Shown in pieces: positions 1 to 61,367 of a DNA stretch of 61,367 nt (position 1 is its first letter; each line of letters begins with the position of its first letter). A program made the position numbers and the translations under genes. The notes under the pieces are model-generated. The model was not told the origin of the DNA. It ran no database searches and worked only from the letters and a program-made list of their open reading frames with translations. This DNA is from Alphaproteobacteria bacterium (GTDB taxonomy: Bacteria; Pseudomonadota; Alphaproteobacteria; Micavibrionales; Micavibrionaceae): assembly GCA_024275825.1 (NCBI GenBank), contig JAJRYK010000006.1, forward strand, positions 1-61,367, read 5' to 3'.

Positions 1-120
1 AAATACAACGGCATTCCTGAAAAGCAATTTTATTGGTTCTTAAAAGAAACGGAATTTAGGTTTAATTATGGGTCGCATAAAGAGCAGTTAAAAACGCTCA
101 AAAAATGGACAAATTTATAA
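1..120 (+). CDS. IS1595-family (ISXO2-like) transposase, C-terminal fragment
   Basis: The first 39 codons are open from the window edge and end at a TAA. They encode the usual last residues of an IS1595/ISXO2-type DDE transposase, with the sequence FRFNYGSHKEQLKTLKKW near the end. The 5' part lies outside the window. The gene is AT-rich compared with the neighbouring purD. Identification is from recognition of this family-specific tail only; the catalytic residues are not in view. Confidence 0.8.
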   Translation, partial: KYNGIPEKQFYWFLKETEFRFNYGSHKEQLKTLKKWTNL

Positions 121-455
121 CTTATCTACGACAGCCCCAATATCTTTACTCAACCCACGCACAAAATATTATTCTACGTACACTTTCTCCTTTTATTGAA
201 AAAGCTGACAATGATTATATTGAACAATATGTTGATCAGCGTTTTGGTTTCTATGAAACGACTGAAGAGACAAATATAGATCAAGTTACATATAAGACTC
301 TCGATAGCCTTACAGCTTTTGAATTACAAATATTTAGTTCTTTAAATCCTGTGGAAATTAAAGAAGAATTTGAACAAGCTATTCGCAGACTTATTACACA
401 AAAATGTAATCAATACATTGATAAAAAACCTGATTCTATGGGGCATAAACCCTAA
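105..455 (+). CDS. Hypothetical protein, probable IS-generated chimeric ORF
   Basis: This 116-residue ORF matches no family I recognise. Its start codon lies inside the 3' end of the transposase, in another frame, and its first dozen codons cross the predicted IS end near 138. The remaining product is acidic, helical-looking and AT-rich in codon use. The simplest reading is that the IS inserted into a host gene and the remnant now starts within the IS. The stop overlaps the convergent purD stop by four bases. It may be a pseudogene fragment. Confidence 0.45.
   Translation: MDKFITYLRQPQYLYSTHAQNIILRTLSPFIEKADNDYIEQYVDQRFGFYETTEETNIDQVTYKTLDSLTAFELQIFSSLNPVEIKEEFEQAIRRLITQKCNQYIDKKPDSMGHKP
122..138 (+). 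repeat. Probable right terminal inverted repeat of the IS1595-type element
   Basis: Two bases after the transposase stop, the sequence ends in ACGACAGCCCC. Read from outside inward this is GGGGCTGTCGT, the kind of end found in IS1595-family elements. If correct, the IS ends at about 138 and the eight bases from 139 would be the target duplication. The left end is not in the window, so the repeat cannot be matched to a partner. Confidence 0.5.
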
Positions 456-1747
456 ACTGCTTCATCATCACTCTTAAGCGCCCGCCAGCCAATATCGCGG
501 CGGCAAAAGCCTTCTGGCCAGTCGATCAGATCGACCGCGCGATAGCATTTACCTTTGGCTTCGCGCAGGTCTTTGCCCGTGGCGGTGATGCCCAAAACAC
601 GCCCGCCAATACTGACCACGTCGCCATCTTCATTGCGCACGGTTCCGGCGTGAAAGACGGTGAGATCTTGAACGTTTGCCGTATCTTGCAGGCCGTTAAT
701 CACAGTGTTTTTCTCATATGATCCCGGATAGCCCTTCGTTGCCATCACCACGCACATGGAAGGATCGGCGCCCCAACGCACATTATCCCTTACCGCATCC
801 AATCGCCCTTGCGCGGCGGCCTGAAGGATCTCCACCAGATCACTTTCCAGCCGCACCATAATCGTCTGACATTCCGGGTCGCCAAAGCGCGCATTATATT
901 CGATCAGTTTTGGCTCACCCTCCACAATCATCAGCCCGGCATAAAGCACACCGGCAAAGGCGCAGCCTTCGGCCTGCATTGCCGCGACGGTCGGCTCAAT
1001 AATTTGCGTAAGAATTTTCTGCTCCAGCGCATCATCCATTAATCGCGCAGGGCTGTACGCGCCCATACCGCCGGTGTTCAAGCCAACATCGCCATCACCC
1101 ACGCGCTTGTGATCTTGCGCGCTGGTTAGCGGCAGGATGGTTTTCCCATCGGCGAGGGCAAAATAGCTCACCTCCTCACCATCCATAAATTCTTCGATAA
1201 TCACTTCTGCGCCGGCCGTCCCGAAGCTGTTGCCACAGAGCATATCCTTGACTGCCTCAACAGCCTCGCCTTCCGTCTCCGCGATAATCACGCCTTTACC
1301 TGCAGCCAGACCGTCGGCTTTCACCACGATCGGCGCGCCAGTTTGTGCAATAAATGCTGCAGCATTTTCAACATCAGTGAAGCGCCCATACCCCGCTGTC
1401 GGAATATCATATTTTGCGCATAAATCTTTCATGAATCCCTTGGAGCCCTCAAGGCGCGCCGCCGCCGCACTTGGGCCAAACGCATCAATCCCGGCCTCTT
1501 GCAAGCGATCAGCAAGCCCCAGCACCAGCGGCCCTTCCGGCCCCACAACAACCAAATCAATCGCATTGTTTTTCGCGAAGCTCACCAGTGCATCAACATT
1601 GTCCGCGCCAATATCCACTAGCTCGGCACAGCTCTCAATACCTGCATTGCCCGGCGCGCAATAAAGCTTTGTGCACAGCTTTGACTGCGCCATGCTCCAC
1701 GCCAGCGCGTGCTCACGCCCGCCAGATCCGATCAGTAAAATGTTCAT
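452..1747 (-). CDS. purD: Phosphoribosylamine-glycine ligase
   Basis: PurD joins phosphoribosylamine and glycine using ATP, the second step of de novo purine synthesis, in the cytosol. The 431-residue length fits the family (about 430). Visible landmarks are the N-terminal GSGGREHAL loop, VGPEGPLVLGL near residue 70, the ATP-grasp segment EGSKGFMKDLC near 100, and IEYNARFGDPECQ in the C-terminal part. The start is supported by a GAGGAG ribosome-binding site that is at the same time the last two Glu codons of putA. purD is therefore probably translated from a putA-purD transcript. Confidence 0.96.
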   Translation of the reverse strand: MNILLIGSGGREHALAWSMAQSKLCTKLYCAPGNAGIESCAELVDIGADNVDALVSFAKNNAIDLVVVGPEGPLVLGLADRLQEAGIDAFGPSAAAARLEGSKGFMKDLCAKYDIPTAGYGRFTDVENAAAFIAQTGAPIVVKADGLAAGKGVIIAETEGEAVEAVKDMLCGNSFGTAGAEVIIEEFMDGEEVSYFALADGKTILPLTSAQDHKRVGDGDVGLNTGGMGAYSPARLMDDALEQKILTQIIEPTVAAMQAEGCAFAGVLYAGLMIVEGEPKLIEYNARFGDPECQTIMVRLESDLVEILQAAAQGRLDAVRDNVRWGADPSMCVVMATKGYPGSYEKNTVINGLQDTANVQDLTVFHAGTVRNEDGDVVSIGGRVLGITATGKDLREAKGKCYRAVDLIDWPEGFCRRDIGWRALKSDDEAV

Positions 1748-1750
1748 TTT

Positions 1751-4700
1751 TTACTCCTCTAAACTCACTAAACTCGCATTCCCGCCCGCAGCGGTTGTGT
1801 CGATGCTTACCACTTTTTCATGCGCGAAAGCCCGTAAATAATTCGGCCCGCCCGCCTTTGGCCCTGTGCCCGATAGTCCCATCCCGCCAAAGGGCTGAGA
1901 GCCGACAACCGCGCCGATCATAGAGCGATTCACATATATATTGCCAGCGCGAACATTCCGCGCAACCTCGCGCTGAAAGGTATCAATACGGCTATGAACA
2001 CCAAAGGTCAGGCCATATCCGGTCGCGTTTATATGCGCCACCAACTCACCAAGGTTTTCGCGCTTAAAGCGCACAATATGCAAGATCGGACCGAACACTT
2101 CTTGCTCCAGCACATCAATATCCTCAATCTCATATGCACATGGCGCAAAAAAATGCCCACCACTATTAAACAGTGCCGTATCGCGCGGCACTTCGTAGAT
2201 CAGCTTTGCCGTGCCGTCCATACGCCGGCGATGTCTGATGAGTTCGCCCAGTGCTTTTTCATCAATTACCGGCCCCACATCGGTTGCGAGATCGGAAGGG
2301 TCACCCACGCGCAGCTCTGCCATCGCGCCCTTGAGCATCCGCACAATCTGATCCGCCACATCATCCTGCAGGCACAAAATCCGCAGTGCCGAGCAACGTT
2401 GCCCAGCCGAGCTAAAGGCGCTCGTGATCACATCATCAACCACCTGTTCAGGCAGAGCGGTAGAATCGACAATCATCGCATTCTGTCCGCCCGTCTCCGC
2501 AATCAGCGGCACAATCGGACCGTCCTTCGCCGCCAATGCCCGGTATATACCCTTGGCAACGCCGGTCGATCCGGTAAAGCACACGCCCGCAACATCTTTA
2601 TGCTCCACCAACTTGCCGCCAAATTCGCCGCTGCCAATGGTTAAATGCAGCGCCTCCTTCGGTACACCCGCCTTGTGCATCATCTGCACCGCGCGCGTTG
2701 CAATCAGGGTAGCGCTGCTCGCCGGCTTCGCAATTACCGCATTCCCGGCCATTAATGCTGCAGCAATTTGTCCCATAAAAATCGCCAATGGGAAATTCCA
2801 GGGTGAGATACAGACGAACACGCCGCGCGCTTCAAGTGTCAGGCAGTTGCTTTCTCCCGTTGGCCCAGCGAGCGCAATCCCCTCCGCAGCAAAATCCGCC
2901 CGCCCGCGACCCGCGTAATAGCGACAAAAATCAACAGCTTCACGAATTTCCGCCAGACCGTCCGGCAGCGTCTTTCCCGCCTCGCGCGTCAGAAGAGCCA
3001 TCAGCTCGGATGTGCTCTCCTCCATGATATCAGCCGTACGCTCCAGCGCCCTGGCCCGTACATCAGCATCGGTTTTTGACCAGCGTTCGTAGCCTGCCCG
3101 TGCCTGCTCAAACACGCTATCAATATGACGATTGCGTAGCGGCCAGACCATACCGAGATTATCGCGCGGGTTAGAGGGGCTGGTATTCTCACCCGTCATG
3201 CCATCCATCATGGTTTTACCATTCACGATCGAAGCAGCATCGGCGTTATGTTGAAACTTCGCTATCGCTTTTTTTAAGTCACGCACCGTAACTGGGTCAG
3301 TCAGGTCCATGCCAGCCGAATTGATCCGTCCATGCGGCGCTTCTGATGCGTAGATATCTTTCGGCAGCGCAATTTTGGGATGCCTGTGCTCTGTACGTTT
3401 GCGCACCTTCTCCACAGGATCAGCCACAAGGTTACTCACCGGTTCATTTTTATCGAGCAGCTGGTTCACGAAGGAGCTATTTGCGCCATTCTCCAGCAAA
3501 CGCCGCACCAGATAGGCCAACAAATCTTTCTGCGGCCCGACGGGCGCGTACACACTGACACGTACATCTTGCGTAGCGAGAACACAATCATAGAGCGCTT
3601 CGCCCATCCCATGCAGGCGCTGAAATTTAAATGTAGCGTCATAATCATGCGCCATCTCCATCACCGCCGCAATCGTATGCGCATTATGCGTCGCCAGCAT
3701 CGGATAAATCTCCGCCTTATGACGCAGCATAAATTCTGCGCATGTTAAGTACGATAAATCAGTATTACTTTTGCGCGTAAAAACCGGATACTCCGATAAA
3801 CCAAGCTCCTGCGCGCGCTTGATCTCCGTATCCCAATAGGCGCCCTTCACCAGACGGACGTGCAAGCGTGTCTTGTGCGTTTTTGCAATCTCCACCACGC
3901 GCTCCAGCAGCGGGTATGCGCGCTTCTGATAAGCCTGAACCGCCAGACCAAACCCGTCCCAGGCCCTAAAATCATTCGCCGCCAGCACCTGATCAATAAC
4001 ATGCAGCGACATCTCCAGCCGATCGACCTCTTCCGCATCAATGATCAGTGGAATATCATGCGCCAGCGCTGCACGCGCAAGCTGCGAGACTTTATCCACC
4101 AGCGCGGGAATGCAGCGCCCTTCCTGCGCGTACTCATAGCGCGGATGCAGCGCCGAAAGCTTAACCGAAATGCCATGATGTCTGCGCGCGCCGGCTGAGA
4201 TATTTTTTCCGACATAGCTAATCGCATTGGCATAGCTCTCAAAATACTGCTCCGCATCTATCGCTGTTCGCGCACCCTCCCCCAGCATATCATAGGACAT
4301 GTCATAGCCCTTTTTCACGTGATCATGCGCCTTCTGCACAGCCTCTTCAATATCTTGGCCCAGCACGAATTGATCGCCCATGAATTTCATCGCGCCCAGC
4401 ATAGCCTCACGAATCACCGGCTCACCAATCGTGGCCAGCGCGCTTTCTAACGTCTTGCTGGTCATCAGCAAGCCCACACCCGCCGCCTTGACGATCCAAT
4501 CCCCGCTATCCCCCGCGGAGTTGAGCCAGTTCGCCGCCGTCACTTTGTCCTTAATCAGCGCGTTCGCCGTTTCCTTATCCGGCACGCGCAGCAACGCTTC
4601 GGCAAGGCACATCAGCGCCAACCCCTCGCGCGTGCTCAGCGAATATTGCTGCATGAAGGATTCAAGCTGCCCTAATTTTTGTTTCTGCCCGCGGACGTCC

Positions 4701-4828
4701 TCAACCAAGCCCTTGGCGAGCGCCCGCACATTCGCCGCGCGCACGTCGTCCCACGATAATGAATCTAATAAACGCTGAACGCTTTTGTCTTCATCCTCGT
4801 AAAAATAGACAGCAAGAGATTTCGCCAT
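1751..4828 (-). CDS. putA: Bifunctional proline dehydrogenase / L-glutamate gamma-semialdehyde dehydrogenase
   Basis: PutA oxidises proline to glutamate in two steps: FAD-dependent dehydrogenation, then NAD-dependent oxidation of the semialdehyde. The N-terminal half carries the barrel motifs LHVRLVKGAYWD, FKFQRLHGMGEALYD and VSVYAPVGPQKDLLAYLVRR. The C-terminal half is an aldehyde dehydrogenase with NFPLAIFMGQ, the catalytic Glu in LIAETGGQNA and the catalytic Cys in AGQRCSALR. At 1025 residues it lacks the ribbon-helix-helix repressor domain of E. coli PutA, so it should be enzyme only. It is divergent from xseA with only about 50 bases between starts. Confidence 0.96.
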   Translation of the reverse strand: MAKSLAVYFYEDEDKSVQRLLDSLSWDDVRAANVRALAKGLVEDVRGQKQKLGQLESFMQQYSLSTREGLALMCLAEALLRVPDKETANALIKDKVTAANWLNSAGDSGDWIVKAAGVGLLMTSKTLESALATIGEPVIREAMLGAMKFMGDQFVLGQDIEEAVQKAHDHVKKGYDMSYDMLGEGARTAIDAEQYFESYANAISYVGKNISAGARRHHGISVKLSALHPRYEYAQEGRCIPALVDKVSQLARAALAHDIPLIIDAEEVDRLEMSLHVIDQVLAANDFRAWDGFGLAVQAYQKRAYPLLERVVEIAKTHKTRLHVRLVKGAYWDTEIKRAQELGLSEYPVFTRKSNTDLSYLTCAEFMLRHKAEIYPMLATHNAHTIAAVMEMAHDYDATFKFQRLHGMGEALYDCVLATQDVRVSVYAPVGPQKDLLAYLVRRLLENGANSSFVNQLLDKNEPVSNLVADPVEKVRKRTEHRHPKIALPKDIYASEAPHGRINSAGMDLTDPVTVRDLKKAIAKFQHNADAASIVNGKTMMDGMTGENTSPSNPRDNLGMVWPLRNRHIDSVFEQARAGYERWSKTDADVRARALERTADIMEESTSELMALLTREAGKTLPDGLAEIREAVDFCRYYAGRGRADFAAEGIALAGPTGESNCLTLEARGVFVCISPWNFPLAIFMGQIAAALMAGNAVIAKPASSATLIATRAVQMMHKAGVPKEALHLTIGSGEFGGKLVEHKDVAGVCFTGSTGVAKGIYRALAAKDGPIVPLIAETGGQNAMIVDSTALPEQVVDDVITSAFSSAGQRCSALRILCLQDDVADQIVRMLKGAMAELRVGDPSDLATDVGPVIDEKALGELIRHRRRMDGTAKLIYEVPRDTALFNSGGHFFAPCAYEIEDIDVLEQEVFGPILHIVRFKRENLGELVAHINATGYGLTFGVHSRIDTFQREVARNVRAGNIYVNRSMIGAVVGSQPFGGMGLSGTGPKAGGPNYLRAFAHEKVVSIDTTAAGGNASLVSLEE

Positions 4829-4881
4829 AATGCACGCCTCACGGGTTGTGTTTTACAATCAATCAATCATATTATCTTTTC

Positions 4882-6318
4882 ATGTTAGATAATGAAGCCC
4901 CAAAATCAAATGTGCCAGAGTTTTCCGTCGGAGAATTAGCCTTCTCTCTGAAAAAAACGTTGGAGGAGAATTACGGGCGCGTACGCGTACGGGGTGAACT
5001 CAGCCGTGTGTCGGTCGCCGGCTCTGGTCACATGTATTCCGGCCTGAAGGATGACCAAGCCGTCATCGATCTCATTTGCTGGAAAGGCACGATGAGCAAA
5101 TTATCGGTAAAGCCGGAAGAAGGCCTAGAAGTCATCTGCACCGGCCGCATCTCCACCTATCCCGCACGCTCAAATTATCAACTGATCATCGAATCGATGG
5201 AGCTGGCCGGCGAGGGCGCTTTGCTCAAAATGCTGGAAGAGCGCAAGAAAAAGCTCGCCGCCGAAGGTCTCTTTGATGAAAGCCGCAAACAGCCGCTCCC
5301 CTTCCTGCCGCACACCATTGGCGTGATCACATCCCCTACCGGCGCGGTCATTCGTGATATTCTCCACCGGCTGCAAGACCGCTTCCCGCGCCACGTTCTA
5401 GTCTGGCCAGCCCTTGTCCAAGGTAAGGGCGCGGCCGAGCAAATCACCGCCGCCATTGATGGCTTCCAAAATATTCATAATCATGGCCAGCCCAAACCTG
5501 ATCTGCTGATCATCGCGCGCGGCGGCGGATCGCTCGAGGACCTCATGCCCTTTAACGAGGAAAATGTCGTCCGCGCCATTGCAAATTCCACCATCCCCAT
5601 CATCTCCGCCGTCGGCCATGAAACTGACACAACCCTCGCCGACTTCGCCGCCGATATCCGCGCCCCCACCCCCACCGGCGCCGCCGAAATGGCCGTCCCA
5701 GTCCGCATGAATTTGATGGCGCAAGTGCTCGATGATGAACAACGCCTCGTCAGCGCGATAGGTCGCATGCTCAACGAATATCGTCACAAGCTCGAGGCGC
5801 ATGCCGCCAAACTCGGCGACCCTGCCGCACTGCTCGAAAACCGGACGCAGCGACTCGACCACGTTAATGAGCGGCTCTCCGGCGTCTTCCGCGAATATCT
5901 CGGCCGAAAAAACCAAAGCATGATCGAGGCCGGTGCAAAACTCCGCCACCCCAAAGATCGTTTAATGGACGCTGAAAAAACATTAGCGCGCTGGAGCGAG
6001 CAACTTTTCGCCACAGTTCCAAAAATGACGAAGGATTTAAGCGCCAAACTAGAACACGCCGGAAAAATGCTCGAGGCCTATTCCTTCGAAAATGTTTTAA
6101 AGCGCGGATTTGCAGTTATCCAGGACACCTCAGGCACCCTGATTACTGAGGCTGCCCAAACAACAACCAACCAGTCGGTTCGAATACGGTTTAAAGAGAA
6201 TAATACGGTGGGTGCCGTCATCGGAGATGGTAGTACGGCATCAAAATCAATAAAGCCCCCGACCAAAAAGAAAACGCCGAAGCCCAAAGATGACGATCGG
6301 CAAGAAACGCTGTTTTAG
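4882..6318 (+). CDS. xseA: Exodeoxyribonuclease VII large subunit
   Basis: XseA is the large subunit of exonuclease VII, which degrades single-stranded DNA to oligonucleotides together with XseB (not in this window). An N-terminal OB-fold (VRGELS region) is followed by the catalytic domain motifs ITSPTGAVIRDIL, IIARGGGSLEDLMPFN and ISAVGHETDTTLADF. The C-terminus is a Lys/Pro-rich tail. The ORF is open upstream to a TTG at 4846, but the ATG at 4882 gives a normal N-terminus (MLDNEAPKSN) and 478 residues, close to the family length. No strong ribosome-binding site is seen before either start. Confidence 0.95.
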   Translation: MLDNEAPKSNVPEFSVGELAFSLKKTLEENYGRVRVRGELSRVSVAGSGHMYSGLKDDQAVIDLICWKGTMSKLSVKPEEGLEVICTGRISTYPARSNYQLIIESMELAGEGALLKMLEERKKKLAAEGLFDESRKQPLPFLPHTIGVITSPTGAVIRDILHRLQDRFPRHVLVWPALVQGKGAAEQITAAIDGFQNIHNHGQPKPDLLIIARGGGSLEDLMPFNEENVVRAIANSTIPIISAVGHETDTTLADFAADIRAPTPTGAAEMAVPVRMNLMAQVLDDEQRLVSAIGRMLNEYRHKLEAHAAKLGDPAALLENRTQRLDHVNERLSGVFREYLGRKNQSMIEAGAKLRHPKDRLMDAEKTLARWSEQLFATVPKMTKDLSAKLEHAGKMLEAYSFENVLKRGFAVIQDTSGTLITEAAQTTTNQSVRIRFKENNTVGAVIGDGSTASKSIKPPTKKKTPKPKDDDRQETLF

Positions 6319-6341
6319 CGCGCCGATTGCTTTAAAGCCAC

Positions 6342-7466
6342 CTAAGCGCTCATCGCCGCAGATAGACCAATATCATTAAAGTCGTTGAGCAGTTCTTCAA
6401 CCGTTTCATTCATACGCTGCGCGCCTTGTATCACAGATTCCAAACTCTGGCGCGCCTGCTCTAAATTCATATCAGGCTCCAGATTCTCATATTCAGGATT
6501 ACTTTTAATCCGCGCATAGAAATGAATGAGCTTGCTCGCCAGCTCTGCGCCCAACATATCCAGCTTATCAGTATTGCGATCAAACACCATACGACCAAGA
6601 ACAGGTTGTTTCTGGATAATATCACCCGTCTTTTGGTATTTCGGCGGACGATCTGGATCACTCATGGACTTCAGCATCTCATCATAGACAATTAAATACG
6701 CTTCAATCTTCGTTTTATTAGCTTTAAGCTCAGAATCGAGCATAGAGGCAACAATTCTGCGCTCTTTTTCACGCAACTTGCGTTCGCGCGCCATAAAATC
6801 AAGGCTTTCCCGCTGCGCTTGCATCACTTTTTGAAAGCCGCGCATAATGATTACACTCAGCGCCGAAAAGGCCGCGATAATAAAAATGAACAAGATAAAA
6901 CTAAAACTGAGCATCATATTGCTGCTCGATTGTGATGCACTTCCGCCTGCGCTGCGTGGCCCGGCCCATATGCCCGCACCTTGATTCTGCGCCTTAATCT
7001 CTGCATCAATATAGGCCTTTTCAAAAACCGTACCGTAAACATGTACACGATTCACGGAAACATAGCCCGTCTGAATCATATAGAGCGCCAAATCCTCATC
7101 ATTACGATTCACACATTGCGCAATAATATCATCGCCTGACTTTGACTTTCGCTCACACTCCACCTTACCACCGCCCACCGCATTATCGAGAGACGTACGA
7201 GCACGTAGTTGAAACGCCGCGGGCATATAATCAATCGATTGTACGCCCCACAGATGGATTTTATTCTTCCCGGAGACCAAAACAGATGCATCAGCCGCAC
7301 GCACTTGTTCTACTTTAAAAAATCTGGATGGCGCAGCATCGCCTTGCCCAAGCTCCTGCGCATTAAGGGCACTCGCGCCCATAAAAACAGTCAGCACAAA
7401 AAATACAGCTAATGTTTTGAAAAAACTGAAAAATAATCTTTGTATCGAAATCATAGCCCCTGCCAT
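6342..7466 (-). CDS. SNase-like domain membrane protein with coiled coil
   Basis: From the ATG at 7466, preceded by GAGGA, the 374-residue product has a signal peptide (cleavage near LNAQ). Residues about 50-175 resemble a staphylococcal-nuclease-like fold: IHLWGVQSID, DLALYMIQTGYV and the closing AGIWAGP. The catalytic Arg and Glu positions of active nucleases appear changed. A single membrane segment follows (SFSFILFIFIIAAFSALSV, about 190-210), then a charged helical region rich in Lys/Glu that probably forms a coiled coil. The function is unknown; the predicted topology puts the SNase-like domain in the periplasm. It is convergent with xseA. Confidence 0.7.
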   Translation of the reverse strand: MAGAMISIQRLFFSFFKTLAVFFVLTVFMGASALNAQELGQGDAAPSRFFKVEQVRAADASVLVSGKNKIHLWGVQSIDYMPAAFQLRARTSLDNAVGGGKVECERKSKSGDDIIAQCVNRNDEDLALYMIQTGYVSVNRVHVYGTVFEKAYIDAEIKAQNQGAGIWAGPRSAGGSASQSSSNMMLSFSFILFIFIIAAFSALSVIIMRGFQKVMQAQRESLDFMARERKLREKERRIVASMLDSELKANKTKIEAYLIVYDEMLKSMSDPDRPPKYQKTGDIIQKQPVLGRMVFDRNTDKLDMLGAELASKLIHFYARIKSNPEYENLEPDMNLEQARQSLESVIQGAQRMNETVEELLNDFNDIGLSAAMSA

Positions 7467-7628
7467 CTTATCCTCGAATGGATTGCCCAATCTTCAATAC
7501 TCTATCATCAAAAGGTTAAAAAATTGCCCCTTATTCCCGACATTATCACCTCTTTGATTAACAAATTTGATATAATGCCTTATAGTCACTGCATAATTTA
7601 AGCATCACCATGGCAAAACAAGGGTTTT

Positions 7629-8192
7629 ATGCGCGTTGAGTTAAAGAAATTGCTGGAAAGTTTGGGCATTAATCGTGAGCTACACCCTTACGAAACCCAG
7701 CCATGGCTGCATTACGACGAGGAAAAAGGCATAACTTGCAGCGCTGAAGTGCGCATGGGCCCTGGAAATGCCGACCTTGAGGCCGAAATTCAATTTCTAA
7801 AAGACGAACCAGATAACGATGAAGAAACTAAAGGCGAAACCGAAGATAAAGGCGAAGACGAAGAAACCACAACATCTTCAGGGCCGGAACAAATCATGCT
7901 GATGCATGCCGAGCCCTCTGCCACAACCAGCCAATGGTCACCCAAGCAGCTAAAAGTCAAAGGCAAAAACTACGTCAATGAAGTGCCTGAATGGGAAGAA
8001 AAGGGCTGCAGCTTTTTCAAAGCCTGCATTCAAGCCATCCAAATGGGCGAGCTGCCCGATATTGACGATCTAGTCGAAAAAGAGCTTGAGGATGGTGGCA
8101 AAGGCGGTGGTCGTCGCGGGCGTATCGGCCGAAAGTCACCAAAGATCAAGCCTGGCGCCCTGCTCGGCATAAAAAAACCGGGCAGTATGTAG
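7629..8192 (+). CDS. Hypothetical acidic protein with basic C-terminal tail
   Basis: This 187-residue protein is not one I recognise. It has no signal peptide or membrane segment. The middle (about residues 55-85) is a low-complexity run of Asp/Glu/Thr/Gly. The last 35 residues switch to Gly/Arg/Lys (GKGGGRRGRIGRKSPKIKPG), suggesting nucleic-acid or membrane-surface binding. CAAGGG six bases before the ATG is a weak ribosome-binding site. It stands alone between two leftward genes. Confidence 0.6.
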   Translation: MRVELKKLLESLGINRELHPYETQPWLHYDEEKGITCSAEVRMGPGNADLEAEIQFLKDEPDNDEETKGETEDKGEDEETTTSSGPEQIMLMHAEPSATTSQWSPKQLKVKGKNYVNEVPEWEEKGCSFFKACIQAIQMGELPDIDDLVEKELEDGGKGGGRRGRIGRKSPKIKPGALLGIKKPGSM

Positions 8193-8207
8193 GTTTAACA
8201 AACCGAG

Positions 8208-8277
8208 CGTCATCCCCGTGGCGAGGCGCAGCGCCGCTCAAACAGCGGAGATCCACAAGGCGAACCGCATAGCGGTT
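8208..8277. repeat. Palindromic intergenic repeat-like sequence
   Basis: The stretch begins CGTCATCCCC, contains nested hairpins (GCGCCGC with GCGG; AACCGC with GCGGTT) and has GGAGATCCAC in the middle. It resembles the dispersed palindromic repeats of proteobacteria of the form GTCATCCCCG...CGGGGATCCAC with an enlarged loop. There is one copy in this window, so the dispersed nature is inferred. It separates the convergent acidic-protein and TerD genes and could also act in termination. Confidence 0.4.
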
Positions 8278-8309
8278 CTCATACCGACCAAAAGAGAAGG
8301 AATCTACAC

Positions 8310-8951
8310 CTATTCTTGATTGATAATCAAGCCATATGTCCTGGCGATCTCACTCAAACCACCTTCCACAAAATCACCCACGGGCGTGAAGTGCCATTTT
8401 GGGCCTTCGCGGTTAATACTGGCGACCACAACCGCCTGCTCCACACGATCTTCCAAATCTGAATCCATTTCATAGCGCACAATCTCGTGCTGCGTCTCGG
8501 CATTCACCACCCGCAGATAGGCCCCGCGCACCATCCCCAAATTCTGCTCTTTTTCAAAACCCTTATAAACCGACACCACAAATTGCAGCTTTATAATGTC
8601 AAACGGCACGGCATGCAGGTCAATTGAAATAGACTCATCATCGCCATCGCCCGCGCCCGTGCGGCTGTCGCCATTATGTTTCACCCCACCGCTCAGCGTC
8701 TCCACATGGTTATAAAACACAAAATCTTCATCCACCCGCGTTTCGCCATTTTTATCGAGCATAAACAAACTAACATCCAGATCCAGCGCATCAGCATCAA
8801 ATGCATTCAAATCCCAGCCAACTCCGATCGAAACATTTTGCAGCGTCGGGTCCTTCTCCGTCAGATTAATATCATCCCCTAACGCCGCCATATTATCCGC
8901 CAGCGCAACGCCCTTCCCCTCAAACCGCGTATCAAAAATATCGTCTACCAT
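8310..8951 (-). CDS. TerD-family calcium-binding stress protein
   Basis: The 213-residue product is a TerD-type beta-sandwich protein. The family binds calcium and is linked to tellurite and envelope or phage stress. Diagnostic segments are GVGWDLNAFDADALDLDVS near residue 42, then VFYNHVETLSGGVKHNGDS and the acidic GAGDGDDESISIDL calcium-binding stretch. LDVSLFML and VSVYKG also fit. It lies two genes from a TerA-like gene in the same orientation, separated by an opposite-strand secreted-protein gene. No terB, terC, terZ or telA is in view. Confidence 0.9.
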   Translation of the reverse strand: MVDDIFDTRFEGKGVALADNMAALGDDINLTEKDPTLQNVSIGVGWDLNAFDADALDLDVSLFMLDKNGETRVDEDFVFYNHVETLSGGVKHNGDSRTGAGDGDDESISIDLHAVPFDIIKLQFVVSVYKGFEKEQNLGMVRGAYLRVVNAETQHEIVRYEMDSDLEDRVEQAVVVASINREGPKWHFTPVGDFVEGGLSEIARTYGLIINQE

Positions 8952-9071
8952 GTTTTAAAGTCCTGTAATTAAAAAGAAGCATCACCCCTATTCAGAACTA
9001 TAGCACAGCCACAATCCCCCTTACGACGATAAAAAACCAAACAAAGAAGGCCTTCATTAACGCATTATTAA

Positions 9072-9080
9072 CCCCCCCCC
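9072..9080 (+). repeat. Homopolymeric tract of nine C
   Basis: Nine consecutive cytosines lie about 50 bases before the start of the secreted-protein gene at 9129. They fall between a possible -35 (TTAACG at 9057) and a possible -10 (TAGAAT at 9082), giving an overlong spacer of 19 bases. Homopolymers in this position can slip and alter promoter strength; here that is only a suggestion. Confidence 0.6.
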
Positions 9081-9128
9081 TTAGAATTATGAATAGGGTA
9101 ATGAAAATTAACAAATGAGGGCAATAAA

Positions 9129-10004
9129 ATGAAACACCTACTTCTTAAATTTATTTTGGCAATCGCTGTTTTAATACCAATATCGGCACAGGCTGCAGAA
9201 AGAGACGTTGGCGCAGCTACAGAACGCGCAGAATATCTAGATTGTCAGCTATTAAAAGCTGATGGCACGGAATTTACTAATCAAGATCTTGGTTTACCAG
9301 AGGACCTACCGAGTGTTACTGGCCCATTTACTAGATACTTTGCAATAAGCAGCAGTCGTATAGATCATAAATTCGTCTGTAACACTGGCGCAGAAATTGT
9401 GACTTATAATGCCGATGATAATTCAGAAGTTTATAATCTATTGATGCGCCTTGCTCCGCTCGCCTATATAGAAGATGATCCCGACGAAGGTGATCATACT
9501 TATCAATACCGTTCGGGCAATGGTCGTAGCAATTCTTGGAGCCACCAAGACACCGTAACCGGTGATGATGGAAAGGACTATAGCGTAAAGACTAAATGCG
9601 TAGCGAGAAATGCAAGTGGCTCATGCACAAAAGTTAAACTTTACGTTAAGTACGGTATTTGGTTAAAAATGGCGACAATTACATTGAATGATGACGGAAC
9701 CTATACCATAAAAATTCACGGTAAGCCTTTCGTTATTGATTCAGCTGAGATTGAAGATGTATATCTAAAACGTGATGAAGACGGCAATCTTTTGATATGC
9801 AGAATGGTAGAAAATGATGAAGGTGAAGAGGAGGAAGTATGCTCTGAAGTTCCAGACGAAGTCATTCCTTTCATCCCACCATCACTTCTGCCAACTACAT
9901 GCCCGGTTGATCCCGGTCCGGCGCCAGCACCGAATGGTGTCTCAGTTGGTGGCACAACCAGCATGAGCGATTGTAATGAACAGGGTGCTCAAAAACTGCA
10001 CTAA
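9129..10004 (+). CDS. Secreted hypothetical protein
   Basis: The 291-residue protein begins with a clear Sec signal peptide (about 23 residues, cleavage after AQA). The mature part has scattered Cys residues (for example CVARNASGSC near 158-167), an acidic region (ENDEGEEEEVC) and a short Pro/Ala-rich segment with more Cys near the end. No domain is recognised. GAGGG eight bases before the ATG supports the start. A strong terminator follows directly, so it is probably a single-gene unit, placed between the two Ter-family genes and opposite in strand. Confidence 0.7.
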   Translation: MKHLLLKFILAIAVLIPISAQAAERDVGAATERAEYLDCQLLKADGTEFTNQDLGLPEDLPSVTGPFTRYFAISSSRIDHKFVCNTGAEIVTYNADDNSEVYNLLMRLAPLAYIEDDPDEGDHTYQYRSGNGRSNSWSHQDTVTGDDGKDYSVKTKCVARNASGSCTKVKLYVKYGIWLKMATITLNDDGTYTIKIHGKPFVIDSAEIEDVYLKRDEDGNLLICRMVENDEGEEEEVCSEVPDEVIPFIPPSLLPTTCPVDPGPAPAPNGVSVGGTTSMSDCNEQGAQKLH

Positions 10005-10022
10005 ATCATAAATAAACAAAAG

Positions 10023-10057
10023 AAAAGGCGCGCCTTCACCGGTGCGCCTTTTCTTTT
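10023..10057 (+). terminator. Rho-independent terminator
   Basis: A perfect nine-base stem (AAAAGGCGC with GCGCCTTTT) and a 12-base loop is followed by TTCTTTT. It lies 19 bases after the stop of the secreted-protein gene. The symmetric A/T flanks mean it may also serve the leftward gene on the other side. Confidence 0.85.
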
Positions 10058-10066
10058 AGGGGGTGA

Positions 10067-10807
10067 TTATTTCTTACCATCATCCCAATCCAGGCCAAAA
10101 CCGAACGCCCGGTCCATTTCGTGATGGCCATGGAAATATTCGGTGTAGTTCGTCAGCTTGATCCCGCCGCGCACGTTCTCCAGCCCGCCCACAGCGCACA
10201 GCGCCAGCGTGTCATCATGCGCGCCCAGTGTTAAAACCAGATCATCATCGCCCGGCACATCGATCAGGATATGGGGGTTGATCTGCTTCCAATTCACTGC
10301 GCCATCATAGATATAAATATAGACTAAAATTCGCGTAATTTTGTCCCAATGCGCGCCATTGACCAGAATATATTCGTCCTGCCCTTCCGCATCGCCCGTA
10401 CGCTCATCGCCCGACAGGCTCATAAACGGCGCGGCGTCATATGTGCCGAATTTCTCGCCAAAAGCCTGTATGGCCCCGCGCGTGCCGTCCTTCATTTCGT
10501 ACAAACAGCCAATATCCAGATCCACGCCCCTTTTCGCGGCTTTCTTCAACAGCTTGCCGAAAAACCCGGCATTTTGCGTTTGAATATTATCCCACTCCAC
10601 TCCAATCGTGATGGATTCAAAGCCCTCCGGCCCCGGCGAAACGGCGATGGTCTGCCCCGGCTCGCGCAGGAACTCGCTATTATCCGGGTTAATGCTAATC
10701 TCCCGCTGTCCGGCCGCGCCCAGCGATTTTCCATGGCCAGAAAACTCCACCCGGCTACGCGTGGCATCGGCCAAAGAACTCGCAGATGATTGATCTTTCT
10801 TGCTCAT
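10067..10807 (-). CDS. TerA-family protein (TerD superfamily)
   Basis: This protein matches the TerA branch of the TerD superfamily, with GVEWDN, KRGVDLDIGCLYEMKDGTRG, PFMSLSGDERTGDAEG, INPHILIDVPGDDD and the C-terminal EYFHGHHEMDRAFGFGLDW. I prefer the ATG at 10807 (MSKKDQ, 246 residues). The upstream extension to 10912 would overlap the methyltransferase and has a basic, non-family N-terminus. Neighbouring TerD suggests the two act in the same stress response; calcium binding by the acidic loops is inferred. It follows the methyltransferase by 16 bases on the same strand. Confidence 0.88.
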   Translation of the reverse strand: MSKKDQSSASSLADATRSRVEFSGHGKSLGAAGQREISINPDNSEFLREPGQTIAVSPGPEGFESITIGVEWDNIQTQNAGFFGKLLKKAAKRGVDLDIGCLYEMKDGTRGAIQAFGEKFGTYDAAPFMSLSGDERTGDAEGQDEYILVNGAHWDKITRILVYIYIYDGAVNWKQINPHILIDVPGDDDLVLTLGAHDDTLALCAVGGLENVRGGIKLTNYTEYFHGHHEMDRAFGFGLDWDDGKK

Positions 10808-10823
10808 GAGATTGAGGATAGCA

Positions 10824-11561
10824 CTATAGCTCGACTTCGTAAATTTCTTCCTGCACTGGCAAAACAATTTTACCTTTTTCTTGAACAACGTACCTTTCAA
10901 GTTTTTCAGCAATTACATTAATGTTGGTATCATATAGACCAGCGTGTCTGAGGAAAAAACAAGATAGCGTTTCGGCCAGTTCCATAACGGACGGTGCAAA
11001 AATATGTGTTTGAACATCTTGAAGTAAAACAGGTATAGCGCCAGCGCCCCTCACTTTCAGAACATCTTTATCAACGCCGCCAGCTCTCGGAATATCTATC
11101 AATTTACAGACCTCAGCAGCAAAAGATGACCACGGTGATTGAGACGATTCGGTGCATAGTAATACCAGCGGCGGCTCAGATAATTTATTACGCATAAAAT
11201 CAAAAATATTCTTTAGCGCACTATCGTCTATGCCATTAACAACATAGCTTAAAAGAACAGTATCAAAATCTATTGCTGCAAAGTCTAATGTTTCAGCCGA
11301 TTGAACGAAAACAGCATAAAAACCCATACTAGACAATTCTGATGAAAGCTCTTCTTTTCTTTCAACGACACTAACACGGCTAAAACTTGATTTCAGTGCA
11401 GAAGACAGCAAACCATTTCCCGCTCCAATATCAAGTAGAGATTGCCGTCCCCTAGAGCGAACTATATCAGAAATTTTAGCAGCAAGAATTTCTTTGCCAT
11501 CCGTACGCCGCGTATAAACAGCAAATCGCTGCGCGTATAATTCAGAATATGTTAGTGACAT
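10824..11561 (-). CDS. Class I SAM-dependent methyltransferase
   Basis: The 245-residue protein has the Rossmann-type motif I LLDIGAGNGLLSSAL near residue 41 and a second-strand acidic residue in VSVVERKEELSSEL. The substrate is unknown. An AGGTG site just before the ATG supports the start. The gene is more AT-rich than its surroundings and lies 16 bases upstream of the TerA-like gene in the same direction, so the two are probably co-transcribed. Acquisition by transfer is possible. Confidence 0.75.
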   Translation of the reverse strand: MSLTYSELYAQRFAVYTRRTDGKEILAAKISDIVRSRGRQSLLDIGAGNGLLSSALKSSFSRVSVVERKEELSSELSSMGFYAVFVQSAETLDFAAIDFDTVLLSYVVNGIDDSALKNIFDFMRNKLSEPPLVLLCTESSQSPWSSFAAEVCKLIDIPRAGGVDKDVLKVRGAGAIPVLLQDVQTHIFAPSVMELAETLSCFFLRHAGLYDTNINVIAEKLERYVVQEKGKIVLPVQEEIYEVEL

Positions 11562-11607
11562 TACACCTAAATATTACACTCATGTAAATATGTCAAGAAA
11601 AACACCT

Positions 11608-12192
11608 TTAATCCGCCTCCTCCCGGCAGAAACACCCCTCAATATGATCATTCACCATCCCCATCGCCTGCATCAGCGCGTAGATGGTGGTGGGGCCGAC
11701 GAATTTGAATCCGCGTTTTTTGAGGTCTTTAGACAGGGCGCGCGATTCCGGCGTTTCAGAAAGCATCGTTTCGCGCGTATAAACCGGGTGGTCGGCTGGC
11801 GCAAAACCCCAGAGATAATCAGACAGGCTGCCAAACTCTTCCACCAGCTCAAGCGTACGCTGCGCATTATTGATGATTGCCTCGATCTTGCCGCGATGGC
11901 GCACGATCCCCACATCGCCGAGCAAGCGCTCCACATCACTATCCGTATATTTCGCAATTTTGTGAAAATCAAAACCATCAAAGGCAGCCCTAAAATTCTC
12001 CCGCTTGCGCAGTATCGTCAGCCAGCTAAGCCCCGCCTGAAAACCCTCCAGACAGAGCTTCTCAAATAAACGTACATCATCATGCACAGGCCGCCCCCAT
12101 TCCTCATCATGATAGCGGACATATTCTGCGTCATCGCCCGGCCACCAGCACCGCACGTTACCATCCGCGCCCTTTACCAATCCATCTGACAT
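11608..12192 (-). CDS. tag: DNA-3-methyladenine glycosylase I
   Basis: Tag removes 3-methyladenine from alkylated DNA in base-excision repair. The 194-residue length is typical. Recognised segments are CWWP, YHDEEWGRPVHDD, FEKLCLEGFQAGLSWLTIL and the C-terminal NDHIEGCFC. The early Cys and His plus the late His and Cys form the known zinc site. Its ATG overlaps the stop of the upstream TetR gene (TAATG), indicating coupled translation and shared regulation. Confidence 0.96.
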   Translation of the reverse strand: MSDGLVKGADGNVRCWWPGDDAEYVRYHDEEWGRPVHDDVRLFEKLCLEGFQAGLSWLTILRKRENFRAAFDGFDFHKIAKYTDSDVERLLGDVGIVRHRGKIEAIINNAQRTLELVEEFGSLSDYLWGFAPADHPVYTRETMLSETPESRALSKDLKKRGFKFVGPTTIYALMQAMGMVNDHIEGCFCREEAD

Positions 12193-12776
12193 TAGTCTTT
12201 AATCGCCAGCTCGATCAGCTGCGCCAGCGCCATAAACTCGCGACCCGCGCGGTTGCCGTCCTTATGCACCTTGGTCATCATCGTGATGCCCTGGACCGAG
12301 GCGATGAACAGGCGCGCAAATTGCCGCGCCTCCATCAGCATTTTGCCCTCGCTTTCCAGCGGTTTCAGCGCAGAGCATAAAATATTCTCCAGCTCTAGAA
12401 AATGTCCCTTAATCGTTTCGCGCGCAGTTTCATTTTGATCAGAAAGCTCCAGCGCCATATTGCCCAGCAAGCATCCGCCCTTAAACTCATGGCTTTTATA
12501 CCCTGCGAAATACCCCTCAACCCAGGCAAACAGCCCCTCTTTCGGGCTGCGCGCAGCACTCAGGCATTTTTCCAGCGGCACGCTTAGTTGCTCACGCGCA
12601 TATTTATTAATCACATCTTGAGAAATGGCCTGTTTATTCGGATAATAATGAAAAAACGCCCCCTTGCTCACCCCGGCCTTGCTCACCACATCATTAAGCG
12701 ATGTCGCCTGATACCCCCGATACCACAACAGATTTTCTGCCTTTTCAACAATTTTAACTCGAGTGCTTTTTGCCAT
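12192..12776 (-). CDS. TetR-family transcriptional regulator
   Basis: The 194-residue protein has a typical N-terminal TetR helix-turn-helix: VEKAENLLWYRGYQATSLND followed by VVSKAGVSKGAFFHYYPNK. The C-terminal ligand domain resembles the NemR/AcuR-like group. It is translationally coupled to tag. A GACC-N4-GGTC palindrome lies 52 bases upstream, overlapping its probable promoter, so self-repression is likely. The ligand is unknown; electrophiles would fit the operator type and the repair partner. Confidence 0.9.
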   Translation of the reverse strand: MAKSTRVKIVEKAENLLWYRGYQATSLNDVVSKAGVSKGAFFHYYPNKQAISQDVINKYAREQLSVPLEKCLSAARSPKEGLFAWVEGYFAGYKSHEFKGGCLLGNMALELSDQNETARETIKGHFLELENILCSALKPLESEGKMLMEARQFARLFIASVQGITMMTKVHKDGNRAGREFMALAQLIELAIKD

Positions 12777-12819
12777 GATAGCCCTGCCTTTCCTGTAGAT
12801 AGATACGAATCACTCACCC

Positions 12820-12842
12820 ATATTACCGACCAGTTGGTCTTT
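12820..12842 (-). promoter_or_regulatory. Probable TetR operator and promoter
   Basis: GACCAGTTGGTC at 12828-12839 is a perfect palindrome around a four-base centre and matches the GACC-N4-GGTC form used by NemR-like TetR repressors. On the minus strand a TAATAT -10 box (12820-12825) adjoins it, so a bound repressor would block the promoter of the TetR-tag unit. Confidence 0.6.
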
Positions 12843-12909
12843 TGGGAAGAGGAAAATCAAAATATATACGAACGCGCTCTACTTTTATATGCATTCTCAA
12901 AAATTATTC

Positions 12910-12938
12910 TTGACTAAACTTTATTATTTTCATAAGAT
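12910..12938 (+). promoter_or_regulatory. Sigma-70-type promoter for the ECF-like sigma gene
   Basis: TTGACT, a 17-base spacer and TAAGAT lie 34 bases before the ATG at 12972. This is a good housekeeping-type promoter, and it points to the sigma gene. Confidence 0.65.
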
Positions 12939-12971
12939 ATATTTCTTTAAGTCTACATTTTAGGTAAAAAC

Positions 12972-13595
12972 ATGCAAACACTGTCCGCACCAAAAAAACT
13001 CAATGCTTATGACACTGATCAAGTCAATAATGCCATCATTTCTTGCGGGAATGGTGATATAGAAGCTTTTACAGCTCTGTATGGTGCCTTCTTTCCTATC
13101 TTACGTAAGTATTTTAGAAATCGCGACATTACACCAGAAGACACAGAGGATTTTATTCAAATAACAATGCAAGCTATCTGGCACGACGCGAAAAATTTTA
13201 AAGCTGGAACGAGTAAAAACTGGATATTTACAATTGCCAAACATAAAATGATAGATGAATGCGCCAAGAATAAAACGCAGCAAGGCATTAAAAAAAGGGT
13301 GCAAGAGAACAAATATCCAAAACCACGAACCATAAAACCACCATTTGAAGCTGTCGTTGCTTTAGAACAACAACAAATCATATGTATGTCAGTTAAAGTT
13401 TTACCTAAAGAGCAGCGAGGAATCTGTGAATTATTCTATGGGCGCGATGTGTCATTACCTAAAGTTAGTACCTCTATAGATATTGAAGTACAAACAGCCC
13501 ATTCATATCTTAGAAAAGCTAGGCAAAGCATTAGAAACACTCCAAAAATACGTACTGATTTAGAATGTGCCCCTACCCACCCATGCCTTTCCTGA
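12972..13595 (+). CDS. RNA polymerase sigma factor, ECF-like, divergent
   Basis: The 207-residue product has the two-domain layout of ECF sigma factors. Region 2 (about 35-95) includes EDTEDFIQITMQAIWHDAKNF and SKNWIFTIAKHKMIDECAKN. Region 4 (about 135-190) includes LPKEQRGICELFYGRD and VQTAHSYLRKARQSI. No anti-sigma gene is next to it. The gene is AT-rich with a divergent sequence, consistent with a lineage-specific or transferred regulator. Confidence 0.82.
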   Translation: MQTLSAPKKLNAYDTDQVNNAIISCGNGDIEAFTALYGAFFPILRKYFRNRDITPEDTEDFIQITMQAIWHDAKNFKAGTSKNWIFTIAKHKMIDECAKNKTQQGIKKRVQENKYPKPRTIKPPFEAVVALEQQQIICMSVKVLPKEQRGICELFYGRDVSLPKVSTSIDIEVQTAHSYLRKARQSIRNTPKIRTDLECAPTHPCLS

Positions 13596-13724
13596 TGTTG
13601 CGCACGAATTACCTTTCTAAAACAGGAATTATATCCTGCGCTTAAATTATGATTTATGAATGAAGAGCAATGCCCTATCCACTCCCCCGTTCTTAATTTA
13701 GGCAAACAAAAAAGGGGGATAGTT

Positions 13725-13751
13725 TTGACAATGAATTCAGGGTGCTATACA
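13725..13751 (+). promoter_or_regulatory. Possible promoter for ettA
   Basis: A consensus -35 TTGACA is followed after 15 bases by TATACA, about 55 bases before the ettA start. The spacer is short, but both boxes are good. Confidence 0.45.
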
Positions 13752-13805
13752 AGGTTTTGGGCGGGTTTAGGCGCGCTTTAAAATTTGAATGTGAAAGACG
13801 AAAAA

Positions 13806-15485
13806 ATGGCATCGTACGAATATGTTTTTGTAATGAACAACCTCACCAAATCTTATGGTGATGGGAAGAAGGTTTTGGAGGATGTCAGCTTAAGCTTTTT
13901 CCCTGGTGCAAAGATTGGCGTACTTGGCCCTAATGGCGCGGGTAAGTCAACCATACTGCGCATTATGGCGGGCATGGATAAGGATTTTGTTGGTGAGGCT
14001 TGGAGCGCAAAGGGCGCGCGCGTTGGTTATCTAGAGCAAGAGCCGCAGCTTGATGAAAGCAAAACTGTCTCTGAAAATGTGATGGAGGGCCTTAGCGATA
14101 TCAAGGCCAAGATTGACCGCTATAACGAAGTCGCCACCGCGATGGCCGATCCGGAGGCTGACTTTGATGCGCTGACCGAGGAAATGGGCAGCCTGCAAGA
14201 AGAGATTGATGCGGTCGATGGCTGGGAAATTGATCGCATGCTTGAGATGGCGATGGAAGCGCTGCGCTGTCCACCCGGCCAAACGCCAGTCACCAATTTA
14301 TCCGGCGGGGAGCGCAGGCGCGTTGCGCTGTGTAAGCTTTTGCTGGAGCGCCCGGACCTCCTCCTGCTCGATGAACCGACCAACCATTTGGACGCGGAAA
14401 GCGTTGCGTGGCTACAGCGATTCTTGAGCGATTACACCGGCACTGTTGTGATGATTACGCATGATCGTTACTTCCTGGATAATGTCACGGGCTGGATTTT
14501 GGAGATTGATCGCGGCAGCGCCATGCCGTATGAGGGCAATTATTCCGCCTATCTTGAGGCCAAGCGTAAACGTCTGCTGCAAGAAGCACGCGAAGAAGAC
14601 ACCAAGGCCAAAACGCTTCAGCGCGAGCAGGACTGGATGGGGCAAAGCCCGTCAGCGCGGCGCTCAAAATCCAAAGCGCGGATTAATACCTATCATGAAT
14701 TGCTGGCCGAGAGCCAAAAAATCGATAAGCGCGGCGCGCAAATCGTTATCCCAACGCCGCCACGTCTAGGTGATTTGGTCATTGAGGCCAATAACATCAA
14801 TAAAGGCTTTGGCGATCATTTACTGATTGACGGCCTGTCCTTCAGCCTGCCGCCCGGCGGCATTGTCGGCGTAATTGGCCCGAACGGTGCGGGGAAAACC
14901 ACATTGTTTAAAATGATCACCGGCGTTGAAAGCCCCGATAGCGGCAGCTTTAAGGTCGGCGACACCGTCAAGCTCGGCTATGTCGATCAAAGCCGTGATA
15001 GTCTGGACCCAAAGAAAAGTGTGTGGGAGGAAATCTCTGGCGGGGTGGATATCATCAAGCTGGGTAAGGTTGAAATGCAATCACGGGCCTACGTATCCGC
15101 CTTTAATTTCCGCCGCGGCGATCAACAGCAATTGGTGGGCGATCTGTCCGGCGGACAGCGCAACCGCGTGCATCTGGCCAAGATGCTCAAGGAAGAGGCC
15201 AACGTCATCCTACTCGATGAACCAACAAATGATCTGGATACTGAAACGCTGGCCGCGCTGGAAGAAGCCATTGAAAACTTCCCCGGCTGCGCGGTGATTA
15301 TCTCTCACGATCGCTGGTTTCTGGATCGTCTTTGTACGCATATCTTGGCATTCGAAGGCGAGTCAAGAGTAGTGTGGTTTGAAGGAAATTACGAAGATTA
15401 TGAAGTGGACCGCAAACGCCGCCTAGGGATAGAAGCCGATACGCCCCACCGCATTAAATATAAGCCTTTGCGCAAGGCTGGGTAA
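13806..15485 (+). CDS. ettA: Energy-dependent translational throttle protein, ABC-F ATPase
   Basis: EttA is a ribosome-bound ABC-F ATPase that gates entry into elongation according to the ATP/ADP ratio. There are two nucleotide-binding domains: GPNGAGKST, LSGGERRRVALCK and LLLLDEPTNHLD in the first; GPNGAGKTT, LSGGQRNRVHLAK and VILLDEPTNDLD in the second. The linker WMGQSPSARRSKSKARI is typical of EttA. The ATG at 13806 (MASYEYVF) is chosen over the TTG at 13785, giving 559 residues, close to E. coli EttA (555). Confidence 0.95.
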   Translation: MASYEYVFVMNNLTKSYGDGKKVLEDVSLSFFPGAKIGVLGPNGAGKSTILRIMAGMDKDFVGEAWSAKGARVGYLEQEPQLDESKTVSENVMEGLSDIKAKIDRYNEVATAMADPEADFDALTEEMGSLQEEIDAVDGWEIDRMLEMAMEALRCPPGQTPVTNLSGGERRRVALCKLLLERPDLLLLDEPTNHLDAESVAWLQRFLSDYTGTVVMITHDRYFLDNVTGWILEIDRGSAMPYEGNYSAYLEAKRKRLLQEAREEDTKAKTLQREQDWMGQSPSARRSKSKARINTYHELLAESQKIDKRGAQIVIPTPPRLGDLVIEANNINKGFGDHLLIDGLSFSLPPGGIVGVIGPNGAGKTTLFKMITGVESPDSGSFKVGDTVKLGYVDQSRDSLDPKKSVWEEISGGVDIIKLGKVEMQSRAYVSAFNFRRGDQQQLVGDLSGGQRNRVHLAKMLKEEANVILLDEPTNDLDTETLAALEEAIENFPGCAVIISHDRWFLDRLCTHILAFEGESRVVWFEGNYEDYEVDRKRRLGIEADTPHRIKYKPLRKAG

Positions 15486-15486
15486 A

Positions 15487-15690
15487 TTATTTAAACAAGT
15501 CCCCAATGTCACATTTCAGGGCTTTGCAAAGTTGCTGGAGAGTTTTAAGAGTGGTGTTTTGTTCAATATTTTCAAGGCGATTAATCGTTGAACGGCCAAG
15601 CCTCACTTTTTTAGCAAAAGCGACCTGAGAAAGATCACCACGTCTTTTCTTAATATTTTCTGCCAAACGCCTTGCTAAGTCCATACCCAT
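15487..15690 (-). CDS. Small XRE/Cro-type helix-turn-helix regulator
   Basis: The product is about 67 residues and is almost entirely one HTH domain: LSQVAFAKKVRLGRSTINRLENIEQNTTLKTLQQLCKAL. Such proteins are single-domain repressors. I place the start at the ATG at 15690 (MGMDLARRL), with 15684 as alternative; the open frame above these reaches only a TTG. A perfect inverted repeat lies 13 bases upstream, and a divergent small ORF starts on its other side, so autoregulation and control of the rightward genes are likely. It is convergent with ettA. Confidence 0.85.
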   Translation of the reverse strand: MGMDLARRLAENIKKRRGDLSQVAFAKKVRLGRSTINRLENIEQNTTLKTLQQLCKALKCDIGDLFK

Positions 15691-15702
15691 ATGTGAACAT
15701 AC

Positions 15703-15728
15703 CAATCTACCCGTTTGTGGGTAGATTG
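15703..15728. promoter_or_regulatory. Perfect inverted repeat, probable HTH operator
   Basis: CAATCTACCC and GGGTAGATTG form a perfect ten-base inverted repeat around GTTTGT, exactly between the divergent HTH gene and the 44-residue ORF. Its position and symmetry suit binding by a dimer of the small HTH protein. Confidence 0.7.
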
Positions 15729-15739
15729 TGGGGAAAACT

Positions 15740-15874
15740 ATGACTGACGAAGATATTGAAAAGCTCTGCTATTGCCTAGAAGAGATGATTGAAGGACATT
15801 TCCGGACAATGCGTGCCTTTTTTGAATTAAAACAATATCTTGAGCAAAAAAGCAAAACGCAACCACGCGCCTAA
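15740..15874 (+). CDS. Small acidic ORF (44 residues)
   Basis: The ATG at 15740, preceded by GGGGAAAA, opens a 44-codon frame ending in TAA. The product begins MTDEDIEKLCYCLEEM and continues as one likely amphipathic helix with a basic end (KSKTQPRA). There is no known family. It shares the palindromic control region with the HTH gene and leads toward the DotA/TraY genes, like small partner proteins of phage or conjugative regulators. A 66-codon frame on the opposite strand looks less protein-like. Confidence 0.5.
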   Translation: MTDEDIEKLCYCLEEMIEGHFRTMRAFFELKQYLEQKSKTQPRA

Positions 15875-15982
15875 AATAAACACGTACACCCTTTATAAAT
15901 CTCATATAAAACAAAAACTTGAGTAATTTATGCTGCACAGCGCATGATTGCGTACACTTATATATATATAAATGGTAAAATT

Positions 15983-16075
15983 AAGGAGGTATTAATCAAA
16001 TTTAGCTAAAATTTTATATAACTGTATTTTTTATAATGCACAAAATGTGACATAAATAAGGTGTGAATAAACAGC
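15983..16075 (+). promoter_or_regulatory. Leader of the DotA/TraY operon with a stand-alone Shine-Dalgarno sequence
   Basis: AAGGAGGT at 15983-15990 is the strongest ribosome-binding site in the region, but no ATG, GTG or TTG follows at a usable distance. An ATT start would give only ATT AAT CAA ATT TAG. The palindrome TTTAGCTAAA and AT-rich sequence follow up to the GTG start of the first large gene. The segment may be a leader-peptide or translational control site. Confidence 0.4.
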
Positions 16076-19000
16076 GTGCGCGGTAAAACAACAAAAAAAG
16101 TCCTGAAATACACGCTTTTGCCGGGAATATTTCCCAGAGCAAAGAATTTATTCGCGTCCGGTTTCGGCTATATCGCCTTCTTGATGGCCTCTATTTATGG
16201 CTCTGTTCGCCTGTTGCCGCCCAATCATCCATATCTGCAACCCAAAAATATGAAAAAGTTTGGCATTCATCATGTGATTGGTGAAGCGGCGAACCGTCTG
16301 GTCTTCAAAAAAGAGAATGCGGATCAGATTCTGATTTTCTTCACGCTGGTGATGGGATTGGTATTGCTGGTGATGCAATTTGTCCTGATGATTTACGCCT
16401 TTGTCGTTCATCCGGCGCTGGCACAAAGTGTCCAGCCCAGCATCTTTGAAACGCAGAACCCGACATTCGATGTGGCCTTTATGCTGCTGGATCATATTTT
16501 TGGTGTGCCCGATTTATTCGGGTCTTGCGTCAATGCCGGGATCGATTGCACAATGCCACGGGGCGGTCTGCCATCAGACTATGAGCCACCAACAGAGTCT
16601 GCATTACCGCTCCCCTTCCACGTTGCGCTGCACAGCATGTTCAAATTTTATTCCATCGGCCTTTTGCTGGTTGGCGTGATCATCTTCCTGTATTTCATTT
16701 TGGTCGTTGTCGCCGAGACCGCAACAACCGGCACGACGTTCGGACAGCGCTTTGAAAATGGCTGGGTGCCTCTTCGTCTCGTTGTTGCACTGGGATTATT
16801 AGTGCCCATTAATCACGGCTTAAGCAGCGGTCAATACATCACACTTTATGCAGCGAAAATGGGGTCCGGTTTTGCGACGACGGGCTGGATACGGTTTAAC
16901 AACACCATCGCTGACAACATGACAGGCGCGGCGAACCCAACAGGCGAAGAGCAAGCTCTCGTCGCCCTGCCATCTGCACCCAGTATTGCACCGTTGGCGC
17001 AAGCCATTTCATTGGCCCATGCCTGCGCCTATGCCTATTGGAAGACAGAAGGTCATTGGTATTGGAAAAAAAGCGGTGATAGTTGGGTTTATGACAGCAA
17101 TGCGCGTATCGACGATACAACCTCCCTTTACGGCGACCCAAGCTTTCCAGGGAATGAAGATGCACAAATCAAACCCTATCTTGTTAAAAATGTCTTTCCA
17201 TTGATCAGCCGCAACTTGGACACTTTTCAAGAAATAACATCCGATATAAATTATGGTGAGGCTTTGAACTTCTATGATCAGAGTGACATCATCATCCGCT
17301 TTGGGCGGCGACATACTGATATACCGCAGGAAGAAGGGCCGCCCGATCCAAATGATGATCACAATTTTGGCATGTATCGCGGCGGGGTTGAGCCAGTCTG
17401 CGGAGAAATCCGCATTCCCATTTTCGATGCCGGAATTCGTGACGGAGAGCAAGGCCCAACCCAAATTAGCGGGGCTGAGCAAATTCAGTCTTCCTATTTT
17501 GAATTTATAAAACAGCTATGGTTCAATGTTTTCACAAGCACCATGATTGATGGTGACCCGCTGCCGTCTATGGCATTGATGAGCCATCAATACACCGAAA
17601 TTTCCCTGGGCACAAAACCGCACTTGGCCTGTATCGTTGGAAACTGTGACACCTATCCAACGCCCTTTGGCGCCTCTATCACTGTGCCCATAGAAAACCG
17701 TCAAGCCTTGCTCAACATGTATCAACCCATGTTTGCAAATCAGATTGTTACAGCGTGGAATCGCGCTAATCAAAATGCGCAAAATAACTCAGGGATGTCG
17801 GCAGAGATTTTAGCGCGCGGCTGGGGCGGCGCAGGCATTTGGTACAATAAAATCGCCGAAATGAACGGCGTATTTACGAGCGCTGTTTTAAACTTGCCGG
17901 AGTTTTCAAAATACCCGATGCTCATGCAAAAGGTGCTCAAAGAGAAACAAGCGCACGATAGCTATGCCGGTAATTTAAACATGTTCGAGCCCACGCTTTC
18001 TGATGGAAAAGAAATTAAATCCATGACCGCGGAAGAGTTGCGGATTGCGCGTGTTTTGAATGATTTCTTTTTATACTGGAACGGTGATGGCGGCGCAGAT
18101 CAAGCCAAAATGGATAAGATGCTTGAAAGCAACGCCTTCAAAAATATCATGAACCTGATATTCGGCACCAACGGGCTATTTGATATTCGCGACCGGAATG
18201 TTCATATCCACCCCCTTGCGCAATTAACCGCCGTGGGTAAGGCGCTCGTTGATAGCACGATTAAGAATATTGCCGTTTCCTCTGCCTCCGCAGCGCTTGG
18301 CGGCGCGCTCGGGGCCGGGCAAGGGTTTTTAGGACTTGGAAAGCTCTCAACACTCTTTGGTGATTTCCTCATCACGACAGCCTTTGTTGGCGTAACGGCC
18401 GGCTTTGTGCTGTTCTATGTTCTGCCCTTCCTGCCCTTTGTTTACTTTTACTTTGCCGTTGGATCATGGCTTAAAAGTATCTTTGAGGCGATGGTTGGCG
18501 TGCCCCTGTGGGCACTGGCCCACTTACGCATCAGCGGAGAGGGCTTGCCGGGCGAGGCGGCGCAAAATGGTTACTTCCTGATTCTCGAAATTTTCTTAAG
18601 GCCCATTCTCAGCGTCTTTGGCCTCATCGCCTCTCTGGTGATTTTCACTGCGCAAGTGCGGATCATGAATTTTATATGGAGCATCGTCACCGATAATTTA
18701 GCGGGTGGAGAGATTGATCCCACCATAAATTCGACCATTTTAAACATCAGCATCAATCGCGGCATTATAGACGAGTTTTTCTACACCATCATCTACACCA
18801 TTATCATGTATATGTTGGCCACGGCGAGCTTTAAACTCATTGACCGCATACCGGATAATATTTTGCGCTGGACAGGCGCAGGCGTCTCCGCCTTTAGTGA
18901 CATTAATCAGGACCCTGTCGAAGGTCTGACCAAATATGCTGCTCTTGGCGGTTTGACCGTTGGTCAGAAAACGGCAACCGGCATCAAGGATCTATCAGGC

Positions 19001-19078
19001 GGGATTGGTCAAGCTGGTGGACAAGGGATGGACTCGCTTGGTAAATTGTTAGGTGGAACCCCGAAAGGCGGCATATAA
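16076..19078 (+). CDS. DotA/TraY-type inner-membrane secretion protein, paralogue 1
   Basis: The 1000-residue protein has the DotA/TraY layout: a cytoplasmic N-terminus with LLPPNHPYL, a first membrane segment (about 85-110), a second near 190-215 followed by AETATTGTTFGQRF, then a large non-membrane region, and a C-terminal cluster with FYVLPFLPFVYFYFAVGSW, IFEAMVGVPLWALAH and EIFLRPILSVFG. DotA is a polytopic protein of type IVB secretion systems and TraY is its plasmid homologue. HPALAQ after the first segment looks like a signal-peptidase site. The start is a GTG. It is first in a three-gene tandem. Confidence 0.88.
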   Translation: MRGKTTKKVLKYTLLPGIFPRAKNLFASGFGYIAFLMASIYGSVRLLPPNHPYLQPKNMKKFGIHHVIGEAANRLVFKKENADQILIFFTLVMGLVLLVMQFVLMIYAFVVHPALAQSVQPSIFETQNPTFDVAFMLLDHIFGVPDLFGSCVNAGIDCTMPRGGLPSDYEPPTESALPLPFHVALHSMFKFYSIGLLLVGVIIFLYFILVVVAETATTGTTFGQRFENGWVPLRLVVALGLLVPINHGLSSGQYITLYAAKMGSGFATTGWIRFNNTIADNMTGAANPTGEEQALVALPSAPSIAPLAQAISLAHACAYAYWKTEGHWYWKKSGDSWVYDSNARIDDTTSLYGDPSFPGNEDAQIKPYLVKNVFPLISRNLDTFQEITSDINYGEALNFYDQSDIIIRFGRRHTDIPQEEGPPDPNDDHNFGMYRGGVEPVCGEIRIPIFDAGIRDGEQGPTQISGAEQIQSSYFEFIKQLWFNVFTSTMIDGDPLPSMALMSHQYTEISLGTKPHLACIVGNCDTYPTPFGASITVPIENRQALLNMYQPMFANQIVTAWNRANQNAQNNSGMSAEILARGWGGAGIWYNKIAEMNGVFTSAVLNLPEFSKYPMLMQKVLKEKQAHDSYAGNLNMFEPTLSDGKEIKSMTAEELRIARVLNDFFLYWNGDGGADQAKMDKMLESNAFKNIMNLIFGTNGLFDIRDRNVHIHPLAQLTAVGKALVDSTIKNIAVSSASAALGGALGAGQGFLGLGKLSTLFGDFLITTAFVGVTAGFVLFYVLPFLPFVYFYFAVGSWLKSIFEAMVGVPLWALAHLRISGEGLPGEAAQNGYFLILEIFLRPILSVFGLIASLVIFTAQVRIMNFIWSIVTDNLAGGEIDPTINSTILNISINRGIIDEFFYTIIYTIIMYMLATASFKLIDRIPDNILRWTGAGVSAFSDINQDPVEGLTKYAALGGLTVGQKTATGIKDLSGGIGQAGGQGMDSLGKLLGGTPKGGI

Positions 19079-19079
19079 T

Positions 19080-21911
19080 ATGATGAATATTAAAAGCAAA
19101 GATGTCATCAAATATGCCGTACTGCCGGGCATAAGGCCGCGCCTGCAGGATTTAATCACCTCTGGCTTTCAGCATATTCCATTCTTTATGGCGCTGGTAT
19201 ATCAAGCTGTGCGCTTATTACCAAACAACCACCCTTATGCAAATGCGCGCAATATCGGGCGTTTTGGTATTCGGCATGTTATCGCCGAGGCCGCGAATAA
19301 CCTTGTGATCTCCTCCAAAAACATTGACCAGATCCTTTTGTTTTTTACTATTTTATTTGGTTTGGGGTTGATTTTTGTACAGCTGGGCCTACTGGGGATG
19401 TCAATCTTCATTCAGCCGGTTATGGCCGCCGTCGATATGCCGACAAATTTTGCCGGTTTCTTTATAACGCCCGCCGAATATGCTGCGCAAGACTTGGCCT
19501 ATATCTTTATGGATCTCGTGTTTGGTGTGCCAGATATTTTTAATTCTTGCGTCGCGCTAGTAGATACAGATTGCGTATTGAATATCGCAGTTGAAGGAGG
19601 CACCCCGCAGCGCAGCGGTGAATCCCTCGTTGATCCCTGGACCGGATCCGGTATGAGCTGGCCTTTCCCTATCCACCACGCCCTCCATCAAATGTTTAGC
19701 TTGTATAGCATTGGCCTGCTCTCTGTCGCAGTCTTCATCACCGTTTATTTTATCATTGTGATCGTGGTGGAAACTGCGCAAACAGGGACAGCCTTTGGTA
19801 AACGCTTTAACAAGGTCTGGGCACCGATCCGTATTGTGGTCGCCTTTGGCTTGCTCATCCCCGTTGGGCACGGCCTTAATTCATCACAATATATCGTGCT
19901 ATACGCCGCCAAATTTGGCTCCGGCTTTGCCTCGAACGGCTGGGCCATTTTCAACCAAGAGCTCACCGGCACATATTTAGGCCAAAAAGACAAGCTCGTC
20001 ACCCGCCCGAATGTACCAGACGTAACAGAGCTTTTACAATTCATGTATACGGCCGCTGTCTGTTACGAGATGGAATATATTAAAAATGCTGGCCAGAAAG
20101 AAATTATTCCCTACCTTATTGGAGACCCCTTCACAACGCCATTAAATCTGAATGAAATCTCCTTTCTCCCACCAAATGAACGTTACGACCAAATGCTTGA
20201 TTTTGCCACCACACGATCAGGTGGTAGGGCCGTTAGATTTTCTTCAAAGCTATCATTGCGATTTGGTTATTTGGATGAAGATGAAAACTCTGGCAACAGG
20301 GGCGCTGTTAAGCCGGTATGCGGCGAAATAACCATTAACCTATTTGATACACGCGAGGAAGAGACTGATCGAGAACCCGCGGCAGATATGGCGCAAAGAT
20401 ATTATTGGTTCGTCATTAGTGAGCTCTGGTATGATGTTTTCACAGGCATGTTCCCCGGTGATTACAGTATTTCACAATACACTCAGAACTACCCCCTTAA
20501 TCTGGTATGTGAAAAAGCCCCCTATGCTGACGATACGCCCGATTGCCCACCAAATATCAGCTTTGAGCTTCCCGATAGCCAATATCGTGCAGATGTACAA
20601 CAATTTTATACAGATGACCTGAATGCTTTGCTTGATGATCCGGGACTAACCGGTCTTGCTGGCATTGTAAATTCCTCTGTCGGGATGCTTAGAGCACAAA
20701 TCAATTCAGACGAATGGCTAGGCTCCAGCGAAGCCATGCAGGAAAAGGGCTGGGCGGGCGCAGGGCTTTGGTACAATAAAGTTGCAGAGCTAAACGGCAC
20801 CATCAGCGCCGCGATTTCTGATCCGCCTTCCGTATCTCTTTGGCCAGAGATCATGGAACGTACAATGCAAGATAACATTAAAAACGCTGAATTTATTGAT
20901 CTGAAAAATAGATTCAATCCGGCCTATAAAGGCTTTTCACATTTATATGACCGAGAAGGCTATATCCTGTGGGAAGCCTTTGACTATTGGCAAAGTGGTG
21001 CGGGTGCAACTCCGGCAACCAACAATGTTCTGGTTGATACCATCAAGGCACTTTTGGGCACTGAGGGGCTATTCTCTATGCGCAAAAACCCTGATGTACA
21101 TCCATTGGCCTTATTGGTTGGGGTTGGGCGATCCTTGATCAATAGCGCCATTGGCAATTTGGCCGATTCTGCAGCGCTTTCATTGATCTCTGCCGGTATT
21201 GGCGGCTCTCAGGGTATCACAGCCATCACCGGCTTTATCATGACCATTGTGATCATCAGCTTAACGGCCGGGTTTATCCTGTTTTACGTTCTCCCGTTCC
21301 TGCCCTTTATCTATTTCTTCTTCGCCGTTGGCGGCTGGATAAAAGGAATCTTCGAAGCCATGGTCGGTGCGCCGCTTTGGGCCCTGGCGCATATCCGTAT
21401 TGACGGGGACGGGCTCTCTGGCAAAGCCGCGCTCAATGGATATTTCCTGATCTTCGAGATCTTCCTGCGGCCCATTTTAATTGTCTTCGGTATGCTTGCC
21501 AGTATTTCAATCTTCTCGGCGCTTGTTTCTGTCATGAACCAGACATGGGGGCTGGTCACCACAAACCTTGCAGGCTTTGACCCAACAACGGGGGGCCAGG
21601 GTGCTATCGCAGAGGGTGTCGAAATGATGCGCGGGGAGATTGACGCATTCTTCTTTACCGTTATCTACACGATCATTGTTTATCTGATGGCGATGTCATC
21701 CTTTAAACTGATCGATCTGATCCCGAACAACATTTTGCGGTGGATGGGGCAGGCCATTACGACCTTTAATGATGAGGCCGAGAACCCGGCTGAAGGCCTT
21801 ACCGGTAAGGCAGCCATTGGCGCGCAGCAAAGTATTTCCACCATTGGCGGCGGTGCACAAAAAACCCTGCAAGGTATTTCAAGTGGTTCTCCCAAAAAAC
21901 CCGGCGGCTAA
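19080..21911 (+). CDS. DotA/TraY-type inner-membrane secretion protein, paralogue 2
   Basis: From the ATG one base after the previous stop, the 943-residue product repeats the same architecture: LLPNNHPYAN, membrane segment 1 ending in QPVMAAV, AQTGTAFGKRFNKVW, SSQYIVLYAAKFGSGFASNGW, KGWAGAGLWYNKVAELNG and the C-terminal FYVLPFLPFIYFFFAV, APLWALAHIRIDG and EIFLRPILIVFG. Cys residues in FNSCV and PVCGEI are shared with the other copies. The overlap-level spacing makes co-translation likely. The large loop is the least conserved part. Confidence 0.88.
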   Translation: MMNIKSKDVIKYAVLPGIRPRLQDLITSGFQHIPFFMALVYQAVRLLPNNHPYANARNIGRFGIRHVIAEAANNLVISSKNIDQILLFFTILFGLGLIFVQLGLLGMSIFIQPVMAAVDMPTNFAGFFITPAEYAAQDLAYIFMDLVFGVPDIFNSCVALVDTDCVLNIAVEGGTPQRSGESLVDPWTGSGMSWPFPIHHALHQMFSLYSIGLLSVAVFITVYFIIVIVVETAQTGTAFGKRFNKVWAPIRIVVAFGLLIPVGHGLNSSQYIVLYAAKFGSGFASNGWAIFNQELTGTYLGQKDKLVTRPNVPDVTELLQFMYTAAVCYEMEYIKNAGQKEIIPYLIGDPFTTPLNLNEISFLPPNERYDQMLDFATTRSGGRAVRFSSKLSLRFGYLDEDENSGNRGAVKPVCGEITINLFDTREEETDREPAADMAQRYYWFVISELWYDVFTGMFPGDYSISQYTQNYPLNLVCEKAPYADDTPDCPPNISFELPDSQYRADVQQFYTDDLNALLDDPGLTGLAGIVNSSVGMLRAQINSDEWLGSSEAMQEKGWAGAGLWYNKVAELNGTISAAISDPPSVSLWPEIMERTMQDNIKNAEFIDLKNRFNPAYKGFSHLYDREGYILWEAFDYWQSGAGATPATNNVLVDTIKALLGTEGLFSMRKNPDVHPLALLVGVGRSLINSAIGNLADSAALSLISAGIGGSQGITAITGFIMTIVIISLTAGFILFYVLPFLPFIYFFFAVGGWIKGIFEAMVGAPLWALAHIRIDGDGLSGKAALNGYFLIFEIFLRPILIVFGMLASISIFSALVSVMNQTWGLVTTNLAGFDPTTGGQGAIAEGVEMMRGEIDAFFFTVIYTIIVYLMAMSSFKLIDLIPNNILRWMGQAITTFNDEAENPAEGLTGKAAIGAQQSISTIGGGAQKTLQGISSGSPKKPGG

Positions 21912-21934
21912 AAATAATATTGGAATAACAAATA

Positions 21935-24733
21935 ATGGCGATCAAAAAAGAGCTGATAAAATACGCTTTGCTACCGCAGTTTTTGCCGCGGCTATCGGCT
22001 TTATTTACCAATATGTTCGCGCACACAGCCTTTTTGATTGCCGTCATTTACGGCTCTCTCCGGCTCTTACCGCCCACACACCCCTATCTTAACCCGCAAA
22101 ACTTCGGACGATTTGGCCTGCGCCATGTGGTTTCCGAAGCCGCAAATAATCTGGTGCTCAGCAAAAAGAACATTGATCAAATTGTCGTATTTTTCTCTGT
22201 TTTAACCGGCTTGGTTTTACTGCTCATACAATTCGTCTTACTGATCATGGCGGTAACAACGCAGCCCGCCTTCGCGGCCGCCGCCAGCGACGCATTTTTA
22301 ACCTTCGCTGATGTATTAAACGTCGGTTCACAATACGCGCCGCAAAGCGGTCATCCGGACCAAGATCTAGCCTTCATCATCCTGGACAAAGTCTTCGGGG
22401 TAAAGGGCATTTTTGATTCATGTATTTCCACAGGCGTAACGTGCCTGGGGCTGGACGGGCGGCCTATAAATATCGATATCAATGGCAATGCTCTGCCATC
22501 TGATCCGTTTCCCATGCCCTTTCATGTTGCTCTGCATTCCATGTTGCGTTTTTACTCGCTGGGCATTTTTGTTGTTTCTGTTTTCATCATCCTGTATTTC
22601 ATCATTGCGATCACAGCAGAGACCGCATCAACCGGCACCCCCTTTGGACAGCGCTTTAACAAAACCTGGGTTCCTGTGCGGGTCATTCTTTTTGCCGCGC
22701 TTTTGGTGCCGCTCAATATCGGTGGGCAAAATGCTGGTATAAACAGTGCGCAGCTTATTGTGCTCTGGACCGCAAAAACTGGCTCCAACTTCGCCACAAA
22801 TGCATGGGGGTATTTCAACCGTACACTCACAGAATCCTATATCGCGGGCATTGGCGGCGGCGCAGAAGGCGTGGGAACGCCCGGCGGCGATTCCAAAAAC
22901 CTGATCGCCACGCCCAATATTCCAGAAATTAGAAGCCTCGCCCAGTTCCTCTATACAGCCAGAGCGTGCAAAATCGCTGAAGAATCGATGTATAATCACC
23001 TGCATTGGGATTCCTATGACGAAGGCAATACGCGCCGTTACAGATTAGATGGCATACAGGCCTATCTCGTCAGAAATAACGCCCCGGAAGGAGAGCTTGA
23101 TCATATCCTGTACAGCGCCACAGATTTCCGCCAAGCCGCCGCCTTTTCTAGATATGACACAATGAATATCGTATTTGGCACGCACATTGATGAAAATAGC
23201 GGCCAATCAAAAGCGCGCCTTGATCAGGCCAAAAAATACCCCGGCAATGTCATTCCCTATTGTGGATCTCTGCGTTTTAAAATCATGAAAGTTGATGCAG
23301 AGGGCGAACCGGAGTCAGGCGCAAACGGTATACAGGCCCTTTATTACAGCGCGGTTGAAGAAATATGGACGGATCAGGATTTAATTAATCGCGCCTGTGG
23401 TCAGGTTGACCGTATGCTGCCGGTTATCCTCGACCCGCCATGCGATATTGCCGTCCCACCGCCCGACAAAGCCTTCACCGTTGCTATTTTAACGCGGTTT
23501 GAGGAAAGGATAAGGAGCGAACTGCAAGCGCTCATCGCCCAGCAGGTCGGACAGGACTGGGATATCAATGGCCGCCTTGAATCCAAGGGCTGGGTCGGCG
23601 CGGCGCTGTGGTACAACCGCATTGCCGAGCTGAACGGTGACATAGCTAATGTCGTACAAAACACGCCTCAGCCAAAGGATTATCCGCATGTGATGGAGGC
23701 CGTTAAGGACATGCGCACAGCCACAAACGATTTTAGTGACATGCTCGCCGTTTTTGATCCTGTCCTGCCTGATGATCAAAAAGTGCGCTTTCGGCGCGAG
23801 GGTGATGAACAGATTGCATCCGCCATGTATGCCGCCTTTAAAGTTTGGGGTGATGATGACCGGATAACGGGTAATATTTTTGTCGATTTTGTAAATGCTA
23901 TTTTCGGAACAAGCGCCATTTTTGAAATGCGCCGCAACACCGACATTCATCCTCTGGCGCAGCTCAGCGCGCTGGGGAAATCGATGATGGAGGCCTCGGT
24001 GCGCAATATTGCGCTTGGCTTGCCTGGTGAAATGCTTTTACAATCCGCCAACACCTTCCCGGGGCAGCTTGGTAAAGCCGCCGCCAGTTTTCTTAAAACC
24101 ATAGGCACTGCGACGCTGGCGATGAGCTTCGTCATGTATTACGTGCTCCCCTTCCTGCCCTTCATCTATTTCATTTTTGCCGTCAGCGGCTGGATCAAAA
24201 GCATCTTTGAAGCTATTGTTGCCATGCCGCTTTGGGCGCTGGCCCATATTAAAATCGATGGTGAAGGTATTGGCGGACCGGCCGCGGTCAATGGGTATTT
24301 TCTGATCTTTGAGATTTTCCTGCGCCCTATTTTGATCCTCTTTGGTTTGCTGTCCAGCATCGCGATTTTTAGTGCGCTGGTCACTGTCCTTAATGACGGC
24401 CTGTTCGAGCTCATCGTGCAAAATACAACCGGATTTGATCATGGCGCCGTTACCGAAGGTATAGAAGGTGTGAGCATTGACTCTGCCCGCGGACCGATTG
24501 ATCAATTCTTCTTCACCGCTATGTATGTGATTATTGTTTATATGATCGGCATTGGCTGTTTTAAGCTTATTGATCATATTCCAAACACCATTCTGCGGTG
24601 GGCCGGTAACGCCACAAAGACCTTCCAGGAAGGTGCGGGTGATCCTGCCGGTCAAGTGACACAGAAAACCTATAGCGGCGCCGTTCTCGCCACCGGACAG
24701 GTGCAGGGCGGCGCGCTGGCCGCGCTTGGCTAA
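21935..24733 (+). CDS. DotA/TraY-type inner-membrane secretion protein, paralogue 3
   Basis: The 932-residue third copy has LLPPTHPYLNPQNFGRFGLR at the N-terminus, membrane segment 1 ending in QPAFAAA, AETASTGTPFGQRFNKTW, SAQLIVLWTAKTGSNFATNAW, KGWVGAALWYNRIAELNGD and HPLAQLSALGKSM. The C-terminal block has FYVLPFLPF-like YYVLPFLPFIYFIFAVSGW, MPLWALAHIKIDGEG and EIFLRPILILFG. It lies 23 bases after copy 2. The divergence between copies looks old, not a recent duplication. No clear terminator follows before the convergent mlaC. Confidence 0.88.
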   Translation: MAIKKELIKYALLPQFLPRLSALFTNMFAHTAFLIAVIYGSLRLLPPTHPYLNPQNFGRFGLRHVVSEAANNLVLSKKNIDQIVVFFSVLTGLVLLLIQFVLLIMAVTTQPAFAAAASDAFLTFADVLNVGSQYAPQSGHPDQDLAFIILDKVFGVKGIFDSCISTGVTCLGLDGRPINIDINGNALPSDPFPMPFHVALHSMLRFYSLGIFVVSVFIILYFIIAITAETASTGTPFGQRFNKTWVPVRVILFAALLVPLNIGGQNAGINSAQLIVLWTAKTGSNFATNAWGYFNRTLTESYIAGIGGGAEGVGTPGGDSKNLIATPNIPEIRSLAQFLYTARACKIAEESMYNHLHWDSYDEGNTRRYRLDGIQAYLVRNNAPEGELDHILYSATDFRQAAAFSRYDTMNIVFGTHIDENSGQSKARLDQAKKYPGNVIPYCGSLRFKIMKVDAEGEPESGANGIQALYYSAVEEIWTDQDLINRACGQVDRMLPVILDPPCDIAVPPPDKAFTVAILTRFEERIRSELQALIAQQVGQDWDINGRLESKGWVGAALWYNRIAELNGDIANVVQNTPQPKDYPHVMEAVKDMRTATNDFSDMLAVFDPVLPDDQKVRFRREGDEQIASAMYAAFKVWGDDDRITGNIFVDFVNAIFGTSAIFEMRRNTDIHPLAQLSALGKSMMEASVRNIALGLPGEMLLQSANTFPGQLGKAAASFLKTIGTATLAMSFVMYYVLPFLPFIYFIFAVSGWIKSIFEAIVAMPLWALAHIKIDGEGIGGPAAVNGYFLIFEIFLRPILILFGLLSSIAIFSALVTVLNDGLFELIVQNTTGFDHGAVTEGIEGVSIDSARGPIDQFFFTAMYVIIVYMIGIGCFKLIDHIPNTILRWAGNATKTFQEGAGDPAGQVTQKTYSGAVLATGQVQGGALAALG

Positions 24734-24779
24734 CCCTTTATATGTTCACAATATTATGAGAGAGAGAAAGCGGTCTAAG

Positions 24780-25445
24780 TTATTTCTTAAGCTCAGCCAA
24801 CAGCACATCAACGCTACCGCCGCCGCGCTGAATAACCGATGAGAAATCAGAGCGCTGCGTCAGCGCCATGCTGACCCCCGCGACAACGACATCTATAACT
24901 TTATATCGACCATTTTTATATCGTACGCGCCAATCAAGCCGAACCTCTGGCTCACCACCCTTAATGATGGATGTCACAAGCACATCAGATTTACCCTCTG
25001 CGCGCGCGCTTTTGATCTCTAGCTTCTGGCCGCCATATTCACTAAAGCGCGACGCATAAACCTCAACCACCATCTGTTTAAAGAGCTTCAGATATTCTTT
25101 TTGCTGCGCCGGGCTGGCTGTTCTCCAATAGCGTCCCAAGGCAAAGCGGCCAATGGTCTCCATATCAAAGCTGTCGCTTAGTAATTTTTTAAACTCTTTC
25201 TCGCGCTGTTCTTGTGAGAGCTCTTCACCATCGAGAAAGCTTATACCGCGCTCAGCCACAGCACTGATAAAGACTTCAGCGCCCTTAATGGTTTTGTCAC
25301 TCGCCGCCGCTAAAATGATTGATGATGATTGCCTCACCACCTGCGGTGATGCCGGAGAAAGCGCATAAGACGGCGCGCTTAATAGCCCAAGCGCCGACGA
25401 TAAAAGTGCGAAAGAGAAAACAGTCTTAATAGTCATCCCAACCAT
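24780..25445 (-). CDS. mlaC: MlaC-family periplasmic phospholipid-binding protein
   Basis: MlaC carries phospholipids across the periplasm in the Mla pathway. The N-terminus is a signal peptide (cleavage near APSYA). The mature part matches the Ttg2D/MlaC family: LLSDSFDMETIGRFALGRYW, KQMVVEVYASRFSEYGGQKL and WRVRYKNGRYKVIDVVVAGVSM. The frame opens at 25457, but GAAGAAGG lies directly before the ATG at 25445, and another ATG at 25436 is possible. All three overlap the 3' end of mlaA, so the pair is one operon. Confidence 0.92.
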   Translation of the reverse strand: MVGMTIKTVFSFALLSSALGLLSAPSYALSPASPQVVRQSSSIILAAASDKTIKGAEVFISAVAERGISFLDGEELSQEQREKEFKKLLSDSFDMETIGRFALGRYWRTASPAQQKEYLKLFKQMVVEVYASRFSEYGGQKLEIKSARAEGKSDVLVTSIIKGGEPEVRLDWRVRYKNGRYKVIDVVVAGVSMALTQRSDFSSVIQRGGGSVDVLLAELKK

Positions 25446-26205
25446 AACCTTCTTCAACTACAGAAGCGCTGCTAGAAAGTCGCTCACTGCTTTGGTCCTT
25501 AACCATCGCATCACGATTTTGATAGTACGCACTCCGCACAGCAGCATAATAATCAATCGAGCTGGAATCAAGGTCACGCAGGACATCCATTAAAGAATCA
25601 CGCAAGTTCAAATAATCAAGCCCAGCCTTAATATAATACCATTCTTCCTCGTCAATATTGTTTGCATACCAGCGCAGGGGATCTGCAAATGCATCAACAA
25701 CGAAGCCCGTACCATCACGCACAGATGCGGGGCCAAAGAACGGCACAACCATATAAGCGCCATGATCAACACCCCAAACGGCGAGCGTCTGACCAAAATC
25801 TTCCGGCTCATATTCAATGCCCTCATACCCGGCAACATCAAAGAGACCACCAACGCCGACAAAGGTATTTACAACAGTGCGTATAACAACAGTGCCCGCA
25901 CCATCCAGATCACCCTGTAAAAGCTGATTGGCAAGCCTCATAGGGCTTTTTAAATGACGAAGGAAATTCCGCAGACCAGTGCGCGCCAGCTCTGGCACAA
26001 CATAGCGATACCCCTCAATAATCGGATGAATAACGGCATCGTCAACAGCGCTGTTAAACGCAAAAATGCTGCGGTTTGTTTCCTCAAAAGGATCGTGGAT
26101 TTCAATGCCACCGACATTAATTTTTGTGTCTTGCGCGCTACCACACGACGCCATCACAAAGGATGCGCCAACCAAAAAAACCAGCTTAGATATAGTATTC
26201 TTCAT
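25426..26205 (-). CDS. mlaA: MlaA-family outer-membrane lipoprotein
   Basis: MlaA removes mislocalised phospholipids from the outer leaflet of the outer membrane and passes them to MlaC. The ATG at 26205 is preceded by AAAGAGA and gives a lipoprotein signal with VMASCGS as lipobox. The family segment DPFEETNRSIFAFN follows near residue 40, then LRNFLRHLKSPMRLANQLLQ, FGQTLAVWGVDHGAYMVVPF and SVRDGTGFVVDAFADP. The C-terminal tail is acidic. It overlaps mlaC by about 20 bases. Confidence 0.95.
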   Translation of the reverse strand: MKNTISKLVFLVGASFVMASCGSAQDTKINVGGIEIHDPFEETNRSIFAFNSAVDDAVIHPIIEGYRYVVPELARTGLRNFLRHLKSPMRLANQLLQGDLDGAGTVVIRTVVNTFVGVGGLFDVAGYEGIEYEPEDFGQTLAVWGVDHGAYMVVPFFGPASVRDGTGFVVDAFADPLRWYANNIDEEEWYYIKAGLDYLNLRDSLMDVLRDLDSSSIDYYAAVRSAYYQNRDAMVKDQSSERLSSSASVVEEGYGWDDY

Positions 26206-26422
26206 ATGTATCTCTTTTTTCGCGCGATATACGCCTATTTTATTCATAGCTTTAACCCTTAATATCTGTGTGATATTAGCTCCCAAGTCAATGTCTTAAT
26301 TCATTTTTATATGATTTTATAACGCAGTGTGGCGCGAAATCCCTCTTCGCCCATCCAGTAGACCATGAATGCCTTACCAGAAGATTAATGGGGGTAAAGT
26401 TTCATTTCAAATTTTATCTATC

Positions 26423-27523
26423 TTACCCGTCTTCGAGGCTCATCATAACACTTAGGCCGAGGAATAGCGAGATCAAGGCCGGAGACCATGCAGCTAAAAT
26501 CACAGGAATTTGCTGTGATGCACCCAGCGCTTGCAAAAAGCTGGACATAAAGAAAACAATAAACCCAATAAAAACACCAGAACTGATCAAGATCAACGTC
26601 CCACGACTACGCGGCTGGCGCATAGACACACTAGCGGCCAGCAAAACCATCGCCACAAATAGCAATGGCTGCGCCAGAAGATTCTGATAATGAACCCTCA
26701 AACGATGAGCATCAAATCCCGTATCCTCAAGCGTTTTTATGTGAGCAGGCAAATGCCAAAACGACATAGTTTCCGGCGAAGAAAAGCTCTCCTCCACATC
26801 TTCTGCTGTTAAGTGGGTCGCCATAGCATATATCGGCTGCTCTACATCATTGCCTTGCTGCGCATAAAAAACAGTGTCGCGGAACAGCCAGCGCCCAGGC
26901 TCCAACGTCGCCGTTTTTGCGTTCATCCGCTGCACATATTCATCCGCTGCGTTAAAATAGAAAACCGTCACCTGGCTGAGCGTCCAAGGCGGCTCGATAC
27001 GCCGCGCATGCAAAATCACGTAACCAGCTTCACTCAAATCACTTTTTTGACGCAGCCATAACCCCTCTTGAAAAATCGCGATTTCATCGCTCTGATGCTT
27101 CAGATACGTGTTTTCAAGCTGTTCATATTTCCCCACGAGCAGCGCCCCAATCGGGTTGATAATCATCATTTGCAAAAACCCAATAGCCAGCGTCACAACA
27201 ATAACGGGCGTTAAAAACTGCCACACTGAAAAGCCCGCCGCGCGCATCACAATCAGCTCATGACGGCGCGTCAGCTGCCAAAACGTGACCATCGCACCAA
27301 ACAAAATGCCGAACGGAAAGAGAAGCTGCCCAACCTCCGGCAATTTCAAAAGCCCCATCTGCAGCACAAGCGAGAGCGGTATATCATCGCTCTTGGCAGC
27401 GCGGCGGATAAGCTCTACCGTATCGAACAAATAAACCACCGCAAGCAGCGCTGAAAACAACACAAGGACATTTATGATATAGGATTTTGCCAAATACCGA
27501 CTTAGCGTTGCACTGATTTTCAT
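26423..27523 (-). CDS. lptG: LPS export ABC transporter permease LptG
   Basis: LptG is one of two permeases that, with LptF and LptB, extract LPS from the inner membrane. The 366-residue length and the two groups of three membrane segments around a large periplasmic domain are as in the family. Recognised parts are LPEVGQLLFPFGILFGAMVTF, RHELIVMRAAGFSVWQFLTP and the C-terminal membrane helices. Its ATG overlaps the lptF stop by four bases. lptA, lptB and lptC are about 20 kb away in this window. Confidence 0.94.
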   Translation of the reverse strand: MKISATLSRYLAKSYIINVLVLFSALLAVVYLFDTVELIRRAAKSDDIPLSLVLQMGLLKLPEVGQLLFPFGILFGAMVTFWQLTRRHELIVMRAAGFSVWQFLTPVIVVTLAIGFLQMMIINPIGALLVGKYEQLENTYLKHQSDEIAIFQEGLWLRQKSDLSEAGYVILHARRIEPPWTLSQVTVFYFNAADEYVQRMNAKTATLEPGRWLFRDTVFYAQQGNDVEQPIYAMATHLTAEDVEESFSSPETMSFWHLPAHIKTLEDTGFDAHRLRVHYQNLLAQPLLFVAMVLLAASVSMRQPRSRGTLILISSGVFIGFIVFFMSSFLQALGASQQIPVILAAWSPALISLFLGLSVMMSLEDG

Positions 27524-28662
27524 GACGCCCCCCGGGCAGGCTGCTCACCCGCCGTATAAAACATGCTGCGTCTAAAATTATCGCCAAGGCCGCTAATCAA
27601 AAACGTACAGAAACATAAAGGTCCAAAAATTAGCGCATACATAAAGATCAAAGCCCAATCATGCACGCGCGCCAAATTAAAGACCGCCAAAAACAAGCCC
27701 TGAATAAACACCACAGATAAAATAGCGCCGATCATGCGCCGCCCTTGCCCGCGCCTATCCAATGGCCCAACCAGCAATGCACAGCACGAAACCACCGCAA
27801 ACACCAACGCCAGCAGCGGCGCAACAATGCGGCGATGAAGATCTATTTTAAATTCTCGCAAATTTTTCACATCGCGCGCGCTGGTTAAATCGGGATTCAA
27901 AAGCTCCATGATCGTCCGCTCATCCGGCTCTCGCCAGCGCATACGTACAGGACCGCCATCAGGCAATTCAATCGTATAGCGCTCAAAGTTCAAACGCCGC
28001 AGCGTATCGGTTTTGGGGTCATATTCCTGGCGTGTTCCGTCATAAACCAGCACCTGATGCCCAGCTTCATTGCCAATAATCGTGCCGCGCTTGGCAAGAA
28101 TAGTGGACGGCAGCTGCGCTTTATCACGGCTATCATGGATCATCAAACCTCTCAGCTCGCCCTCATCACCGCGCTCACGAATATAGACTGTCAACCCCTT
28201 CCCGGCCTGATTAAACACCCCTTCACGAAACAACAAGGACGAAAACTGCGCCTTAACCTCCTGGCGCATCTGCTGCATATTCGCCAGCGATTTCGGCGCC
28301 GCCCACATCGTCATACCCCACAGGAAGACGGTGACAATCAGCCCCAAAATAATGGCCGGCCGCGCCAGGGCTGCGGGCGAATACCCAACGGAGCGAATAA
28401 CCACCAGCTCCGAATCCATCGTCATGCGGTTATAAACAAACAAAATAGCCGCCATCAGCGAAAGCGGCATAATGGTTTCAAAAAAGCGCGGGAGAGCGAG
28501 CAACGTCAGCCCCCAAAATGCACCGCTAGAAGCGCCAGACTCAATCACCAACTCCAAAAACCGCAGAGATTGCGTCAGAAAAATCACGCTCGCCAAAATC
28601 ACAGACACAAAAATTGTGGCTATGCCTAAGTTTTTGAACATGTACCAATCAAAAATCTTCAT
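27520..28662 (-). CDS. lptF: LPS export ABC transporter permease LptF
   Basis: LptF pairs with LptG. The frame is open far upstream, but the true start is the ATG at 28662 (MKIFDWYMFKNLGIATIFV) with CAGGA before it, giving 380 residues; the upstream extension is antisense to pepA. Family features are LPRFFETIMPLSLMAAILF, ELVVIRSVGYSPAALARPAI and a periplasmic domain followed by three C-terminal membrane segments. The start is divergent from pepA across 91 bases. Confidence 0.94.
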   Translation of the reverse strand: MKIFDWYMFKNLGIATIFVSVILASVIFLTQSLRFLELVIESGASSGAFWGLTLLALPRFFETIMPLSLMAAILFVYNRMTMDSELVVIRSVGYSPAALARPAIILGLIVTVFLWGMTMWAAPKSLANMQQMRQEVKAQFSSLLFREGVFNQAGKGLTVYIRERGDEGELRGLMIHDSRDKAQLPSTILAKRGTIIGNEAGHQVLVYDGTRQEYDPKTDTLRRLNFERYTIELPDGGPVRMRWREPDERTIMELLNPDLTSARDVKNLREFKIDLHRRIVAPLLALVFAVVSCCALLVGPLDRRGQGRRMIGAILSVVFIQGLFLAVFNLARVHDWALIFMYALIFGPLCFCTFLISGLGDNFRRSMFYTAGEQPARGAS

Positions 28663-28753
28663 TATTCCTGCTTTTTCGCTCTGGCCAAAAATACTAAAGC
28701 GTTTATAACGTATATTGAGCCTCGAAACCAATAAACAAAAGAGCTGACCGATC

Positions 28754-30271
28754 ATGAGCCTAACTTTTTCCTTCGCAAAATCGCTTAAAAGCAAAGCCGA
28801 CACGGCTGTTATTTTTCTCACCAAAGAGAAAAAACTAACGGCAAGCGGTGTGGCTCTTGATAAACAAGCCGGTGGCCTGATCAAGCACGCACTTTCAAAC
28901 GAGGCGAATTTTAAAGCTGACCTCGGCGAAACATTCACCATTACTTTGCCAACAAAAAGTGACTTTGCGCGCGTTGTGTGCCTGGGGCTTGGCGATTTCA
29001 AGGATATTGACCCTATTAAGGCAGAAACTGCGGGCGGCAAGCTGTTCCTCAGCCTGGACAAAGCCGGCGCGCAAAGCGTTGCGGTAATGGTTGATGCCCT
29101 ACCAAAGCTCAAAACCATAAAGCTCGAGGTCTTAAGCGCCCATATCCTAAACGGGATAGAGCTGCGCGCCTACAGCTTCACCAAATACAAAACAAAGAAA
29201 TCTGAGAAAAAGCCGCTATCCAAAATCACAATGGCGGGAGACGTACACACAAAGGCAAAATCGCTTTTCCAAACACTAAACCATATTAACAAGGGCGTGT
29301 TTCTTGCGCGTGATTTGGTTAATGAACCGCCCAATACGCTCTATCCAGAGGCGTACGCGCAGATCATTAAAGACGAGCTTAAACCCCTTGGTGTTGAGGT
29401 TGAGGTGCTTGATGAAAAGAAGATGACCAAGCTCGGCATGGGCGCGATTATGGCCGTTGGAAAAGGATCAGAGCGTCAGCCTCGCATGGTGATTATGCGC
29501 TGGAATGGCGTTCCAAAATCTAAAAAAACCGACCGGCCAGTTTCTCTGGTGGGAAAGGGGGTAACCTTTGATACAGGCGGTATATCATTAAAGCCCGGTG
29601 CAGGCATGGATGAAATGAAGATGGATATGGGCGGCTCCGCGGCTGTCGTTGGCGCAATGAAGGCCATCGCCCTGCGTAAAGCTAAAGTGAATATTGTCGC
29701 AATCGTCGGACTCGCCGAAAACATGCCCTCTCACAACGCGTACAGGCCGGGTGATATCATCACCTCCTACGCCGGGAAAACGATTGAGGTTTTAAATACC
29801 GATGCGGAAGGCCGCCTCGTCCTCGCAGACTGCCTGACATACATACAGGAGAAGTACAAACCGCTCTTTATCATTGATCTGGCCACCCTTACCGGCGCGA
29901 TGATGGTGGCGCTCGGTCATGAATATTGTGGGACGTTCGTTAATGACAACAAGCTCTGGGACCAAATGGAGCAAGCCAGCGCGGATACAGGCGAAAAACT
30001 CTGGCGCATGCCGCTTGATCCCGTGTGGAAAACCGAGATGGAAAGCCAGGTCGCTGACCTGCAAAATTTGGGCAATGTCGGCCGCTTCGCCGGGGCCTGC
30101 ACCGCCGCGGGTTTCCTTGAGCACTTCGTCGAAGACGGCACGCCATGGGCGCATATGGACATCGCCGGCACAGCCTGGTCCAAACAGGACAAACCCACCA
30201 CACCAAAATTTGGCAGCGGCTTTGGTGTACGTGTGCTCGATAAATTAATTCAAGATCACTATGAAGCCTGA
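28754..30271 (+). CDS. pepA: Leucyl aminopeptidase (M17)
   Basis: PepA removes N-terminal residues from peptides using two metal ions. The C-terminal catalytic domain carries the metal ligands and active-site Lys in VGKGVTFDTGGISLKPG, KMDMGGSAAVVGAM and the signature NTDAEGRLVLAD. The length of 505 residues is normal for the family. The stop overlaps the start of the radical SAM gene (TGATG), and holC follows, an order common in proteobacteria. Confidence 0.96.
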   Translation: MSLTFSFAKSLKSKADTAVIFLTKEKKLTASGVALDKQAGGLIKHALSNEANFKADLGETFTITLPTKSDFARVVCLGLGDFKDIDPIKAETAGGKLFLSLDKAGAQSVAVMVDALPKLKTIKLEVLSAHILNGIELRAYSFTKYKTKKSEKKPLSKITMAGDVHTKAKSLFQTLNHINKGVFLARDLVNEPPNTLYPEAYAQIIKDELKPLGVEVEVLDEKKMTKLGMGAIMAVGKGSERQPRMVIMRWNGVPKSKKTDRPVSLVGKGVTFDTGGISLKPGAGMDEMKMDMGGSAAVVGAMKAIALRKAKVNIVAIVGLAENMPSHNAYRPGDIITSYAGKTIEVLNTDAEGRLVLADCLTYIQEKYKPLFIIDLATLTGAMMVALGHEYCGTFVNDNKLWDQMEQASADTGEKLWRMPLDPVWKTEMESQVADLQNLGNVGRFAGACTAAGFLEHFVEDGTPWAHMDIAGTAWSKQDKPTTPKFGSGFGVRVLDKLIQDHYEA

Positions 30272-31413
30272 TGCGTAAAATTAAACAAACGGCGGCAACA
30301 CAACAAACCACCACACAGCGCCCTTCCCCAACCAAACTGCACAGCCCTTCTCCGCACGCAACGCCTCATGATGCTATTTCTTCTGATTTGCATTATGTAA
30401 AAGGCAAGGAGGGAGGCACTGCCCCTGCGCTGCTCAAGCGCTACACCTATAAAATCACCGATCAGATCAAACGTACAATCACTGGCACCGTCGATAACGA
30501 CCCAGTGGCCAAACAATATATCCCGCAGGATCAGGAGCTGAAAATCCTGCCAGAGGAAAACCATGACCCGATTGGCGATGACCGCCACAGCCCGGTAAAG
30601 GGCATCGTTCATCGCTATCCTGATCGCGTATTAATAAAGCTGAGCAATGTCTGCGCGGTTTATTGCCGCTACTGCTTTCGCCGCGAAATGGTCGGCCCGG
30701 GCGAGGGCGTTTTAACACCCGGCGAGCTTTCGGACGCTCTGGATTACATCCGCGCCAATACAGAGATTTGGGAAGTAATTCTCACCGGCGGTGATCCGCT
30801 GATGGTCTCTCCCCGTATGCTTCAGCAAATCATGGATGCACTGGAAGACATACAGCACGTACAAGTGATCAGAATCCATAGCCGTATCCCCATCGCCGCG
30901 CCGAATAAAATCACGGACGCGCTCTGCGCCGCGCTCACGCGTCAAAAAGTCGTATATATGGCCGTTCACATCAACCATGCCAATGAAATCACGCCGGAAG
31001 TTGAACTCGCCTTAAGCAAGCTTCACAAAGCTGGGTGCGTCCTGCTCTCACAATCTGTGCTCCTTAAGGGCGTGAATGATAGCGCTGAAACGCTGGAGAC
31101 ATTGTTCCGCAAGCTGATCACGCTGCGCGTTAAGCCTTATTACCTCCATCACCCGGATTTCGCGCCGGGCACCAGCCATTTCCGCCTCTCGATAAAAGAG
31201 GGGCAAGCCATTATGCGTAAGCTTTTGGGCCGCGTTTCCGGCATTTGCCAGCCACATTATATGCTCGATATCCCCGGCGGCGACGGCAAGGTGCCGATCA
31301 ATCCGTGCTATATTGAAGCGCTGAAGGACGGCACCACGTACAGCATAGAAGACTATAAAGGCCGCAACCATCTCTATCCCCCGCAAACAACCGATAAAGA
31401 CGCACAAACATGA
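30271..31413 (+). CDS. Lysine-2,3-aminomutase-like radical SAM protein
   Basis: The 380-residue enzyme has the radical SAM cluster motif CxxxCxxC in NVCAVYCRYCFRR, followed by VILTGGDPLMVSPRML, IRIHSRIPIAAPNKI and the C-terminal PHYMLDIPGGDGKVP of the KamA/EpmB family, which also uses PLP. EpmB members make beta-lysine for modification of elongation factor P; true KamA acts in lysine breakdown. Neither efp nor epmA is nearby, so the choice is open. The first 35 residues are Thr/Ser/Pro-rich and unlike the family. It is tightly coupled to pepA and holC. Confidence 0.88.
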   Translation: MRKIKQTAATQQTTTQRPSPTKLHSPSPHATPHDAISSDLHYVKGKEGGTAPALLKRYTYKITDQIKRTITGTVDNDPVAKQYIPQDQELKILPEENHDPIGDDRHSPVKGIVHRYPDRVLIKLSNVCAVYCRYCFRREMVGPGEGVLTPGELSDALDYIRANTEIWEVILTGGDPLMVSPRMLQQIMDALEDIQHVQVIRIHSRIPIAAPNKITDALCAALTRQKVVYMAVHINHANEITPEVELALSKLHKAGCVLLSQSVLLKGVNDSAETLETLFRKLITLRVKPYYLHHPDFAPGTSHFRLSIKEGQAIMRKLLGRVSGICQPHYMLDIPGGDGKVPINPCYIEALKDGTTYSIEDYKGRNHLYPPQTTDKDAQT

Positions 31414-31856
31414 CAGAGATCAGATTTTACCATCTAGAGCGCCAAACATTAGAGCAAGCCTTGCCTGCTCTGGTTTCAAAAGCCTATGAAAATGGTCGCC
31501 GCATCGTTATCCGTGCGGCCAATGACAAAGACGCCGCGCGCCTGAATGATCATTTATGGAGCTATGATCCGAACAGCTTTCTGCCGCATGGCGCCGCCAA
31601 AGACGGCCGTGCGGAACAGCAACCAATTTGGATCACCGCCGCAGACGAAAATCCCAATGGTGCAGATGTGCTCATTTTAACGCAAGGCACACAAACGGAG
31701 ATTCTGGATCAGTTTTCACTCTGTTGTGAAGTGTTTGATGGACGCGACCAAGGGGCCGTAACGCAGGCACGCACCCACTGGAAAGCCCATCAAGATGGTG
31801 ATCACGAGATGACCTATTGGCAACAAAGCGAATCAGGATGGACCAAAAAGAACTAG
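31410..31856 (+). CDS. holC: DNA polymerase III chi subunit
   Basis: HolC links the clamp-loader complex to single-stranded-DNA-binding protein. The 148-residue protein shows the family pattern: IRFYHLERQTLEQALPALVSKAY, GRRIVIRAAN, LWSYDPNSFLPHG, PIWITAADENPNGADVLIL and CCEVFDGRD. It overlaps the preceding gene by four bases and closes the pepA operon. Confidence 0.92.
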   Translation: MTEIRFYHLERQTLEQALPALVSKAYENGRRIVIRAANDKDAARLNDHLWSYDPNSFLPHGAAKDGRAEQQPIWITAADENPNGADVLILTQGTQTEILDQFSLCCEVFDGRDQGAVTQARTHWKAHQDGDHEMTYWQQSESGWTKKN

Positions 31857-31871
31857 CTGCGCGCACGCAAT

Positions 31872-32705
31872 TTATTCAGCGTCCGGCATAACATCGTCCA
31901 AAAATTCACCGAGATCATCGATCGCTTTTGGAACATCTTCGGCCATGCCCTCTACGCCCTCTACGGTAACCTCGTCTGAAGAAGCCTGAGGAGCATCACC
32001 AGGCATGTCAGCGCCCGCTTCCGGCTCAACAAAGGCCGCTTCTTGCGCAGCCTCAGATTGCATAGCGCCTGGCGCAATTTCACCGGCACTTGGCTCTATT
32101 GCGGTTAGAGTCTCAATCTCATCACCTGCTTCAGGTTGAACATTTTGCGCGGCCTCAGCCGCAACTTCTGATGCGGATGGCGGTGGGAAAGAGCTGCTGC
32201 CCTGATCTCTAAGCCATACAATTATCGCAGCGCGATCGGCTGGTTTTTTCAAACCAATATAATTCATTTTTGTCCCTGGCATCGCCTTCTTCGGCTTCCA
32301 GAGAAATTCGTTTAAATCCTCATAGCTCCATGCGCCGCCCGCTTCGCGCATAGCCGATGAATATTCAAACCCGCCCTTGGCGGCCTTCGGACCGCCCACC
32401 ATACCATAGAGGTTCGGGCCAACCTTACGCGGGCCGCCATTATCAAAGGAGTGACAGGCCACGCACGCCTTGGAAAGCTTTTTGCCCCTGACCACATCGG
32501 CCGTCGCAATAAGATGAAGGATCGGATCGGGACCAACCGGACCAGCCACCGCCGTGCTTGCAATTATACCACCATCGATCTCAACCGCATTTTTTTCAAG
32601 CTCATGCGGATACATCAACAATTCAGCGATAAACCCGCCTAACATCACGGTTATCCCGGCGACGAGAAGGGCGGCAAAGATTTTATTAAATTCAAGGTTA
32701 TTCAT
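31872..32705 (-). CDS. Membrane-anchored cytochrome c with long acidic tail
   Basis: An N-terminal membrane anchor (KIFAALLVAGITVMLGGFI) is followed by a single cytochrome c domain with CVACHS, GPNLYGMVGG and the probable axial Met in AMPGTKM, as in alphaproteobacterial CycM/c552 electron carriers to terminal oxidases. After the heme domain comes a tail of about 105 residues rich in Ala, Glu, Asp and Pro that ordinary members lack. The ATG at 32705 is preferred over 32717. Divergence from pheA is common in alphaproteobacteria. Confidence 0.85.
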   Translation of the reverse strand: MNNLEFNKIFAALLVAGITVMLGGFIAELLMYPHELEKNAVEIDGGIIASTAVAGPVGPDPILHLIATADVVRGKKLSKACVACHSFDNGGPRKVGPNLYGMVGGPKAAKGGFEYSSAMREAGGAWSYEDLNEFLWKPKKAMPGTKMNYIGLKKPADRAAIIVWLRDQGSSSFPPPSASEVAAEAAQNVQPEAGDEIETLTAIEPSAGEIAPGAMQSEAAQEAAFVEPEAGADMPGDAPQASSDEVTVEGVEGMAEDVPKAIDDLGEFLDDVMPDAE

Positions 32706-32837
32706 GGGGCATGTCACTATGTATAGGGTGGATAAATCTTACTCTTAGAAAATACCGAATATCGAGCACATTGTCGACACAGATATGCCATTTGTTTATA
32801 ATCATTCCAAATTAAATGAGAGGATGTAAAAACATAA

Positions 32838-33680
32838 ATGTCTAAACGTTACAAAAAAATTGCCTTCCAAGGCGCTCTGGGCGCCTATTCAGACCTTGCT
32901 TGCCGGACCGTTTTCCCTGATTTGGAAACACTTCCCTGCAATGCTTTTGATGATGCTTTTTCTGCCGTTTTGGATGGGCGTGCAGATTTAGCCATGATTC
33001 CGGTAGATAATACCATCGCAGGGCGCGTGGCCGATGTTCATCATTTGATGCAGGCTGGTGACTTATTCATCATCGGTGAACATTTCCAACCAATCAACCA
33101 TTGTTTGCTTGGCCCCAAAGGCGCCAAAAAAGACAATCTAAAGCACGTATACTCGCACATTCACGCATTGCCGCAATGTCGAAAATTGATCAAAGCACTT
33201 GGCCTAAATACGCACGTACATGCCGATACGGCCAGCGCGGCGGAGTATGTCGCAGCGCTTAAAGATAAAGAGCACGGCGCAATTTCATCTTCATTAGCAG
33301 CGGAAATTTATGGTCTAGAGATTCTAGAAGAAAGCGTACAGGACGAACATCACAACACCACGCGCTTTCTCACACTTTCGCCAGAACCGCTAATCCCTGC
33401 CAAAAACATAACCACCATTTCGAGCTTGCTCTTTGAAGTTCGCAACATACCGGCTGCCCTGTATAAGTCTCTTGGTGGCTTTGCGACTAACGGATTAAGC
33501 CTAACCAAACTAGAGTCATACGTAGACGAAGAGTTCCAAGCCGCACAATTCTACTGTGACGTGGCCGGGCATCCTGAAAGTGAAGCCTTCAAGCTGGCCC
33601 TCGAGGAGCTGAGCTTTTATGCCAAGGATGTTAAAGTCCTGGGCGCCTATCCAGCGCATTCCTTTCGCAAAAACATCTAG
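32838..33680 (+). CDS. pheA: Prephenate dehydratase
   Basis: This monofunctional PheA converts prephenate to phenylpyruvate in phenylalanine synthesis. The 280-residue protein has FQGALGAYSDLA at the start, IPVDNTIAGRV, the catalytic TRF in HHNTTRFLTL near residue 180, and a C-terminal ACT domain for phenylalanine feedback with LTKLESYV in place of the usual LTKIESRP. No chorismate mutase domain is fused. Confidence 0.95.
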   Translation: MSKRYKKIAFQGALGAYSDLACRTVFPDLETLPCNAFDDAFSAVLDGRADLAMIPVDNTIAGRVADVHHLMQAGDLFIIGEHFQPINHCLLGPKGAKKDNLKHVYSHIHALPQCRKLIKALGLNTHVHADTASAAEYVAALKDKEHGAISSSLAAEIYGLEILEESVQDEHHNTTRFLTLSPEPLIPAKNITTISSLLFEVRNIPAALYKSLGGFATNGLSLTKLESYVDEEFQAAQFYCDVAGHPESEAFKLALEELSFYAKDVKVLGAYPAHSFRKNI

Positions 33681-33797
33681 AAAGACTAACGTTATTTAAA
33701 TATACGGACAATCTAAGCGGCCAAACTTTGCCCTTGCCAAATGAAGCCTTTTTTATGCTAAGGTTCCTGTATTAAACATGAAATAAGGACCAACCAC

Positions 33798-34136
33798 ATG
33801 CCGACCCACGCTGAACTCTCTGGAAAACTTCTTGTCGATGCCGCAGGATTCTTTAAAAACCTGGCTGAACAAAACGAAGATATCAAGGATGAGATGAATG
33901 AAAATGCCGGTGTGTTTGAGCAAATGGCCGGTTTAATTGCGCAGCAGCCCCAGGGCGAAGCCAATGGTACAAAACATTCAGAGCTTGCCGGACGCCTGTT
34001 AAAAGACGCCGCGAGTTTTTTCCGCACGCTGGCTGAACAAAATGAGCCCATCAAAGAGCAGATGAACGAAAATGCTAATGTTTACGATCAAATCGGCGAT
34101 TTGGTCATGCAAGACCCACTTGGCATTTTGGATTAA
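33798..34136 (+). CDS. Small protein built of two tandem 50-residue repeats
   Basis: The 112-residue protein consists of two copies of one unit: HAELSGKLLVDAAGFFKNLA with QNEDIKDEMNENAGVFEQM, then HSELAGRLLKDAASFFRTLA with QNEPIKEQMNENANVYDQI. Each unit predicts two amphipathic helices. There is no signal peptide and no Cys. No family is recognised. It is a single gene between pheA and ftsK, with about 180 bases to ftsK. Confidence 0.75.
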   Translation: MPTHAELSGKLLVDAAGFFKNLAEQNEDIKDEMNENAGVFEQMAGLIAQQPQGEANGTKHSELAGRLLKDAASFFRTLAEQNEPIKEQMNENANVYDQIGDLVMQDPLGILD

Positions 34137-34318
34137 CTCCACTTTCTAGACTAAGCCCTATTTAAGCGTTACAGTTTAGACAACACATCAAACCATATTT
34201 TTAACCGCAAACGCAGCTATCCCTTGTGTTTATGACCAAAGCTTTGTATCCTTAAAGCATCATTGGAGATTCTCTCCGCCGCCCGCTCGGGCATATACTC
34301 TTACATACTGATTTCACC

Positions 34319-36811
34319 ATGGCTCGCACACGCACAGTAAAACGCTCACCACGGCGCACAGCATCGAAAACAAGCATGAAAAAAAAGAAGGCCACATCCT
34401 TCTCGTTTCTGCCTATCTGGGCACAAGCTTTTTTAGCGCGGCGTTTGGTTGATATCTTCGCCTCTCTCTTTCTGATCGGTGGCCTGTTTATGTTGATCGC
34501 GCTGATGAGCTATGATCATCAGGACCCATCCTGGAACACCGCCAGCGCGGCAGGAAACGCCGACATCGCCAATTGGGGCGGCGCAAAAGGTGCATGGGTG
34601 TCTGATCTTTTACTGCAAACGCTAGGCATCGGGGGATTTGCACTGTCCTTTGGTTTGATCATTTGGGGCCTGCGCGCATTTCGCCGGCAAAAAATCAATC
34701 CCCTTTGGGCGCGCATTGCGGCGCTGCTTATTTCATCCGTAGCCTTTTCCATCGCCTTTGCACAAATTCCATCCCATGGCTGGACCGTGCATCCTTATCT
34801 GGGCAGCAGCGCCGGCACATTATTACTCGGCCGACTGAATGACATTTCATCAGCGCTTGGTGTCATTGGCATGCCCGCACTAGCTAGCGCTATTGGTCTG
34901 GCGAGTTTCATTTTTGCTGCAGCAGTCACGCGCAAAGAATTGCAGCATACATTCTACAGCGCCAAGGTGGCAATCATCAGCACTGCGCTATTTATCTATA
35001 GCGCAGGCGCATCCTTCATCAGTTGGGTGCAGCATTATAATGAACCAAAATATGCCGGAAACACACTCGGGTTTTTTGAAAAATTTAGAGTGCTGAAAGC
35101 ACAAAAGATTAAAACAGCGCCCGTGATCACCAGCGAAGAGCCGTACACACCGCCAGCACCAGCACCCTGCGCAGCGCCGCAGCAACAAACCGCACCGACG
35201 TCCATTCCCGTCGTCACACCACAGAAAAGAAGCAAACAGCCGGCAAAACACCAAGGCCCGGCGCAACAGCGCTTTAATCTCAATGACAATGGTGAGTGGG
35301 AGCTGCCCGCGATCAGCCTGATCGAGGACCTGCCCGACACCACACAAACGCCGCACATGAACGAAGATGCGCTACGCAAAAATGCGGAGCTCTTACAAAA
35401 TGTTTTGGCTGATTTTAACATTGAGGGCGAGATCACCAGCATTCATCCCGGCCCTGTAGTGACGCTCTATGAGCTGGAGCCCGCAGCCGGTGTAAAAAGC
35501 AGCCGCGTGGTTTCGCTGGCCGATGATATTGCGCGCTCTATGTCCGCGATTTCCGTGCGTATCGCAGTCGTGCCGGGGCGCAACGTGATCGGGATTGAGC
35601 TGCCGAACACAACCCGCCAGATCGTGTTTATGCAAGAGCTGATCGCGTCCAAAAACTTCCAGCAAACCAAAGCCAATTTGCCCCTCATTCTGGGCAAGGA
35701 TATCAGCGGGCAGCCGATCATGGCGGATCTGGCGAAGATGCCGCACCTGCTGGTCGCGGGTACAACCGGGTCGGGTAAATCTGTTGCAGTGAACACAATG
35801 ATCCTCTCGCTGCTCTATCATCACCCGCCGGAAAAATGCCGCTTCATTATGATTGATCCAAAGATGCTGGAGCTGTCCGTCTATGACGATATTCCGCATC
35901 TCCTCTCCCCCGTTGTGACAGAGCCGGGCAAGGCCGTGGTCGCCCTGAAATGGGCGGTCAATGAGATGGAGGAGCGTTACCGCGCCATGTCGAAACTCGG
36001 CGTGCGCAACATCGAGGGCTATAACCAGCGCATGCGCGAAGCCGCCAAAAGGGGCGAGACGATCATGAAGAAGGTGCAAACCGGCTTTGATGAAGCGGGC
36101 AGGCCGACCTTTGAAGACCAACCCATGGATATGAGCGAGCTGCCCTATATCGTGATCGTGGTTGACGAATTTGCCGATTTGATGTTGGTCGCCGGTAAGG
36201 ATGTTGAGAGCGCGATCCAGCGCCTCGCGCAAATGGCGCGCGCCGCCGGACTGCACCTGATCATGGCCACGCAGCGCCCGTCTGTTGATGTAATCACCGG
36301 CGTGATCAAAGCCAATTTTCCCACGCGGATTTCCTTCGCCGTGACCTCAAAAATCGATAGCCGCACAATTTTGGGCGAGGGCGGGGCGGAACAATTGCTC
36401 GGCATGGGCGACATGCTCTATATGGCGCCGGGCGGGCGCATCACGCGCGTTCACGGGCCGTTTGTCTCGGACAAAGATGTCGAGCACGTCACCAACTTTC
36501 TGCGCGCGCAGGCTGAGCCCGCATACTTAAATGACGTCACCGAAGGTGGTGATTTTGGCGATAGCGAGGTTATGGGCGCATTATTTGGCAGCGCTGACGG
36601 CGGCTCCGATGTGGATGAGCTGTACGATCAAGCTGTCGCGCTCGTTGCACGTGAAGGCAAAGCCTCGACCAGCTTCGTGCAGCGCTACCTCAAAATCGGC
36701 TATAACCGCGCCGCATCGATCATTGAGGAAATGGAACGCCAAGGCGTAATCTCCAAAGCCACAGCGACCGGAAAACGTGAAGTGCTGATCCAGGATTTCA
36801 GTGACGTTTAG
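34319..36811 (+). CDS. ftsK: FtsK/SpoIIIE DNA translocase
   Basis: FtsK pumps chromosomal DNA through the division septum and activates XerCD. The basic N-terminus leads into four membrane segments (about 40-220), a Pro/Gln-rich linker (about 280-330) and the motor: GTTGSGKSVAVN (Walker A), MIDPKMLELSVYDDIPHLL, VIVVDEFADLM (Walker B) and LHLIMATQRPSVDVITG. The C-terminal winged-helix gamma domain (STSFVQRYLKIGYNRAA) that reads polarity sequences is present. 830 residues is usual for alphaproteobacteria. lolA and recR follow. Confidence 0.96.
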   Translation: MARTRTVKRSPRRTASKTSMKKKKATSFSFLPIWAQAFLARRLVDIFASLFLIGGLFMLIALMSYDHQDPSWNTASAAGNADIANWGGAKGAWVSDLLLQTLGIGGFALSFGLIIWGLRAFRRQKINPLWARIAALLISSVAFSIAFAQIPSHGWTVHPYLGSSAGTLLLGRLNDISSALGVIGMPALASAIGLASFIFAAAVTRKELQHTFYSAKVAIISTALFIYSAGASFISWVQHYNEPKYAGNTLGFFEKFRVLKAQKIKTAPVITSEEPYTPPAPAPCAAPQQQTAPTSIPVVTPQKRSKQPAKHQGPAQQRFNLNDNGEWELPAISLIEDLPDTTQTPHMNEDALRKNAELLQNVLADFNIEGEITSIHPGPVVTLYELEPAAGVKSSRVVSLADDIARSMSAISVRIAVVPGRNVIGIELPNTTRQIVFMQELIASKNFQQTKANLPLILGKDISGQPIMADLAKMPHLLVAGTTGSGKSVAVNTMILSLLYHHPPEKCRFIMIDPKMLELSVYDDIPHLLSPVVTEPGKAVVALKWAVNEMEERYRAMSKLGVRNIEGYNQRMREAAKRGETIMKKVQTGFDEAGRPTFEDQPMDMSELPYIVIVVDEFADLMLVAGKDVESAIQRLAQMARAAGLHLIMATQRPSVDVITGVIKANFPTRISFAVTSKIDSRTILGEGGAEQLLGMGDMLYMAPGGRITRVHGPFVSDKDVEHVTNFLRAQAEPAYLNDVTEGGDFGDSEVMGALFGSADGGSDVDELYDQAVALVAREGKASTSFVQRYLKIGYNRAASIIEEMERQGVISKATATGKREVLIQDFSDV

Positions 36812-36848
36812 GGCTTTATAAAAGCGGGGCCACTTTGTAAATCCACTA

Positions 36849-36886
36849 GGCCCACTTTTTTACACCAAGCGGGCCCGACGTTTTTT
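36849..36886 (+). terminator. Possible terminator or leader hairpin upstream of lolA
   Basis: GGCCC (36849-36853) can pair with GGGCC (36871-36875), followed by CGACG and six T. A competing partner AGTGGGCC at 36912-36919 is exactly complementary to GGCCCACT at 36849-36856. The segment therefore holds mutually exclusive stems between ftsK and lolA. The stem is short, so termination is uncertain. Confidence 0.35.
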
Positions 36887-37019
36887 GTTTCAAAACGAGG
36901 GTTTAGAGGAGAGTGGGCCCGGTTCCACTACTTTTAAATCTTATAAAAATTCTGGATTTCAAAGGGTAAACGCCCTATGTACGTATAAGACTTATAAACA
37001 CTCTTTTGAAAGCAGACTG

Positions 37020-37634
37020 ATGAGATTTTTATTCCTGTTCATATGCATGATTTTTATCGCCGTGCCCGCACAGGCGGAAGATGTGAGTGATGTTCCGGCG
37101 CAAACCAGGAAAATCGAGACTTATCTGAACAATCTAACCACCGCACAGGCGCGCTTTGTGCAGACCACACATGATGGAACGCAGCTGGTGGGGACATTTT
37201 ATCTGGATCGTCCCGGGAAATTACGGTTCGAATATGATTACCCGATTGAGGATTTTGTCGTAGCGGACGGGTTTTTCATTTATTTCTATGATTCGCAATT
37301 AGAGGAACAATCCAACGCGCCGATCGGTCAGACATTGGCGGATTTTATCCTGCGTGATGGGCTTGAGCTATCCGGTGATTTAATCGTCAAAGAAATGAGG
37401 CGCGGCGGAGATTTGTTACAGGCAGATATTGTGCAATCCTCTGATCCAGAAGCCGGGATGCTGACGCTGGGCTTTAGCGAAGAACCGCTAACGCTCAAAA
37501 AATGGCGGATTAAGGACGCACAAGGATTGATCACAGAGGTGGAGCTGTTTTATCTGAAGACCGGAATCACGCATGCCTCAAACTTATTTGTCTATAAAAA
37601 CCCAAATCGCGGGCAACAGAGATTCAATAACTAA
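37020..37634 (+). CDS. lolA: LolA-like outer-membrane lipoprotein carrier
   Basis: LolA ferries lipoproteins through the periplasm. The ATG at 37020 gives a signal peptide ([19 protein letters not shown]) and a 204-residue protein; the open frame upstream to 36885 is leader. Family features are [34 protein letters not shown], the Tyr/Phe-rich [15 protein letters not shown] and the late [13 protein letters not shown]. Position between ftsK and recR matches many proteobacteria. recR begins two bases after its stop. Confidence 0.9.
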
Positions 37635-37636
37635 TC

Positions 37637-38233
37637 ATGAATGAAGGCCCGCTGCATAATTTGATCAAAATGCTCTCTAGCCTGCCGGGATTGGGTAATC
37701 GTTCGGCGCGCCGAATCGCGCTGCATTTACTGGCCAAACGGGAGAGCGTGATGCTGCCCCTCGCTAGAGCCTTACAAGACACAGCAGAGAACATCAAAGA
37801 CTGCAGCATTTGTGGCAATCTCGACATGCATGATCCGTGCAGCATTTGCACCGATGATCGTCGTGAACAGCACACGCTATGCGTTGTAGCGCAGGTCAGT
37901 GACCTCTGGGCGATTGAACGGACAAATGCGTTTAAGGGGCCATACCATGTGCTGGGCGGGCTGTTATCTGCGCTGGACGGTATTGGGCCAAGCGATCTAC
38001 GGATTAGGCAATTGGTGGAGCGCAGCGAAAACGGCGCGTTTCAAGAAATTATCCTGGCTCTTAGCGCGACCGTCGATGGGCAATCCACGGCGCATTACAT
38101 CGCCGACCAGCTCGATACGGCCGCGATCAAGGTGACGCGTCTAGCACACGGCGTGCCGGTGGGCGGGGAGCTGGACTATCTGGATGACGGCACCATCACC
38201 ACCGCCCTGAAATCACGCAGCAACGCGGTTTAG
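37637..38233 (+). CDS. recR: Recombination protein RecR
   Basis: RecR forms the RecFOR mediator that loads RecA at gaps. The 198-residue protein has the N-terminal helix-hairpin-helix ([20 protein letters not shown]), the four-Cys zinc motif ([18 protein letters not shown], near 56-72) and the Toprim domain with [14 protein letters not shown] and [16 protein letters not shown]. It is translated directly after lolA. Confidence 0.95.
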
Positions 38234-38276
38234 TTTTAAGACCGTATCGACGTTCTTCGATAAATGGCCTAGAAGT

Positions 38277-38612
38277 TCACTCTTTCTCAGAAATATAAAG
38301 AGAACCATTTGCATCAACGCGCAGCGCGGCGACATGAGTGTTATGTTTTGTTTTTTCGCCGCCAATCGCCACATCATAATAAACACCAGCCGGGAAGTAA
38401 TGATCACTGCTGGACGCTGTCACGCTTGAATCACCAAACGCCACATAGGCAGGCGAAGTTGCATACAGGCTGATCACGCGCGTATCAGCATCAAAAGCGC
38501 TTGAATTTCGGGCGGAAGAGGCCGATGTAGCAATCGCGTGCGCGCCGCTATTTTTAAGGCGAAGCGCCGGGATGGGATTGTCGTTTGAATCTTCTGGTAG
38601 AAATGTAGGCAT
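38277..38612 (-). CDS. Small phage-like protein of unknown function
   Basis: The ATG at 38612 is preceded by AAGGAG and gives 111 residues; the longer frame from 38648 lies in a hairpin. The product is Ser/Ala/Asp-rich and beta-like, with VISLYATSPAYVAFGDSS, YYDVAIGGEKTKHNTHVAAL and a DANGSLYISEKE ending. This pattern resembles small head- or tail-associated proteins of tailed phages and gene transfer agents; this is by resemblance only. No other phage gene is adjacent. Confidence 0.6.
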   Translation of the reverse strand: MPTFLPEDSNDNPIPALRLKNSGAHAIATSASSARNSSAFDADTRVISLYATSPAYVAFGDSSVTASSSDHYFPAGVYYDVAIGGEKTKHNTHVAALRVDANGSLYISEKE

Positions 38613-38625
38613 TGTTTTTCTCCTT

Positions 38626-38660
38626 AAAAATAAAAAACGCCCCGGCAAAAAGCGGAGCGT
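38626..38660 (-). terminator. Minus-strand terminator hairpin directly before the phage-like gene
   Basis: On the minus strand ACGCTCCG pairs with CGGGGCGT (one G-T pair) over an eight-base loop, followed by TTTTTTATTTTT. It would end the leftward transcript from the membrane-protein gene at 38731. The T-run runs into the ribosome-binding site of the next gene, so the hairpin could also attenuate that gene. Confidence 0.7.
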
Positions 38661-38730
38661 ATAAGATGGATTTTGGGTGTTTGTATCGCCAATATAAGAA
38701 ACTTTTATTATAACGTCAAGGAATATTTTC

Positions 38731-39651
38731 CTATTTCTTGGTTTTTACAGGCTGCATTTGGTAGAGCATGTATTTTTTAGACTCATCGCCCAGCGCCCGC
38801 ACCCATAAAACAGACACGCTCACCCAGCCACACAGCCATAATACCCCAGCGGTCGGCGGAAGCGCGATCACCATATTGGAGAGCAGCATTGCCGCGAGAC
38901 AAAATAGACCAAGCGCCGCATAGCGCCGCCGCACTGAGCGGCTTCTCCACGCAATGCGCGCAAAAATAAACCCCGGCACCGCACCCGCCAGAACCATATA
39001 AAGCACCGCGCCGCTCGGCCATGATAAGCTCTGAAATTCATATAAAACGCCGTACGCAATGAGCATCACCACAAATAAGGTAACAGGGCCAAGCCAAAGT
39101 TTTCTGGATTTATGCGATGTATACGCGAAGCTATGGGCCATAAAAAAAGCTAGACCAATAACCACATGCAGCCCCAAAGCCATCAACATATTTTGCACAT
39201 GCGCCGCATCGTGAGTGTCACCGGTTATGCCTTGCGTCTGAAAAAACTCTGCAATAAGCGGCGCAGCATTTTGCTCTGCCAAAGTCAGATCAGGCTTAAT
39301 GGTGCCTAAAATCATCGTCAATGTATAAAGCCCAGCGCAAACAAACCAATAGAAGAATGCACCATTAAAAATACGGTACGCACGCTTGGCCATGATTGTG
39401 CGCTGGCGGCGCTCCATCCCGCTGAGGATAATCCATGGTAGAAGCCGGCTGCGCACTGTTCCGCGCTGGGTTTTAAACAGAGTTTCCATGAACCACGCGC
39501 TGCGCATCAAGGCCAAAACACCCCAGATCAGCCCCACCAAACCAATCGTATTTGTGCCCTGTGGAAACACGCTGAGAAGAACAACGCTGAGCAAAAAAGC
39601 AGCATTAAAAATGCGCGCGCTCGGCAGCTCTATTTTTTGGATTTCCTGCAT
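38731..39651 (-). CDS. Hypothetical polytopic membrane protein in the polysaccharide cluster
   Basis: From the ATG at 39651 (MQEIQKIELPSARIF), one base after the previous stop, the 306-residue protein has about eight predicted membrane segments and a basic loop after the third. I see no EpsH/exosortase or Wzy motif. Immediate coupling to the TPR-like gene and placement behind the Wzc- and Wza-like genes suggest a part in polysaccharide assembly. A terminator follows. Confidence 0.65.
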   Translation of the reverse strand: MQEIQKIELPSARIFNAAFLLSVVLLSVFPQGTNTIGLVGLIWGVLALMRSAWFMETLFKTQRGTVRSRLLPWIILSGMERRQRTIMAKRAYRIFNGAFFYWFVCAGLYTLTMILGTIKPDLTLAEQNAAPLIAEFFQTQGITGDTHDAAHVQNMLMALGLHVVIGLAFFMAHSFAYTSHKSRKLWLGPVTLFVVMLIAYGVLYEFQSLSWPSGAVLYMVLAGAVPGFIFARIAWRSRSVRRRYAALGLFCLAAMLLSNMVIALPPTAGVLWLCGWVSVSVLWVRALGDESKKYMLYQMQPVKTKK

Positions 39652-39652
39652 A

Positions 39653-40069
39653 TTAACGCCCCTGCCTGCGTTCGAGCTCTTGCACAATTTTTTTGCGATG
39701 CTGCGCAATTTTTAGCGCTGTTTCTGGCGCAAGTGCTTGTGCAATATCCAGCGCTAAAAACGCCTGATCAGCGTTTTGCTCTTTAACCGCAACAACGTAG
39801 GCCGCACGCACCCACAGGCCGGCATCATATGGCGAAATCTCAACAGCCTTCATATGCGCATCATACGCCTTGTCCAAAAATTCGTCTGCTGCGTCCCCGG
39901 CAAAGCCCTGCTTGCTGGATTGTGCAAAATAGAGCGCGCCGATGTTTGCGCTCCATGAAGCTTTAGTCCTAACGTCCTGCACCAAAATTAAATATAATCC
40001 GAGCACGATGGAGACGACGGCAATCGCTGCCACAAAAATAAGGGCCGCTGCCCTTTTATCCTTCATCAT
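39653..40069 (-). CDS. Membrane-anchored TPR-like small protein
   Basis: The ATG at 40069 (MMKDKRAAALIFVAAIAV) gives 138 residues: one N-terminal membrane segment, then helix pairs resembling tetratricopeptide repeats (AYDAHMKAVEISPYDAGLWV, ALDIAQALAPETALKIAQ). A TTG at 40102 is an alternative start. TPR-like proteins are common in polysaccharide operons as adaptor proteins; that role is inferred from place only. Confidence 0.65.
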   Translation of the reverse strand: MMKDKRAAALIFVAAIAVVSIVLGLYLILVQDVRTKASWSANIGALYFAQSSKQGFAGDAADEFLDKAYDAHMKAVEISPYDAGLWVRAAYVVAVKEQNADQAFLALDIAQALAPETALKIAQHRKKIVQELERRQGR

Positions 40070-40128
40070 TAATGAAAACAAACCGAGTAATCCTTGCCAC
40101 AATGCATCAAAGGCGCAGCTTTAAAACA

Positions 40129-42363
40129 CTAACCCTTCATATCCGCATATCGTTCATCGTAATACACACTATCGCCGTAACCATAACGGACGTATTTTTT
40201 AACATCAACATTCGTCAGGACAAAAGATAAAGATTGCACATCCAGATGTGAAAATTGCTTTACGCCGTTCTCAACAGCCTCTTGCGGCGCGGCGTTCCAG
40301 CCCACAGCATAGAGTAAATGATCAACCGTCTTGGCGATAAAGCGTGTATCGGTGGCGGCCAAACATGCGGGCGTGTCCAAAACAACCAGATCATACCGCT
40401 CTCGCAATGCCTCAACCAGCTTGACCAATGCATCAGAGACCATTAAATCCAGCGCGCTGCCCGGCGCGGCGCGCGCAAATATAACATCTGCACCGCTCTT
40501 CTCATCTTTGTGAATGGCCTGCTCAAGCGTTACCTTTCCCGCGAGATGCTCCGCCACAGACACATCATTTGGCTGCCCCAGTGTTTTGTGAACATTTGGC
40601 CGGCGCAAATCCATATCAACCAAAATAACCCGCTCGCCAGATTTCGCAGCCAAACGCGCGAGCCAAACAGACAGGGTCGTCTTCCCCTCTCCGGCAAAGG
40701 AGGAGGTAATAGCCATGACCTTCGCCGGCTGATCTTCTGTCTTCGTAAGGTTAAGCTTCAAATGCATCCGCAGACTGCGCACCGCCTCCGCCAGTCCAGA
40801 CGCCGGATGACGCAAAGGATAATCCGCCATCTCTGGCCCCGGTTTAAAGCCCTTCAACGTTGGAATAAGACCAATGCATGGATATTTGAAAACAGTCTCG
40901 AGCTGCCGCGCGCTGCGCAATCTGGTGTCCATCTTTTCAAATAGAAGCGCCAGTGCCAGCGCCGTAAAAACAGATAACATTGTGCCAAGCCCCAAAATCA
41001 GCTTCTTATTAGGAAATGCTGCGCTGGTCGGCACAGCGGCGTGCGAAATGATCCGCGCCGCGCCCTCATTCAAAAGCGCACGCTGGTCAGCCAGCGCATA
41101 GTTTTTCATCAACCCTTCAAGCGCAACACCAATCGCCTCAGCCTCTCGGCGAAGCTCCAACAGCGCCAGCGTGTCACCACTTTGCGCGAAATTCCGATTT
41201 TTGATTTCTGCTAAACTATCCTCAAGTGATGCAATATGAGCCTCCGCTAAAGTCAAATCCGTCTTCGCTCCTTGAGCACTTTTGCTCATTTCATCACGAA
41301 TGGCGCGGTTGAGGTCGTTCAGCTCTGCCGCAGCCTTAATCATTTGAGGATGTTTTGCGCCATAGCGTTTTGATAACTCAGAGATCGCGCCCTCAAACCG
41401 CACCGCTTCGATTTTCAATTTGCGAATAATATCAGAGCGCAACGTTTCCGGTGCGCTTTCAAGCGAAGCTTTACCCGCACTCACATCATCCAAATAGGAA
41501 AGCCGCGCCTGAATCGCCGCTTTATCCGTTTTCGCCCGGGCAAGCTGCGTATAGAGAGACGAAAGCTGATCGTCGCCCACCGTGCCTGCCGCACCGTCTA
41601 TCAACCCCATTTCAGCTTTATAAGCTTGCATCGCTAGCTCTTTTTCACGCAGCTCAATGCGCAAAATTTCCAGTTTTTCATCGAGCCAGTTTTTTAATTT
41701 TTGGCTTTCAATCTGATGGTGCTGCGCGCGCTGCAACAAATATGTATCGGCAACAATATTGGCCACCCGCGCCGCCTCATCAGGGCGAGAGGCTCTAAAT
41801 TCAATTTGCAGCGCTGAAGAGCCGGGCAAAATGCGCGCACTCAAAACATCCTGGAACTCTGTGATGGCTTGTGCGATTTCTGGGTCTGCGACCTCTGGCG
41901 GCAAGACTTTTAATTCTGCGCCATAAACGGATAAGGCTTTAAATGAAGAATCGTCCTGATCCTGCGCCGCCGTAGGGTCAGTATAAACACCCAAACGCTT
42001 CAGAACCTTTGCAACAAAGGAGCGCGATCGGATAATCTCTAACTCGCCCATGATATCGCCGCCCGTGCCGCCGCCGAGCAAAGGCCTCTTCAACGACACC
42101 AAACCAGCAGAAGGCGCCTCCACCAAAATTACCGCGCGCGCCTTATAGACCGGCGTAACCACCCGCAAGCTAAACAGCGATAGCGCCATACCGCATATAA
42201 TCACCGCCACCACAAGCCTGCGCCGCCGCCACAGCATCAGCAGCAAAGAGCGCATATCGATATCATCACGCACTACATTTTGCTGCGCAGCATTATTTGC
42301 AAAAACGGAACCCTTCATATCAAGGGCGGGAGGCATATTGGATGTGAGGGGGGCGCTATTCAT
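40129..42363 (-). CDS. Wzc/ExoP-type polysaccharide co-polymerase with tyrosine autokinase domain
   Basis: The 744-residue protein has a Wzz-type chain-length domain (first membrane segment near residue 50, long coiled coil about 205-400, second segment near 455) and a C-terminal bacterial tyrosine kinase. The kinase has SSFAGEGKTT (Walker A), VILVDMDLRRP (Walker A') and LVVLDTPA (Walker B). The tail is a tyrosine cluster (YVRYGYGDSVYYDERYADMK), the usual autophosphorylation site. It should regulate export with the Wza-like protein encoded three bases upstream. No glycosyltransferase is in the window. Confidence 0.92.
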   Translation of the reverse strand: MNSAPLTSNMPPALDMKGSVFANNAAQQNVVRDDIDMRSLLLMLWRRRRLVVAVIICGMALSLFSLRVVTPVYKARAVILVEAPSAGLVSLKRPLLGGGTGGDIMGELEIIRSRSFVAKVLKRLGVYTDPTAAQDQDDSSFKALSVYGAELKVLPPEVADPEIAQAITEFQDVLSARILPGSSALQIEFRASRPDEAARVANIVADTYLLQRAQHHQIESQKLKNWLDEKLEILRIELREKELAMQAYKAEMGLIDGAAGTVGDDQLSSLYTQLARAKTDKAAIQARLSYLDDVSAGKASLESAPETLRSDIIRKLKIEAVRFEGAISELSKRYGAKHPQMIKAAAELNDLNRAIRDEMSKSAQGAKTDLTLAEAHIASLEDSLAEIKNRNFAQSGDTLALLELRREAEAIGVALEGLMKNYALADQRALLNEGAARIISHAAVPTSAAFPNKKLILGLGTMLSVFTALALALLFEKMDTRLRSARQLETVFKYPCIGLIPTLKGFKPGPEMADYPLRHPASGLAEAVRSLRMHLKLNLTKTEDQPAKVMAITSSFAGEGKTTLSVWLARLAAKSGERVILVDMDLRRPNVHKTLGQPNDVSVAEHLAGKVTLEQAIHKDEKSGADVIFARAAPGSALDLMVSDALVKLVEALRERYDLVVLDTPACLAATDTRFIAKTVDHLLYAVGWNAAPQEAVENGVKQFSHLDVQSLSFVLTNVDVKKYVRYGYGDSVYYDERYADMKG

Positions 42364-42366
42364 CTC

Positions 42367-42963
42367 TTAAAAAAACCGCTCCTCAACCATAATGACGTCG
42401 CCGGGATTGATCTTCGCCGAGGTCTCTCTCAGTTTTTCTGCGCCGTCGCCATGCTTGATTTTGACGCGCGATTGTCGCGCGCGATAAGTTAAGCCACCCG
42501 CCATGGCGACTGCCTTTAGAACCGTCATTTGATCAACATAGTTATAGCTGCCGGGCCGGCGGACTTCGCCGAGAATATAAAAGGGGCGATAGGCAGCAAT
42601 CTCAAGCGAGACGCTGGGGTTTACCAAATAGCCATCGGATAGTTTAGCAATGATCAACTGCTCTGCCGCGCGTAGATCAAGACCGCCGAGCCCCACATCT
42701 CCGATCAAGGGCACGGCAATCACCCCGGTATCGCTGATGGTATACGGACCCGACAGATTCGGTTCACCAAATACCGTTATGCGAAGCTCATCCCCGCTGC
42801 CCAGAGCATAAGCGACAGATACTTCAGCAGGTATCGCACCCCCACCCTGAAGCTGCGATGTTTCATCGGCATAAGCAGCAAAAGAGGCGCCGAAAACCAG
42901 AAGCGCAAACATCAAAAAACAGCTATAAAATCGATTGTGCGTGAACATAAAATACAAAGCCAT
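42367..42963 (-). CDS. Wza-like polysaccharide export outer-membrane protein
   Basis: The product has a signal peptide ending near AAYA, then a poly_export domain (YALGSGDELRITVFGEPNLSG, TISDTGVIAVPLIGDVGLGG) and one SLBB domain (FYILGEVRRPGSYNYVDQMT). It is short (198 residues) and lacks an obvious lipobox and the C-terminal helix of E. coli Wza, like many alphaproteobacterial ExoF/GumB relatives. The start is uncertain; ATGs at 42987, 42975, 42963 and 42948 are all possible. It is first in the leftward cluster. Confidence 0.9.
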   Translation of the reverse strand: MALYFMFTHNRFYSCFLMFALLVFGASFAAYADETSQLQGGGAIPAEVSVAYALGSGDELRITVFGEPNLSGPYTISDTGVIAVPLIGDVGLGGLDLRAAEQLIIAKLSDGYLVNPSVSLEIAAYRPFYILGEVRRPGSYNYVDQMTVLKAVAMAGGLTYRARQSRVKIKHGDGAEKLRETSAKINPGDVIMVEERFF

Positions 42964-43118
42964 AGGCGAAAACATGCATACGTGCATAAAATACGACCAT
43001 ACAAGCGTATCGCCCGCTCAATAGCCTGACAAGCAAAGACGCTGCATACGGCTAGAAAGACAGGGATAGTTTTGAAGCGTTTTTAAAATCATCCTGCGCG
43101 TTTCTGCGCAAACTCACA

Positions 43119-43949
43119 TTACCGCAATATCTCTTTACCCGGCATGACCACATATTTCTCAATTGTCGAGCCAACCGGCAAATCAACAAGACTAACGGTG
43201 ATTTCAATGCTGCCGCCACTTTCTGTGGCTAAAGCCTTATGTCCCTCCAACGCCTCAGCAAAACGCTTTGTCGCCTCCATCGGCTCTGCATCAAAGCCCG
43301 GGCGCTGCAACAGCAATGCAAGTTCATGCCGGTCTGTCTGGCCGATAATATCACTTTGACGGCGGAGTAACACAAGATATTGCGCTAGTTTTGCCACAGC
43401 CGTATCCGCTACATATTCTCCCTCGCTACTGCGAATATCCAAATAATTACTGACGGCGATGAACAAAATATAGGTGCGCTCGGCATACCGGCCCGCACGG
43501 TCTATGCCCGACAGAAACAGCTGATTAAACGCCGATTTAGCAATCACGCCGCCCGCACTGGGGAAATCTTCTTCATTATTGCCAATGCGCTGGATCAAAT
43601 TGATGAGCGTTTTAGCATTATCAATCTTTTCATCCAGCGCCGCAATATCCAGCGGCTTGCTCAAAATATTATTAGCACTGCTTTTTAAAACGCGCTCCAT
43701 CCCGCCCTCTGCCGACATCAAAATAATATAGGGGTAATTGCCCGCCGCGCGGCGAATATTCACCATTAAGGGCGCGGGATCGTTAAGCGGCGCGGGATCA
43801 ACCAAAACCACGTCGAAAATGCTCTCCTCAAGACGATCAGCCGCCTTGTTTTTATTCGGCTCCACAACAATTTGATGGCCCAAAGGCTCCAGCTTTGCCT
43901 TAATCAGCTGAACATTTACATCATCACGGTCGATAATTAGAATTCTCAT
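43119..43949 (-). CDS. Response regulator with degenerate GGDEF domain
   Basis: From the ATG at 43949 (MRILIIDRDDVNVQL) the 276-residue protein has a REC domain: acidic pair in IDRDD, phospho-acceptor Asp in VVLVDPAP, and conserved Lys in LSKPLD. The C-terminal half has the GGDEF-domain outline (FNQLFLSGIDRAGRYAERTY, VAKLAQYLVLLRRQSDIIGQ), but the signature is replaced by TDRHELALLL. It should not make cyclic di-GMP. It lies upstream of the polysaccharide genes on the same strand, so it may control their output as a sensor or scaffold. Confidence 0.78.
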   Translation of the reverse strand: MRILIIDRDDVNVQLIKAKLEPLGHQIVVEPNKNKAADRLEESIFDVVLVDPAPLNDPAPLMVNIRRAAGNYPYIILMSAEGGMERVLKSSANNILSKPLDIAALDEKIDNAKTLINLIQRIGNNEEDFPSAGGVIAKSAFNQLFLSGIDRAGRYAERTYILFIAVSNYLDIRSSEGEYVADTAVAKLAQYLVLLRRQSDIIGQTDRHELALLLQRPGFDAEPMEATKRFAEALEGHKALATESGGSIEITVSLVDLPVGSTIEKYVVMPGKEILR

Positions 43950-44110
43950 TCGGTTGTAAACCCCTTTTCGAGCCATAAAAGCCGTGCGGTGAAAAGCACC
44001 AGCACTATTTGACATCACGCACGGACTAGGATACTAAAATTCGCACAGTATTTATATTTGTTTATACAAAATTTGTGTAATTTATATAGATGCATAAATG
44101 GTGTTATCAG

Positions 44111-44197
44111 GCCCAGGTGGCGGAATTGGTAGACGCGCTACGTTCAGGTCGTAGTTCTCGTAAGGGAGTGAAGGTTCAAGTCCTTTCCTGGGCACCA
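44111..44197 (+). tRNA. tRNA-Leu (anticodon CAG)
   Basis: GCCCAGG pairs with CCTGGGC as acceptor stem. The anticodon stem TACG/CGTA encloses TTCAGGT with anticodon CAG. A long variable arm (GTTCTCGTAAGGGAGT region) identifies a class II tRNA. The T arm is AAGG-TTCAAGT-CCTT. CCA is encoded. The RNase D gene lies just downstream. Confidence 0.97.
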
Positions 44198-44310
44198 GCC
44201 TACGCACTTCGTGCTTCGGCCCGCCAAGCCATTGGCGAAGACGAGCAGAAGTGCGATAGGAGCAGGCTGTCGCGCCGTAGCCTAAAAGGCGAAGGCGGAC
44301 TGTACGTTAT
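44197..44310 (+). repeat. Structured intergenic sequence after tRNA-Leu
   Basis: CGCACTTC (44203) pairs with GAAGTGCG (44248), enclosing CGCCAA with TTGGCG; further on CGCC pairs with GGCG around GCCTAAAAGGC. Such nested GC-rich hairpins next to tRNA genes resemble dispersed alphaproteobacterial repeats. They may also serve as 3' ends of the tRNA transcript. There is one copy in this window. Confidence 0.4.
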
Positions 44311-44331
44311 TAAATAAAGAGAAAGATAATT

Positions 44332-44943
44332 ATGAGCATAACACTCCATAAGGGCGACATTCCCGCGGATATTACATTCAGTGACAGGCTTGCCATCGAT
44401 ACCGAAACCATGGGCTTGCGCTGTGGTCGTGATCCACTTTGCCTTGTACAGCTCTCAAGCGGTGATGGCACAGCGCATCTGGTGCAGGTTGACCGCAACA
44501 CCTATGATGCGCCAAATTTGAAAAAACTGCTCAGCGATACAGGCTCTCTAAAGCTCTTCCACTTTGCCCGCTTTGATATTGCGGTAATTAAAAAATATCT
44601 GGGCGTTGAATGCGGTCCGATTTTCTGCACACGTACAGCCTCAAAACTTGTACGTACATACACTGATCGCCACGGCCTGCGAGAGGTTTGCCGCGAGTTA
44701 TTGGGCGTCGAGCTTAATAAGCAACAACAATCCTCTGACTGGGGCTCGCCAGAACTTAACGAAGCGCAGCAGCAATATGCCGCGAATGATGTGCTTTATC
44801 TTCACCGGCTGGTTGAAGAGTTTGAAAAGCGCCTGGAGCGCGAAGGCCGCACAGATCTTGCGCGAAAATGTTTTGATTTTCTCCCCGTACGTGCCGACCT
44901 TGATCTTGAAGGCTGGCCTGATTCTGATCTCTTTGAGCATTAA
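44332..44943 (+). CDS. RNase D-type 3'-5' exonuclease
   Basis: The 203-residue protein is a single DEDDy exonuclease domain: IDTETMGLRCGRDPLCLVQL (Exo I), FHFARFDIAVIKKYLG (Exo II) and AANDVLYLHRL (Exo III with Tyr). It lacks the HRDC domains of E. coli RNase D, as is usual for the short alphaproteobacterial form that trims tRNA and other RNA 3' ends. AAAGAGAAAG precedes the ATG. It heads the kdsD-lptCAB-rpoN series. Confidence 0.92.
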   Translation: MSITLHKGDIPADITFSDRLAIDTETMGLRCGRDPLCLVQLSSGDGTAHLVQVDRNTYDAPNLKKLLSDTGSLKLFHFARFDIAVIKKYLGVECGPIFCTRTASKLVRTYTDRHGLREVCRELLGVELNKQQQSSDWGSPELNEAQQQYAANDVLYLHRLVEEFEKRLEREGRTDLARKCFDFLPVRADLDLEGWPDSDLFEH

Positions 44944-44964
44944 TCTGCAAGTAAAAGGCCAATC

Positions 44965-45963
44965 ATGAGCGTGCAAGACCAGACACAAGACAATATCAGC
45001 AAAGCTGTCAGTGTTCTTGAAACCGAGGCCGATGGCCTGACACAGCTGGCCACCAGCATTGATGAGCGTTTTAGCGCCGCCGTTGAAGCTATTCACGCCA
45101 TGAAAAATACTGCAGGAAACCCCGGTCGTTTAATCGTTGCAGGCATTGGCAAAAGCGGACATGTCGGGCGTAAAATCGCCGCTACGCTTGCCTCCACCGG
45201 CACGCCAGCCTTTTTTGTGCATCCCGGCGAGGCCAGCCACGGCGATATGGGCATGGTCACGGAAAATGACGTGGTGCTGATGCTGTCCAATTCCGGTGAG
45301 AATCAAGAGCTCTCAGACCTGATCCACTATACGCGGCGCTTTGAAATCACCATGATTGCCATCACCAGCAATGACGGTAGCACGCTGGCAAAACATTGCG
45401 ACACGCTTTTGCTGCTGCCTAAAGTCCCCGAAGCCTGCCCGAACGGCCTGGCGCCCACCACATCGACCACCATGATGATGGCCTTGGGTGATGCGTTGGC
45501 TGTAGCGCTTCTCGCGCGGATGGGACTGACACCGGAGCAATATAAAATCTTCCATCCCGGCGGCAAGCTCGGTCAAAAGCTGATGAGCGTTGCAGAGATG
45601 ATGATCATGGCTTCAGACATGGCCTTTGTGTCACCTGAAACAACAATGGACCAAGCGTTATTAGAGCTGACCGATAAAAATTTGGGCGCTGTGGTCATTA
45701 CCAATGACCAGAAGGATCTGCTCGGCATTATCACCGATGGTGATTTGAAGCGTCACATGGCGCCGGATTTACTAACAAAAACCGCAGCCAACATCATGAC
45801 AAAAACGCCGAAAACCATTGAATCAAGCGCTCTTGCAGTTGAAGCGCTTGACCTGATGACCAAAGTAAAGGGCCAATATCTCACCAGCCTGATGGTCATG
45901 GATAAGGGGAAGCTCGTCGGTATGATCCGTCTGCAGGATTGTTTGCAAGCCGGCCTGGCTTAG
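44965..45963 (+). CDS. kdsD: D-arabinose 5-phosphate isomerase
   Basis: KdsD makes arabinose 5-phosphate for Kdo, the core sugar of LPS. The 332-residue protein has a SIS domain (AGIGKSGHVGRKIAATLAST, HPGEASHGDMGM, LSNSGENQEL, HPGGKLGQKL) and two C-terminal CBS domains (about 205-330). Placement before lptC ties Kdo supply to LPS export. Confidence 0.95.
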   Translation: MSVQDQTQDNISKAVSVLETEADGLTQLATSIDERFSAAVEAIHAMKNTAGNPGRLIVAGIGKSGHVGRKIAATLASTGTPAFFVHPGEASHGDMGMVTENDVVLMLSNSGENQELSDLIHYTRRFEITMIAITSNDGSTLAKHCDTLLLLPKVPEACPNGLAPTTSTTMMMALGDALAVALLARMGLTPEQYKIFHPGGKLGQKLMSVAEMMIMASDMAFVSPETTMDQALLELTDKNLGAVVITNDQKDLLGIITDGDLKRHMAPDLLTKTAANIMTKTPKTIESSALAVEALDLMTKVKGQYLTSLMVMDKGKLVGMIRLQDCLQAGLA

Positions 45964-45978
45964 GATACCCTGCCATCC

Positions 45979-46683
45979 ATGGATCAGGGCGACGATAAAA
46001 ATTTCAATATTCGCGATCAAGAAGCTGAGCGCCGCGCACGGCTGGGGGAAATTACCCAGAAAAAATCACCGCCAAGCGCTGAAAGCTCATCTTTTATCAA
46101 ACATGCACGCCTGGCCCTTCCTCTGTTAGCCTTAATCATGATTGCTATTGTTTTTACATGGGGGGCGATCAATAACCCCTCATTCACCCCCGTCAGCGAC
46201 CCGGAAAAAGCCCCAAAAACGATTGGCAAGAATGAGCTTTTGAATCCGCAGTTTAAAAGCGTTGATCAAAAAAACCAGCCCTATACCATCACGGCGCGGC
46301 GCGCCTTTCAGGCCGAGAAAAATGAAAGCCTCATGCTGCTCGAAGAACCCGCAGGAGATCTGTTACTCAATAGTGGTAAAAAAATTACCGTGCGTTCACA
46401 AAATGGGGAATTTGAGCAAGTGGATCAGGCTCTTTTCCTGATCGGTGATGTGCGCCTTATACATGATGATGGGTATCAAATGGAGACGCAAGAGCTGCAT
46501 GTTGACCTCACTGAAAACCGCGCCTGGACGCAAAAAGACGTCTTTGCCCATGGGCCGGAGGGCACGATAGAATCCAAAGGCCTCACCGGTGATAATAACA
46601 AGCAAAATCTGATATTTACCGGCCCCGCTAAATTAGTTTTAAAACGCACCGTATCTACAAAAAACACTGGAGAATCGCCGTGA
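45979..46683 (+). CDS. lptC: LPS export periplasmic anchor LptC
   Basis: LptC is a single-span inner-membrane protein that passes LPS from LptBFG to LptA. A cytoplasmic N-terminus of about 40 residues is followed by one membrane segment (LALPLLALIMIAIVFTWGAI) and a beta-jellyroll with PYTITARRAFQ, LLEEPAGDLLLNSGKKITVR and HDDGYQMETQELHVDL. It is longer (234) than E. coli LptC (191). Its stop overlaps the lptA start by four bases. Confidence 0.92.
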   Translation: MDQGDDKNFNIRDQEAERRARLGEITQKKSPPSAESSSFIKHARLALPLLALIMIAIVFTWGAINNPSFTPVSDPEKAPKTIGKNELLNPQFKSVDQKNQPYTITARRAFQAEKNESLMLLEEPAGDLLLNSGKKITVRSQNGEFEQVDQALFLIGDVRLIHDDGYQMETQELHVDLTENRAWTQKDVFAHGPEGTIESKGLTGDNNKQNLIFTGPAKLVLKRTVSTKNTGESP

Positions 46684-47678
46684 TTTTACGCCGCAGCTGC
46701 ATCATTGCTCTTTTACTGCTTTGGGTCATTGCACCGCCGGTTGCGGCGCAAAATGCACCCTTTGGATCAGGCAATAACCCGCTTGAAATCACCGCAGATA
46801 AAAGCCTGGAATGGGATCGTGCGAACCAGAAATTTATTGCCCGTGTAAACACGCTCGCGGTGCAGGGCACCAGCAGTGTTTCAGCGCAAACCCTGACCGC
46901 CAAATATCGCAGCAGCGCGAAATCAGACATTGATATCCATTTGCTCACGGCCGAGGGCGATGTTAAAATCACCAATCAGACCAGCGTGGCTTATGGCGAT
47001 CATGCAACCTATGATCTTGATCAGGGACTGGCGGTTATCACGGGCGATAATCTACGCCTCATCTCCCCCGATCAAACCATCACAGCGCAGGATCGCTTTG
47101 AATATTGGGTAGCGGAAGGCCGCGCCATCGCGATCGGCCGCCCGCGCGTTATTCGCCCAAAGCCAACCGGCGGACAGGACACGCTGGAGGCCGATGAAAT
47201 CATCGCCACCTTTAAGAATAACAGCCAAGGCGCGCGCGTGATTGATATACTGGAAGCCAAAAACAACGTCGTGATCACCATGAAAAGCGAAATCATCACA
47301 GGCTCGTACGGCATATATCACGCCGCCACCAACCAGGCCGAGCTGACCGGCACCGTTACGATCACACGCGGGCCAAATACATTAGAGGGCAACCGCGCCA
47401 TCGTTGATCTAACCACCAATATCAGCACGATTTACGGCGATCCCAACGCCGCCCCTGGCCAAAAAGGCCGGGTAAAGGGCGTGTTTTACCCGGGCAGTGA
47501 AAAGAAATCTGAGCCTGCTCAGCCCTCACCCTCGCCATCATATATTGCACCTCTAACGCCGCCTCAAAAGACCACCCCAATACCTGCCGCCCCCACAAAT
47601 CCGGCCATATCCGAGATTGAAATCATACCGCTGCCCCCAGAAAACGAAACCGCACCCCTTACTGGACCCATAGAGTAA
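46680..47678 (+). CDS. lptA: LPS transport bridge protein LptA
   Basis: LptA polymerises across the periplasm as the LPS bridge. A signal peptide (cleavage after PVAA) is followed by OstA repeats: LEITADKSLEWDRANQKFIA, YGDHATYDLDQGLAVITGDN, LEADEIIATFKN and YGIYHAATNQAELTGTVTI. At 332 residues it is nearly twice E. coli LptA, with an extra OstA segment and a Pro-rich tail of about 60 residues. The tail is not part of the family fold. Confidence 0.92.
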   Translation: MILRRSCIIALLLLWVIAPPVAAQNAPFGSGNNPLEITADKSLEWDRANQKFIARVNTLAVQGTSSVSAQTLTAKYRSSAKSDIDIHLLTAEGDVKITNQTSVAYGDHATYDLDQGLAVITGDNLRLISPDQTITAQDRFEYWVAEGRAIAIGRPRVIRPKPTGGQDTLEADEIIATFKNNSQGARVIDILEAKNNVVITMKSEIITGSYGIYHAATNQAELTGTVTITRGPNTLEGNRAIVDLTTNISTIYGDPNAAPGQKGRVKGVFYPGSEKKSEPAQPSPSPSYIAPLTPPQKTTPIPAAPTNPAISEIEIIPLPPENETAPLTGPIE

Positions 47679-47743
47679 TCGCCCTATATATTGCGCTTAA
47701 TCACGATTTCCTGTAGAAATGGAAAGAGAGAGAAAGACATTTA

Positions 47744-48502
47744 ATGACCTTCACCAAAACCCCACGCATCAAGGAAGTGCCCAAAGGCCTGACGGTTGAA
47801 CACCTGTCTAAGAATTACAAAAAGCGCCCCGTGCTGCGCGATGTGTCGTTTTCTATCCAGCGGGGGGAGGCTGTGGCGCTGCTTGGCCCTAATGGTGCGG
47901 GGAAGACCACGTGTTTTTATATCATCACCGGCCTAATCGGTGCGGATGGCGGGTATATTTTGCTCGATGGGCAGGATATTACCGGCCTGCCGATGTATCG
48001 CCGGGCGCGCCTTGGTATTGGATATTTACCGCAAGAATCCTCTATCTTCCGCGGGCTGTCGGTTGAGGATAATCTGAAAGCCGTGATTGAATCGCTCGAT
48101 ATTGACAGCGATGATCAGGATATCTTGCTCGAAGATCTGATGGCTGAATTTGGGATTGAGCATTTACGCCGCACCCCCTCTATTGCGCTGTCTGGTGGAG
48201 AACGCCGCCGCGTTGAAATCGCTAGAGCGCTCGCAGCGCGTCCTGATTTTATCTTGCTGGATGAGCCACTGGCCGGGATTGACCCCATTGCGGTGAGCGA
48301 GATTCGTACACTTATTTCCCACCTGAAAGAGCGCGGCATTGGCGTGCTGATCACCGATCACAATGTCCGCGATTGCCTCGGCATCGTTGACCGCGCCTAT
48401 ATCCTGCATGATGGCAAAGTCCTGATGGAAGGTGACCCGGAGACGATCGTGAACCACAAAGATGTGAAGCGCGTTTATTTAGGTGAAAATTTCAAGATTT
48501 AG
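47744..48502 (+). CDS. lptB: LPS export ABC transporter ATPase LptB
   Basis: LptB powers the LPS extractor LptFG. The 252-residue protein has GPNGAGKTTCFYIITGL (Walker A), YLPQESSIFRGLSVEDNL (Q-loop, typical of LptB), LSGGERRRVEIARALAARPD (signature), FILLDEPLAGIDPIAV (Walker B) and the switch His in ITDHNVRDCL. It follows lptA after 65 bases. Confidence 0.96.
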   Translation: MTFTKTPRIKEVPKGLTVEHLSKNYKKRPVLRDVSFSIQRGEAVALLGPNGAGKTTCFYIITGLIGADGGYILLDGQDITGLPMYRRARLGIGYLPQESSIFRGLSVEDNLKAVIESLDIDSDDQDILLEDLMAEFGIEHLRRTPSIALSGGERRRVEIARALAARPDFILLDEPLAGIDPIAVSEIRTLISHLKERGIGVLITDHNVRDCLGIVDRAYILHDGKVLMEGDPETIVNHKDVKRVYLGENFKI

Positions 48503-48507
48503 GTTTT

Positions 48508-48630
48508 AAACCGCAGATAAACGCGGATATACGCTGATGAAATAAAGACGAAACAATATTAAAATATGTACGCTTCTTGAGTGGGGGGACTATATATCAG
48601 CGTGCATTAGCGTTCATCTGCGGTTTTTTT
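48508..48630 (+). repeat. Inverted arms of 10-base CGCNGATNNA repeats before rpoN
   Basis: The left arm (48508-48538) holds three direct 10-base units: CGCAGATAAA, CGCGGATATA, CGCTGATGAA. The right arm (48596-48626) is its reverse complement with five mismatches in 31, and is followed by a T-run. The arms enclose 57 AT-rich bases. The large stem could terminate lptB transcription; the 10-base phasing is also compatible with protein binding on one face of DNA. Confidence 0.75.
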
Positions 48631-48657
48631 AAAGCTATTCTGTGCTAAACTAAAGAC

Positions 48658-50127
48658 ATGAGTAAAATTACCCAAAACCTGAATCTCACCCAGTCACAAT
48701 CACTTGTGATGACGCCGCAATTGCAGCAAGCCATTAAAATGCTGCAGCTTAATAATATGGAGCTGGCGGAGTTTGTGGAAGAAGAGCTGGAGCGTAACCC
48801 GCTGCTGGAAAAGGCGGAGAATGAGCGTGAAGACGGCGCAGAAGGCGAAACGCCGCAAGAACAAGAAGCGCCCAAGGATGACATGGATCGCGAGTTTGAA
48901 GAAGCGCTGTCCAACAATGCCGGTGCCAGCGAAGATTTTGATCCCGGGTCGAAAATGGCCGATATGGGGCCAGGCGGCAATGCCAAGTTTGAGGATGTCG
49001 AAAATAGCTTTGAAAACCGCATAGCCTCGGAGAAAAGCCTGCGTGAGCATTTAAATGACCAGCTCTTCATCGCGTGTAATGATCCACGCGATCGTATGGT
49101 CGGCAGCCTGCTGATTGATCAGCTGGATGAGAGCGGTTATCTGCGCGGCGATCATGGGGAGCTTGCCGAGCAGCTTGGGTGCTCACTAGAGCGTATCGAA
49201 GATTTGCTGCGCACCATGAAGGGCTTTGATCCCACGGGCATATTTGCCGGTGATCTGGGTGAATGTTTAGCGCTACAGCTTGAGGAGCGCGGGCAACTGG
49301 ATGATCCCATGCAGAAACTGCTGCAGCATTTAGAGCTACTCGGTGATCATGATTTCAAAAAACTCACCAGCGTCTGCGGGGTCAATGAGACCTATCTGCG
49401 CGATATGGTTGAAGAAATTCAGGCCCTGAACCCTAAGCCGGCGGCGGAGTTTGATCATTTAATTGTGCAGACCGCCATTCCCGATGTGCTGATGAAGCGT
49501 CTTGCAAAAAATCTGGGCGGGGGCTGGCGCGTGGAGCTTAATCACGAAACTCTCCCAAAGGTGCTGATCAATCAGGAATACTATAAAAATGTTGCAGGCC
49601 GCGCGAGCCAGAAGAAAGATAAAGAATATCTGAGCAATCAGCTGCATTCGGCCAACTGGCTGGTGCGGGCGATGGATCAGCGCGCGCAGACAATTTTAAA
49701 GGTTGCCGGTGAAATTATTGAACAGCAAGATGCGTTCTTCAATTACGGGATCGAATTCCTCAAACCCTTAACGCTTAAGGATATCGCCGAAGAGATTGAG
49801 ATGCATGAAAGCACAGTGTCCCGCGTCACCACCAATAAATATATCGGCACGCCGCGCGGGCTATTTGAGCTGAAATTCTTCTTCTCCACCTCCGTCGGCG
49901 GCGAGGATGGCGGCACAGCGCATGCGGCTGAATCAATTAAAGCACGGATTAAGGGCTTGATTGACAACGAAGATCCGAAGAAAATTCTGTCTGATGATAA
50001 GCTGGTGGACCTGCTCAAGGCTGACGGCATAGACATCGCTCGCCGCACAGTGGCGAAATACCGCGAAGGGATGCATATCGGTTCCTCGGTACAGCGTCGC
50101 AAGCAAAAGAAAAATTTGAGCAATTAA
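48658..50127 (+). CDS. rpoN: RNA polymerase sigma-54 factor
   Basis: RpoN directs transcription from -24/-12 promoters with AAA+ activators. The 489-residue protein has the Gln/Leu-rich region I (LTQSQSLVMTPQLQQAIKML), an acidic region II, the core-binding domain and the C-terminal RpoN box ARRTVAKYREGMHIGSS preceded by the helix-turn-helix (HESTVSRVTTNKYIGTPRGL). The lptB-rpoN-hpf-ptsN order is classical. No activator gene is in the window. Confidence 0.96.
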   Translation: MSKITQNLNLTQSQSLVMTPQLQQAIKMLQLNNMELAEFVEEELERNPLLEKAENEREDGAEGETPQEQEAPKDDMDREFEEALSNNAGASEDFDPGSKMADMGPGGNAKFEDVENSFENRIASEKSLREHLNDQLFIACNDPRDRMVGSLLIDQLDESGYLRGDHGELAEQLGCSLERIEDLLRTMKGFDPTGIFAGDLGECLALQLEERGQLDDPMQKLLQHLELLGDHDFKKLTSVCGVNETYLRDMVEEIQALNPKPAAEFDHLIVQTAIPDVLMKRLAKNLGGGWRVELNHETLPKVLINQEYYKNVAGRASQKKDKEYLSNQLHSANWLVRAMDQRAQTILKVAGEIIEQQDAFFNYGIEFLKPLTLKDIAEEIEMHESTVSRVTTNKYIGTPRGLFELKFFFSTSVGGEDGGTAHAAESIKARIKGLIDNEDPKKILSDDKLVDLLKADGIDIARRTVAKYREGMHIGSSVQRRKQKKNLSN

Positions 50128-50211
50128 GCCCTAAATTCCTCCCTTCTTGCACCGCTTTGTGTTATACTATTTAGTATATTCATATATCAAATCACAAAGA
50201 GGATTATCCCT

Positions 50212-50820
50212 ATGGAACTGACTGTTCATGGAAAACAAATCTACGTTGGCGACTCCTTACGCACCCATGTTGAGGACAAGCTGGAAGACCTAAGTCATAA
50301 ATATTTTGATCATACCACGTTCGCAACCGTAACGTTCTCGCGCGAAGGGCATGGCCATAAACAAACCAAAACCCATATCCAGATCCAACTGGGCAAGAAT
50401 ATTATGGTGATATCAGATGCCACGGAAATGGACCCCTATGTATCGTTCGAGGCGGCTGCGGAAAAGGCTGCGAAGCAATTGCGCCGCTATAAACGTAAAA
50501 TCCGCGATCACCATGAGCGTATCGAACAAACGCCAGAAAGCGAAATCATCAAGGCCCGCGACTACACACTGGCCGCCGCGCCAGAGCAAAATGATGAGCC
50601 ACAAACTGAATCTGCCGAGAATGATGAACCCTTGATCATTGCCGAGCTGACCAAAGACATTCTGACGCTCAGCGTCTCTGATGCGGTGATGCATATGGAG
50701 CTAACGGGCGGTGAGCCGACATTGTTTAGAAACAAAACGAATAACGAGCTCAATATGGTTTATAAACGCGCCGATGGAAACGTGGCTTGGATCGATCCAT
50801 CACACCATACGAAAGCGTGA
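50212..50820 (+). CDS. hpf: Ribosome hibernation-promoting factor, long form
   Basis: The 202-residue protein has the N-terminal S30AE/YfiA domain (VGDSLRTHVEDKLEDLSHKY, HKQTKTHIQIQL, AAAEKAAKQLRRYKRKIRDH), an acidic linker, and the C-terminal dimerisation domain (AVMHMELTGGEPTLFRN, NMVYKRADGNVAWIDP) that forms 100S ribosomes. GAGGA precedes the ATG. A strong terminator follows. Confidence 0.95.
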   Translation: MELTVHGKQIYVGDSLRTHVEDKLEDLSHKYFDHTTFATVTFSREGHGHKQTKTHIQIQLGKNIMVISDATEMDPYVSFEAAAEKAAKQLRRYKRKIRDHHERIEQTPESEIIKARDYTLAAAPEQNDEPQTESAENDEPLIIAELTKDILTLSVSDAVMHMELTGGEPTLFRNKTNNELNMVYKRADGNVAWIDPSHHTKA

Positions 50821-50849
50821 TATAAAATCATCCACATGATGAAATTTGA

Positions 50850-50885
50850 AAAGCCCGGAGCGCAAAGCCTCTCCGGGCTTTTTCT
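50850..50885 (+). terminator. Rho-independent terminator after hpf
   Basis: A perfect 11-base stem (AAAGCCCGGAG with CTCCGGGCTTT) around a ten-base loop is followed by TTTTTCTTT. It separates hpf from ptsN, so ptsN probably has its own promoter in the following 150 AT-rich bases. Confidence 0.9.
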
Positions 50886-51034
50886 TTACTCAAATCTTAT
50901 AAAAATCTTATATAGCGCCGCACCATATTTTTTTCTGGCTTTTCACGTCAATTGCGTGTATTTCAGTGTCAAAATTATAAATAAAAAATTATTTACTATT
51001 CGTTTGTGTTGATTATTTTAGGGGCTTTTACTCA

Positions 51035-51496
51035 ATGCGTTATGCTATCCACTTTGATCTATTATGTCTAGACATCAGCGCGATGAGCGCTAAGCAAGTA
51101 TTGCAGCATTTAGCCAAAGACTGCGCAGCGTACATTTCGTGTGATGAGCATGAGCTGCTCTCGGCGCTTTTACTGCGTGAGCGAAACGCGCCTTCCGGCA
51201 TTGGCGGCGGCGTAGCAATCCCGCACCTGCAACTGCCGGGCTTGAAAGAGCGCTTTGTTTGTCTCGTAACGCTTCAGCACCCGGCCGAGTTTGGCGCAGC
51301 GGATGACCAGCCGGCGGATATTGTGTGCTTGCTGCTCTCCCCCGAAGCGCACGGCAACATCCATTTACGTGGCCTGTCGCGCATCACGCGCATGCTACAA
51401 AATCCGCAACTACAGAAACGTTTACGTGAAGCTGAAGACGAACAAGTGATGCGCGCATTTCTGACCGACCCGGATGGTTGGCTGCTCGCGGCTTAG
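51035..51496 (+). CDS. ptsN: Nitrogen-regulatory phosphotransferase EIIA-Ntr
   Basis: PtsN is the terminal phospho-acceptor of the PTS-Ntr chain and controls potassium, nitrogen and stress responses by protein contacts. The 153-residue protein has the active-site sequence GIGGGVAIPHLQ with His64, VCLVTLQHPAEF, and the C-terminal LSRITRMLQNPQLQKRLREA. No npr or ptsP gene is in view. Confidence 0.93.
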   Translation: MRYAIHFDLLCLDISAMSAKQVLQHLAKDCAAYISCDEHELLSALLLRERNAPSGIGGGVAIPHLQLPGLKERFVCLVTLQHPAEFGAADDQPADIVCLLLSPEAHGNIHLRGLSRITRMLQNPQLQKRLREAEDEQVMRAFLTDPDGWLLAA

Positions 51497-51536
51497 AATA
51501 TCCTTGAGATTATTATAGAATTAAAGCGTAAGACGA

Positions 51537-51782
51537 TCAGTGCGTGCTGACAGGCTCTAGATCATTTTGCATGATCGCAGCAAGCGCCATATCCTGCGTA
51601 TCCATTGATGAAAGCGCCGTGCCGTCCGCTGCGTGAATTACGTATTTCAGCCTCTTATCTTCCTGCGTAGGCTTCACATAAGCCATGTCCTGCAAACCAA
51701 AATTCAAGAAATCCTGCGGCGAGATCTCGCGCAAGATGTCTTTTGGCTTCAGAATGGAAAAAATTTCAGGCTTGTGGGTCAT
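51537..51782 (-). CDS. DUF1150-family small protein
   Basis: From the ATG at 51782 (MTHKPEIF, preceded by AAAGAGC) the 81-residue product matches the alphaproteobacterial DUF1150 pattern: a GLQDMAYVKP strand, KYVIHAADGTALS and the ending DLEPVSTH. The function is unknown. The family is regularly found beside small heat-shock genes, as here. Confidence 0.85.
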   Translation of the reverse strand: MTHKPEIFSILKPKDILREISPQDFLNFGLQDMAYVKPTQEDKRLKYVIHAADGTALSSMDTQDMALAAIMQNDLEPVSTH

Positions 51783-51899
51783 ATTTTGCTCTTTCATTTT
51801 TAAGTATACATCAGCGCTGAAAAACAAACACCAAAAATCGTAAAGTTTAAACCAGATTAAGACGCACAACTCAGGTTAACTTCTTGGTCATGTGCAAAT

Positions 51900-52361
51900 T
51901 TACCCTATATCAACATCAATAGCCTTTGGCGCATTCTTTTTACCTTTAGCGCCCTTAATCTCGATTTTACGCGCTTCGCTTTCCGGGATGATGCGCTCCA
52001 GATCGATATGCAGCAGGCCATTATCCAGCGAGGCATCCTTGACCTCTATCCCATCAGCAAGCACGAAACTGCGCTGGAACTGGCGCGCGGCAATACCGCG
52101 ATGCAAATAAATGCGCTGCTCATCCTCTTTATGCTTGCCACGAACGGTCAGCTGATTTTGCTCAACTTCAACATCAAGTTCATCCATGGAAAACCCAGCC
52201 ACAGCGAGCGTAATGCGCAAATCAACTTCGCCAATTTGCTCAATATTATAGGGAGGATAGCCCTCACCGCCCGATTTACGCAGGCGATCAACGGTCTCTT
52301 CAAATTGATCAAAGCCCAGAAATAGCGGGCTATCAAACAGGGTTATGCGTCCTGCGGTCAT
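51900..52361 (-). CDS. Small heat-shock protein (Hsp20/IbpA type)
   Basis: Hsp20 holds unfolding proteins for later refolding. The 153-residue protein begins with the IbpA-like segment LFLGFDQFEETVDRL and YPPYNIEQ, then has the alpha-crystallin domain with LAVAGFSMDELDVEVEQNQL, IAARQFQRSFVLADGIEV and GLLHIDLER. The C-terminal tail lacks a clear IxI motif but has KAIDVDIG. The downstream DUF1150 gene is probably co-transcribed. Confidence 0.93.
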   Translation of the reverse strand: MTAGRITLFDSPLFLGFDQFEETVDRLRKSGGEGYPPYNIEQIGEVDLRITLAVAGFSMDELDVEVEQNQLTVRGKHKEDEQRIYLHRGIAARQFQRSFVLADGIEVKDASLDNGLLHIDLERIIPESEARKIEIKGAKGKKNAPKAIDVDIG

Positions 52362-52493
52362 AATTTACTCCTCCTTATAAAAGCGAGGTTAAACGTCCAG
52401 GCGGCCCGCATGTAGCAGCGCTGCCTCATAAACAGCAATATAGGGATTTTTATGATTTGATCAAGAACACTTGTGAGAAGGCGCTATGACGGT

Positions 52494-52676
52494 CTATTTC
52501 CCCTTAGTAAACAGCCGGGCGCAATAGGCGCACTCAGCGCTGTCCTTGCCATCAAAGCTATACCAAACCTTTGGATGGCCAAGCGCACCGCCGCCGCCAT
52601 CACAGGAAACTTCATCAGCGTCCGGGTCAACCGTAATCATTTCAGGAGCAGGAGCGGTAGGGCTATGCGCGGCCAT
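52494..52676 (-). CDS. Small CHCC zinc-finger protein (NDUFS6-like)
   Basis: The 60-residue protein has the zf-CHCC pattern: VSCDGGGGALGHPKVW, then CAYCARLF, giving Cys, His and two Cys for one zinc. In alphaproteobacteria such proteins resemble NDUFS6 of complex I. The start lies only five bases from the start of the divergent gene at 52682. Confidence 0.85.
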   Translation of the reverse strand: MAAHSPTAPAPEMITVDPDADEVSCDGGGGALGHPKVWYSFDGKDSAECAYCARLFTKGK

Positions 52677-52681
52677 ATTTA

Positions 52682-53194
52682 ATGCTTTCTATAATCGATT
52701 TAGAGAATATTTATCTGTTTAATTTAAAAATAGATCAGGATATTTTACAAGAGGCGTGTTTTTCTGCGCCCGCTCTCTCTTTAACATGGAAACGCTATGG
52801 GTCAGTCATGAATCATCAAAAAAACGTGAATTTCACGGAGAACAGCGCCGCGAAGGGCGATTACATTTGTATTGAGATCGATACACAAAAGGCGCTCAAA
52901 AGCTGGCACAAATCTGTATTCAGCTTTCAGTGGCTCACGCCGGAGGGGGACATTAAGGCTGCAACTGATTTGGCGCCCGAAGAACAAGAGAAACGCACCG
53001 TTGTGGAAAGCGCTCTTCAAAATGGCGGCGCGCTACAAAAACCAGTGCTGGGCATTGGTCTTCAGGACAATATCGAGATCGGCAGCGGGCGCGCGGAATT
53101 CTTGACGCTTATCGCCCATGGTCATCGCGCGCTTTCTGTCCATATTCCAAAATCAAACGCGCCGGATTTCGAAAAATTCCTTTTCAAAATATAA
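52682..53194 (+). CDS. Hypothetical protein
   Basis: The 170-residue product has no signal peptide, membrane segment or motif I recognise. It contains SWHKSVFSFQWLTPEGDIKA, a short Glu-rich stretch and LIAHGHRALSVHIPKSNA near the end. The ATG at 52682 leaves no room for a separate promoter beside the divergent zinc-finger gene; an internal ATG at 52808 would give 128 residues. Confidence 0.6.
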   Translation: MLSIIDLENIYLFNLKIDQDILQEACFSAPALSLTWKRYGSVMNHQKNVNFTENSAAKGDYICIEIDTQKALKSWHKSVFSFQWLTPEGDIKAATDLAPEEQEKRTVVESALQNGGALQKPVLGIGLQDNIEIGSGRAEFLTLIAHGHRALSVHIPKSNAPDFEKFLFKI

Positions 53195-53231
53195 GTTTAG
53201 CCGAGCGCCAAACTGCGTTAAACTTACCGGC

Positions 53232-53945
53232 ATGAATACAAATCATCTGCATACATCCCATCATCAGCGCGGCAACGTCCTGTTCTATATCCTCATCGCC
53301 GTTGCATTGCTGGCGGCGCTGTCCTATGCGATATCGGGCAGCATCCGCAGCGGTGGCAGCGATGCGCTAAATGATGAACGCGCCGGGCTGTATGCGGCGG
53401 AACTGATCGAATACGCAAACATTGTGTCTAACGCGACAGCGCAACTTCGCTTGCGCGGGTGCAGTGAAACCACGCTTAATTATTACCATGTCAGCGTCGC
53501 CGGACACGTGAATGCCGGCGCACCGGGCGATAATAGCTGCGATATTTTTCACATTAATGGCGGCGGCGTGGCACGCATAGCGATCCCGGCCGAAATCACA
53601 GATCCCGCGACAACGCCAAATTATATTTGGACCATTATGCCCCTCAATGAAATAGAAGGCGTTGGTCTATCAGATAACGATGCCGACAGCGCCGACTTGA
53701 TTATGGTCGCCGATTATTTAAAACAGAGCATTTGCATTAAAATAAATGATCTTTTGGGCGTCTCAAACCCCAGCGGCGTGCCGCCAACGGATACAAACAT
53801 ACGAACAAATTCATTCACGGGCAGCTATACCTATATCAACACAATCGGTGATGAAGATAGCGCCCTGCTTTCGCGCACTGCAGCGTGCTTCATGCATACC
53901 ACAGCCGGACGCTATGCGTTTTATAAGGTTTTACTCGCGCGTTAG
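53232..53945 (+). CDS. Pilin-like secreted protein without the usual Glu5
   Basis: From the ATG at 53232 the 237-residue protein has a short basic leader ending in HHQRG, then NVLFYILIAVALLAALSYAI as a hydrophobic helix. The G|N junction with a following membrane helix resembles a type IV prepilin or pseudopilin site, but position +5 is not Glu. The mature part has Cys in LRLRGCSETT, DNSCDIF, SICIKI and TAACFMH, possibly two disulfides. No pilus genes are nearby, so the assignment is tentative. It is convergent with cysS, overlapping by four bases. Confidence 0.65.
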   Translation: MNTNHLHTSHHQRGNVLFYILIAVALLAALSYAISGSIRSGGSDALNDERAGLYAAELIEYANIVSNATAQLRLRGCSETTLNYYHVSVAGHVNAGAPGDNSCDIFHINGGGVARIAIPAEITDPATTPNYIWTIMPLNEIEGVGLSDNDADSADLIMVADYLKQSICIKINDLLGVSNPSGVPPTDTNIRTNSFTGSYTYINTIGDEDSALLSRTAACFMHTTAGRYAFYKVLLAR

Positions 53946-55315
53946 CTGATTTTCTTCCATTTCGCACCTTCGGGCGTATCTTCGATCTCAATCCCTTGCG
54001 CGGCCAGTTCGTCACGGATTTCGTCTGAGCGGGCAAAATCTTTATTGACGCGGGCCTGCGTGCGGGCCTGCAACAATGCCTCAATTTTTGCTGCATCGAC
54101 ATCGTCGCTACCAATAGCATAGCCAAGCCACTCTTGCGGATCATGTTGCAAAATGCCGATCAGATGTCCTGCAGCGAGAAGCTTCCCCTTAAGTGCCGGA
54201 GAGTTTTCATTCTTCAGTAAAGCATTCATTTCTGCCATCACCTGCGGCGTATTGAGATCATCGCAAAGCGCCGCCATAACAGCCTCCGGCACAGCCTCTT
54301 CAGTCGCGTCCATCTCCGCCATTTGTTCCAGGCGCTGGTAAAAGCGATCGAGCATACGTTTATTTTGCACCGCCTTATCAATCGACCAATCAAGCGGCTG
54401 ACGGTAATGTGCAGACAGAAGAGTCAGGCGCAAAGCCTCCCCCGGATGATCCTCGAGCAAATCATGGGCGAGCATGAAATTACCTAGCGATTTGGACATT
54501 TTCTCGCCCTCCACCATCACAAAACCATTATGCACCCAGACTTTGGCAAAGGCCGTTAGATCATCCGTGATGCCATGCGCGCAGCAGCTTTGCGCAATTT
54601 CATTTTCGTGGTGCGGGAACTTTAAATCTGCGCCGCCGCCATGGATATCAAACGGCAAGCCTAAATGAACCTCTGACATGGCAGAGCACTCAATGTGCCA
54701 GCCCGGACGACCGCGGCCCCAGGGGCTGTCCCAGCCGGGCTCGTCATCGCTGCTGGGTTTCCACAGCACAAAATCAGCCGGGTCTTTTTTGTAGCTGGCC
54801 ACCTCAACGCGCGCGCCTGCAACTTGCTCATCACGGCTGCGGCCCGACAGGCCGCCATAGGCCGGAAAGGACGGCACGTGGAACAGCACATGCCCCTTAC
54901 TGGCATAGGCATGTTCGCCCGCAATCAAGCGCTCAATAATCGTGATCATGTCACTTATATGCGCCGTGGCGCGCGGCTGGATATCTGGCTGATCACAGCC
55001 CAGCGCCGCCATATCGTCATTATAAATACGGGTGTATTTCTCTGTGATATCCGCAATCGCCTCACCAGTTTCCTGAGAGGCCGCAATAATTTTATCATCC
55101 ACATCGGTGATATTAGATACATAAGTCACCTTCAGGAATTGCGTGCGCAAAACCTTGCTGAGCAAATCAAACACCACCGCCATGCGCGCATTGCCGATAT
55201 GCGCGTAATTATAGACCGTCGGGCCGCACGCATAGAGCTTCACATGCGCCGGATCGATTGGCGTGAAAACCTCTTTTTCTCTGGTTAAACTATTGAAAAG
55301 CCGTAAATCCAGCAT
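53942..55315 (-). CDS. cysS: Cysteinyl-tRNA synthetase
   Basis: CysS charges tRNA-Cys. The 457-residue class I synthetase has YACGPTVYNYAHIGNARM (zinc Cys and HIGH-type motif), FPHHENEIAQSCCAHG, WVHNGFVMVEGEKMSKSLGN with KMSKS, and an alpha-helical C-terminal domain. Its length is normal (E. coli 461). Confidence 0.97.
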   Translation of the reverse strand: MLDLRLFNSLTREKEVFTPIDPAHVKLYACGPTVYNYAHIGNARMAVVFDLLSKVLRTQFLKVTYVSNITDVDDKIIAASQETGEAIADITEKYTRIYNDDMAALGCDQPDIQPRATAHISDMITIIERLIAGEHAYASKGHVLFHVPSFPAYGGLSGRSRDEQVAGARVEVASYKKDPADFVLWKPSSDDEPGWDSPWGRGRPGWHIECSAMSEVHLGLPFDIHGGGADLKFPHHENEIAQSCCAHGITDDLTAFAKVWVHNGFVMVEGEKMSKSLGNFMLAHDLLEDHPGEALRLTLLSAHYRQPLDWSIDKAVQNKRMLDRFYQRLEQMAEMDATEEAVPEAVMAALCDDLNTPQVMAEMNALLKNENSPALKGKLLAAGHLIGILQHDPQEWLGYAIGSDDVDAAKIEALLQARTQARVNKDFARSDEIRDELAAQGIEIEDTPEGAKWKKIS

Positions 55316-55404
55316 ATTTACCTCTTATGTGTGTCGTTTTCACTGGAAAATAAGGCAAATTCGGGGTATCACCAAGCCCTAAATCAAAATTAAGGGATTT
55401 AAAC

Positions 55405-56013
55405 ATGACATCTGCAAAAAGCATTGATGCCCAAATTACACAAGAAAACCGCCCATCGCGCGAGCAAGCGGAGAGCGCTGTGAAAACACTGCTCAGCTAT
55501 ATCGGCGAAGACCCAACCCGCGAAGGCTTGATCGACACGCCGGGCCGCGTTATTCGCGCCTATGATGAATTTTTCTCCGGCTATGATATTGATCCCGCCA
55601 AAGACCTCGCCAAGACTTTCGAAGATATTGAAGGCTTTGATGAGATGGTGATCGTCAAAAATATCGACTTCGTTTCTCATTGCGAACACCATATGGTCAC
55701 CATCAATGGCAAGGCCCATGTTGCCTATTGGCCTGACGAAGCCGTGGTCGGGATAAGCAAGCTAGCGCGCGTTGTCGATACCTATGCGAAACGTCTCGTT
55801 TCACAAGAGAACATGACCAAGCATATTGTCCAAATCATTGATGATGTGCTCAAGCCCAAGGGCGTGGCCGTGATGATCGAAGCCGACCATCAATGCATGT
55901 CCATTCGCGGCGTGCACAAGCCCGGATCAGCCACCGTGACCAGCATGTTCTCTGGCGTGTTTAAAGAAGACGCCAATGTGCGTGATCGTTTTTTAAAGCT
56001 GATTGAGCGCTAA
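55405..56013 (+). CDS. folE: GTP cyclohydrolase I
   Basis: FolE opens GTP to dihydroneopterin triphosphate, the first step to folate and queuosine. The 202-residue protein has IGEDPTREGLIDTPGRV, the zinc ligands in HCEHHMVTINGKAHVAYWP, and DHQCMSIRGVHKPGSATVTS. AAGGGA precedes the ATG. It is divergent from cysS over about 90 bases. Confidence 0.96.
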   Translation: MTSAKSIDAQITQENRPSREQAESAVKTLLSYIGEDPTREGLIDTPGRVIRAYDEFFSGYDIDPAKDLAKTFEDIEGFDEMVIVKNIDFVSHCEHHMVTINGKAHVAYWPDEAVVGISKLARVVDTYAKRLVSQENMTKHIVQIIDDVLKPKGVAVMIEADHQCMSIRGVHKPGSATVTSMFSGVFKEDANVRDRFLKLIER

Positions 56014-56053
56014 ACGCTCCCTAACACTGCCCGATACTGTCCGCGCAGAGAAA

Positions 56054-56076
56054 AAGCCGCTAAAATGAAGCGGCTT
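56054..56076. terminator. Hairpin after folE
   Basis: AAGCCGCT pairs perfectly with AGCGGCTT over a seven-base loop. The T-rich side faces the minus strand (CTTTTTC), while the plus strand continues TTCCCC. It may weakly end folE transcription or act on antisense transcripts. Confidence 0.4.
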
Positions 56077-56212
56077 CCCCTGCTAATACACCTTAAACTA
56101 AGCCCTGCTAAAAGCTTGCCCTCTACTATTATTCCGTCCCTGTATCCCCTATTCTTAAGAATACGCTAGAAACATTAATTTAAAGTTTATGTAAAATTAA
56201 AAATATCTTACG

Positions 56213-57421
56213 ATGAAACAAGCTTCAGACATAAAAATTCTTTTAAATCAAGAGATGAGGGTCTTCATCCGAAAGCATGACAATGATGATATACGAGATT
56301 TAGCGCTCAAAACCCCGCCCAACCCAGATTGGCCCTATGCCCTCATCCTCGATCAAATAAAAGCGCGGCAAAAAGCGCGTATTAAGCTCCCCCTGTGGCT
56401 GGACCATCATGATGATATCCTCTTCCCTCCCAGCGACATTTTGGAGCAAGCCTCATCTACAGCAACCGCGCGCTATAAAGCAAGTCTGGTAAAGGGTGCA
56501 CATTTTATCGACCTCACCGGCGGCACAGGCGTTGATAGTCATGCCTTTGCCGAAAATTTCAACAGCGGCATTTGTGTTGAGCATAACGAACAGGCCGCAA
56601 CGCTTCTCACCCATAACTTACCGCTGCTCAGCGATAAGCCCGTCGAAATACGTCGCGATACGGCTGAACATGCTCTGCAGACACTACCCAACACAGATCT
56701 CATCTATATCGATCCGCAGCGTCGCGATAGTGGGCGCAAAGGTCTTTATAAGCTGGAAGACTGCGCACCAAACGTCTTGGAGCTTTTACCCCTCATCAAG
56801 AGCAAAACCAGATATCTTATGCTCAAAACCTCTCCCATAATGGATATCACCACCGGCCTTGAAACCTTAGAACATGTCAGTGCCGTACATTGCGTCCAAT
56901 GGCGCGGGGAATGTAAAGAACTGCTCTATATTCTGGATTTTGAGCGCGCGCCGGACATACAAAACACCCCAATCACAGCCGCAATCCTTGATGACCAGGG
57001 CAATGCCAGTGCAAGCTTTACCTTTACCAAAGAACAGGAAACCAGCGCTAAGGCCTCCACCAACATGCCCCTGCGCTATCTCTATGAACCCGGCCCAGCG
57101 CTACAAAAAGTAGGCGCTTTTAATCAAATAGCAGCCCAATATGCGCTTCATAAGCTCCATAAACACACGCATCTCTATACCAGCGACACCCTCTTACCCA
57201 CCTTTCCCGGCCGCGTTTTTGAGATTCAAAGTCTTTTTCCTGCCCAGAAAAAAGCGCTTCCCATGGACAAAGCCAATCTCACCATCCGCAATTTCCCCGG
57301 AAACACTGATGGACTGCGCAAAAAGCTCAATCTAAAAGACGGCGGTGATGACTACCTATTTGCCTGCACGCTTATAAATGAACAGAAAAGCCTCATTCAT
57401 GCTCGAAAAGCCCGGTCCTAA
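56213..57421 (+). CDS. Class I methyltransferase with THUMP-like C-terminal domain
   Basis: The 402-residue protein has an N-terminal helical part, a SAM-binding core (FIDLTGGTGVDSHAFA near residue 97; LIYIDPQRRDSGRKGLYKL near 163) and a C-terminal region resembling the THUMP-like/PG_1098 domain (FPGRVFEIQSLFPAQKKALP, LTIRNFPGNTDGLRKKLNLK). This family is best known from Bacteroidetes. RNA is the probable substrate. The gene stands alone and may have been acquired. Confidence 0.8.
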   Translation: MKQASDIKILLNQEMRVFIRKHDNDDIRDLALKTPPNPDWPYALILDQIKARQKARIKLPLWLDHHDDILFPPSDILEQASSTATARYKASLVKGAHFIDLTGGTGVDSHAFAENFNSGICVEHNEQAATLLTHNLPLLSDKPVEIRRDTAEHALQTLPNTDLIYIDPQRRDSGRKGLYKLEDCAPNVLELLPLIKSKTRYLMLKTSPIMDITTGLETLEHVSAVHCVQWRGECKELLYILDFERAPDIQNTPITAAILDDQGNASASFTFTKEQETSAKASTNMPLRYLYEPGPALQKVGAFNQIAAQYALHKLHKHTHLYTSDTLLPTFPGRVFEIQSLFPAQKKALPMDKANLTIRNFPGNTDGLRKKLNLKDGGDDYLFACTLINEQKSLIHARKARS

Positions 57422-57579
57422 AGCTAAAACAGTAAAAAATAAAAGCTAAATATTTAAAGGGGTTATTAACGTTTATCAGACTATGATAGTATGGGGCTGG
57501 ATGTGAGTGACTGAGCACATATTTCACATCATGGGGCTGCGTATTAATACTCGTAAAAACCACCAAAATTCAGGTCATA

Positions 57580-59754
57580 ATGACGTCAATACCACAATCA
57601 AACTATACGGACAGCGCAGAAAACGTGAGTGAAGAGCAAAAAAAATCAAAAATATCTTTTTTGAAAAATAGTCTTAGCACATCCACGCAGATCTGGAAAA
57701 GCAAGCTCAGCTGGCGCATCACGCTCGCGGTGTTTTTGACCATTTTGGCCGTTCAGGCCGCTATTTTGAATATAACGCTCAAAGAATTTGAATATAACGA
57801 ACTTAATACACTCCGCAGCATCGGCCGCGCCGCTTTGGTGTCCAGCATTGATCCTAAAATTCAAGACCTTCTTCAATCTCCGATTTCTGAGACAAGCGCG
57901 AATCGCGTCCTTTCCACGACTATCGTGAATGGCTTTGTTGTCTATTCCAGCCAATTTGATTTAATTAAAACCCATGGCGAGCCCGTAATCTTGCGGGCTT
58001 CCAGCTTTGACGATTTCACAAAAACATATCGCAGTAATGACGGCGCGTCTTACGAGGTCGTCTTCCGCAATACGGAGCTAAGCCGTCCCTATATCATTGC
58101 AGCGCGCCTTGATTCGGCTAAGGTTCAAGGTGCGGTCTTTAACTATGTGAAGCAAACAATTCTGATCATGCTGCTCATGTCCGCTTTGGTCACGACGGTT
58201 CTTATGATCGCGCTCGGACGGTGGTTGCTTGAGCCTATTTTGTTCATGCGTAGCAATCTCCTAGCGGCCTCCAAAAACCCTGAAGAGCCTGATCTTAAAG
58301 ATTCCCCCTTCAACAGCAATGATGAAATTGGCAGCGCAATTGAAATTGCACAAATGCTGATTTTGCAAAATGCCGATAACCTAAAGCGCATCAAAAGCAC
58401 GGCCGAAGATAAAATCCACAAACTGGCCTATTACGACACGCTAACTGGTCTGCCCAACCGCACCTTGTTCCTGCAAACACTCGGCGACTATATGCGCGCC
58501 AATGGTGAAGAAAAAACTGATCGCTACGCCATTGTGGCGCTCGACCTTGATCACTTTAAGGATATCAACGATTCCATGGGCCATAATGTTGGTGATGCGA
58601 TCCTGCGCGGTGTGGGCAAGCGTCTGCGCGCAGCCATGCCGGAATCCGCCACCGTATCCCGCACAGGCGAGGATGAATTTGCCATTACCGTAAAATTAAG
58701 CAGCAGCATCAACAGCGCTCGCGATGTCGCCGACCGCGTGATTGACGTTATTCGCGGCGAGCCGTTCAAGGTGTTTAACGAAGGTTTCCAGGTTCGCGCC
58801 TCCGTTGGCGTGGCGACCTTCCCGGATGATGGCGTTGATCCCGACCTCGTGCTGAAAAACGCTGATATCGCGCTCAATCGTGCGAAGGAAGAAGGGCGCG
58901 ATTCTGTTAAAGAGTATTCCGAAGAATTTGACAAAGCCGTACAGGTGCGATTTCAAATGCTGCGTGATCTTCGCGATGCGTTGGAGCATGACCAGCTTAA
59001 TTTGTACTACCAGCCGCAGCTTAACCTTCAAACTGGCGAAATTATCGGCGCGGAAGCGCTCTTGCGCTGGTGGAAACCAGATAACAGCAAGGAAGGCGGC
59101 ACATTTATCTCCCCCGCTGAATTTATTCCGGTGGCTGAGCAATCCGGCCTGATTGTGCCCATCGGCGAATGGGTGCTGGAAAAGGCCTGCCGCGATGCCG
59201 TGTCCTGGAACAAGGAGCATGGCTTTGATTTTCGCATGGCCGTCAACGTATCAGGCACGCAATTTACGCAAAGTGATCTGGTCGCACATGTCGAAAAAAC
59301 CATTAAAATGACCGGTATCAACGCACGCAAGCTTGAGCTGGAAGTAACCGAAAGTGTCTTCATGGATGACATTAATCAGACTATCCAAATTCTAAAAAAT
59401 ATTCACGCACTGGGCGTTGAACTCGCCATTGATGATTTTGGTACCGGCTATTCTTCGCTCTCTTACCTGCGGCAATTCCCGATTGATCGCTTGAAAATTG
59501 ACCAAAGCTTCATCCGCAATGCGCTGAATAACAGCGATGATGCCGCGATTGCGCGCACGATTGTCGGGCTTGGCCACTCGCTTAACCTGAAGGTCATCGC
59601 AGAAGGCGTGGAAACCAAAGATCATGAAGACTTCCTGGTGAAGGAGGGCTGTGACGAGGTGCAAGGCTTCCGCTATTCCCGCCCCGTTCCGGCTGATGAT
59701 TTTGTTGCTTTCGTCAAAGGCTATAACGGCAAGCTTGATAGCTTTGATTCTTAA
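57580..59754 (+). CDS. Membrane GGDEF-EAL protein, probable cyclic di-GMP phosphodiesterase
   Basis: The 724-residue protein has a membrane segment near residue 48, a periplasmic sensor region (about 70-190) and a second segment near 200 followed by a HAMP-like linker. The GGDEF domain (YYDTLTGLPNRTLFL, VALDLDHFKDINDSMGHNVG) has GEDEF at the active loop, so cyclase activity is doubtful. The EAL domain is intact: GAEALLRW, VNVSGTQF, LELEVTES, IDDFGTGYSSLSYLRQFPID and KVIAEGVET. Net hydrolysis of cyclic di-GMP is the best prediction. Confidence 0.93.
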   Translation: MTSIPQSNYTDSAENVSEEQKKSKISFLKNSLSTSTQIWKSKLSWRITLAVFLTILAVQAAILNITLKEFEYNELNTLRSIGRAALVSSIDPKIQDLLQSPISETSANRVLSTTIVNGFVVYSSQFDLIKTHGEPVILRASSFDDFTKTYRSNDGASYEVVFRNTELSRPYIIAARLDSAKVQGAVFNYVKQTILIMLLMSALVTTVLMIALGRWLLEPILFMRSNLLAASKNPEEPDLKDSPFNSNDEIGSAIEIAQMLILQNADNLKRIKSTAEDKIHKLAYYDTLTGLPNRTLFLQTLGDYMRANGEEKTDRYAIVALDLDHFKDINDSMGHNVGDAILRGVGKRLRAAMPESATVSRTGEDEFAITVKLSSSINSARDVADRVIDVIRGEPFKVFNEGFQVRASVGVATFPDDGVDPDLVLKNADIALNRAKEEGRDSVKEYSEEFDKAVQVRFQMLRDLRDALEHDQLNLYYQPQLNLQTGEIIGAEALLRWWKPDNSKEGGTFISPAEFIPVAEQSGLIVPIGEWVLEKACRDAVSWNKEHGFDFRMAVNVSGTQFTQSDLVAHVEKTIKMTGINARKLELEVTESVFMDDINQTIQILKNIHALGVELAIDDFGTGYSSLSYLRQFPIDRLKIDQSFIRNALNNSDDAAIARTIVGLGHSLNLKVIAEGVETKDHEDFLVKEGCDEVQGFRYSRPVPADDFVAFVKGYNGKLDSFDS

Positions 59755-59812
59755 AAGATCATTCAATAAAAAACTTGGCAATTCCTACATTTGAAGGTAT
59801 CTCTAACCTCAA

Positions 59813-61147
59813 ATGAAAACACTCACTTCCAAAAAATCCGGCGCGCTATCGGGCACAACAAAAGTCCCCGGCGATAAATCTATTTCGCATCGCGCCCTTA
59901 TGCTTGGCGCGCTGTGCGTGGGGGAGACGATGATTAGCGGCTTGCTTGAGGGCGAGGATGTCATGTGCACGGCCGCGGCCATGCGCGCGATGGGCGCAAA
60001 GATTGAGCGCGGCGATGATGGCCTCTGGCGTGTTTTCGGTGTTGGGGTTGGCGGGCTGATGCAGCCCGGCGCGCCGATTGATATGGGCAATAGCGGCACC
60101 TCGGCGCGCCTGCTGATGGGCTTAATTGGCGGGCATAATATCACCGCACAAATCACCGGTGATGCATCCCTGATCAAGCGCCCCATGAAACGCGTGATGA
60201 CCCCGCTGGAGATGATGGGCGCGCGGTTTGAGGCCACAGATAATGAGCGCCTGCCCCTGACCATCCACGGCGCGCACGATGCGTTGTGCCTTGAATATGA
60301 GCTGCCCGTGGCTTCGGCGCAGGTAAAATCTGCCATATTGCTTGCCGGGCTAAATGCGCGTGGGCGCACAACCGTAATTGAAAGCAAACCCACCCGCGAT
60401 CATACCGAAAATATGCTGCGCGCCTTTGGCGTTGATGTTACCGTGGAAGATCTGGGCGATGGCCGCGCCGCCATAAGCCTCATTGGCCAGCAAGAGCTTC
60501 AGCCCTGCGCCATTGATGTGCCGGGTGACCCAAGCTCTGCCGCATTCCCGGCTGTTGCGGCGATCATCAATGAAGGTTCTGACATCACGCTAAGCAATGT
60601 CGGTATGAATGAGCGCCGGAATGGCCTGTATCTTACGCTGCAGGAGATGGGCGCGGATATCAGTTTTGAGTATGAGCGCATGCAGGGCGGCGAGAAAATC
60701 GCCGATATTCGCGTGCGCGGAGGCGAGCCGCTTAAGGGCATTACGCTCGATCCCGCCCGCGTGCCATCGATGATTGATGAAATTCCCGTGCTGGCCATGG
60801 CCGCGGCCTGCGCAAACGGCACTACACATCTGAGCGGTCTGGCCGAGCTGCGCGTGAAGGAAAGTGATCGCCTGGCCATGGTCACCGAAGGGTTAAAGCT
60901 ATGCGGCGTGACCCTAGAGATGGGCGAAGACAGCCTGACCATTCACGGCAATGGCAAGCCGCCCCAAGGCCTAAAAGAGCGCGGCGCAACCATCAACACG
61001 GCTCTCGACCATCGCATAGCCATGAGCTTCCTCGTGCTGGGCAGCGCGAGCGATGAGCCGATCACCATCGATGATGCATCACCGATTGCAACCAGCTTTC
61101 CGAACTTTGTCGAATTGATGGGGGATTTGGGGATGGAAATTGTCTAA
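59813..61147 (+). CDS. aroA: 3-phosphoshikimate 1-carboxyvinyltransferase (EPSP synthase)
   Basis: AroA joins phosphoenolpyruvate to shikimate 3-phosphate on the way to chorismate. The 444-residue protein has PGDKSISHRALMLGAL, GNSGTSARLLMGL, LPVASAQVKSAILLAGLN, ESKPTRDHTENMLRAFG and RVKESDRLAMV. The SAQVK and PTRDHTE features resemble class II enzymes such as the Agrobacterium CP4 form. No cmk or rpsA follows; the window ends in an IS instead. Confidence 0.96.
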   Translation: MKTLTSKKSGALSGTTKVPGDKSISHRALMLGALCVGETMISGLLEGEDVMCTAAAMRAMGAKIERGDDGLWRVFGVGVGGLMQPGAPIDMGNSGTSARLLMGLIGGHNITAQITGDASLIKRPMKRVMTPLEMMGARFEATDNERLPLTIHGAHDALCLEYELPVASAQVKSAILLAGLNARGRTTVIESKPTRDHTENMLRAFGVDVTVEDLGDGRAAISLIGQQELQPCAIDVPGDPSSAAFPAVAAIINEGSDITLSNVGMNERRNGLYLTLQEMGADISFEYERMQGGEKIADIRVRGGEPLKGITLDPARVPSMIDEIPVLAMAAACANGTTHLSGLAELRVKESDRLAMVTEGLKLCGVTLEMGEDSLTIHGNGKPPQGLKERGATINTALDHRIAMSFLVLGSASDEPITIDDASPIATSFPNFVELMGDLGMEIV

Positions 61148-61227
61148 ATAACAGAAACTACGACAAGTTCATGTGTGAAAAAGGGTTATTAGATACACGC
61201 TCTATGTCAAGGGCGGGGCTTTTAAAG

Positions 61228-61241
61228 TATAGTTATTCCAA
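61228..61241 (-). repeat. Possible IS630 element end
   Basis: TATAGTTATTCC just beyond the transposase stop has the look of IS630-type ends, which abut a duplicated TA. The opposite end is outside the window, so it cannot be matched. Confidence 0.35.
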
Positions 61242-61367
61242 TTAATAATTGCACATAAATAAATCGTCCAATGGCGTGCCAAGCGGTAAAAATTGCCGTC
61301 GCCTTTTTAGGCTACCAAAGCTTTGTTCTATGGGGTTAAAGTCCGGGCTGTAAGGTGGCAAAGGCAA
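61242..61367 (-). CDS. IS630-family transposase, C-terminal fragment
   Basis: Read on the minus strand, 41 codons are open from the window edge to a TAA. They contain LPPYSPDFNPIEQSFGSLKR, the hallmark of the IS630/Tc1-mariner DDE domain with its third acidic residue (the Glu in NPIEQ). The N-terminal part lies beyond the window. The IS is convergent with aroA, 94 bases away. Confidence 0.9.
   Translation of the reverse strand: MPLPPYSPDFNPIEQSFGSLKRRRQFLPLGTPLDDLFMCNY

Follow-up and report, generated by a model that had tools for sequence, protein, structure and literature searches.

Type IV secretion has at its inner-membrane heart a protein of the VirB6/DotA class. The solved examples, from Legionella and R388, are pentamers of one subunit type, at least as the available parts of the literature describe them. 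Why, then, would a bacterium carry three diverged DotA-like genes side by side? The question was raised by a stretch of 61,367 nucleotides from a member of the Micavibrionaceae, and by "the window" we mean this whole stretch. The original prediction was that three consecutive genes in it share the layout of DotA/TraY, that no other secretion gene adjoins them, and that they may form a hetero-oligomeric or specialised channel or be alternative subunits. A family in which three diverged copies are found, together with parallel expansions in other groups, is a natural test of whether the ring must be symmetric and of what asymmetry buys.

Three diverged members of the DotA/TraY family

The open reading frames are as claimed: three consecutive genes on the + strand, of 1000, 943, and 932 residues, with gaps of 1 and 23 bases. 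Together with the neighbours that recur around such loci, they are:

13785 to 15485, + strand: ABC-F ATPase (two ABC_tran stretches and ABC_tran_Xtn), recurrent upstream neighbour; a marker of the locus and not a part of the machine
16076 to 19078, + strand: DotA/TraY paralogue, copy 1 (1000 amino acids, GTG start)
19080 to 21911, + strand: DotA/TraY paralogue, copy 2 (943 amino acids from the ATG at 19080)
21935 to 24733, + strand: DotA/TraY paralogue, copy 3 (932 amino acids)
24780 to 25457, - strand: MlaC (PF05494, 1.7e-44), recurrent downstream neighbour and locus marker
25426 to 26286, - strand: MlaA (PF04333, 5.6e-66), recurrent downstream neighbour and locus marker

If copy 2 began instead at its first GTG, at 19053, it would have 952 amino acids (19053-21911) and would overlap copy 1. 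The motifs that the three proteins were said to share are present in all three translations, except that LLPP-HPY reads LLPN-HPY in copy 2.

The assignment to DotA/TraY holds up in a profile search. Against TIGR04346 (DotA_TraY), copies 1, 2, and 3 score 258.8, 274.2, and 217.9 bits, all above the curated cut-off of 100. Against NF033886, the model for the Legionella DotA equivalog, they score 184.6, 193.2, and 149.7 bits, and the cut-off is 500. By these scores the three proteins are members of the DotA/TraY family and not Legionella-type equivalogs. Pfam's DotA family (PF11388) matched nothing, including the controls, so it is uninformative. The DotA entries in the PDB represent one distinct DotA sequence, and phmmer relates all three copies to it (9ngy; E = 1.1e-15, 5.2e-18, and 2.6e-14). 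Among the best 80 of 195 matches, the closest named relatives of the copies are Micavibrio sp. and alphaproteobacterial metagenome-assembled genomes. The pairwise identities of the three copies are just 45%, 42%, and 43%, so they are not near-identical duplicates produced by the assembly, and we saw no sign that any of them is a pseudogene.

Structure prediction points the same way. The AlphaFold models of copy 1 (pLDDT 78.8, pTM 0.74) and copy 3 (pLDDT 76.8, pTM 0.67) both have as their best structural match 9ngy, the DotA-IcmX protochannel of Legionella (Z = 21.9 over 605 residues with an rmsd of 7.0 for copy 1; Z = 20.8 over 577 residues with an rmsd of 7.2 for copy 3). The structure alignments have 52 and 48 rows, including the window's copies, and were picked from 143 complete open reading frames plus the window. 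Foldseek also relates copy 3 to 9ngy (E = 1.6e-13, TM 0.44/0.47, rmsd 13). Copies 1 and 3 are thus predicted to have the fold of Legionella DotA; copy 2 is assigned by its sequence match alone. For both models, the next structural rows include VirB6/TrwI of R388, at Z of about 10. In the list for copy 1, R388 VirB6 (Z = 10.2) is level with an unrelated sodium-calcium exchanger (Z = 9.8), so the VirB6 match is weak by itself and only the DotA match stands out. In both models, the alignment to 9ngy does not cover residues 1 to about 118, an N-terminal module with two long predicted helices.

The rest of the machine lies on other contigs

The triplet's immediate flanks hold an ECF-type sigma factor and the ABC-F ATPase (presumably EttA-like) upstream, and MlaC, MlaA, two LptF/LptG proteins, and an M17 peptidase downstream. 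As predicted, there is no other secretion gene in the flanks that we scanned, and searches of the source genome found no DotH, DotI, DotB-like ATPase, or TraG-D_C match on this contig. The isolation is only local, though: the genome (1.92 Mb in 55 contigs, with the window's triplet as the only DotA genes found) encodes a type IVB machine on other contigs. Contig C38 encodes DotD, DotC, a DotB-like ATPase, IcmT, and two proteins of which one has an SLT domain and the other is DsbG-like. These are followed by DotI, DotH, DotG, DotF, a TraQ-like protein, a 133-amino-acid protein, DotN, and a 1002-amino-acid protein with a weak match to VirB4. Contig C54 encodes DotM and a coupling protein that resembles DotL/TrbC.

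From these matches we recognise the envelope core of a type IVB system (DotC, DotD, DotG, DotH, and DotF), with DotF (46.6 of 200 bits) and DotG (179.4 of 750 bits) falling short of the equivalog cut-offs. We also recognise DotI, ATPases of the DotB and DotO types, and coupling proteins like DotL, DotM, and DotN, several of which are below their equivalog cut-offs. DotI is above its cut-off, at 221.6 bits; those below are DotB (403.5 of 463.3), DotN (99.9 of 100), the TrbC/DotL-like protein (363.2 of 800), and DotM (153.1 of 230). The putative DotO is the 1002-amino-acid protein, whose VirB4 match scores 19.6 bits and whose assignment rests on gene order. Searches of the PDB with the genes for the TraQ-like and DotO-like proteins, singly and as profiles, gave nothing useful. 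There is a second and weaker DotI-like gene (59.5 bits; G000:C51:31865-32305, locus L008), which we take to be a possible counterpart of Legionella's DotJ. Next to the DotL- and DotM-like genes on C54 are a Fic-domain protein (PF02661; L194:6680-7579) and a 165-amino-acid protein of no assigned family (L194:5258-5755), and both are candidate substrates of the machine.

One feature of the source genome gives us pause. As assembled, the reading frame of DotH (C38, L086:6188-7414) contains one in-frame TAG, which may be an assembly error or may mean that this strain's machine is broken. Among the other 86 DotH matches that we collected, only the one in G063 has an in-frame TAG, and it is at a different place. 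The differing positions make recoding or conserved readthrough of TAG unlikely.

A general scan of genes on the contigs with Dot genes recognised no IcmX and no IcmS or IcmW. The lack of IcmX among the recognised genes would suit a division of roles in which one copy serves as the channel and the rest act as gating, plug-like, or surface-exposed factors. The helical module that the Legionella alignment does not cover would also fit this idea, as would the surface exposure of some VirB6 paralogues in the Rickettsiales, which is described in the portion of PMC7648143 available to us. On the other hand, all three copies have the same conserved motifs and match the channel region, and none has lost the channel part, so we think such a division very unlikely.

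Copy number in the family and beyond

Is the triplet peculiar to one assembly? Among 95 genomes, including the source genome, DotA was found in 88 and DotH in 87, and all of those 87 have a single DotH. Within the window's own family, DotA is present in 58 of 61 genomes, again counting the source. From the other 57 DotA-positive genomes of the family we took 38 loci, choosing clusters that lie on one contig. Including the window, 36 of these 39 loci have three copies and the remaining three (G026, G045, and G057) have four, with one strand per locus. The copies are closely packed: across the 38 loci, the median of 79 gaps is 25 bases, and 66 of the 79 are at most 60 bases. In the locus of G046, the contig ends within the first copy, and the third copy is split.

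The genomes outside the 39 loci are harder to read. G032 has three copies in tandem, G034 has five matches on two contigs, and G048 has pieces of DotA on two contigs. G044 and G047 have two partial matches and one, respectively, on broken contigs, so these two might have fewer than three copies. DotA was absent or fragmentary in seven of the 95 genomes: G024, G037, and G060, which belong to the window's family; G088, G089, and G082, from other families; and G076, which has just a fragment at the end of a contig. In G024, G037, and G060, even a search with our profile A1 found no DotA. Nor did a search for the neighbouring MlaA, which does detect the gene in G051, find it in any of the three. 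The locus therefore seems to be absent from those assemblies, and a real loss is possible too.

We also considered whether DotA copies had fused, as apparent open frames of about 1810-1880 amino acids in four genomes (G033, G035, G039, and G011) would imply. Such fusions would have shown directly that copies assemble together. We dropped this reading because all 12 copies in those four loci end in their own TAA, TAG, or TGA.

Beyond the family, one copy is the norm, as the original prediction had supposed. On plasmids, we found 3,724 matching places in 3,708 records, or about one each. In a sample of the class, DotA is present in 17 of 385 genomes, 13 of them outside the family. Nine of these 13 have a single DotA; G194 has two distant copies, G195 has one copy plus fragments, and G312 and G400 have neighbouring pairs. 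In a sample of the phylum, 13 of 398 genomes (the source included) have a match. Of the other 12, G695 has two partial matches, each on a different contig, and the remaining 11 have one match each, below the cut-off in two cases. The two neighbouring pairs lie among housekeeping genes: enolase and ftsZ in G312 (L190:3162-9052), and alaS and succinyl-CoA ligase in G400 (L191:3799-11025). No other Dot genes were recognised in the stretches that we fetched around these pairs.

Within the order, two other families have multi-copy loci: f3, with four copies in G074, and f5, with two. In a 147-row FastTree phylogeny these are expansions separate from that of the window's family. Two arrays from one other family of the order (L072:9129-13319 in G074 and L075:6411-10562 in G094) have a third member of about 1390 amino acids, which is some 300-400 residues more than its neighbours.

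These counts bear on whether the three proteins are alternatives, with each copy forming its own homopentamer so that the DotA ring in use would vary with the prey, the substrate, or the phase of the cycle. Every copy retains the full length of DotA and its match to the family, copies 1 and 3 keep the fold in their models, and there are alignment columns specific to the copies (see below). Also, one core could accept any ring, given that relatives in the order pair a single DotA with a single DotH. But contiguous genes on one strand with a median gap of 25 bases suggest joint expression, and alternative subunits should have been lost in some lineages, yet all 39 family loci that we examined have at least three. 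We consider separate rings rather unlikely.

A probable expansion in place

Of 58 DotA loci, the window's included, 38 have an ABC-F-type ATPase in their flanks, 30 have MlaA, and 29 have MlaC. The same neighbours surround single copies: the Mla pair adjoins a lone DotA in two genomes of a sister family (G071 and G067), and G071 has the ABC-F gene as well. So the triplet looks like an expansion that took place within an existing chromosomal locus. The conserved chromosomal setting also speaks against a mobile element. G067 links the locus to the machine, since its single DotA is directly next to DotF, DotG, DotH, and DotI.

The middle gene and the divergence of the copies

How did the copies arise, and do they differ in function? 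We inferred a 51-row maximum-likelihood tree from 45 copies (15 of the 39 family genomes) and 6 of 27 outgroup rows. Our trees and column statistics exclude open reading frames with fewer than 780 amino acids or scores under 150 bits, which removes the 175-amino-acid piece of the split third copy in G046 and, from L075 and L083, some short pieces. The 51-row tree treats G069 as single-copy, although its locus has a second copy truncated by the contig's end.

The 45 copies from the family group in one clade, and the six outgroup DotAs fall outside it (support 100/98). Copy 1 is a single group in 11 of the 15 sampled genomes. In G002, G003, G017, and G018, the middle copy groups with copy-1 types, with moderate support (86/70 and 88/86); elsewhere it groups with copy-3 types (99/99); and in G051, G030, and G039, copies 2 and 3 are each other's closest relatives. 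An AU test, run after we had seen the tree, rejects the grouping of all middle copies in one clade (p-AU = 6e-134), so the middle copy arose or was overwritten more than once. Despite this shifting middle gene, none of the 39 family loci that we examined has fewer than three copies.

Each copy appears to be under strong purifying selection. Between G022 and G051, copies 1, 2, and 3 have dN of 0.010, 0.010, and 0.016 and dS of 0.53, 0.46, and 0.49, for ratios of about 0.02-0.03. This is one pair of genomes; in two more distant pairs dS was not usable, and the conclusion is for G022 and G051 alone.

The copies also keep their identities by position: for 117 of 120 copies, the nearest foreign sequence is at the same position. 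The copy label explains 121 of 784 alignment columns beyond the 95% permuted maximum, in a permutation that ignores relatedness among the genomes. Copy-informative columns make up 28% of TM3, 36% of the short helix that follows it, 21% of TM4, and 43% of the C-terminal tail, and 11% of the central domain. This does not bear out the original argument, in which differing central domains suggested a hetero-oligomeric or specialised channel, or alternative subunits. Central domains are 30-32% identical among orthologues of one copy and 28-30% identical among the copies within a genome, so their divergence is not specific to the copies.

Overall, paralogues in the same genome are 39-41% identical and orthologues at the same position are 41-42% identical, and no column satisfies a strict test of specificity. 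The specialisation of the copies therefore seems modest, and some of the differences between them may be inherited instead of functional. Could the three simply be exchangeable subunits that are kept for their amount, with no division of labour? Near-equal similarity of paralogues and orthologues, the absence of strictly specific columns, and a middle copy with lineage-specific origins or replacements are what we would expect if so. Dosage alone would, however, favour near-identical copies, and those in the window are only 42-45% identical; the positional orthology and the 121 informative columns also speak against it. We regard dosage as quite unlikely.

How three DotA proteins might work together

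Our preferred explanation is that the three genes encode co-expressed VirB6-class subunits of one chromosomal type IVB machine and that these assemble into a mixed DotA ring. We would judge this to be about evenly poised between right and wrong. Joint expression is suggested by the tight spacing on one strand, and joint assembly in a mixed ring would best explain why three co-encoded and individually constrained DotA genes accompany a single DotH. The recurrent expansions (in f3 and f5 of the order and in the pairs of G312 and G400) and the precedent in the Rickettsiales also count in favour. Against it, a five-fold ring cannot be shared evenly by three subunits. The existence of single-copy relatives within the order suggests that one DotA may suffice for the machine, and the modest specialisation of the copies counts against a mixed ring too. 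So the hetero-oligomeric or specialised channel of the original prediction is still the best reading, with co-assembly as an inference and without the help of the central domains.

If the ring is mixed, copies 1, 2, and 3 would be expressed together and would assemble in the inner membrane, with each copy filling non-equivalent positions so that the symmetry of the protochannel is broken. The protochannel would receive substrates from the cytoplasmic ATPases (DotB-like and VirB4/DotO-like) and from the coupling complex (the DotL-like protein, DotM, and DotN), and the substrates would go on to the envelope core of DotC, DotD, DotH, and DotG. Delivery of proteins into prey is a likely use, to judge solely from the lifestyle of these obligate epibiotic predators.

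More tentatively, we propose that predators of the Micavibrio group have an obligately hetero-oligomeric DotA protochannel, that it needs three or more non-identical VirB6-class subunits, and that their number is maintained by repeated replacement of the middle gene. The type IVB machines of this order would then have converged several times on a mixed channel of the sort that the Rickettsiales may have in type IVA, possibly in connection with injecting a cell that the bacterium needs. We think this broader proposal is somewhat more apt to be wrong than right.

The predator ARL-13

A putative genome of the cultured strain M. aeruginosavorus ARL-13 (G051) has the triplet, with 913, 920, and 897 amino acids, and an operon with DotI, DotH, DotG, DotF, the TraQ-like protein, the 133-amino-acid protein, DotN, and the VirB4-like protein (L175:1906-13009). 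Although the available part of the 2011 paper on the ARL-13 genome reports no evidence of a type IV secretion system (PMC3189940), these core Dot genes run against that statement. A predatory lineage thus gains a plausible machine for injection, encoded in a genome that is putatively that of ARL-13.

Comparison with known systems

A 2022 paper reported pT4SSi in seven marine Micavibrionales (PMC9418006), so the presence of a machine in this group is not new; those are Micavibrio-type bacteria with the same class of machine. In the part of that article available to us, the Micavibrionales are only counted, and DotA does not occur in the main text. The tandem DotA triplet is not described in the open-licence literature that we searched, in so far as its text was available.

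The system resembles Legionella's Dot/Icm in the family and predicted fold of its DotA proteins and in having DotC, DotD, DotH, DotI, IcmT, genes like DotF, DotG, DotB, DotL, DotM, and DotN, and a VirB4-like ATPase. Unlike Legionella, which has one DotA, it has three paralogues, with an extra N-terminal helical module and scores of 150-193 bits where the DotA equivalog requires 500, and IcmX is not among the genes recognised. DotA and IcmX of Legionella form a pentameric protochannel (Yue et al. 2025, as relayed in the accessible parts of two reviews), and VirB6 of R388 is also pentameric according to these reviews; the DotA models of copies 1 and 3 also align with R388 VirB6.

TraY of IncI-type plasmids is a homologue of DotA, and genes like TraP, TraQ, TraO, TraK, and TrbC are present here. 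The order of the Dot genes in the source genome presumably resembles that of R64. But plasmid records with a match hold about one matching place each, whereas here there are three copies in a chromosomal locus among housekeeping genes.

By analogy, the nearest precedent for the triplet would be the tandem VirB6 set of the rvh system in Rickettsiales: four paralogues in Anaplasmataceae and five in Rickettsiaceae, some of them with large extensions, according to the available text of PMC7648143. That system is of type IVA, and its paralogues are more divergent than the DotA copies, with about 80% amino-acid divergence in the VirB6 domain (PMC2653234, from the part available). Still, in both cases an alphaproteobacterial lineage that depends on other cells has multiplied, in tandem, a channel subunit of the VirB6 class.
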